Origin: Geobacter sp.
GTDB lineage: Bacteria; Desulfobacterota; Desulfuromonadia; Geobacterales; Pseudopelobacteraceae
Reading direction: 5' to 3'
NCBI GenBank assembly: GCA_025360785.1
Contig: JANYBN010000060.1
Span: 1 to 32,149 of the forward strand
DNA length: 32,149 nucleotides
Part shown: one piece after another, positions 1 to 32,149 of the stretch
Layout: each line of letters begins with the position of its first letter
Numbering within the stretch: position 1 is the first letter of the stretch
The notes under the pieces: generated by a model
The model's database searches: none
Told to the model about the DNA's origin: nothing
What the model saw: the letters and a program-made list of their open reading frames with translations, nothing else
Program-made: the position numbers and the translations under genes

Positions 1-1
1 T

Positions 2-142
2 GAGATGGTAATGCCTGGTGACAATGTTGCAATGACAATCAACCTGATTACCCCGATTGCTATGGACGAAGGTCTTCGCTTTGCTATCCGCGAAGGCGGC
101 CGTACTGTCGGCGCAGGCGTTGTAGCTTCAATTATTGAATAA
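2..142 (+). CDS. tuf: Elongation factor Tu, C-terminal end only
   Basis: The window opens inside a reading frame that gives 46 residues and a TAA stop. The visible residues include [12 protein letters not shown] and [12 protein letters not shown], which are the hallmark end of domain 3 of EF-Tu, the GTPase that delivers aminoacyl-tRNA to the ribosome. The start lies outside the window. rpsJ begins 24 bases downstream, so tuf sits at the junction of the str and S10 operons, as is common in bacteria. Confidence 0.96.
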
Positions 143-166
143 TAAAGTTACGTTACGAGGTTAACA

Positions 167-475
167 ATGCAGAGCCAGAAGATAAGAATTCGCCTTAAGG
201 CATATGATCATAAGCTGCTTGATGTTTCAGTAGGTGAAATTGTCGATACAGCAAAAAGAACTGGTGCGCGTGTTGCTGGCCCGATCCCATTGCCCACTGT
301 AATAAACAAGTATTGTGTGCTTCGCGGACCACATGTTGACAAAAAGTCCCGTGACCAGTTTGAAATCAGGACACATAAGCGTTTGATTGATATACTTGAC
401 CCTACACAGCAGACGGTTGATGCCCTCATGAAGTTGGATTTATCCGCCGGCGTTGATGTTGAAATAAAACTGTAA
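167..475 (+). CDS. rpsJ: 30S ribosomal protein S10 (NusE)
   Basis: This 102-residue protein has the usual S10 length and begins with the family signature [17 protein letters not shown]10 sits in the head of the 30S subunit and, by family knowledge, also joins NusB in transcription antitermination. The ATG is preceded by GAGG with six bases of spacing. It is the first gene of the S10 block, 24 bases after tuf and 28 before rplC. The residues [13 protein letters not shown] form the conserved C-terminal strand region. Confidence 0.98.
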
Positions 476-503
476 CTGCTACTACGACTGAATAGGACTG
501 AAT

Positions 504-1133
504 ATGATGAAAGGTATTATCGGAAAAAAACTGGGTATGACCCAGATATTTCTTGAAGACGGAACAAGAGTCCCGGTAACTGTTATTAAGGCTGGTCCTT
601 GTTATGTTGTTCAGAAAAAGACTACTGAAGTTGATGGGTACTCTGCAGTTCAGGTCGGATTTGAAGCGGTCGCCGCTGCAAACGTTAACAAACCGTACCT
701 CGGACATTGTACTAAATCAGGTCATGGCGTATTCAGGCATCTGCGTGAATTCAGAAACGACCAGGCTGTGTCCTTGAATGTGGGTGATGAAATCACTGTC
801 AATGAGTTTGCTGTTGATGATGTGATTGATGTAACCGGTACCAGCATTGGTAAGGGCTTTCAAGGTGTTATAAAGCGTTGGAACTTTAAGGGAGGTCGTG
901 CGTCCCACGGATCGCGCTTTCACAGAGCACCTGGTTCCATTGGTGCATCTGCAACTCCATCACGAGTTTTTAAAAACAAAAAGATGCCTGGTCAGATGGG
1001 AAACGCTAAGGTCACAGTACAGCGGCTTAAAATTGTACGTGTTGATGCTGCTGATAATCTACTATTGATTAAAGGTGCAGTGCCTGGACACAAGAATTCA
1101 ATTATTATGATCAAAAAGAGTGTAAAAGCTTAG
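504..1133 (+). CDS. rplC: 50S ribosomal protein L3
   Basis: The product is 208-209 residues, normal for L3, a primary 23S rRNA-binding protein that reaches towards the peptidyl transferase centre. The N-terminus [14 protein letters not shown] and the loop KKMPGQMGN are diagnostic; the Gln in that loop corresponds to the residue methylated by PrmB in E. coli. Two consecutive ATG codons (504 and 507) both fit the AGGA at 494-497, so the start is ambiguous by one codon. It is the second gene of the S10 block. Confidence 0.98.
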
Positions 1134-1151
1134 TTTTTCGGGAGTTTGTGT

Positions 1152-1775
1152 ATGCCTTCAATAGCTGTTTATAATATGAACAAACAACAGGTCGGTGAAG
1201 TTCAGCTGTCTGATGATGTGTTTGATGTTGAAGTAAGAGAGAGTCTTATACACCAGGCTCTACGAATTCAGCTTGCCAATCGTAGAGCAGGAACTCGAGC
1301 AGTTAAGAACCGGTCTGCAGTGCGTGGAGGCGGTAAAAAGCCATTCAAACAGAAAGGTACCGGTAATGCACGTCAAGGTTGCAGTCGTGCTCCGCAGTAT
1401 CCTGGAGGTGGCGTAGCTTTTGGTCCACAGCCTAAAATATATAACCTTAGTATGAATAAGAAAGCCAGATGCGCTGCCCTCTGTTCAGTACTAACGTACA
1501 AGCTGCAGACTAATAAAATTACTGTTCTTGATAAAATAGAGTTCGATAAGATATCAACAAAAGATTTTGTCGGTTTTCTCAGTACATTTGATCTTAGCAA
1601 GTCTTTGATTGTTACAGATGATTTTAATAATAATCTGTTTTTATCAGCTCGTAATGTACCGCATATAAAAATGCTGAAGCATGATGCGCTTAATATTCAC
1701 GATATGCTTAAATACAAGCACATTATATTTACGCAGGACTCTGTACAATCAACTGAAGGAGTATTGCAAAAATGA
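1152..1775 (+). CDS. rplD: 50S ribosomal protein L4
   Basis: L4 binds 23S rRNA and lines the exit tunnel; in enterobacteria it also represses the S10 operon, but no such leader can be judged here. The long basic tunnel loop is obvious ([18 protein letters not shown]), followed by the conserved [10 protein letters not shown] choose ATG 1152 because GGGAG at 1140-1144 lies seven bases upstream; a TTG two codons earlier would overlap that site. The stop overlaps the rplW start as ATGA, implying translational coupling. The protein is 207 residues. Confidence 0.97.
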
Positions 1776-2056
1776 ATATTTACTCCGTAATCAAAAAACC
1801 GCATGTTACCGAAAAAACTTCTTTAAACTCAGATTCATCTAATACTGTTGCGGTAGTTGTTGATAAATCAGCTAACAAAATCGAGATTAAACAGGCCATT
1901 GAAAACCTGTTCAAAGTCAAGGTTGCTGCTGTCCGTACTGTAACCGTAGCAGGCAAGGTTAAGCGTTCTGGTAAAACTTTTGGCAAACGTTCCAACTGGA
2001 AAAAAGCATATGTAACTCTCCAGGAAGGGCAATCAATAGATTTCTTCGAAGTCTAA
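1772..2056 (+). CDS. rplW: 50S ribosomal protein L23
   Basis: The 94-residue product begins [16 protein letters not shown], the typical L23 opening, and has the basic loop [21 protein letters not shown]23 lies at the tunnel exit and is the docking site for trigger factor and SRP in characterised bacteria. Its ATG overlaps the rplD stop (ATGA), and an upstream GAAGGAG in the end of rplD supplies the ribosome binding site. rplB follows after 21 bases. Confidence 0.97.
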
Positions 2057-2077
2057 CTAATACGTTTGGGGTTCACA

Positions 2078-2902
2078 ATGGCAATCAAAAGCTATAATCC
2101 AACTTCGGCTGGACGCAGACATCAGACATGCTCCGCGTTCACTGAAATTACTAAAACTACTCCTGAAAAATCCTTGCTGGTCTCACTTAAAAAAAGTGGC
2201 GGCAGGAATGCTAATGGTCGTATTACATCTAGGCACATTGGTGGCGGTCACAAACAGAAATATCGTATTATCGATTTTCGTCGTGATAAGCGCAGTATCC
2301 CAGCTACAGTCGCCAGTATTGAATATGACCCGAACCGTAGTGCCCGCATTGCACTTCTTAACTACGTCGATGGTGAAAAGCGCTATATTCTTGCCCCGTT
2401 GGATTTGAAAGTCGGCGATATTGTTATTAGCGGTCCAGAAGCAGATATCAAACCAGGTAATTCATTGCCTTTACGTTCTATTCCTCTTGGTACTATTATT
2501 CACAATATAGAATTGAAAATCGGTAAAGGGGCTCAGCTGGCCAGAAGTGCCGGTACCTTTGCCCAGCTCATGTCTAAAGAAGGCAAGTACTCCCAAGTTA
2601 AACTACCCTCTGGTGAGGTTCGGTTAGTACTTCAAGACTGCTACGCTACTATTGGGCAAGTAGGGAATACCGATCATGAAAATATAAACATTGGGAAAGC
2701 CGGTCGTTCACGCTGGCTAGGTAGACGTCCAAAAGTTAGAGGCGTTGCCATGAACCCAGTTGATCATCCACATGGTGGTGGTGAGGGACGAACATCGGGC
2801 GGACGTCATCCTGTAACACCATGGGGTATTCCAACCAAGGGTTACAAAACACGCACCAACAAGACATCTGATCGTTTCATTGTAAAAAAGCGTAGTAAAT
2901 AA
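2078..2902 (+). CDS. rplB: 50S ribosomal protein L2
   Basis: L2 is a universally conserved 23S-binding protein needed for subunit association and peptidyl transfer. At 274 residues it is the standard length. The C-terminal signature [17 protein letters not shown] carries the conserved His-rich loop. I place the start at ATG 2078 (protein [14 protein letters not shown]); GGGG at 2068-2071 lies six bases upstream. A TTG four codons earlier overlaps this ribosome binding site and is unlikely. Confidence 0.97.
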
Positions 2903-2924
2903 TTCGTTGAGAGGCTGAGATATT

Positions 2925-3203
2925 ATGGCACGTTCGATAAAAAAAGGTCCATTTATTGATGACCACCTGAACAAGAAAGTTCTGGCTGAAGGTCCTAATT
3001 TCAAAAAGATTATTAAGACCTGGTCGCGCCGTTCAACGATCAGCCCAGATTTTATCGGGTGCAGTTTTGCGGTGCATAACGGTAAAAAATTCATTCCAGT
3101 TTTTGTTACCGAAAATATGGTTGGCCATAAAATGGGTGAATTCGCTCCAACTAGAACATTTCACGGTCATGCCGCTGATAAAAAGAGTAAAGTCAAGAAG
3201 TAG
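2925..3203 (+). CDS. rpsS: 30S ribosomal protein S19
   Basis: This 92-residue protein matches S19 throughout: [15 protein letters not shown] at the start and the core [13 protein letters not shown] and [15 protein letters not shown]19 forms a complex with S13 in the 30S head and contacts tRNA at the A and P sites. It follows rplB by 22 bases with a GAGAGG upstream of ATG and precedes rplV by 14 bases, the standard S10-operon order. Confidence 0.98.
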
Positions 3204-3217
3204 TAAGGGAGCTTATA

Positions 3218-3553
3218 ATGGAATCCAACGCTAAACTCTCATCTGTACGCCTTTCACCACGCAAAACTCGTCTTGTAGTCGATCTTGTGCGTGGTAAGGG
3301 TATTCAAGATGCACTGAATATCTTGCGGTTTATGCCTCAGCCTTCAGCCAAGCTTGTATCAAAGCTTCTTAAGTCTGCTGTTGCAAATGCCGAGCAAAAA
3401 GGCGTGTCTGATGTAGATCGTCTAGTTGTAAAAACAATTTATGTTGATGGTGGCGCTGCACTTAAACGTTTTGTTCCTCGTGCAATGGGGCGTGCAAGCA
3501 AAATACGTAAGCCTACTAGTCACATTGCTGTAACCCTTTCAGACTCTAAATAG
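3218..3553 (+). CDS. rplV: 50S ribosomal protein L22
   Basis: The 111-residue product has the L22 features [16 protein letters not shown] and the beta-hairpin [20 protein letters not shown], which extends into the exit tunnel and is where macrolide-resistance changes occur in other bacteria. The ATG has AAGGGAG upstream. It lies between rpsS and rpsC as expected. Confidence 0.97.
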
Positions 3554-3575
3554 TTTTATTACGTGGAGGTGTAGG

Positions 3576-4208
3576 TTGGGACAAAAAATTAATCCGATTG
3601 GTTTCAGGCTCGGTATAACAAAAACCTGGGATTCGAAATGGTATGCTGAAGCTGATTATGCGAAGCTTCTTCATGAAGATATCGCCATTCGAAAATTTCT
3701 TAAAAAGCGTTTATACAGCTCAGGTGTTTCTAAAATTGAAATAGAGCGTGCTGCCAATAAATGTAAAATAAATATCTTTACAGCCAGACCTGGTCTTATC
3801 ATTGGTAAGAAGGGTTCGGAAGTTGAAACCATTAAAAAAGAGCTCGCTCAAATTTCGGCTAAAGAGATCTTTATAACCATAAATGAAGTTCGTAAGCCTG
3901 AATTGGACGCTCAGTTAGTTGCTGAGAACGTTGCACTGCAATTAGAGCGTCGTATTGCCTTTAGAAGAGCTATGAAGAAAAGTGTTACTTCAACGCTTAA
4001 ATTTGGAGCAAAGGGAATTCGTATAACCTGTTCTGGCCGTTTAGGCGGTGCAGAAATGTCTCGTACTGAATGGTACCGTGAAGGTAGAGTTCCATTGCAT
4101 ACGCTACGAGCAGATATTGATTACGGTTTTGCTGAAGCTAAGACCACATATGGTCTTATTGGTATCAAAGTACTGATTTTCAAAGGTGAAATATTACCTG
4201 GTAAGTAA
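3576..4208 (+). CDS. rpsC: 30S ribosomal protein S3 (TTG start)
   Basis: S3 lines the mRNA entry channel and contributes to helicase activity. The N-terminus [13 protein letters not shown] is diagnostic. A type II KH domain is seen at [18 protein letters not shown], including the GxxG loop, and the C-terminal domain contains [20 protein letters not shown]. The start codon is TTG, five bases after a strong GGAGGT; no ATG or GTG gives the conserved N-terminus. At 210 residues it is near the usual length. Confidence 0.97.
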
Positions 4209-4242
4209 TTCTTTCTATATTGCACAATAGGAGCACGCATCA

Positions 4243-4665
4243 ATGTTAATGCCGAAACGGGTAAAACATAGAAAACAGATGAAGGGTCGTATGTCCGGTA
4301 AGCCCTGTAGAGGTATTGAACTCTCTTTCGGTGAATTCGGTCTGCAAGCAACAGAATGTGGCTGGCTTGATTCGCGTCAGATCGAAGCGGCTCGTATTGC
4401 TATGACTCGCTATATTAAGAGGGGTGGTAAGATATGGATTCGTATTTTTCCTGATAAACCACTTACTGCTAAACCGGCTGAGACCAGAATGGGTAAAGGA
4501 AAAGGTTCCCCTGATTCTTGGGTATGTGTTATAAAGCCTGGTATGGTATTGTACGAAATGGAAGGCGTGACTGAAGAAATTGCACGTGAAGCGTTCAGAC
4601 TGGCTGCCCATAAACTACCCATCTCTACAAAGTTTATTACCAGAGGGGATACCCATGAAGCCTAA
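4243..4665 (+). CDS. rplP: 50S ribosomal protein L16
   Basis: The 140-residue protein begins [16 protein letters not shown] and carries the conserved [23 protein letters not shown] region in pieces and [20 protein letters not shown]16 helps position A-site tRNA on the 50S subunit. GGAG lies ten bases before ATG 4243; the third codon is also ATG, so a two-codon shorter start is possible. The last 11 bases overlap rpmC. Confidence 0.97.
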
Positions 4666-4858
4666 TGACCTTAGAAAATCATCAGCTGAAGAGCTTCTTA
4701 AAAAACATAGTGAATCAACTCAGGAACTTTTTAATCTTAAATTTCAGCTTCATACCGGCAGACTTGAGAATACTTCCAAGCTGAAGAGCCTTCGTAAGAA
4801 TATTGCCAGAATTAATACAATTCTCACCGAAAGTAAGGCAGGGGGAGTATCAAAATGA
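4655..4858 (+). CDS. rpmC: 50S ribosomal protein L29
   Basis: The frame stays open far upstream inside rplP, but L29 is a short two-helix protein, and ATG 4655 gives the family start [17 protein letters not shown] and a normal length of 67 residues. AGAGGGG just upstream is the ribosome binding site. The conserved core [20 protein letters not shown] is intact. The gene overlaps the rplP end by 11 bases, and its stop overlaps the rpsQ start as ATGA, so three genes are translationally coupled. Confidence 0.95.
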
Positions 4859-5112
4859 GTGAGCGTGGTCACAGAAAAACACAAGTAGGTGTTGTTGTTA
4901 GCGATAAGATGGAAAAGACCGTTGTTGTAAAGGTCGACCGTCTTGTTAAGCACAGTGTCTACAGTAAGTATATTAAGCGTAGCGTAAAATATAAAGTTCA
5001 TGATGAGCTTAACAGTTCTAAAGTTGGTGATCGTGTTCAGATTATTGAATGCCGTCCTTTGAGTAAAGATAAACGCTGGAGCCTTAAGCAGATAATTGAA
5101 AGTATCTCTTAG
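4855..5112 (+). CDS. rpsQ: 30S ribosomal protein S17
   Basis: The 85-residue product has the S17 signature [18 protein letters not shown], and [22 protein letters not shown] matches the conserved OB-fold strands that bind 16S rRNA. The ATG overlaps the rpmC stop, with a GGGGGAG ribosome binding site inside the end of rpmC. It is the last gene of the S10 block; rplN follows after 18 bases with no terminator, so the spc genes are probably cotranscribed. Confidence 0.97.
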
Positions 5113-5130
5113 TATAGGGAGTAACATCTA

Positions 5131-5499
5131 ATGATTCAAATGCAGACAGTACTGGATGTAGCCGACAACTCTGGTGCAAAAAAGTTATTTTGCATTAAAG
5201 TACTTGGTGGCTCTAAAAGAAAATATGCAGGTGTTGGTGATATAATAGTTGCATCTGTTCGTGAAGCTATGCCGAATTCGAAGGTTAAAAAGGGCGATGT
5301 TGTCAAGGCAGTTGTTGTTAGAACTGCTAAAGCCTTGGGACGCCCTGACGGATCATATATCCGTTTTGATGACAATTCAGGGGTTGTTATCAATAATGCT
5401 AAGGAACCGGTCGGTACTCGTATCTTCGGTCCGGTAGCCAGAGAATTGCGTGCTAAAAAGTTCATGAAAATTATTTCTCTTGCACCGGAAGTACTATAA
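5131..5499 (+). CDS. rplN: 50S ribosomal protein L14
   Basis: L14 is a 122-residue protein at the subunit interface. The opening [19 protein letters not shown] is diagnostic, as are [20 protein letters not shown] and [13 protein letters not shown]. RsfS, the silencing factor, binds this protein in characterised bacteria. The ribosome binding site is AGGGAG. It is the first gene of the spc block. Confidence 0.98.
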
Positions 5500-5517
5500 A
5501 AATATCGGAGAATGATG

Positions 5518-5838
5518 ATGCAAGTCACGAAACCTCATGTTAACAAGGGCGATACTGTAATGGTTATTGCCGGTAAGGAAAAAAGCAAAACTGGCAAAAT
5601 TCTTCAATTACTGCCCAAAAAAAATGGTGTAATTGTTGAAGGTCTGAATCTCGTTAAGCGCCATGTTAAAGCTAAAGGGAATGAAGCTGGTGAAATTAAG
5701 GAGAAAGAAGCACGGATTCATATCTCCAATGTTATGCCATATTGCTCAAAGTGTTCCAAACCAGTAAGAACAAGTAAGAAACTTTTAGAAAATGGCGAAA
5801 AACAACGTGTTTGTGTTAAGTGTGGCACAACACTTTAG
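5518..5838 (+). CDS. rplX: 50S ribosomal protein L24, with zinc-ribbon type C-terminus
   Basis: L24 initiates 50S assembly. The KOW motif is visible in [20 protein letters not shown], followed by [12 protein letters not shown]. The C-terminal part has a Cys-x2-Cys pair (CSKC) and a second pair (CVKC), the zinc-ribbon-like form found in many bacteria but absent from E. coli L24. Three ATG codons occur in tandem (5512, 5515, 5518). I choose the last because GGAG at 5507-5510 is then seven bases away, giving [12 protein letters not shown] and 106 residues. Confidence 0.95.
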
Positions 5839-5862
5839 AAATACTTTGGAGGAATTTATCTA

Positions 5863-6402
5863 ATGTCTCGTTTAAAAGATATATATTCATCAGAAATCGT
5901 TCCCAAGCTGCTTAATGACTTCAGTTACAAGTCGTCTATGCAAGTACCTCAGATCAAGAAGATTGTTGTTAATATGGGTTTGGGTGAAGCGATCCAGAAT
6001 GTTAAAATTCTTGATTCTGCAACAACTGAGCTTGGTTTGATTACCGGACAAAAATCAGTGATCACCAAAGCTAAAAAATCAATTGCTACCTTTAAACTTC
6101 GTGAAGGTATGCCAATCGGTTGTATGGTTACCCTTCGTCGTGATCATATGTATGAATTTCTGGATCGTTTAATTAATGTATCACTTGCCAGGGTTCGCGA
6201 CTTTAAAGGTGTATCCGGTAAAGCATTTGACGGCAAGGGCAATTATACTCTTGGCATCAAGGATCAGCTTATCTTTCCTGAAATCAACTATGATAATGTT
6301 GATAAAATTAAAGGTATGAATATCACTATTGTAACAAGTGCTAAAACAGACGAAGAAGGTAAAGCACTTCTCAAGTACCTGGGCATGCCGTTCAGGAACT
6401 AA
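5863..6402 (+). CDS. rplE: 50S ribosomal protein L5
   Basis: The 179-residue protein matches L5, which binds 5S rRNA in the central protuberance and contacts S13 across the subunit bridge. Diagnostic stretches are [36 protein letters not shown] and [29 protein letters not shown] ribosome binding site precedes the ATG. rpsN follows after 17 bases. Confidence 0.98.
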
Positions 6403-6419
6403 GATATCTGGAGGATTCT

Positions 6420-6605
6420 GTGGCAAAAGTATCAATGATTATTAAGTCTCAACGTGCACCTAAGTTTAAGGTTCGGCAGCACAATCGTTGTCCGATCTGT
6501 GGTCGTCCAAAAGCGTTTTATCGCAAGTTCGAGATGTGCAGAATTTGTTTACGCAAATATGCCTCGTCCGGCCAGATTCCCGGAGTGATAAAATCCAGCT
6601 GGTAG
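6420..6605 (+). CDS. rpsN: 30S ribosomal protein S14, zinc-binding short form
   Basis: This 61-residue S14 is the short C+ (type Z) form: [20 protein letters not shown] provides two Cys-x2-Cys pairs that bind zinc, unlike the roughly 100-residue E. coli form. S14 lies in the 30S head and is needed late in assembly. The start is GTG at 6420, with CTGGAGGA upstream. The surrounding order rplE-rpsN-rpsH is standard. Confidence 0.97.
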
Positions 6606-6647
6606 CTAAAAGTCACATATAGATAAAGAGACAGGAGCACATTCACG

Positions 6648-7046
6648 ATGTCCATGACAGATCCAATTGCTGACATGCTTACCAGAATAAGAAATGCAAA
6701 TATGGTAAAGCACCAGAAAGTTGATATTCCTTCTTCCAATATGAAAGTCAGTATTGCTAGTGTATTAAAGCAAGAAGGCTTTATTAAAAATTATAAGGTT
6801 ATTTCTGATAATCTTCAGGGCGTTTTACGTGTTTACCTGAAGTACATTGATGAAAAAGATAGCGTTATAAATGAAATTAAACGTGTAAGTAAACCCGGTG
6901 GCAGGGTCTATGTCAAGACTGAAGATATTCCTTCAGTAAAGAGTGGTCTTGGTATTGCAATTCTTTCCACATCACAGGGTATCATTACTGATAATGTTGC
7001 TCGTAAATCAGGTGTCGGTGGCGAGCTGATCTGCACTGTCTGGTAA
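6648..7046 (+). CDS. rpsH: 30S ribosomal protein S8
   Basis: S8 is a primary 16S-binding protein and, in E. coli, the spc operon repressor. The 132-residue product starts [18 protein letters not shown]; the C-terminal half has the conserved [21 protein letters not shown] and a final [12 protein letters not shown] 6648 is two codons before another ATG at 6654; AGGAG lies upstream. Confidence 0.98.
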
Positions 7047-7071
7047 TAATAGCGACAAGGAGTGCTTTTAG

Positions 7072-7611
7072 ATGTCTAGAATAGGTAAATTACTAATTGA
7101 GTTGCCAAAGAGTGTAAAGATTTCCTTCACTGATTCAGTGTTGTCTGTCCAGGGGCCGAAAGGCGCCTTAACTCGACAGATCATGCCTGTAGTTGCTCTT
7201 GATATTCGTGAAACCACTATTGAAGTAACTCGGTGTGATGATTCAACTGCCGCGCGAGCTGCCCATGGTCTTACACGTACATTAATCAATAACATGGTTG
7301 TTGGCGTTACTAATGGCTTTCAAAGAGACCTTGAGATTAATGGGGTCGGATACCGTGCTGAAGTTAAAGGTAATGACCTTGTTCTTGCGCTCGGTTATTC
7401 TCACCCTGTAAATTTTTTGATCCCTGACGGGATATCCGTCGAAGTTGAAAAAATGACAAAGTTGTCTGTTAAAGGGTTTGATAAGGAGCTAGTCGGTCAG
7501 ACAGCTGCAAAGATCAGATCGTTCCGTAGCCCAGAGCCTTACAAGGGTAAAGGGATTAAATATGCTGACGAGACTATCCTAAGAAAAGCTGGCAAAACCG
7601 GCAAGAAATAG
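7072..7611 (+). CDS. rplF: 50S ribosomal protein L6
   Basis: L6 is built of two similar domains and lies near the sarcin-ricin loop. The 179-residue protein starts [15 protein letters not shown] and has [20 protein letters not shown] and the C-terminal [16 protein letters not shown], all diagnostic. AAGGAG stands upstream of ATG. The order rpsH-rplF-rplR is standard. Confidence 0.98.
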
Positions 7612-7629
7612 TCTTTATAAGGAGATTTT

Positions 7630-7995
7630 GTGGCTAAGACAGCTATTAAGACAATTACTCGGCTCAAACGTCAAGTTCGAGTCAGAAAAAAAGTACGTGG
7701 CACAACTGAACGTCCGCGTCTAAATGTATTCAAGAGTGCTAGTCATATCTACGCGCAGATAATTGATGACACAAATGGTACAACCCTTGTTGCCGCTTCT
7801 ACTTTATCAGAGGCAGCAAAGGATCTTTCTAATACCGGTAATATTTCTGCTGCAATACTTGTAGGCAAGGAAGTTGCTCGACTTTCGCTTGCTAAAGGTA
7901 TTTCATCTGTAGTATTTGACCGCAACGGTTTTCTCTATCACGGCCGGATCAAAGCACTTGCTGATTCAGCCCGCGAATCAGGGTTGATTTTTTAA
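7630..7995 (+). CDS. rplR: 50S ribosomal protein L18 (GTG start)
   Basis: L18 binds 5S rRNA together with L5. The 121-residue product has the basic N-terminus and [18 protein letters not shown], then [26 protein letters not shown] at the end, which is typical. Translation begins at GTG 7630, preceded by AAGGAG. rpsE follows after 18 bases. Confidence 0.97.
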
Positions 7996-8013
7996 GCGTA
8001 CAGGAGGTTTTCT

Positions 8014-8502
8014 TTGAGTAGGATTAATCCAGCAGAACTAAATCTTAATGACAGAGTTGTACATATCAGTCGTGTTGCCAAAGTTGTTAAAGGTGGCCGT
8101 CGCTTCAGCTTTTCAGCATTAATTGTTGTTGGAGACGGTAACGGTTATGTAGGTTATGGTCTTGGTAAGGCAAATGAAGTTCCTGAGGCGATCAGGAAAG
8201 GCGTTGAGCAGGCTAAGAAGAACCTTATCAAAGTCCCCGTGAATGCCAACCAAACCATACCATTTGAAATTGAGGGTAAATTTGGCGCTGGTCGCCTTTT
8301 AATGAAGCCTGCTTCTGCAGGTACCGGAGTTATAGCCGGTGGAGCTGCGCGAGCAATATTTGAGGCGGCTGGCATTAATAATATACTCTCGAAATGCTTA
8401 GGCTCTAATAACCCGCACAACGTTATTAAAGCGGCATTTCAAGGTCTTCAACGTCTTAAAACTCCAGAAGAAATTGCCGCTCGTCGTGGTATTGTAGAAT
8501 AA
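8014..8502 (+). CDS. rpsE: 30S ribosomal protein S5 (TTG start)
   Basis: S5 acts in translational fidelity and mRNA entry. The 162-residue protein has [20 protein letters not shown] and the downstream [20 protein letters not shown], together with [19 protein letters not shown]. The start codon is TTG 8014, six bases after CAGGAGG; the N-terminal residues align with other S5 proteins only with this start. The length is near the usual 160-170. Confidence 0.97.
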
Positions 8503-8523
8503 TATTATTATGGGGAACTAATT

Positions 8524-8700
8524 ATGAGCAGTTTGCTTAAGATAACGCTTACAAAAAGTACTATATGTACACCTAAAAAACATCGTGCTGTTGTTGCGGG
8601 TCTTGGTTTGTCTAAACTTAACCAGACTGTAGAACGTCAAGACAGCCCGCAAATCAGGGGTATGATTAATAAAGTTGGTCATTTGTTGACTGTTGAATAG
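8524..8700 (+). CDS. rpmD: 50S ribosomal protein L30
   Basis: This 58-residue gene is short but clearly real. It reads MSSLLKITLTKSTICTPKKH, then RAVVAGLGLSKLNQTVERQD and ends VGHLLTVE. The pattern of one L30 domain (KITLTKS, GLGLxKLNQTVE, RGMINKVxHLL) is complete. It lies exactly where rpmD belongs, between rpsE (21 bases) and rplO (18 bases). The upstream site is GGGGAA, weaker than its neighbours. L30 is a small 50S protein that is absent from some bacterial lineages. Confidence 0.95.
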   Translation: MSSLLKITLTKSTICTPKKHRAVVAGLGLSKLNQTVERQDSPQIRGMINKVGHLLTVE

Positions 8701-8718
8701 ATAAAGGGGTTTACTTTT

Positions 8719-9162
8719 ATGGAACTTAATAATTTACGACCTTCTATCGGGTCAACTAAAAACAGGAAACGTATCGGTCGTGGTACTGGCTCTGGGCACG
8801 GAAAAACTGCAACAAAAGGCCATAAAGGGCAGAAAGCTCGTTCTGGTGGAAGCATAAAGGCCGGATTTGAAGGTGGACAGATGCCTTTGCAACGTCGTCT
8901 GCCGAAGCGTGGATTCACTCCTCTTGACCGTGTTGTCTATTCTCTTGTAAATATTAGTCAACTAGATATTTATGAAACTGGCTCAGTTGTTGATGCTATG
9001 TCGCTTGTCTCTAAAGGTTTGATAAAATCGACTCGTTTTGCTGTTAAAATTCTTGGTAATGGGGATCTTACCAAGTCTTTAAAAATTGCAGCAAATAAAT
9101 TCAGTCAGTCAGCAAAAGATAAAATAGTTGCTGCTGGCGGTACTTTTGAGGAGACTGCATAG
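8719..9162 (+). CDS. rplO: 50S ribosomal protein L15
   Basis: The 147-residue product shows the L15 N-terminus with glycine- and basic-rich stretch ([20 protein letters not shown]) and [16 protein letters not shown]15 is an assembly protein threaded into 23S rRNA. AAAGGGG precedes ATG. The stop TAG shares one base with the secY GTG start (TAGTG), so translation of secY is probably coupled. Confidence 0.97.
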
Positions 9163-10469
9163 TGTTTGAAGCTCTCCAAAATATATTCAAGATTCCTGAG
9201 TTGAAAAAGCGTGTCTTGTTTTCTTTGGGAATGCTTGCTGTATATCGTGTGGGTTGCCACATCCCAACTCCTGGAATAGATAGAATAGCGTTGTCTCACT
9301 TTTTTAAACAGTCACAGGGAACTCTTTTGGGCCTTTTTGATATGTTTTCAGGTGGTGCTTTGGAGAGATTAACTGTTTTTGCACTAGGCATTATGCCGTA
9401 TATTTCATCTTCTATTATTTTCCAGCTTCTTACCGTTGTAGTTCCTGCTATAGAGAAGTTGTCAAAAGAGGGTGAGTCAGGTCGTAAAAAAATTATACAA
9501 TACACTCGCTACGGTACTGTTGTTTTAAGTATTGTTCAGGGTATGGGTGTCGCAGTCGGTCTTGAAAGTATGCGCGGACCAGCTGGAGAGCTCGTTGTCC
9601 CAAGCCCAGGATGGGGTTTTAGAGTATTGACCGTCATTACTTTAACAGCCGGAACAGCTTTTGTGATGTGGCTTGGTGAGCAAATGTCTGAAAAAGGTAT
9701 CGGGAACGGTATATCTTTGATCATTTTTGCTGGGATTGTAGTTAATATACCCTCTGCTCTTAATAATACAGCTAAGCTAATAAATGCTGGCCAACTATCT
9801 CTTTTTGTTCTGATTTTTGTTTTAGCGATCATGTTTTTAGTTATAGCTGTCATTGTTTTTGTAGAGCGCGGACAAAGGCGTTTATCAATTCATTATGCCA
9901 AGAGGGTCGTAGGGCTTAAAACATTTAACGCGCAGACGTCTCATTTGCCATTAAAAATTAATATGGCCGGTGTAATCCCGCCTATTTTCGCATCATCTAT
10001 AATAATGTTCCCAGCAACAATAGCTAATTTTATTAATATTTCTTGGGTTCAAGCGGCTGCAAAGAACTTGTCACCTGGAAAACTTATATATAATATTTTT
10101 TTCGTTGCTTTTATTGTTTTCTTCTGTTACTTCTACACGGCTGTGACTTTTAACCCTATTGATGTTGCAGATAACATCAAGAAGCAAGGTGGTTATATCC
10201 CCGGAATTCGCCCAGGTAAAGAGACTTCCGATTTTATTGATACGGTACTTACCAGGCTGACTTTTGCTGGTGCTGTCTATATTTCATTGGTATGTGTATT
10301 GCCCTCAATTTTAATCGGGAAATTTAATCTTCCTTTTTATTTTGGTGGTACTGCTCTTTTGATTGCAGTGGGTGTTGGTATGGATACGGTCTCTCAAATT
10401 GAATCACACCTTATTACGCGAAACTATGAGGGCTTTCTTAAGGGTGTTCGTATTAAGGGGAGGCGTTGA
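9162..10469 (+). CDS. secY: Protein translocase subunit SecY (GTG start)
   Basis: SecY is the inner-membrane channel of the Sec translocon. The 435-residue product has the expected ten hydrophobic segments and family marks: [10 protein letters not shown] after the first helix, [16 protein letters not shown] (plug/TM2 region), the basic cytosolic loop [14 protein letters not shown], and the C5 loop [17 protein letters not shown]. It starts at GTG 9162 overlapping the rplO stop by one base, with GAGGAG upstream. adk starts one base after the stop. Confidence 0.98.
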
Positions 10470-10470
10470 C

Positions 10471-11136
10471 GTGAATGTCGTTCTCTTTGGGCCTCCAGGG
10501 TCTGGAAAAGGAACTCAGGCTCAATTTGTTGTTGAGCGTTATTGCATCCCGCAGATATCTACAGGTGACATGCTGAGAGCAGCTGTGAAAGCCAAATCGC
10601 CTCTTGGTAATATGGCTAAAGCCATCATGGATGCTGGTGGGCTTGTATCTGATGAAATCGTTCTGGGGTTGGTTAAAGATCGTGTGTCTCAGGATGATTG
10701 TGCGTCTGGATTTGTGTTGGATGGATTTCCAAGGACCATTTCTCAGGCTGATTCTCTGATTACTCTGTTAGATGGTTTCAGTAAAAAAATTGACTTTGTT
10801 ATTTCCTTGGATGTTGATAGCCAGGAACTTATTAGTAGATTATCGGGACGAAGAACCTGTCCAGTGTGTGGTAAGGGTTACCATGTTATTTACAATAAGC
10901 CGGAACGAGAAGGTGTCTGTGATTCTTGCGGTGCTTTGCTTGTCCAGCGAGATGATGACACTGAGAATACGGTAATCAATCGTCTCAATGTCTATGAGAT
11001 GCAAACAGCTGCACTTAAATCGTATTTTAAGGATTTAGGTATATTGCATTGTGTTTCTGGCAGCGGATCAATTAGTGATATACAGACGCAGATTAGTTCA
11101 ATCATAGATATAGGTGGTATTGGTGATCATTCTTAA
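10471..11136 (+). CDS. adk: Adenylate kinase with zinc-binding LID (GTG start)
   Basis: Adenylate kinase converts ATP + AMP to two ADP. The P-loop GPPGSGKGT is at residues 7-15, the NMP-binding region ISTGDMLR at 29-36 and DGFPRT at 84-89. The LID carries C130, C133, C150 and C153, the four-Cys zinc form common outside enterobacteria. I choose GTG 10471 with AAGGGGAGG upstream, giving 221 residues; the frame is open earlier but that would run back into secY. map overlaps the end by 14 bases. Confidence 0.97.
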   Translation: MNVVLFGPPGSGKGTQAQFVVERYCIPQISTGDMLRAAVKAKSPLGNMAKAIMDAGGLVSDEIVLGLVKDRVSQDDCASGFVLDGFPRTISQADSLITLLDGFSKKIDFVISLDVDSQELISRLSGRRTCPVCGKGYHVIYNKPEREGVCDSCGALLVQRDDDTENTVINRLNVYEMQTAALKSYFKDLGILHCVSGSGSISDIQTQISSIIDIGGIGDHS

Positions 11137-11872
11137 ATCTCGGCGTGAGATTGACAGGATGAAAGCAGCTTGTAGTATCGTAGCTGAGGTACTAGAGGGT
11201 TTGCGTTCTTTGGTTTGTCCCGGAGTCACTACATTTGATCTTGAACGATTTGCTTCTGCTGAAGCTTTCAAGCATAAGGCAACATGCGCTTTTCGTGGTT
11301 ATCATAAATATCCAAGTTCCTTGTGCTGTTCGCCCAATGATCAAGTAGTTCATGGTTTGCCTAATAAAAAACCATTGAAATCTGGCGATATACTTAGTCT
11401 TGATTTTTGTGTTGTGTATGACGATTTATATGGTGATGCCGCAATAACAATTCCTGTTGGCGATGTCTCTGATGCAGCAAAAAACTTGATTTCGGCTACT
11501 GAAGAATCTTTATACGCTGCCATAAAAATGGCAGTGCCCGGTAACAGGTTGGGGGATGTTTCTTCTGCCGTCCAAACATTAGTTGAAAGCAAAGGGTATT
11601 CTGTCGTTAGAGATTTTGTTGGCCATGGAATTGGAAGAAGTTTGCATGAAGACCCCCAAATTCCTAATTATGGTTTAGCAGGTAAAGGTGTCAAGCTTAA
11701 GCCTGGGATGGTACTTGCAATTGAACCAATGATTAATGAAAAATCGCATGAAGTTGCTGTTTTAGATGATAACTGGACAGTTGTAACATGTGATGGTGGT
11801 TTGTCGGCTCATTTTGAACACACCGTTGCTATCACTGAGAACGGACCTGAGATACTAACGCGAATATTTTAA
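11123..11872 (+). CDS. map: Type I methionine aminopeptidase (GTG start)
   Basis: This enzyme removes the initiator methionine from nascent proteins. The five metal ligands are visible: two Asp in SLDFCVVYDDLYGDAA, His in DFVGHGIGRSLHE, Glu in AIEPMI and Glu in EHTVAI; the substrate His is in VVHGLPN. Starting at GTG 11123 gives 249 residues, the length of short type Ia enzymes without an SH3 or zinc N-terminal extension. The start lies within the end of adk, so the two are coupled. Confidence 0.96.
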   Translation: MIILKSRREIDRMKAACSIVAEVLEGLRSLVCPGVTTFDLERFASAEAFKHKATCAFRGYHKYPSSLCCSPNDQVVHGLPNKKPLKSGDILSLDFCVVYDDLYGDAAITIPVGDVSDAAKNLISATEESLYAAIKMAVPGNRLGDVSSAVQTLVESKGYSVVRDFVGHGIGRSLHEDPQIPNYGLAGKGVKLKPGMVLAIEPMINEKSHEVAVLDDNWTVVTCDGGLSAHFEHTVAITENGPEILTRIF

Positions 11873-11893
11873 AAATTCGTGCAAGGGGAGTTT

Positions 11894-12007
11894 ATGAAAG
11901 TACGTGCATCTGTGAAAAAAATATGTGAAAAATGCAAAATAGTTAAACGCAAGGGTGTTGTTCGTGTTATCTGCGACATCCCTAAACATTCTCAACGGCA
12001 GGGATGA
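11894..12007 (+). CDS. rpmJ: 50S ribosomal protein L36, zinc-binding form
   Basis: The 37-residue product reads [20 protein letters not shown] and continues [17 protein letters not shown]. The Cys-x2-Cys, Cys and His (C11, C14, C27, H32) form the zinc site of C+ type L36. AAGGGGAG precedes the ATG. It lies between map and rpsM; infA, found at this place in many Firmicutes, is absent here. Confidence 0.96.
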
Positions 12008-12029
12008 GTTAAAAAAGGGGGTATTTCCA

Positions 12030-12398
12030 TTGGCACGTATTTCGGGTATTGATTTACCAAAAAACAAGCGAATAGTTATCGCATTGACTTACATTTACGG
12101 TATAGGTAATTCTTCCGCAGAACGTATACTTTCTGCCAGTCAGATAAATCCGGATACACGTACAGACAAACTTACTGAAGCAGAAGTAGCTCGCCTTCGT
12201 GAAGAGATTGATCGTAATTGCAAGGTTGAAGGTGATTTGCGCCGCGAGATTTCGATGAATATTAAGCGACTTATGGATCTCGGTTGCTACAGAGGTCTGC
12301 GTCATCGTAAAGGGCTCCCTTGCAATGGTCAGCGAACAAAAACTAATGCTCGCACAAGAAAAGGTCCTGCACGTACTGTCGCCGGCAAGAAGAAATAA
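12030..12398 (+). CDS. rpsM: 30S ribosomal protein S13 (TTG start)
   Basis: S13 lies in the 30S head and forms bridges with L5. The N-terminus [20 protein letters not shown] is diagnostic, as are [20 protein letters not shown] and the basic tail ending GKKK. TTG 12030 gives 122 residues, the usual length, and is eight bases after AAGGGGG. The frame is open further upstream, inside rpmJ, but those residues do not belong to S13. This is the first gene of the alpha block. Confidence 0.96.
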
Positions 12399-12422
12399 TT
12401 AAACTAGCTCTGGAGAATACGA

Positions 12423-12818
12423 ATGGCAAGCCCATCAAAAAAGGTAGTTCGTAAGAAAAAAGAACGTAAAAATATATCAAATGGTGTTGCTCATATTCAA
12501 GCAACTTTTAATAACACAATCATTACTATTACTGATCCGGTGGGTAATGTTGTTGCGTGGTCGACTGCGGGAGCCAAAGGTTTCAAGGGCTCACGTAAAA
12601 GCACCCCTTTTGCAGCTCAGATTGCTGCTGAGGATTGTGCAAAAAAAGCGCAGGAACATGGCATGCGTACTGTTGAGGTTTATGTTAAAGGGCCAGGATC
12701 TGGTCGCGAATCTGCTCTTCGTGCTCTACAGGCTGCCGGGTTTAGTATTAGTTTTATTAAAGACGTCACTCCGATTCCACATAATGGATGCCGTCCGCCA
12801 AAAAGAAGAAGAGTTTAA
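12423..12818 (+). CDS. rpsK: 30S ribosomal protein S11
   Basis: The 131-residue protein matches S11, a platform protein near the mRNA exit. Diagnostic parts are [39 protein letters not shown] and the C-terminal [20 protein letters not shown] precedes the ATG. rpsM and rpsD flank it as in most alpha operons. Confidence 0.98.
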
Positions 12819-12851
12819 TATTAATCGTAACAACTTTTAAGGGGGTTTTCA

Positions 12852-13478
12852 TTGGCTCGATATACAGGACCTTCATGCCGTTTGTGCAGAAGAGAAAACA
12901 CAGAACTATTTTTAAAAGGCGATCGTTGCTATACTGACAAGTGTGCAATTAAACGTCGTAATTATCCTCCTGGTCAGCACGGCCAAGGTCGGACTAAAGT
13001 GTCTGCATATGGTACTCAGCTTCGCGAAAAACAAAAGGTACGTCGTATCTATTGCATACTTGAAAAACAGTTTCGCAGTTACTTCAAGTTGGCTGACCGG
13101 ATGAAAGGAGTTACTGGAGAGAATCTGCTCTCTTTACTTGAGCGGCGTTTTGACAATGTTGCTTATCGTCTTGGTTTTGCAACTTCTCGCTCTGAATCAC
13201 GTCAACTCGTTCGACACGGCCATTTTACTCTTAACGGTCGTAAGGCTGACATCCCTTCTATTCAACTGAAGGCTGGTGATGTTATAGAGTTGCGCGAAAA
13301 AAGTCGCAAAGTCGTTGCTATAAATGACGCTCTGGAAGCGGTTGTTCGCCGCGGAATTCCGCAGTGGTTAGAGCTAGATCGTGATTCCTTCAAGGGTACA
13401 CTTAAAGGTGTTCCAGCCCGAGAAGACATCACAACTCCGATCCAGGAACAGCTCATAGTTGAGCTCTATTCTAAGTAA
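12852..13478 (+). CDS. rpsD: 30S ribosomal protein S4, zinc-binding form (TTG start)
   Basis: S4 nucleates 30S assembly and, in E. coli, represses the alpha operon. The 208-residue product begins [20 protein letters not shown] and has C9, C12 and the later DRCYTDKC pair, the four-Cys zinc form. The S4 RNA-binding domain is at [20 protein letters not shown] to ARQLV-like [13 protein letters not shown]. Translation starts at TTG 12852, five bases after AAGGGGG-type sequence at 12840-12845. Confidence 0.97.
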
Positions 13479-13543
13479 TTTCTGGAAGCTGTTGATTCTA
13501 GTTTCGAACGACAACCGGGTTTCTATTTCCGGAGGAGGTAGCA

Positions 13544-14566
13544 ATGTATAAAAACTGGCGGGATCTTATTAAGCCTAAACAACTTCAGGTTGAAAAGGAT
13601 ACTCTAACAGCTACTTATGGTAAGTTCTATGCTGAGCCCTTTGAACGTGGTTTTGGAACTACATTGGGTAATTCTCTAAGACGTGTTTTACTTTCTTCTC
13701 TTCAGGGTGCTGCAATCACTTCACTTCGGATTAAAGGTGTTTTACACGAATTTTCTGCGATACAGGGTGTTACTGAAGATGTAACAGATATAATTTTAAA
13801 TTTAAAAGGTGTCCGGCTTAAATTGCATTCTTCAGATCAGGCTGTGATCCACTTTAAACATAAAGGCGTTGGCATTATTACAGCTGGCGATATTATTACT
13901 GGCCACAACGTTGAAGTAATGAACCCGGATCATTATATTGCCACTTGTGGTAAAGATGCTAATCTTGAAATAGAAATGGTCGTAAAAATGGGAAAGGGAT
14001 ACGTCTCTGCAGACCGTAACCGTGACGAAAAATCGCCGGTAGGTACTATCCCAATTGATTCGATTTACACTCCGATTAAAAAAGTAAACTTTTCTGTTAC
14101 TAATGCGCGAATCGGTCAAATGACCGATTATGATAAGCTTAATCTTGAAGTATGGACAGATGGAAGTGTAAAACCTGAAGATGCCGTTGCTTATTCTGCT
14201 AAAATCTTAAAGGAACAGCTTTCTATCTTTATTAACTTCGATGAGGAATTTGAACCTCAGGTTGATGAAGAGACTCAAGAAGATAAGGACAAGGTTAATG
14301 AAAACCTGTATCGCACAGTAGAAGAATTGGAACTTTCAGTACGATCAGCTAATTGCCTGAAAAATGCTGGAATAAAGTTGATTGGTGAGCTAGTCACAAA
14401 ATCTGAGTCGGAAATGTTGAAAACTCAGAACTTTGGCCGAAAATCACTAAATGAAATTAAAGATATTCTTTCTGATATGGGTTTGACATTCGGCATGAAA
14501 ATTGAGAGTTTCCCTGATCCGGAGTTAATGATCCGGCTACGTGGCGAGCAAAAAGAAGAAGAGTAA
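13544..14566 (+). CDS. rpoA: DNA-directed RNA polymerase alpha subunit
   Basis: The 340-residue protein has the N-terminal dimerisation domain ([20 protein letters not shown]; roughly residues 1-230), an acidic linker near 235-255 and a C-terminal domain with helix-hairpin-helix features ([20 protein letters not shown] and [14 protein letters not shown]) that contacts UP elements and activators. The DNA-contact Arg equivalent to R265 of E. coli is in VRSANCLK. A very strong GGAGGAGG site precedes the ATG, separate from the 65-base gap after rpsD. Confidence 0.98.
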
Positions 14567-14605
14567 TTTTAGATATTGGTCTAAGTTTAGAAAGGAAACA
14601 TATAT

Positions 14606-15040
14606 ATGCGTCACAATAAAGCTGGCAGAAGACTGGGCAGGAAGACAAGCCATCGCGAAGCGATGTTTCGTAACATGGTAACTTCCCTTTTAGATCATGG
14701 TAAAATTACTACGACAGATGCTAAAGCAAAAGAAATACGTGTCGTAGCCGAACGGATGATTACTCTCGGTAAGCGTGGAGATCTTCATTCAATGCGTTTG
14801 GCTGCATCCGTGATTCGCGATAAATCAATAGTTTCAAAACTGTTTTCAACTATTGCACCTTGTTATAAGGAACGTCTTGGTGGTTATACCAGAATTATTA
14901 AACTTGGTATCCGTCAAGGTGATGCTGCACCTCTCTCTTTGATTGAGCTTGTTGAAGAGGAGATAAAATCCGGTAAGTCTACTTTGAACTCTTTAAAGTC
15001 AAAACCTGTTGCTTCTGACGCTGTGGGTGTAGCAGCTTAA
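14606..15040 (+). CDS. rplQ: 50S ribosomal protein L17
   Basis: L17 is recognised by [20 protein letters not shown] and the following [23 protein letters not shown]. At 144 residues it is longer than the E. coli protein because of a C-terminal extension (about residues 118-144). It is the last gene of the ribosomal operon and is followed by a strong terminator. Confidence 0.97.
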
Positions 15041-15066
15041 GTATCAATCTGGTCTATATGAATTAA

Positions 15067-15100
15067 CAGAAACGGCGTGGAGCTTTCCACGCCGTTTCTG
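15067..15100 (+). terminator. Intrinsic terminator of the ribosomal operon
   Basis: A perfect 14-bp stem (CAGAAACGGCGTGG at 15067-15080, pairing with 15087-15100) encloses a six-base loop AGCTTT and is followed by TTTC. It begins 27 bases after the rplQ stop and is the first convincing terminator in the window, ending the tuf-rplQ transcript. Confidence 0.88.
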
Positions 15101-15145
15101 TTTCATAGCGGTAATAAGAAAATATTTTAAATTGTTTTGCATATA

Positions 15146-15174
15146 TTGAACTAGCCAACTGTAAAATTTAAACT
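15146..15174 (+). promoter_or_regulatory. Possible selD promoter
   Basis: TTGAAC at 15146-15151 and TAAACT at 15169-15174 are separated by 17 bases in the AT-rich gap between the rplQ terminator and selD. Each box matches the sigma70 consensus in four of six positions, so this is tentative; some promoter is required here because the upstream operon is terminated. Confidence 0.35.
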
Positions 15175-15238
15175 CATTCGAATCAAGGGCATTAGGCAGC
15201 TTACTCCGTATACCGGAAAAATCTGGAGCCATCTTTTC

Positions 15239-16285
15239 ATGACAAACGAAATTATACGACTCACTCAGACAGTCAAGGGAGCAGGATGTGCCGCAAAACT
15301 TGCCCCCGGTGCTCTGGATAAAGCTCTCTGCGGACTAGATCTGCCTGTGGATGCAAATCTTCTTGTAGGTCTTGCTCAGGCGGATGACGCCGGCGTCTAT
15401 AAGGTCTCGGACGATATAGCTCTGGTTCAGACACTCGACTTCTTCCCCCCGATGGTCGATGATCCCTATAGTTTCGGTCAAATTGCCGCGGCCAATGCCT
15501 TGAGTGATATTTATGCAATGGGAGGAATTCCTAAGACAGCTATGAATATAGTCGCTTTTCCCTCAAAAACTCTGGATATCTCGATCCTGCGCACTATCAT
15601 AGAAGGGGGCTTGAGCAAGATGCGGGAAGCGGGGGTCGTACTGGTCGGCGGTCATACTGTGGAGGACAGTGAGCTTAAATATGGACTTTCAGTAACCGGC
15701 TACATCCACCCCGACCGTATCCTTACTAAAAAAAACCTGCAGACCGGTGACCGCTTGATTCTTACCAAGCCGGTGGGGACGGGGATTATCTCCACCGCCA
15801 TCAAGGCAGGGCTTGCCGGCCAAGCTTTAACGGATAGGGTTATACTGGCCATGTCGACGTTGAACCGGGAGGCTGCTTTGACCATGGAAGCTTTTCAGGT
15901 GCATGCCTGTACTGACATCACCGGCTTTGGTTTTTTGGGGCATCTGGCCGAAATGGTGGTGGATTCGGGGCGAGGGGTGCGCATCACGTCGGCAAATATC
16001 CCGATGTACCACGAGGCGCTGGAGTGGGCAGCTATGGGACTAATTCCGGCCGGTGCCTATAACAATAAAAACTTCAGAGGTTCATTTATCGATTTCGGCG
16101 CTGATGTGACCCAGAGAGTTCAGGATCTGCTTTTTGACCCGCAGACTTCCGGGGGGCTGCTGATTGCGGTTGCGGCTGCTGAGGCCGATAGGCTTGTATA
16201 TGCACTGAAAGCGAAGGGGATTGATTGCGCTGCCATTGTCGGTGAAGTGGTTGATGAACCGGTTGAAAGGATCATTGTAGAATAA
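15239..16285 (+). CDS. selD: Selenide, water dikinase (selenophosphate synthase)
   Basis: SelD makes selenophosphate from selenide and ATP for selenocysteine and selenouridine synthesis. The N-terminal flexible loop RLTQTVKGAGCAAK has catalytic C17 (encoded TGT, so not selenocysteine) and K20. AIR synthase-like ATP-binding motifs follow: the Asp in QTLDFFPP, ALSDIYAMGG, VLVGGHTVED and TDITGFGFLGH. The length of 348 is standard. GGAG at 15225-15228 lies ten bases before ATG. yedF follows after 18 bases, presumably in one operon. Confidence 0.97.
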   Translation: MTNEIIRLTQTVKGAGCAAKLAPGALDKALCGLDLPVDANLLVGLAQADDAGVYKVSDDIALVQTLDFFPPMVDDPYSFGQIAAANALSDIYAMGGIPKTAMNIVAFPSKTLDISILRTIIEGGLSKMREAGVVLVGGHTVEDSELKYGLSVTGYIHPDRILTKKNLQTGDRLILTKPVGTGIISTAIKAGLAGQALTDRVILAMSTLNREAALTMEAFQVHACTDITGFGFLGHLAEMVVDSGRGVRITSANIPMYHEALEWAAMGLIPAGAYNNKNFRGSFIDFGADVTQRVQDLLFDPQTSGGLLIAVAAAEADRLVYALKAKGIDCAAIVGEVVDEPVERIIVE

Positions 16286-16303
16286 AAGATATATGGAGGT
16301 CTT

Positions 16304-16918
16304 ATGCGAAAAGAACTTGATTGTCGTGGAATGGAGTGTCCCGCCCCGGTGTTACACGTCAGAAATGAACTTGAAAAGGAAACACCAGCCGCAATAACAG
16401 TACTTGTCGATAACGAGGCTGCCCGGCAGAATGTAGGCCGCTTCCTTGAACATATGAACTATAAAGTAAACTCCGAGATAATGGGTGGAGAGTTTCGGCT
16501 GGTCGGTACCAGAGCTGACGGGACAGTCTCTCTAGAAATGCCATCACCGGCACCATCAGCTAAAGTGTTGGAACCCGGTACCAAGAAGATCATGGTGTTT
16601 GTCACCTCAGATCATATGGGGCACGGTGACGATGGCTTAGGGGATATGCTGATGTTTAATTTTCTGAAAACCCTGAAAGAGATGGGGCCTAATCTCTGGC
16701 GCGTTGTGTTCGTCAACAGCGGTGTCAGCTTTACGGCGGAAGGCTCTGAGGCCGTGCCTGTTTTACAGGAGCTTGCCGGGGAAGGAGTTCAGGTCATGGC
16801 GTGCGGTGCCTGCCTGGCTTATTTCCATATCCTGGATAAAATGCAGGTTGGTGAAGTCACGAATATGCTGGACATCGTCACAGGCATGCAGCTTGCCGAG
16901 AGCGTAATTACGGTCTGA
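16304..16918 (+). CDS. yedF: YedF-type selenium metabolism protein (TusA-like + DsrE-like)
   Basis: Residues 1-70 are a TusA-like sulfurtransferase domain with the CPxP motif (ECPAPVL; candidate active Cys C12). Residues from about 90 form a DsrE/DsrF-like domain with the Cys pair in MACGACLAYF. This two-domain architecture is the YedF family known to sit beside selD. Its role is thought to be handling reduced selenium or sulfur for SelD, though this has not been shown for this protein. GGAGG lies just upstream of ATG. It converges on the minus-strand carbonic anhydrase-like gene with 12 bases between the stops. Confidence 0.92.
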   Translation: MRKELDCRGMECPAPVLHVRNELEKETPAAITVLVDNEAARQNVGRFLEHMNYKVNSEIMGGEFRLVGTRADGTVSLEMPSPAPSAKVLEPGTKKIMVFVTSDHMGHGDDGLGDMLMFNFLKTLKEMGPNLWRVVFVNSGVSFTAEGSEAVPVLQELAGEGVQVMACGACLAYFHILDKMQVGEVTNMLDIVTGMQLAESVITV

Positions 16919-16930
16919 AACTCCATGCCT

Positions 16931-18010
16931 TCAAAGAGTTTGTTTGGGCTCAGACAGCGCCTCTATCCTGCGCGAATTCCAATCAAGCACCGCAGTATGC
17001 CTGATCATTTTTTCGGACAGATAAGGAAACTCGCGCTCTATCACCTCGGCAGCAAAGTTGGAAAGGAAATGGGATTTCAAAACTGCGCGGGCCCGGTCAA
17101 CTCCAATTTCATCATACGGCACCGAAGCGAGCAGCAGGAACCCATCGTCGGGAATTCTCCCTTCCGCCATATTGCTTCCAATAATTGACGCTGCCTTACG
17201 GATCGGGTCGGCCAGGTCCGGACTGTACGGCCCGATGATCAGAGCCAGGTTGGGGGTATGAAGAAAGTCGAAGCCGCGCCCCAGGCAGATCATCCATTCG
17301 CTATGTTCGACGGTGAGTGAACGCTGTTCCTGCCGCAATCCTTTGATGTGGGACAGATTGCCGGCCAGCAGCGGCAGAAGATCGTTTCTCATTTCATTGG
17401 GCATGTCATTGAAACGTGCCGCCAGCTCTGCGGCAAGCCCTTCTATTGAAATGTCATTGGAAAGATTAAGGACTCGACCATCCGGACTGTGCAGCAGCAG
17501 GGCATCCTCATCGGTTTCGAAGCCGCAGATAAGAGGGTAAACGCTGTCATGAACAGCGCCGAAGATAGCTTCCATCTGATGCTGTATCTGACGCGTGTGG
17601 GCAATTGCCGCTTCTGTGTCGCAGTCGAAACCCGAACAGCCCCGATGGACATCACCTCGTGAAAAGTGGTAGGTAATCAGGATCAGGACCCTTCGGCCGC
17701 TTCTCACCATCCGTTGAACATGTTGGGCCAGCACCTCGCCAAGATGGGGCCAGCCCATATCAAACATCCCACCCAGGTTACGGAAAGGCTGAATAATGCC
17801 GGGAGGTGTATTGGTGGCAACCGGGATATTGATCCGGCCGTCCATGCATTTCAAGACGGCAATGGCGGTCGGATGCAACGCAAGATAACGCTCTCTGGCA
17901 AGAAAAGCCTCAGGGGAACAGAACTCGGCCGAGTATTTCATCGCTAGATCGAAAACCCAGTTTATGCGGGATGCTATAGGCTGCTCATGGATATTGCCGG
18001 TCGGATTCAT
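16931..18010 (-). CDS. Carbonic anhydrase-like protein with CsoSCA/beta-type zinc site
   Basis: This 359-residue soluble protein has the sequence elements of a beta-class carbonic anhydrase site. C55, D57 and R59 are in KCMDGRINIPV; H115 is in LITYHFSRGD, and H122 and C125 are in VHRGCSGF. The Cys-x-Asp-x-Arg followed by YHFS and a downstream His-x2-Cys recalls the carboxysomal enzyme CsoSCA, in which Cys, His and Cys bind zinc and Asp-Arg form the dyad. Length is shorter than CsoSCA, and no carboxysome genes are nearby. AAGGAGAGG precedes the ATG. It lies 19 bases after the HyfB-like gene in the same operon. Activity on CO2 is inference; the zinc-site reading is what the sequence shows. Confidence 0.75.
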   Translation of the reverse strand: MNPTGNIHEQPIASRINWVFDLAMKYSAEFCSPEAFLARERYLALHPTAIAVLKCMDGRINIPVATNTPPGIIQPFRNLGGMFDMGWPHLGEVLAQHVQRMVRSGRRVLILITYHFSRGDVHRGCSGFDCDTEAAIAHTRQIQHQMEAIFGAVHDSVYPLICGFETDEDALLLHSPDGRVLNLSNDISIEGLAAELAARFNDMPNEMRNDLLPLLAGNLSHIKGLRQEQRSLTVEHSEWMICLGRGFDFLHTPNLALIIGPYSPDLADPIRKAASIIGSNMAEGRIPDDGFLLLASVPYDEIGVDRARAVLKSHFLSNFAAEVIEREFPYLSEKMIRHTAVLDWNSRRIEALSEPKQTL

Positions 18011-18029
18011 GGCGCCTCTCCTTGGTAAG

Positions 18030-20039
18030 TTAGAAATAGCTGGCTGCCAGTAAGACGATGAGGGTTATGAGAGAATAGAGAACATACTGCTGTAGAATAC
18101 CGCTCTGCAACCTTCTTACCCCGGCAAAACGTTGATAAAGCCGTATCAGCATCGGAATATACACCAACTCCAGTACAACTTCCGGAACATGACTGAAATA
18201 ACGGACATGACCGGGGAAAAGTCCTGCAATCCTCTTCGGCCTGTGGTTTTGCGTCTTAAGTACAAACTCTGACAATGACGTCAGCATTTCGGCGAATGAT
18301 GAGGCGCTGTACTGCATCCGTGGCGCAGGACGTTGATAGCCGCACCCCCAGGTAACGGTTTCGCTGCAGCTTTTTTCCGCCACATGTCGGCGATACCAGA
18401 CGACAAGTACAGCGATCATGGCAAGCAGCACCAATCCGGAAAGAGTTATCATCATTACAGGCGCCAGCTCCTGCAGTGGCAGGCCTGCGGTTCTTGTTAA
18501 CTGCGGGAGAACTGTCAGGCTGGTGCTCTGCAAAGAGGGCACTACCACTCCTGGAGCCAGGCCGATGGCCATGCAGACCACCCCGAGCATCAGCATCGGC
18601 AGCAGCATTTGCCAGCCGGCTTCATGACGTGCCACAGGCGCCTCGGTACGGGGAACACCCAAAAACACGATGCCATACACCTTGACAAAGCAGGCTACCG
18701 CCAACCCGCCGACCAGAGCCAGCGCAGGAGCCGCGAGGGCCACGGCTACAGCCGCGCCGCCCTCGCCTTGAATCCCCTGGAAAAAGCCCAGGTAGATCAG
18801 CAGTTCGCTGACAAAACCGTTGAGCGGCGGCAGCCCACAGATGGCTACAGAACCGATTCCGAAAAGCAGAGCGGTATACGGGAGATGCCGGGCCGCGCCC
18901 CCCATCAGATCAATTTCGCGGGTGCCGGTGGCATGGATAACCGAGCCGGCTCCCAGAAAGAGCAGCGATTTGAAGAGCGCATGGTTGAGGACATGAAGCA
19001 GCGCCCCGCTCATGCCGAGCAGCATCATGGCCGGAGAGCCAACCGTCTGTCCGATCAGTGCCACCCCGATCCCCATGAAGATAATGCCGATGTTCTCGAT
19101 GCTGTGATATGCCAGCAGCCGTTTCAGATCATGTTGTCCGATCGCAAAGACGACGCCAATCACTCCGGAAATGACTCCGAGGGCCAGCACACAGCAACCC
19201 CACCAGAGCGGTATGTCGTGGAAAAATGAGAACGTCCGTATCAGTCCGTACACCCCGACCTTGAGAATCACCCCCGACATGGCTGCTGAAACATGACTGG
19301 GTGCGTAGGCGTGGGCGGATGGGAGCCAAATATGGAGCGGCATGATGCCGGCCTTCAGACCGAAGGCAAACAGGGCGGTCATAAATATCGCTGTGGACAC
19401 CCCGGAAGCGGCAGCCATAGAAGCGGGGCCTGGAAACAGCCAGGAACCGGTCAGCAGATTCAAGAGAGGAAAGAGAGCAAACAGGCCGAGCGTCCCGGTG
19501 TGGGTAGTAATCATATACAGCATGCCTGATTCTCTGACCTCAGGTTTTTCGTCTTCAGTCGAGACCAGGAAATAGGCTGACAGCGCCATGATCTCCCAGG
19601 CAAACATGAAACTGATACCGTCGCGGGCCAGTACAACTCCGCTCATGCTGGCTGTCATCAGGCCGAAAAAGAAGGTCATCTTGCGAACGTTGGTTGGATG
19701 GTGATCGGCATGCCAGTAGGAACGGGAATACAGCGCGGCGCAGCCGGGGATCAGAAAAATGGGGAGCAAAAACCAGGCCGAGAGCGGATCTATGCCGATC
19801 TCAGCCGGGCCAAAGGGGAGCGTCCAGGCCAGTTCTAACAGGTCGGAACGCCCGGATAAAAGGGTCTGTATCGAGCCGGTCAGCCCGATGCACGAAGCGG
19901 CGAGCATCAAGACTATTGACAACAACTGGGCACGCGCAGAACTCTGCAGCCGGGAAAACAACATTGGACCACCGGAAATGGCGGCCAGCAGCGTGGCACT
20001 GAAAATCAGGGTACTCTGGGAGAACAGCTCCTGTGCCAT
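18030..20039 (-). CDS. HyfB/HycC-type proton-translocating membrane subunit, orphan
   Basis: The 669-residue protein has about 15 hydrophobic segments and belongs to the NuoL/MrpA antiporter-like superfamily, closest to HyfB (about 670 residues). The proton-path residues are present: E149 in FMFAWEIMALSAYFLV, K229 in FGLKAGIMPLHIWLP, K260, K306 with H312 in DLKRLLAYHSIENIG, and K357 in LNHALFKSLLFLGAGSV. The HyfB-specific C-terminal TWGCGYQRPAPRMQYSASSF is intact. No other hydrogenase-4 or complex I genes are adjacent, so it is an orphan subunit with a carbonic anhydrase-like partner. GGAGG stands ten bases before ATG. Confidence 0.9.
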   Translation of the reverse strand: MAQELFSQSTLIFSATLLAAISGGPMLFSRLQSSARAQLLSIVLMLAASCIGLTGSIQTLLSGRSDLLELAWTLPFGPAEIGIDPLSAWFLLPIFLIPGCAALYSRSYWHADHHPTNVRKMTFFFGLMTASMSGVVLARDGISFMFAWEIMALSAYFLVSTEDEKPEVRESGMLYMITTHTGTLGLFALFPLLNLLTGSWLFPGPASMAAASGVSTAIFMTALFAFGLKAGIMPLHIWLPSAHAYAPSHVSAAMSGVILKVGVYGLIRTFSFFHDIPLWWGCCVLALGVISGVIGVVFAIGQHDLKRLLAYHSIENIGIIFMGIGVALIGQTVGSPAMMLLGMSGALLHVLNHALFKSLLFLGAGSVIHATGTREIDLMGGAARHLPYTALLFGIGSVAICGLPPLNGFVSELLIYLGFFQGIQGEGGAAVAVALAAPALALVGGLAVACFVKVYGIVFLGVPRTEAPVARHEAGWQMLLPMLMLGVVCMAIGLAPGVVVPSLQSTSLTVLPQLTRTAGLPLQELAPVMMITLSGLVLLAMIAVLVVWYRRHVAEKSCSETVTWGCGYQRPAPRMQYSASSFAEMLTSLSEFVLKTQNHRPKRIAGLFPGHVRYFSHVPEVVLELVYIPMLIRLYQRFAGVRRLQSGILQQYVLYSLITLIVLLAASYF

Positions 20040-20069
20040 GATGCGGTTACCTCCTCTCCCTACAGCCTC

Positions 20070-20747
20070 TTACTTCTTGATAATAGATTCCTCCAGCGCG
20101 CGAATAGCAGTCATGATTTCGGCTTCGCTGCCGGTACGGTGGAGCAGTTCCTGAAAGGGTTGATCATGCAGCAGAAAAGCGAGTTTTGCCAGCAGGTGCA
20201 GGTGCTCCTTGACATTGGGGGTCACCAGGGTGAAAAGTATAGTGACCGGTTGGCCGTCAACGGCATCAAAGTCGATAGGGTTTTTAAGAAAGCAGAGACT
20301 GATAGCCGACTCCCCTGCCTGCCCTACAATCGGATTGCGAACATGCGGAATCGCAATGCCGTTCCCGAGGGCGGTGGAGCCCAACGCTTCACGCGCCAGA
20401 AGGGTCTGCAGCAGGAATTCCGGATCAAGGCCGGTGGGCAGGTGAAGCCGGGAAACAACCTCTCGCAACGCGGTTTCCGGAGTGTCGCCGAACAGATCGT
20501 AAAAGATGCCTCCCGTCAGAAGCGCCTCCGTAACAGTCGCCAGGTGGCTCGTTTCATTATGGAGCACAAAAATATCCGGAGGAATAGTTATACCCTGATT
20601 AGTGGCCCATTCGAGCAGATCAACCCGGTTGATGCGATACCGGTCATCATGTTTATGCGCCGGAAGCCCCTTGCTTTTAATCCAGCTTAACACCGTTTTT
20701 TCATCAACGCCGATTGCGGCGGCAAGATCGGTAACTTTTAAAAACAT
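20070..20747 (-). CDS. EIIA(Ntr)-like protein with N-terminal DNA-binding domain
   Basis: Residues 1-50 are a MerR/excisionase-type helix-turn-helix (VTDLAAAIGVDEKTVLSWIK, then HKHDDRYRINRVDLLEWA). Residues about 68-220 are a PTS EIIA type 2 domain with the phosphorylatable His H135 in GIAIPHVRNPI. Such fusions are presumably regulators whose phosphorylation is set by a PTS(Ntr) chain. It is the first gene of the three-gene minus-strand operon, 30 bases before the HyfB-like gene, which suggests that it controls, or reports to, this membrane module. Its DNA target is unknown; CGGAGAG is the ribosome binding site. Confidence 0.88.
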   Translation of the reverse strand: MFLKVTDLAAAIGVDEKTVLSWIKSKGLPAHKHDDRYRINRVDLLEWATNQGITIPPDIFVLHNETSHLATVTEALLTGGIFYDLFGDTPETALREVVSRLHLPTGLDPEFLLQTLLAREALGSTALGNGIAIPHVRNPIVGQAGESAISLCFLKNPIDFDAVDGQPVTILFTLVTPNVKEHLHLLAKLAFLLHDQPFQELLHRTGSEAEIMTAIRALEESIIKK

Positions 20748-20815
20748 CGCAAGACTCTCCGGACAGCATCATCATTCCACGCAAACAGCCGGTGATTCTG
20801 GCTGACGTGCTAAAA

Positions 20816-20844
20816 ACAATATGTTATTACCAATGAAACGTCAA
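20816..20844 (-). promoter_or_regulatory. Promoter of the EIIA/HyfB/carbonic anhydrase operon
   Basis: On the minus strand, TTGACG (20844-20839) and TATTGT (20821-20816) are exactly 17 bases apart. The -35 matches consensus at five of six positions, the -10 at four of six. The predicted transcript would begin about 60 bases before the EIIA-like start codon. The location in the divergent gap with the DUF815 gene supports it. Confidence 0.6.
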
Positions 20845-20894
20845 TCGCATTTTCCTGAGTGTACAGACGCTAAATGAGCCCACAAGGCGGCATT

Positions 20895-21788
20895 ATGGAC
20901 AAAGAACTGGCATCACAACTCAAACAGGTACTCACATCACTGCAGCTGCTGCTGCCTAAGCCGGTGGCCACAATCGATTGGGCGGCCTGCCACGCTGCCA
21001 ACTGGCGGCGACACTCCTTCAGCGGCTATCTGGAACCGGTCGAAAGCATCGAGCAGATCAGCCTGGACGATCTGCTCGGCATCGAAGAGCAGAAACAGAC
21101 TGTTGAAGAAAATACCCTCCAGTTTCTGGCCGGGTATCCCGCCAACAATACACTGCTCTGGGGCACACGCGGCACCGGCAAGTCCTCCCTGATACGGGCG
21201 ATGCTCAACAATTATGCTTCCCGGGGACTGCGGATTGTCCAGGTTGACAAAAACGATCTGATCAATCTGCCGGACATCGTGGACAGCATCAAACGGTTGC
21301 CGTACCGTTTTATTATCTTCTCCGACGATGTCTCCTTCGAGGTGGGCGAATCAAGCTACAAAATGCTGAAAAGCGCCCTGGACGGAGCTGTCTATGCGCC
21401 GCCGGACAACGTCCTGATCTATGTTACCTCAAACCGCCGCCACCTGCTCCCCGAATTTGAAACAGACAACCGCGGCGCCATGCTGATCAACAACGAGATG
21501 CACCACGGCGAGGCGATTGAGGAAAAGATCTCGCTCTCCGGCCGCTTCGGGCTATGGGTCGGGTTTCATCCTTTCAACCAGGATCAATATGTCAGCGTCA
21601 CCCGGCAATGGGTCGGTAAACTCTTTGCCAGGCAGGGATCTCCACTCGTCTGGAACGACGAAGTGCGCGCTGCGGCAATCCAGTGGGGGTACGATAAGGG
21701 TGACAACAGCGGCCGGATCGCCTACCAGTTCGCCTGCCGCTGGGTCGGCATACAGATGCTGAAGCATAAAAAGGCGGACACGCCGTGA
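20895..21788 (+). CDS. DUF815-family P-loop ATPase
   Basis: The product is an AAA+-like ATPase of the uncharacterised DUF815 family. With the ATG at 20895, Walker A GTRGTGKSS lies at residues 90-98, Walker B-like RFIIFSDD at 139-146, and a sensor-like Asn/Arg stretch occurs in YVTSNRRHLLPE. I prefer ATG 20895 (297 residues) because AAGGCGG lies just before it; ATG 20874 has no ribosome binding site. It overlaps mutT as GTGA. The family's role is not known; related ATPases act in remodelling of proteins or nucleic acids. Confidence 0.88.
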   Translation: MDKELASQLKQVLTSLQLLLPKPVATIDWAACHAANWRRHSFSGYLEPVESIEQISLDDLLGIEEQKQTVEENTLQFLAGYPANNTLLWGTRGTGKSSLIRAMLNNYASRGLRIVQVDKNDLINLPDIVDSIKRLPYRFIIFSDDVSFEVGESSYKMLKSALDGAVYAPPDNVLIYVTSNRRHLLPEFETDNRGAMLINNEMHHGEAIEEKISLSGRFGLWVGFHPFNQDQYVSVTRQWVGKLFARQGSPLVWNDEVRAAAIQWGYDKGDNSGRIAYQFACRWVGIQMLKHKKADTP

Positions 21789-22201
21789 AGCGCCATCTCC
21801 ACGTGGCTTGTGCCATAATCGAACTGGAAGGGAAAATCCTTGCGGCGCAACGCAGCGCAGCCATGACACTTTCTTTCAAGTGGGAGTTCCCGGGGGGGAA
21901 GATCGAAGCCGGAGAATCACCCGAGGAGTGCCTTGTCCGTGAACTGATGGAAGAGCTTGGTGTCACCGTCTTCATCTCTGCAGCTCTTTCCCCGGCGACC
22001 CACACTTACCCGGACTTCACCGTCACCCTCTACCCGTTCACCTGCCGGGTGACGGGCGGCATCATCACTCCGCATGAACACCACGCCCTGCAGTGGATCG
22101 AGCCGCAGCGGATGCCGGAGCTGGATTGGGCAGCCGCCGATCTGCCTGTTATCGGAGAATATATGGCCTTGGCCGCAAACTGTGAGAACCCTGCTCTATG
22201 A
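21785..22201 (+). CDS. mutT: MutT-family 8-oxo-dGTP diphosphatase (Nudix)
   Basis: The 138-residue protein has a perfect Nudix box at residues 38-60 (G-x5-E44-x7-R52-E53-x2-E56-E57-x-G59). MutT hydrolyses 8-oxo-dGTP, cleansing the nucleotide pool. HVACAIIELEGKILAAQRS at the N-terminus and FKWEFPGGK are typical of true MutT enzymes rather than other Nudix proteins. The GTG start overlaps the DUF815 stop, and the stop overlaps the EamA start by ATGA, so all three are translationally coupled. Substrate range cannot be told from sequence. Confidence 0.88.
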   Translation: MKRHLHVACAIIELEGKILAAQRSAAMTLSFKWEFPGGKIEAGESPEECLVRELMEELGVTVFISAALSPATHTYPDFTVTLYPFTCRVTGGIITPHEHHALQWIEPQRMPELDWAAADLPVIGEYMALAANCENPAL

Positions 22202-23109
22202 CAACCCCGACCACACCCGCCATGAACCGGGTATATTTTTTTCTGGTGCTGACTACCTTCTTCTGGGGAGGGAGCTTTCTGTTCACCAAGATCGGTGTCG
22301 CCACGATTCCGCCGCAGCTGTTTGTCCTGACCAGGTTCACTCTGGCCACGCTTATCATGCTGCTGGTCTGCTCCGGACGCTTGAGGAAACTGGATCCCGG
22401 CATACTCAGACGTGGCATGACCGTTGGCGTCGCCCTCGGGCTGACCAACCTCAGTTTCGTCTTTGGCATCCAGGGGACCAGCATCTCGCGGGCCGGCATC
22501 CTCAACAATCTCTTCGTACTCTTCATTCCGGTGATCACAAAAATCATCTGGCGCGACCGGATCGGGCGGGTCAATATGGCCGGAATCGCCCTGGCAGTGG
22601 CCGGGATCGCGCTGCTGGCAACCAGCGGCGGAAGCGGGTTCAATCGCGGCGATATCATCTCGACATTCTGCGCCTTCATGATCGCCTGCCATATCATCTC
22701 GGTCTCCAAGGTCCTGAAGAATGACGACGTCTTTCTGATTACGCTCGTCCAGTTCGCCACCGTCTCACTGATCGCGGGAGCCGCCACGTTACTTTTGCCG
22801 CTCCCCGCCTTTACTTTCACTGCTCCCGCTGCCATGTCGGTGGTCTACTGTGCCGTCTTTCCGACAGTGTTCTGCTTTACCCTCCAGAATATCTACCAGC
22901 GCTACGTCACACCCACCCGTGCCGGTCTGATCTACACCCTGGACCCGGTCTGGAGCCTGATAGCCGGTTTTTTCGTACTGGGAGAAAGGCTGAACGGGAG
23001 GGAATGGATCGGCTGCGGCATCATCTTTATGGCCGCTCTCCTGCCGCTGTTGTTTCGCCTGAGTTGCGAGAGCCGGCTGATAAATTCGTATGTCAAGCGG
23101 GCTGCCTGA
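22198..23109 (+). CDS. EamA-family (DMT) membrane transporter
   Basis: The 303-residue product has ten hydrophobic segments in two EamA repeats, starting near residues 12-30 (FLVLTTFFWGGSFLFTKIGV). The second repeat contains the conserved helix ends in VYCAVFPTVFCFTLQNIYQRY and LIYTLDPVWSLIAGFFVLGE. This is the drug/metabolite transporter superfamily; many members export amino acids or metabolites, and the substrate here is unknown. It is coupled to mutT by ATGA. Confidence 0.88.
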   Translation: MTTPTTPAMNRVYFFLVLTTFFWGGSFLFTKIGVATIPPQLFVLTRFTLATLIMLLVCSGRLRKLDPGILRRGMTVGVALGLTNLSFVFGIQGTSISRAGILNNLFVLFIPVITKIIWRDRIGRVNMAGIALAVAGIALLATSGGSGFNRGDIISTFCAFMIACHIISVSKVLKNDDVFLITLVQFATVSLIAGAATLLLPLPAFTFTAPAAMSVVYCAVFPTVFCFTLQNIYQRYVTPTRAGLIYTLDPVWSLIAGFFVLGERLNGREWIGCGIIFMAALLPLLFRLSCESRLINSYVKRAA

Positions 23110-23170
23110 GTATTGGATTATTGAAGCAATGAAAAAAGAGCGAAGTCAATCTGCCATGATTAAAACAGTC

Positions 23171-23253
23171 CCTTCTCCATGAGGGTGAGGGGATTTATTA
23201 GCACCATTGCCCCCTCATCCGGCCTTCGGCCACCTTCTCCCTTATGGAGAAGG
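23171..23253. repeat. Palindromic intergenic repeat (REP/MITE-like)
   Basis: The outer arms CCTTCTCCATGAGGG (23171-23185) and CCCTTATGGAGAAGG (23239-23253) are inverted repeats with one mismatch; inside, GAGGGTGAGGGG faces CCCCCTCAT and a GGCCTTCGGCC hairpin lies at 23221-23231. The element fills most of the gap between the EamA gene and the inositol monophosphatase gene. It resembles the short palindromic elements found in many copies in proteobacterial genomes, but only one copy is in this window. Confidence 0.65.
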
Positions 23254-23299
23254 AAATAGAGAAATAATTATAAAAAACAACCGAGACCAGGAGACTGAC

Positions 23300-24100
23300 A
23301 TGACTTCATACAGTAATTATCTGCACGAAGCCGTAACTGCGGCCCGTATCGCCGGAAGCTATCAGAAGTACCGCTTCACTTCATTTCTGGAGATTGAGAT
23401 GAAGGGCGACAAAGATCTGGTGACCGAGGTTGACAAGGAATCGGAACGCCTGATCGTGGAACATCTGTTGTCGCGCTTTCCCGGCCACAACATCGTCGCC
23501 GAGGAGGGTGTCTATCCTCAGGGTGGTTCTATCTGCCGCTGGATCATTGATCCGGTTGACGGCACGACCAACTACGCCCACGGCTATCCCTGGTTCTGCT
23601 CCTCGATCGCGCTTGAACAGGACGGTGAACTGGTCGCCGGGGTGATCTATAACCCGGTGTACGACGAACTTTTTACCGCCACCAAAGGGGGGGGCGCATA
23701 CCTGAACGGCAGCCGCCTGTCCGTATCCACCCGTTCTCCCCTGAAAAACACGCTGCTCGGTACCGGTTTTCCCTATGACTGCGCCACCGATCCGGCCAAC
23801 AATTTTGCCAGTTTCATCACCTTTCAGATGAGCGCCAGGGGGATTCGCCGGGCCGGCGCTGCCGCGCTTGATCTGGCCTGTGTGGCAGCCGGCAGGCTGG
23901 ACGGTTTCTGGGAGTTGAAGCTGAAAGCGTGGGATGTGGCAGCGGGAGTTCTGATGGTGCGTGAAGCGGGGGGTGTGGTGACGACTTTTGACGGCTCCCC
24001 CTACGATATCTTCAATAACCGGATCGTGGCCAGCAACGGCCTGATTCATGACGAGATGGTGGCCATGCTGACCTCTACAGCGTCCGGAGTTGCAGAATGA
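23300..24100 (+). CDS. suhB: Inositol-1-monophosphatase family protein
   Basis: This 266-residue protein has the metal-binding motifs of the lithium-sensitive phosphatase family: E68/E69 in IVAEEG, DPVDGTTNYAHGYPWF (D84, D87), and the C-terminal KAWDVAAGVLMVREAGG. These enzymes hydrolyse inositol phosphates or related sugar phosphates. The frame continues upstream through the palindromic repeat, but ATG 23300 with CCAGGAG just before it is the true start. The gene symbol is by family resemblance. Its stop overlaps a 20-codon bridging ORF. Confidence 0.92.
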   Translation: MTSYSNYLHEAVTAARIAGSYQKYRFTSFLEIEMKGDKDLVTEVDKESERLIVEHLLSRFPGHNIVAEEGVYPQGGSICRWIIDPVDGTTNYAHGYPWFCSSIALEQDGELVAGVIYNPVYDELFTATKGGGAYLNGSRLSVSTRSPLKNTLLGTGFPYDCATDPANNFASFITFQMSARGIRRAGAAALDLACVAAGRLDGFWELKLKAWDVAAGVLMVREAGGVVTTFDGSPYDIFNNRIVASNGLIHDEMVAMLTSTASGVAE

Positions 24101-24159
24101 ACGGTGCAGATGGAGATAGCGCAGAGAAAAAAGCAGTGATCAGGGAAGCCCGCCGATGA
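24097..24159 (+). CDS. 20-codon bridging ORF (possible coupling leader)
   Basis: The ORF encodes MNGADGDSAEKKAVIREARR. Its ATG overlaps the inositol monophosphatase stop (ATGA) and its own TGA overlaps the next gene's ATG. GGAG lies seven bases before its start. No homology is recognised; exact tiling between two genes suggests either translational coupling or chance. It may be a leader that helps ribosomes pass to the downstream membrane protein. Confidence 0.35.
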   Translation: MNGADGDSAEKKAVIREARR

Positions 24160-25397
24160 GAACCTTTGCCAATCTGTTCCTGATCCTGTTTCTGGCCGAT
24201 GGGGGCTTCTCCGTCGTTGACGAGCTTGTTCCCCTGCTATACCCGTTGGCGCCCTTTACTGAACTCAGGCTCCTCCTGGCCGGTACCGTCATGGTCATGG
24301 CCGTTCCGCTTTACTTCAGTCTCGGAATCGACCGGCGGCTCCCCAAACGGTTATTTCTCCCGCTGATTCTCTTTGTGCTCTTCTGCCCGCTGTCCACCTG
24401 GCTTTTCCCGCCTCTTGCCGAAATCCGGATCTTCGGCCTCCTGGCCTCGCTCATACAGGTACTACTCGGCATGCTCCCGCTCTACTATTTCCGCAAGGGG
24501 GAGGCACGCTCCCTGACTATGTCGCCGGAGCTGTTCGCTGCGCCCTTTTTCAGCATCAGGAACAGTCTGCTCTTCGGCGCGGCAAGCCTGCTGGTTGTCC
24601 CTCCCGCCCTGGCGCTGTTCGGGCTTTCTGCGGCGGATTCGTATGTGGCAGGGTATACCTCTGGCTTCATGCATATTGCGCCTGACGGACTCCGGATGAT
24701 CGAGCGGGTCTACAAACGTGACAACCGGACGATCCGCCTTACAGCGATGATTCACGTGGGAAACAGGGAATATTATGACGGGCTGGCGGGGTCGGTCGTC
24801 GCGCCGGGGCGGAGCATCATATTGGCCGAAGGTGTCACCGATGAAGGCAAGCTGCTGCGCAACAGCATCGACTACGGGAAAATGGCCGGTTTTCTGGGGC
24901 TGACATCCCAGAAAGCGATGCAGTACCGTGGCAGGGTTATTGAGGAGGAAGAACTGGAAGCGCCACAGCGGCGCAGTCTGGGAACGGTGGATGAAAAGAA
25001 GGGAGGGGAGGTCGATATTCTCAGAGCCGATGTGGATGTCAGCGACTTTCGTCCGCCGACCATCCTCGTTCTTAATACCGCCGGGAAACAGCTGCAGGAG
25101 AGCCCTTCCTTCCTGAAGGGGGTTATGGCGCTCAACTCGTGGGGAGAGAAGAACATAACCCCGGAAATGTCCGACATCATCATGGACGACATCCTGCACC
25201 GGAGGAACATGGGCGTTATCCGGCATCTGGAAAAGGCCCTCGACCGCTACGATACCGTCGTCATCCCCTGGGGGGCGCTGCATATGAAGGAAATCGAAGC
25301 GGAGGTACTCAAAAGGGGGTTCAAGCTGCAGGAAGAACGGAAAAGGGTCAGTATCGATTTTCGCAAGATGTTCCTGAGCACATATATGTCACAATAA
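24156..25397 (+). CDS. Membrane protein with TraB/PrgY-like domain
   Basis: The 413-residue protein has about five N-terminal hydrophobic segments (roughly 5-30, 36-56, 67-87, 92-112 and 137-158). The C-terminal part from about 170 has the TraB/TIKI-like features: a His-Gly motif AMIHVGNREYYDGL, an acidic AEGVTDEG, and IPWGALHMKEIEAEVLKRGF near the end. TraB-like proteins include putative proteases related to TIKI; no substrate is known here. AGGGAAG lies before ATG, which overlaps the bridging ORF stop. Confidence 0.72.
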   Translation: MRTFANLFLILFLADGGFSVVDELVPLLYPLAPFTELRLLLAGTVMVMAVPLYFSLGIDRRLPKRLFLPLILFVLFCPLSTWLFPPLAEIRIFGLLASLIQVLLGMLPLYYFRKGEARSLTMSPELFAAPFFSIRNSLLFGAASLLVVPPALALFGLSAADSYVAGYTSGFMHIAPDGLRMIERVYKRDNRTIRLTAMIHVGNREYYDGLAGSVVAPGRSIILAEGVTDEGKLLRNSIDYGKMAGFLGLTSQKAMQYRGRVIEEEELEAPQRRSLGTVDEKKGGEVDILRADVDVSDFRPPTILVLNTAGKQLQESPSFLKGVMALNSWGEKNITPEMSDIIMDDILHRRNMGVIRHLEKALDRYDTVVIPWGALHMKEIEAEVLKRGFKLQEERKRVSIDFRKMFLSTYMSQ

Positions 25398-25415
25398 ACA
25401 AACTGCATGTTTGGT

Positions 25416-25445
25416 TTGAGAATCGCGACAAGATAATGCTATAGT
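25416..25445 (+). promoter_or_regulatory. Promoter of the HD-GYP gene
   Basis: TTGAGA (25416-25421) and TATAGT (25440-25445) are separated by 18 bases; each matches the sigma70 consensus in five of six positions, and the -10 is preceded by TGC (extended -10). It lies about 55 bases before the HD-GYP start. Confidence 0.6.
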
Positions 25446-25501
25446 GGCAACGGAAGGGATGATTTGTAAAAATCCAACCATCGTGTCCGGAGTTTATCAA
25501 T

Positions 25502-26473
25502 ATGGAAACCAAAGAACTATTCGTCCCTATCAGTCTGGAGAGTATCGAACCGGTTATCTTTCCTGATGTTGCCCTGTACATAAAAACCGGCGGCAACTAT
25601 GTACTGTATAAAAACAACGGTCGTGATTTCAGCGCTCATGACCACGAGCGCCTTTCCAAGCACGGGGTGGAGTTCGTATTCGTTTCCAAGAACGATATGG
25701 ATGTCATCACCAGCTACATGGAAGAAGCTGCCGAGCGGCTGCTTAAGGGCGATACCCTTACCTCAAGAGCAAAGGGTAAAATGATCTACCAGACATCCAT
25801 TAACTTCGTGGATGATATTTTCAACAATCCGGAAAAATCCACTGACCTGAACCGTACCAGACGTCTCATCGAAAACCTGATGCTGTATCTTTCGGACGAA
25901 CCGGACGCAATCAGCTCTCTGGAAACGGTTATGCTGCACAACTATCACACCTTTGTGCATTCGTTGCAGGTGGCGTCCTTGAGCCTGCTGATGCACTCCG
26001 AGGCCTACTCGCTGTCGCGCGACGAGATGCTTGATGTCGGCACCGGCGCCATCCTCCACGACTTCGGCAAGATATTTGTCCCGCAGGGGATTCTGAACAA
26101 GAACGGAAAGTTGAACGAAACAGAAATCGAGATTCTGAAACGTCATCCCGAGGAGGGATTCGTCTACCTGCAGAACAAGGGAGTACTGACTCCGGTGGCG
26201 CTGTCGATTGTCCGGTTCCACCATGAACGCTGCAACGGCAGCGGCTATCCGCTCGGGCTGGAGAATAACGAAATTCCACGGAGTGCCCAGGTAACCGGAA
26301 TTGCAGATGTCTATTGCACCCTTACAACTGACCATCATGGCAACAAGACCATGCCTCCCCACGTTGCTGTCCAGATAATGGAAAATCAGATGAATGGCCT
26401 GTTTTCGCCACATCTGCTGGGTACGCTCGAAAAGCTTGTCTGTACGGAGGAAGTACAGCAATTTATTCTGTAA
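25502..26473 (+). CDS. HD-GYP domain protein (probable cyclic-di-GMP phosphodiesterase)
   Basis: The HD-GYP domain lies at about 145-310. Seen are H153, the HD pair H186-D187 in AILHDFGK, H215 in RHPEEGF, and HHERCNGSGYP at 240-250; the Asp usual before the first Gly is Asn, a common variant. HD-GYP enzymes hydrolyse cyclic di-GMP. No receiver domain precedes it; residues 1-90 are an unassigned N-terminal domain. The gene has its own promoter and terminator, so it is a single-gene unit. Confidence 0.92.
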   Translation: METKELFVPISLESIEPVIFPDVALYIKTGGNYVLYKNNGRDFSAHDHERLSKHGVEFVFVSKNDMDVITSYMEEAAERLLKGDTLTSRAKGKMIYQTSINFVDDIFNNPEKSTDLNRTRRLIENLMLYLSDEPDAISSLETVMLHNYHTFVHSLQVASLSLLMHSEAYSLSRDEMLDVGTGAILHDFGKIFVPQGILNKNGKLNETEIEILKRHPEEGFVYLQNKGVLTPVALSIVRFHHERCNGSGYPLGLENNEIPRSAQVTGIADVYCTLTTDHHGNKTMPPHVAVQIMENQMNGLFSPHLLGTLEKLVCTEEVQQFIL

Positions 26474-26478
26474 TCGCT

Positions 26479-26510
26479 CCGGCCCGGACAGATAATCCGG
26501 GTCGGTTTTT
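26479..26510 (+). terminator. Intrinsic terminator after the HD-GYP gene
   Basis: A 10-bp stem (CCGGCCCGGA / TCCGGGTCGG, with one G-U pair) closes a seven-base loop and is followed at once by TTTTT. It begins six bases after the stop codon. Confidence 0.85.
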
Positions 26511-26531
26511 CAATAGTCATCATGAGGATAT

Positions 26532-27227
26532 GTGGATAATTCGCCGGTAATAGAGAAGATCAAGAAACTGCTGGCGCTGGCCAACTCCAGCAATGAACAT
26601 GAAGCCGCCCTTGCGGCCGGGCATGCCCAGCGTTTGCTGTCAGAGCACAATCTTGCCATGGCCGATATCGAGGCTTCCCACAGGCCGGATAAGGCCGACA
26701 AAGTGGAAACCGTTGTATCAAAGAGCCTGCCGAAATGGCTTCGCCACCTGAGCGCCGGGGTCAGCACGGCCTTCGACTGTCAGGCGATCCACCATCCTGC
26801 TACCGGCAAATTGACCTTTATCGGCGTTGGCGCCGATGTTCAGATCGCCGCCTATACCTTTTCCTATCTGGATCTTACCTTAAGAAAACTCTGTGGCGGA
26901 TATATGAAGCAGCATGTCTCCGGCACGCTTGCCAACCGCCACCGTGAGCTGATGCGCCACTCCTACTATCTGGGGGCGGTCTCCACCATCACCGGCCGCC
27001 TGAGAGAACAAAAAGTGCAGACTCCGATCACCACCGGTGCGCTGGTTCCGGTCAAAGAGGGGCTGATCAGGCAGGCAATGAGCGAGATCGGCCAGGTGAG
27101 GACCATGCACAGCCGCAGAAGCTACGTCAACTCCGATGCTTACAGCAGAGGGCAGACGGACGGCGGACAGGTCGGCATCCACCAGGGGATCGGCGGTGCT
27201 TCCTCGCTGCGCCGGATTGGCAGCTGA
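26532..27227 (+). CDS. DUF2786 domain protein
   Basis: The 231-residue product has an N-terminal DUF2786 domain (VIEKIKKLLALANSSNEHEA with AAGHAQRLLSEHNLAMADIE following) at about residues 6-50, then a second domain of mixed alpha/beta pattern. DUF2786 proteins are often found in phages and plasmids as well as chromosomes; function is unknown. The start is GTG 26532 with ATGAGGA upstream. It lies 21 bases after the HD-GYP terminator and 107 before lemA. Confidence 0.85.
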   Translation: MDNSPVIEKIKKLLALANSSNEHEAALAAGHAQRLLSEHNLAMADIEASHRPDKADKVETVVSKSLPKWLRHLSAGVSTAFDCQAIHHPATGKLTFIGVGADVQIAAYTFSYLDLTLRKLCGGYMKQHVSGTLANRHRELMRHSYYLGAVSTITGRLREQKVQTPITTGALVPVKEGLIRQAMSEIGQVRTMHSRRSYVNSDAYSRGQTDGGQVGIHQGIGGASSLRRIGS

Positions 27228-27300
27228 TGCCCGGCAACTCCATTCCTGATTTTCCCGCCTCACATTCCTTACTTGAAAATGCCGCTTAATAGGGTAGCAT

Positions 27301-27306
27301 TATAAT
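27301..27306 (+). promoter_or_regulatory. Possible -10 element of the lemA operon
   Basis: A perfect TATAAT lies 29 bases before the lemA start codon in the gap after the DUF2786 gene. No good -35 sequence is seen at 16-18 bases, so the promoter call is weak. Confidence 0.3.
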
Positions 27307-27334
27307 CTACAATCAATAGTAAGGAGACACCGCC

Positions 27335-27919
27335 ATGAAACGACTTATCTCGAAGATCCCCTTCATCCTCTTGCTGGCGCTTCTGTCCGGCTGCGGCTAC
27401 AACACCATGCAGGCCAACGAAGAAGCGGTGATTGCCGCCTGGGGCAACGTGGAATCCAGCTACCAGAGGCGGGCGGACCTGATCCCCAACCTCGTGGAGG
27501 TGGTCAAGGGGTACGCAAAACATGAGGCCGACACCCTTAAGGCGGTCACCGAGGCCCGCGCCAAGGTCGGCTCCATGCAGGTCACCAAGGATGTCCTCAA
27601 CGACCCTGCCACGCTGAACAAGTTTCAGCAGGTGCAGGGAGAACTCTCCGGCGCCCTCTCCCGGCTGATGGTGGTGGTGGAAAAATATCCCGACCTGAAG
27701 GCAAACCAGAACTTCATCGATCTGCAGAAACAGCTGGAAGGGACCGAGAACCGCATCAACGTAGCCCGCGAGCGCTACAACCAGTCGGTGCAGGTCTTTA
27801 ACACCAGCATCCGCACCTTCCCCAACTCCATGACCAATTCCATGATCCTGCACCTGCAGCGCAAGGAGGCGTTCAAAGCCGAGGAAGGGGCAAAAACAGC
27901 ACCCAAGGTAAAATTCTAA
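27335..27919 (+). CDS. lemA: LemA family lipoprotein
   Basis: The 194-residue protein begins with a hydrophobic signal and lipobox (LLSGC, Cys20), so it is probably a membrane-anchored lipoprotein. The rest is a coiled-coil LemA helix bundle: [17 protein letters not shown]-like residues [23 protein letters not shown] and [26 protein letters not shown] precedes ATG. LemA proteins commonly lie beside TPM-domain proteins, as here; function is poorly defined. Confidence 0.92.
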
Positions 27920-28006
27920 AACCTTTTTTATTTTTCACTGCGTTACTCTGCGTCCTCGCTTAGAAGCGCCTACTTCTGGCTGCGGTAAAAGTTTTATGGG
28001 GTTCCT

Positions 28007-28870
28007 ATGAGCTTTAAAAGTTTTATCATGCCGCTCATTCTGTTTCTGCTGCCGCTTACGGCGCTGGCGCTGGACGTCCCGCAGCTTGCGGGGCGGATCA
28101 ACGACTACGCCCGGATACTTTCCCCCGGGGCAACAACCATGCTGGAGCAGAAACTGGCCGCCTTCGAGCAGGATCAGTCAACCCAGGTAGTCGTGCTGAT
28201 TGTCCCGTCGCTGCAGGGTGATGACATCGACCAGTTTGCCATTCGCGTCGCGGATCAGTGGAAGATCGGCCAGAAGGGGAAAGACAACGGCGTGATCCTG
28301 GTAATGGCCCAGGCCGAAAAAAAGGTGCGCATCGAAGTCGGCATGGGGCTCCAGGGTGTGTTGCCGGATATTACCGCCGGCCGCATCATCCGCGACGTCA
28401 TGAGGCCATACCTTCGGATCGGCGACTTCGACCGGGGTGTCGAAGCGGGTATCGAAGCGATCATGGCCGCAACCAGGGGAGAGTTCAAGGCGACGCCCGG
28501 AGAGCGGGCGCAGCGCCCGAAGCATCGTGATGCCTCCACCTTCTTAACCTTCCTGCTCTTCACCGGCATCGCAGCAGCGGCCCTGGGCTCCGTTTCACGC
28601 CCCATGGCCGGCGTTGCCGGCGCAATCGGTCTTCCCCTGTCGGCCTTCATGGTTTTTCCCGGTCTTGCCCTGACATATCTGCTCATACTGGGCGCTGTCG
28701 GCCTGGTCGCCGGTTTTTTGATCAGTTTTCTGGCTCTGTTCGGACGCGGCGGGGGAGGGGGCTACTGGGGAGGCGGTGGTTTCGGCGGTGGTGGCTTCTC
28801 GTCCGGCGGTGGAGGATTTCTGGGAGGGGGAGGCGGCTTCGACGGCGGCGGCGCCTCCGATGGCTGGTGA
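28007..28870 (+). CDS. TPM domain protein with Gly-rich C-terminus (YgcG-like)
   Basis: The 287-residue protein has a signal peptide (about residues 1-22), a TPM/YgcG domain (about 25-160, LAGRINDYARILSPGATTML and GKDNGVILVMAQAEKKVRIE), two hydrophobic segments (about 180-205 and 220-250) and a very Gly-rich tail with repeated GGGGF. This is the classic architecture that accompanies lemA. GGGGTTCCT precedes ATG, a weak ribosome binding site. The lemA gap is 87 bases. Confidence 0.9.
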   Translation: MSFKSFIMPLILFLLPLTALALDVPQLAGRINDYARILSPGATTMLEQKLAAFEQDQSTQVVVLIVPSLQGDDIDQFAIRVADQWKIGQKGKDNGVILVMAQAEKKVRIEVGMGLQGVLPDITAGRIIRDVMRPYLRIGDFDRGVEAGIEAIMAATRGEFKATPGERAQRPKHRDASTFLTFLLFTGIAAAALGSVSRPMAGVAGAIGLPLSAFMVFPGLALTYLLILGAVGLVAGFLISFLALFGRGGGGGYWGGGGFGGGGFSSGGGGFLGGGGGFDGGGASDGW

Positions 28871-28874
28871 CAAT

Positions 28875-29507
28875 ATGACTGAGACTATCTCGAAATATCT
28901 GAATGCGGAACAAGAGGCCATCATCCGGGAAGCGGTCAAACGCGCCGAGGACGGCACGTCCGGGGAAATCGTCCCCATGCTGGTGGTCGAAAGCGATGAC
29001 TATTGCGAAGCCGCCGTGCATGCCGCCGTCATCACGGCGGCCCTCGTCTCCCTGGTCGTCGCGCTCGTTATCCACGACACCTCGATCTGGCTCTTTATTC
29101 CCCTTACCTTCATTCTCTACCTGCCGCTGCTGGCTCTGGCCCGCCGACTCCCGCCGCTCAAATTCGCCTTCACCCCGACAGCACACGTCCGCTCTGTCGT
29201 ACATCAAAGGGCCATTCGCGCCTTTCACGAAAAGGGGCTGCACCGCACCCGCGAGGAAAACGGCATTCTCATCTTCATCTCCCTGCTGGAGCGCAAGGTC
29301 TGGATACTGGGCGACCGGGGCATCGACGCGGTCATCCCGCCGGAGCGCTGGAGCGCCATGGCGTCAGCGCTTGCCCTGGGGATCCGCGAGGGCCGCATGG
29401 TGGAGTCGCTTGTCACAACCATCGCCGAAGTGGGCGACATCCTGAAACAGCATTTTCCGCACCGAAAAGACGATGCCAACGAACTCCCTGACCTGATTGA
29501 GGAGTGA
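28875..29507 (+). CDS. Second TPM domain membrane protein
   Basis: The 210-residue protein has a TPM-like domain split by a hydrophobic hairpin at about residues 45-95. The ends EAVKRAEDGTSGEIVPMLVV and GILIFISLLERKVWILGDRG resemble the TPM fold. It lacks a signal peptide and Gly-rich tail, so it complements the preceding gene. ATG 28875 follows the upstream stop by four bases; ATG 28860, overlapping it, is an alternative. GGTGA lies before the chosen start. The last gene of the lemA cluster. Confidence 0.82.
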   Translation: MTETISKYLNAEQEAIIREAVKRAEDGTSGEIVPMLVVESDDYCEAAVHAAVITAALVSLVVALVIHDTSIWLFIPLTFILYLPLLALARRLPPLKFAFTPTAHVRSVVHQRAIRAFHEKGLHRTREENGILIFISLLERKVWILGDRGIDAVIPPERWSAMASALALGIREGRMVESLVTTIAEVGDILKQHFPHRKDDANELPDLIEE

Positions 29508-29525
29508 CACTCCGCAACGGGCCTA

Positions 29526-29750
29526 TCAGCTCCTCGCCAGTCGGTACACCAGACCGCTGCCGGTACGGTAACTGCGGCAGCCACCCGGCGATATGGAGAC
29601 GACAGGTCTCTGTTCTTTCATTGATGGCAGCAGTGCCGTCAAAATGCTGCTTCCGGAAATTGCTCTTGCACCCTTCATGATGATTGCTTCAAACTCCACC
29701 CACAAGCCAAATACAACAATTACTGCGCCGCACAGGGTAATCGGTTCCAT
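29526..29750 (-). CDS. Small hydrophobic protein downstream of lexA
   Basis: The 74-residue protein starts with a hydrophobic helix (ITLCGAVIVVFGLWVEFE) and ends with a polar, glycine- and arginine-rich tail. GGGAG lies eight bases before ATG, a good ribosome binding site. It is 114 bases after lexA on the same strand and ends 18 bases from the TPM gene, tail to tail. No family is recognised. It could be a membrane-anchored member of a lexA transcript. Confidence 0.6.
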   Translation of the reverse strand: MEPITLCGAVIVVFGLWVEFEAIIMKGARAISGSSILTALLPSMKEQRPVVSISPGGCRSYRTGSGLVYRLARS

Positions 29751-29864
29751 TATTCACGCTCCCGCTATTTGATTGTTCATAAACTGTTCGATCTGCCAAA
29801 TCCTGCCAATCCGCTCATGCCCCGTTACACCAATTTTAAATCAAAGATGAAATCAAGGCGGCAA

Positions 29865-30503
29865 TTACATCCGCCGGTATACGCCGATCACCTTGCCGAC
29901 AATACTCACCTCGCCATCTTCGGGACGTATGATGATCGGCCCCATGGCCGGGTTCGCCGGCTGCAGACGGATGTGATCCTGCTCGCGATAGAACCATTTG
30001 AGGGTCACCTCGCCGTCAACCATGGCAACGACGGTATCCTTGTTGTCGGCATTCGGCTGCGGCCGCACCAGCGCCAGGTCGCCATCCAGGATGCCGGCAT
30101 TTATCATTGACTCGCCGCTGACCTTCAGAAAAAAACAGTCATGGCCCTTTACAGCCACCGGATCAACGGAGAAGTACCCTTGAATATCCTCGATAGCCGG
30201 GGCAAGGTGACCGGCGCGCACGGTGCCGACAATCGGCAGGGACACCGACGGAATGACCGGTGCCTTCGCCGCTGTCTTCAGGGTAATCCCCCGATTTACA
30301 TGATCCCGCCTGATGTATCCCTTTCGCTCCAGTGCACTCAGATGTTTCATAACTGGCAGCGTCCCCGAAACATTCAGGTGGCTGGCAATTTCCCGCTGAC
30401 TGGGTGCATAGCCGTTATCACCGGAGAACGAGGTGATGAACTGCAACACCTGATTCTGGCGCTGAGTGAGTGTGTTGGCCGCTTGTGGAGTATAGGTAGT
30501 CAT
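29865..30503 (-). CDS. lexA: LexA repressor
   Basis: LexA represses the SOS regulon and cleaves itself when RecA is activated. The winged-helix DNA-binding domain is at residues 10-75 (TQRQNQVLQFITSFSGDNGY), with recognition-region YAPSQREIASHLNVSG. The C-terminal protease domain has the cleavage site A97-G98 (VRAGHLAPAIEDI), Ser132 in GESMINAG and Lys169 in VTLKWF, the catalytic dyad. Length 212 is typical. The start codon lies in a perfect palindrome that is probably the gene's own operator. Confidence 0.95.
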   Translation of the reverse strand: MTTYTPQAANTLTQRQNQVLQFITSFSGDNGYAPSQREIASHLNVSGTLPVMKHLSALERKGYIRRDHVNRGITLKTAAKAPVIPSVSLPIVGTVRAGHLAPAIEDIQGYFSVDPVAVKGHDCFFLKVSGESMINAGILDGDLALVRPQPNADNKDTVVAMVDGEVTLKWFYREQDHIRLQPANPAMGPIIIRPEDGEVSIVGKVIGVYRRM

Positions 30504-30518
30504 ATGACTACCTATACT
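30489..30518. promoter_or_regulatory. LexA operator, 30-bp perfect palindrome
   Basis: The half-site AGTATAGGTAGTCAT is repeated perfectly inverted, giving 30 bases centred between 30503 and 30504. Its core GGTAGTCATATGACTACC has the spacing of the Geobacter LexA motif as I recall it (GGTTN2CN4GN3ACC), with A in place of the fourth T. It covers the -10 box and the lexA start codon, so bound LexA would block both. Confidence 0.8.
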
Positions 30519-30539
30519 GATTTTTTATTTATCTGTCAA
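30511..30539 (-). promoter_or_regulatory. lexA promoter
   Basis: On the minus strand, a consensus TTGACA (30539-30534) and TATAGG (30516-30511) are 17 bases apart. The -10 lies inside the palindrome. The start codon follows the -10 by only seven bases, so transcription would begin at or next to the ATG, giving a leaderless or nearly leaderless mRNA. Confidence 0.7.
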
Positions 30540-30542
30540 CAA

Positions 30543-30912
30543 TTACTGTACTTGGACAGCTGTCAAGGATGGTAAAATTGTGGATATTGCAGTACGACAT
30601 ACGAAGGCAGCCCAACCTGAAAAGCGTGCGGCCAAATCATAAAGTATCCTCACCTTGTTTTTGCTCATACATGTCACCCACCTGTCAAACTTCACCCCGG
30701 CGCCACCTATATCTGCTCCCCACAACCGCCCTTACCCGTCCACCCCCCTTTTAAATCCCCTTGCTTTCTCAGTGCGGCTAAATAATACTTGCGAATCGCC
30801 CGAATCAGTTTTTGCTGAGCATAAACAAATATGAAGCCAACTGTTGCTATACTTGAGTCAATTCAATAAACCTGATCATCCTGCACCGTTGGCCCCACCC
30901 GGAGATGTAATC
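30543..30912. other. Gene-free stretch upstream of the rhuM remnant
   Basis: About 370 bases hold no convincing gene. A short open stretch ending in TAA at 30640-30642 (VKDGKIVDIAVRHTKAAQPE is part of its translation) could be the tail of a lost gene. The rest is low in coding character, with a C-rich run around 30732-30760. No terminator was seen. Confidence 0.5.
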
Positions 30913-31324
30913 ATGAAAAATGAAACAAACCAGTTCCTGATCTATCGCAGCGAGGATGGCCGCACCAAAATTGATGTCATGCTGGAGGCGGAAACCCTGT
31001 GGCTAAACCAGAAACAGCTTACCTAACTTTTCGGCAAGGCCAAGGGGACCATCAGTGAACATATCAAGCATGTCTTTGAAGATGGTGAGCTGAACCCGGA
31101 AGCAACTGTTCGGTTTTTCCGAACAGTTCAAAATGAAGGGAATCGTGAAGTAGCCCGAGAAGTTGAACACTACAACCTGGATATGGTGCTTGCCCTGGGT
31201 TAACCAACTGGGAGGGCGCACGTATCCGTAGGAGCTTTCAAAATTCCGGGTGATTGATGACAGGAAATATGAATCCGATTTTGACCGCATGGTAAAGCTT
31301 GTGCCGGGAAAGAAAGATGAGTGA
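30913..31324 (+). pseudogene. RhuM family remnant
   Basis: The first part (30913-31200) reads NQFLIYRSEDGRTKIDVMLE, then WLNQKQLT, a TAA stop at 31024, LFGKAKGTISEHIKHVFEDG and NREVAREVEHYNLDMVLALG, which matches the N-terminal third of RhuM family proteins. A second TAA ends it at 31201. From 31232 a different frame gives ELSKFRVIDDRKYESDFDRM and ends at 31324, which matches the C-terminus of the same family. The middle of about 200 residues is missing, so the gene is dead by a nonsense codon, a large deletion and a frame change. GGAGATG lies before the ATG. Confidence 0.85.
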
Positions 31325-31352
31325 GCTGATTACTACTTGAAAAGGAGAAACC

Positions 31353-31577
31353 ATGAAAAAATACATCCTGATTCTGTTGACCGTTTGCTGCACGGCCTTG
31401 ACCGCCTGTTCCGGCGACCAGGGGAAGCAGCAGCTTGAAACGGCGCAGTTCGAAGAGAAACAGAACAACAGGGCGCATGCCGTAAAACTTTACGAAGAGG
31501 TGGTCACAAAGTATCCGGGCTCGCCAAACGCAAAGATTGCCCAGGAACGGCTGAATGTGCTGAAGGAGGGTAAGTGA
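31353..31577 (+). CDS. Small lipoprotein with TPR-like segment
   Basis: The 74-residue protein has a signal ending in a lipobox (LTAC, Cys19), so it should be lipid-anchored. The mature part (HAVKLYEEVVTKYPGSPNAK, then AQERLNVLK) resembles one TPR-like helix pair of BamD/YbgF-type proteins. AAAGGAG precedes ATG. It is too short for a full TPR domain; function unknown. A hairpin follows. Confidence 0.8.
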   Translation: MKKYILILLTVCCTALTACSGDQGKQQLETAQFEEKQNNRAHAVKLYEEVVTKYPGSPNAKIAQERLNVLKEGK

Positions 31578-31601
31578 CGGGGGGATCGCCTATTTGCACC
31601 A

Positions 31602-31630
31602 AATGGTGGCTGATCAGCCGCCATTGCTGT
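31602..31630 (+). terminator. Possible terminator after the small lipoprotein
   Basis: AATGGTGGCT (31602-31611) pairs with AGCCGCCATT (31616-31625) through a four-base loop, with one G-U pair; it is followed by only a short T run (GCTGTTT). It would separate the lipoprotein gene from brnT. Confidence 0.45.
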
Positions 31631-31657
31631 TTAGTAAACACAGATTAAAGAGCCTGC

Positions 31658-31686
31658 TTGCCAATGATTATGCTCTGGTGTATATT
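31658..31686 (+). promoter_or_regulatory. brnTA promoter
   Basis: TTGCCA (31658-31663) and TATATT (31681-31686) are 17 bases apart; each matches sigma70 consensus in five of six positions. It lies 24 bases before the brnT start codon. Confidence 0.65.
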
Positions 31687-31699
31687 CTAGCCATATACA
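31679..31699. promoter_or_regulatory. Candidate BrnA operator
   Basis: TGTATAT (31679-31685) and ATATACA (31693-31699) are a 7-bp inverted repeat with a seven-base gap, overlapping the brnT -10 box. BrnA-type antitoxins autorepress through such operators in characterised systems; binding here is inferred. Confidence 0.5.
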
Positions 31700-31709
31700 A
31701 GGAGCTGTA

Positions 31710-32003
31710 ATGGGGCCATTTGACAAGATAACCGGTTTTGAATGGGATAGTGGCAACGAGAGTAAAAACGTTAAAAACGGCGTTGCGCCTGCTGAAGCAG
31801 AGCAGGTGTTTCTGAATGAACCGCTTATTGTGCTTGATGACCTGAAACACAGCAATACGGAGCAACGTTTCCACGCTTTGGGCCAAACCGGCGAAGGTCG
31901 GTTGTTGCATATCACTTTCACCATTCGCACCGGCAGAATTCGGGTAATTTCCGCCAGGGACATGCATCGAAAGGAGCGGGCAATTTATGAGCAAGAAACT
32001 TAA
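31710..32003 (+). CDS. brnT: BrnT family toxin
   Basis: BrnT toxins are small RNases of the RelE fold that arrest translation. The 97-residue product has FEWDSGNESKN near the N-terminus, AEAEQVFLNEPLIVLDDLKH and the C-terminal RIRVISARDMHRKERAIYE, all typical. The usual Lys-His-Gly near residue 23 reads KNGV, so one His is replaced by Asn, which could affect activity. GGAG lies six bases before the ATG. The antitoxin start overlaps the end by 17 bases. Confidence 0.88.
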   Translation: MGPFDKITGFEWDSGNESKNVKNGVAPAEAEQVFLNEPLIVLDDLKHSNTEQRFHALGQTGEGRLLHITFTIRTGRIRVISARDMHRKERAIYEQET

Positions 32004-32149
32004 AGAGATACCGAAGTTTGCTGACGAGGCTGAGGAGCGTGAGTTCTGGATGACCCACGACACGACCGATTATATTGACTGGTCGAAAGCCAAACGAGTC
32101 ACGTTTCCGAATCTGAAGCTGACGACACAATCCATATCGCTGAGACTGC
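31987..32149 (+). CDS. brnA: BrnA/CopG family antitoxin, partial
   Basis: The frame begins MSKKLKEIPKFADEAEEREF and continues WMTHDTTDYIDWSKAKRVTF and then PNLKLTTQSISLRL, running off the right edge. This is the N-terminal half of the CopG-type antitoxins that accompany BrnT; the ribbon-helix-helix part (SISLRL onward) is cut off. Its start lies inside brnT, so toxin comes first and the two are coupled. AAAGGAG (31970-31976) supplies the ribosome binding site. Confidence 0.85.
   Translation, partial: MSKKLKEIPKFADEAEEREFWMTHDTTDYIDWSKAKRVTFPNLKLTTQSISLRL

Follow-up and report, generated by a model that had tools for sequence, protein, structure and literature searches.

The cyanobacterial NDH-1MS resembles complex I, has additional NuoL-like subunits and is associated with CO2 hydration. 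In Geobacter, EhrD is a part of the Ehr (Ech-hydrogenase-related) complex. In the available text of one report, the role of Ehr is called uninvestigated, and Ehr subunits were more abundant with formate in G. sulfurreducens (PMC7894505). CsoSCA2, a relative of the carboxysomal carbonic anhydrase (CA), was described as widespread but unstudied in the available parts of PMC9164163, in the main text of which the words Geobacter, NuoL and hydrogenase do not occur. No link between a carbonic anhydrase and Ehr was found in the literature searched. Here, we describe such an arrangement in a stretch of 32,149 nucleotides from Geobacter sp. (the window). The enzyme family, the catalytic residues, the operon identity, the position of the gene and the separate use of the same slot by beta-CAs were established by computation.

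Organization of the operon front

Three minus-strand genes were recovered, and the features used in the analysis were as follows.

20874..21788, plus strand: divergent DUF815 ATPase gene, outside the operon (PF05673, 333 bits)
20070..20747, minus strand: EIIA-type regulator with N-terminal HTH_17, gene 1 of the Ehr operon (Pfam PTS_EIIA_2 95 bits, HTH_17 45 bits)
18030..20039, minus strand: HyfB1, the EhrA-1-type NuoL/HyfB-like membrane subunit (Proton_antipo_M, PF00361, 171 bits)
18011..18029, minus strand: HyfB1-CA junction, 19 bases, with the ribosome-binding-like sequence AAGGAGAGG (from sequence)
16931..18010, minus strand: CsoSCA2-type carbonic anhydrase, 359 aa, with a catalytic part and a C-terminal part resembling the second CsoSCA domain (PF20686, 2fgy, predicted fold)
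17834..17848, minus strand: Cys55-x-Asp57-x-Arg59 (CMDGR), predicted to supply one zinc ligand and the Asp/Arg pair (from sequence)
17636..17668, minus strand: His115...Cys125 (HFSRGDVHRGC), predicted other zinc ligands (aligned to HFS...GC in 2fgy)

The open reading frames encoded 225, 669 and 359 aa in the order of transcription and were separated by 30 bases (EIIA/HyfB1) and 19 bases (HyfB1/CA), confirming the genes, places and spacings given in the preliminary description. Ribosome-binding-like sequences were present upstream of the HyfB1 and CA genes. The "good promoter" claimed earlier was not upheld; it was a single 9-of-12 match before the EIIA gene, and three such sites occurred in the region versus 2.6 expected from shuffles. 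The DUF815 ATPase gene held the same divergent upstream place in several relatives.

The EIIA translation contained the phospho-His-like motif IAIPHVR, the His of which we take to be the phospho-His-like site. For HyfB1, the best NCBIfam match was hydrogenase-4 subunit B (577 bits, under its cut-off of 667) and the closest solved structure was formate hydrogenlyase subunit 3 (7z0s_C); together with PF00361, the NCBIfam match bore out the HyfB-type membrane neighbor proposed for the CA. HyfB1 was matched at E<=1e-190 in 104 of 141 genomes of the order, a threshold that may blur EhrA-1 and EhrA-2 in distant genera (in L115, for instance, the gene following EIIA came out as HyfB2), and EIIA was matched at E<=1e-20 in 100 of the 141. 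Across the order, the Ehr operon begins with EIIA-HyfB1, and the HyfB protein was thus not an "orphan", as first described, but a subunit of EhrA-1 type from an operon shared throughout the order.

In the window genome, HyfB2, C, E, F and G were located on another contig (C201), unlinked to EIIA-HyfB1-CA. HyfE had no Pfam match and was named from its gene position and the published Ehr gene list. No EhrS ortholog was found in this genome, the best match being 44% identical and located in the Nuo operon; with the assembly in 229 contigs, the incomplete Ehr set may stem from a gap. EhrL lacked the CxxC nickel-binding motif in G105 and in the window genome, and identity as a hydrogenase was rejected on this ground.

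Identity of the 359-residue protein

Pfam CsoSCA_cat (PF20686) was detected in the 359-aa protein at 29.9 bits (cut-off 21.5), and a profile search matched it to PDB 2fgy with an E value of 1.1e-7. The top three VIA rows for its predicted model were all CsoSCA (Z 13.2-14.8 over 317-320 residues, with the next row at 8.7), led by 8thm (Z 14.8, 320 residues). The model itself was weak (pLDDT 53, pTM 0.44) because the underlying alignment was shallow, with 13 rows; its fold agreed with that of a zinc carbonic anhydrase. Residues C55, D57, R59, H115 and C125 were conserved in 36 of 36 sequences, including the one in the window. Their roles, with C55, H115 and C125 as zinc ligands and D57 and R59 as the pair, are presumably carried over from CsoSCA. 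The CsoSCA-like zinc site of the preliminary description was borne out as a prediction by the domain match above cut-off and by the retained putative ligands. Judged by sequence, the protein is a member of the carboxysomal carbonic-anhydrase family and fits its non-carboxysomal form, CsoSCA2. The carboxysomal enzyme proper, or a carboxysome remnant, was rejected; TIGR02701 (NCBIfam) scored 38 bits against a cut-off of 241, and a RuBisCO large chain was not found in the window genome. The median dN/dS over 13 carriers was 0.061 for the CA and 0.113 for HyfB1.

Distribution of CsoSCA2 and its pairing with HyfB1

CsoSCA2 was present in 15 of the 141 genomes of the order, and HyfB1 stood directly before it in all 15, so the CA-HyfB pairing was seen in every genome of the order found with the enzyme. 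The HyfB1-CA junction measured 19-81 bases in the 14 carriers measured (the fifteenth was G086), and no carrier had an insertion between the two genes. The CA-HyfB2 side was variable: the distance lay between 119 and about 4,800 bases, or HyfB2 was absent from the stretch examined. HyfB1 without CsoSCA2 was found in 90 genomes of the order (104 minus 14 carriers). Instead of a free-standing "module", as first proposed, the genes make up the start of the Ehr operon, to which a CA gene has been added, and CsoSCA2 is an accessory gene of that operon in the order. All 15 Ehr-linked CsoSCA2 formed one clade with a support of 99, indicating one arrival.

Outside the order, CsoSCA2 proteins were 55-69% identical and had the same catalytic residues. 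None of 21 such stretches carried a HyfB gene beside CsoSCA2 (L242 and L247 extended <400 bases upstream of the CA), indicating that CsoSCA2 does not need HyfB; conserved synteny was thus upheld inside the order and failed outside it. A phylum search with PF20686 gave 3 of 395 genomes and was insensitive, missing G314, G401 and G513, which were found by profile A2. Fifteen stretches lacking the enzyme were searched with relaxed settings for remains of a decayed CA, and none was found; the best E value, 2e-4, came from within an EhrL gene, and weak matches in L108 and L109 fell on the beta-CA. The searches for the CA gave no match on plasmids and no relative on viral contigs. DabA (PF10070) was found in none of the 141 genomes of the order and in 2 of 14 control genomes, and a DAB system was rejected on this count. 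RuBisCO was found in one of the 141.

Other carbonic anhydrases in the same slot

Most HyfB1-bearing genomes of the order had no CA found in the operon. In G103 and G104, a classic beta-CA (Pro_CA) occupied the CsoSCA2 slot, with a likely ATG 25 bases past the HyfB1 stop in both; in a HyfB1 tree of 20 rows built with a quick method, these genomes fell inside the clade of carriers (support 98). Another Pro_CA stood just before HyfB2 in G044, of a distant genus, and G024 and G026 had a Pro_CA after the HyfI gene. The slot beta-CAs matched ordinary carbonate dehydratase families. Three same-strand Pro_CA genes from two lineages were seen in slots where 0.034 were expected (P about 6e-4 by lineage), and five from three lineages were seen within 12 kb where 0.29 were expected (P about 3e-3 by lineage); this enrichment was looked for after the first cases had been noticed, with five queries only, and the counts left out G124 and G131, in which a Pro_CA lies upstream of and divergent from HyfB1, 6-7 kb off. 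When only CsoSCA2 and Pro_CA rows were compared in a label test on the HyfB1 tree, 70 of 500 shuffles were as low. Other beta-CAs were not clearly fewer in carriers (p 0.15 and 0.11). In other genomes, the slot also held a second Ehr-like operon and genes of toxin-antitoxin-, STAND- and OLD-type appearance. HyfB1 of G013 and G016 grouped with HyfB1 of another family.

Possible functions of the CA in the Ehr operon

We give an even chance to the explanation in which this Ehr operon front, with CsoSCA2 directly behind EhrA-1, provides an active CA that balances CO2 in Ehr-linked metabolism. The CsoSCA2 protein would be an active cytoplasmic zinc enzyme, made together with EhrA-1 under the EIIA/HTH regulator, and would maintain the equilibrium among CO2, bicarbonate and protons where CO2 is produced or consumed by Ehr-linked metabolism, such as during growth on formate. 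The occurrence of different CA families in one operon place suggests that the Ehr complex and CO2 conversion work together, and the repeated capture of different CAs supports some coupling of the operon to CO2/bicarbonate. A functional link between the CA and Ehr is likely; the coupling is probably functional and local, with no physical pump complex required. The fixed place of CsoSCA2 behind HyfB1 in all 15 carriers, the low dN/dS medians and the abundance of Ehr subunits with formate speak for this explanation. The unlinked rest of Ehr in the window genome, the EhrS not found there and the unrelated genes in the slot count against it, as do the CsoSCA2 genes with no HyfB nearby outside the order, the many HyfB1-bearing genomes in which no CA was found in the operon, the single clade of linked CsoSCA2 and the similar numbers of other beta-CAs in carriers. 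Those unrelated genes would be expected if the ehrA-1/ehrA-2 slot accepts genes easily, and a housekeeping CA that landed there once may simply borrow the promoter. The single clade of linked CsoSCA2 agrees with such hitch-hiking, as does the grouping of HyfB1 in G013 and G016, which suggests that the enzyme and the operon may have spread together. However, the strand and place of the CA were invariant, and separate arrivals of other-family CAs (G103/G104; G044) are improbable by chance; we consider hitch-hiking unlikely.

The close pairing of the CA with HyfB1 and not with the rest of Ehr, retained in the window genome where the rest of the operon had split off, could also reflect a pump. In that case, the CA would dock on the cytoplasmic face of EhrA-1, and proton flow or Ehr redox energy would drive one-way conversion of CO2 to bicarbonate, in the manner of DabAB or of the NDH-1 complex for CO2 uptake in cyanobacteria. 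The repeated recruitment of CAs of different families is in keeping with a pump. However, CsoSCA2 with the same conserved residues exists without an adjoining HyfB, and the ordinary families of the slot beta-CAs make a specific interface less likely. DabA was absent from the order, and RuBisCO in a single genome indicated no evident need for bicarbonate accumulation; neither result supports the inorganic-carbon uptake of the preliminary description. We therefore regard the pump as doubtful. The broader proposal, that Ehr is a CO2-hydration machine in which EhrA-1 and a CA (CsoSCA2 or beta) would form a pump that keeps bicarbonate or CO2 away from equilibrium at the expense of proton or redox energy, having evolved independently of DAB and NDH-1MS, appears unlikely; should the pump prove real, it would represent one more independent type of energy-coupled CO2 hydration. 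Very improbable is a pH or sodium unit, in which HyfB1 would be a cation/proton antiporter and the CA would provide the protons and bicarbonate with which internal pH is controlled. HyfB1 did match Mrp antiporter subunits at lower scores, and an EIIA regulator would fit global control, but the best relatives of HyfB1 were hydrogenase-4/FHL subunits, no Mrp partner genes were seen among the scanned neighbors, and sodium received no support from any test run. Overall, the earlier interpretation was partly supported.

Comparison with described systems

The co-occurrence of Ehr and CsoSCA2 in one operon, with another CA family in its place elsewhere, gives a concrete hypothesis for each: Ehr may act where the CO2/bicarbonate balance matters, and CsoSCA2 may work next to a membrane complex, away from carboxysomes. 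With DabA/DabB, as far as described in the available text of PMC12918739, the locus shares a proton-motive-force-driven type of membrane protein and a carbonic-anhydrase-like partner; here, however, the soluble protein belongs to the CsoSCA family, the membrane partner is HyfB-like and PF10070 is absent. The likeness to NDH-1MS lies in a complex-I-like make-up with extra NuoL-like subunits and in a putative association with CO2 hydration. As in the available description of CsoSCA2 (PMC9164163), the protein is compact: its N-terminal part is short, it has a second domain besides the catalytic one, its active-site residues are retained, and no carboxysome genes accompany it. It differs in that its gene is part of an Ehr operon and follows that of a HyfB-like subunit. 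The Ehr of Geobacter, in the available portions of PMC7894505, PMC8691401 and PMC13194489, likewise has EhrA-1 and EhrA-2 of HyfB/NuoL type, further membrane subunits, a large subunit without the nickel site and a small subunit. The subunit lists published there contain no carbonic anhydrase, whereas genomes of the order carry CsoSCA2 (15 of 141) or a beta-CA (3 of 141) between the two HyfB genes.

Genes of the window and their operon

Three minus-strand open reading frames separated by gaps of 30 and 19 bases were present, as claimed in the preliminary description:

20070-20747, minus strand, EIIA (225 aa), with HTH_17 and PTS_EIIA_2 domains (Pfam)
18030-20039, minus strand, HyfB1 (EhrA-1, 669 aa), with Proton_antipo_M; nearest family hydrogenase-4 subunit B (Pfam, NCBIfam)
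16931-18010, minus strand, predicted carbonic anhydrase (CA, 359 aa), with CsoSCA_cat exceeding the Pfam cut-off

The best solved relatives of the second and third products were formate hydrogenlyase subunit 3 and CsoSCA (profile E 1.1e-7), respectively. The site described as a good promoter scored no better than chance. HyfB1 was found in 104 of the 141 genomes of the order (E<=1e-190) and EIIA in 100 (E<=1e-20), so the proposed module is not free-standing; it is the front of an order-wide operon, that of the Ech-hydrogenase-related complex (Ehr), to which a CA gene has been added. HyfB1 occurred without this CA in 90 genomes (104 less 14 carriers; the partial HyfB1 of the fifteenth carrier, G086, lies at a contig edge and outside the 104). 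In relatives, the gene order was CA, a second HyfB (HyfB2, EhrA-2), then HyfC-, HyfE-, HyfF-, HyfG- and HyfI-like genes, followed in several of them by a GAPDH (NCBIfam PRK08289) and a GGDEF protein. The HyfG-like protein (EhrL) had no CxxC and matched NuoD. The GAPDH and GGDEF genes were seen, for example, at 14704-16902 of stretch L035, and the arrangement recurs in several genomes of the window's genus. In the window itself, an AIR synthase-related gene, presumably SelD-like, and TusA/DsrE genes (15239-16918) were convergent with the CA gene.

A CsoSCA2-type enzyme

The CA aligned to CsoSCA twice, with its catalytic and its C-terminal part. Its structural model, of low confidence (mean pLDDT 53), matched three CsoSCA structures across 317-320 of 359 residues (Z 14.8, 14.2 and 13.2); the next match was beta-carbonic anhydrase 1ddz (Z 8.7). 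Cys55, Asp57, Arg59, His115 and Cys125 were identical in all 36 sequences, the window's included. The protein was far shorter than the matched carboxysomal enzymes and scored 38 bits against a carboxysomal equivalog cut-off of 241 bits, and a search of the window's genome gave no RuBisCO large chain. It fits the description of CsoSCA2, a predicted carbonic anhydrase, in PMC9164163. CsoSCA itself is a deeply divergent beta-carbonic anhydrase according to PMC10880623, so CsoSCA2 and the classic beta-carbonic anhydrase (Pro_CA, PF00484) belong to separate families within a single broad class and are not unrelated.

CsoSCA2 was found in 15 of the 141 genomes, 13 in the window's genus (the window's genome counted) and two in another family; the other copies were 84-88% identical to the window CA. 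A profile search of the class found it in 35 of 277 genomes, these 15 plus another 20 from beyond the order. No core Ehr gene, HyfB and EIIA included, was found beside CsoSCA2 in these 20 genomes or in G438, a genome of the phylum, within stretches of 3 to 19.5 kb (L242 and L247 reach <400 bases upstream of the CA), indicating that the enzyme is independent of a HyfB neighbour. The stretch from G360 gave a distant GGDEF-domain match only; HyfB relatives were present elsewhere in the G360 and G438 genomes. Two CA families stood in tandem in three genomes of a genus outside the order, with the classic beta-CA gene immediately upstream of CsoSCA2 (L257 8530-10357, L258 8331-10133, L259 8174-9937; CsoSCA2 oriented on the plus strand).

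Position and selection

The CA start followed the HyfB1 stop by 19-81 bases in all 14 genomes measured, and in G086 the CA was likewise directly behind HyfB1. In 12 of 15 carriers, HyfB2 lay downstream in the same orientation, 119 to approximately 4,800 bases away (in one, G111, its start is at the contig end). It was not seen behind the CA within the roughly 10 kb covered in G102 or the 2.8 kb covered in G112. In the window's genome, HyfB2, C, E, F and G were on a separate contig (C201). No ortholog of the small subunit EhrS was found in this 229-contig assembly, where a gap is possible; the best match, 44% identical, lay inside the Nuo operon. Where the operon was broken, the CA remained with HyfB1.

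Median pairwise dN/dS was 0.061 for CA and 0.113 for HyfB1 (13 of 15 carriers), and 0.090 for EIIA (12 carriers), at a median dS of 1.3-1.5, which is partly saturated. These low values speak against decay of the genes. The Ehr of G. sulfurreducens KN400 was called non-functional because it has no nickel-iron centre, in PMC13194489.

Other carbonic anhydrases at the operon

Two genomes without CsoSCA2, G103 and G104, carried a classic beta-CA between HyfB1 and HyfB2 (PF00484, 174 bits in G103), whose probable ATG in both lies 25 bases past the HyfB1 stop. In a quick HyfB1 tree of 61 rows, both fell inside a clade of 20 (support 98) with 12 CsoSCA2 carriers and six genomes without, one of which (G097) is truncated by a contig end. 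Another beta-CA preceded HyfB2 by at least 164 bases in the distant genome G044, and G024 and G026 had one after the HyfI gene. Pro_CA was seen in 5 of 100 stretches (L107-L206), always on the HyfB1 strand. Given 288 Pro_CA matches across the 141 genomes, the expectation within 12 kb downstream was 0.29 (104 stretches) against five seen from three lineages (P about 3e-3 by lineage), and 0.034 in 42 intervals between HyfB1 and HyfB2 against three seen from two lineages (P about 6e-4 by lineage); these estimates assume uniform placement and a 3.75-Mb genome, were made after the first two cases were known, and serve only as a guide.

Probable coupling to CO2 and comparison with known systems

Carbonic anhydrase activity is probably linked in function to the Ehr operon. 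A soluble CA would balance CO2 and bicarbonate at sites of Ehr activity, which would explain why the genes lie together, why relatives of the enzyme occur on their own and how one enzyme family could be swapped for another. PMC7894505 calls the role of Ehr uninvestigated and reports higher levels of all Ehr subunits of G. sulfurreducens with formate than under conditions that include hydrogen. EhrA-1 and the CA could possibly form a pump; the swap to an ordinary beta-CA speaks against a specific docking surface, though it is compatible with one. DabA was found in none of the 141 genomes, and RuBisCO_large matched once among them (G096:C16:101704-102465).

Other observations weigh against a tight coupling of the CA to Ehr. 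The interval between HyfB1 and HyfB2 also hosts genes resembling toxin-antitoxin, STAND and OLD-type genes (names read from sequence), as well as a second Ehr-like operon, whose HyfB is about 39% identical. The 15 Ehr-linked CsoSCA2 form one clade (support 99), hence a single arrival. HyfB1 of G013 and G016, from the other family, grouped with the window's genus and a sister genus and not with their genus-mate G015, suggesting that operon and enzyme were transferred together. Carriers were not clearly poorer in other beta-CAs, either within the genus (p 0.15) or, judged by lack of a strong other beta-CA, in the order (p 0.11).

The second Ehr-like operon was seen behind HyfB1 in L107, L111, L124, L129, L131 and L133; its large subunit likewise had no CxxC in L107, L111 and L124, the three that were read. 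In L107 the second operon included a SulP-type transporter that carries STAS and cNMP-binding domains (4309-6549).

Among the open-licence papers searched, none linking Ehr or HyfB to CsoSCA or any carbonic anhydrase was found; PMC6147122, the only one to mention carbonic anhydrase, Geobacter and ehr together, names carbonic anhydrase and ehr in separate, unlinked passages. CsoSCA2 and Ehr are each known, and their combination appears to be new.
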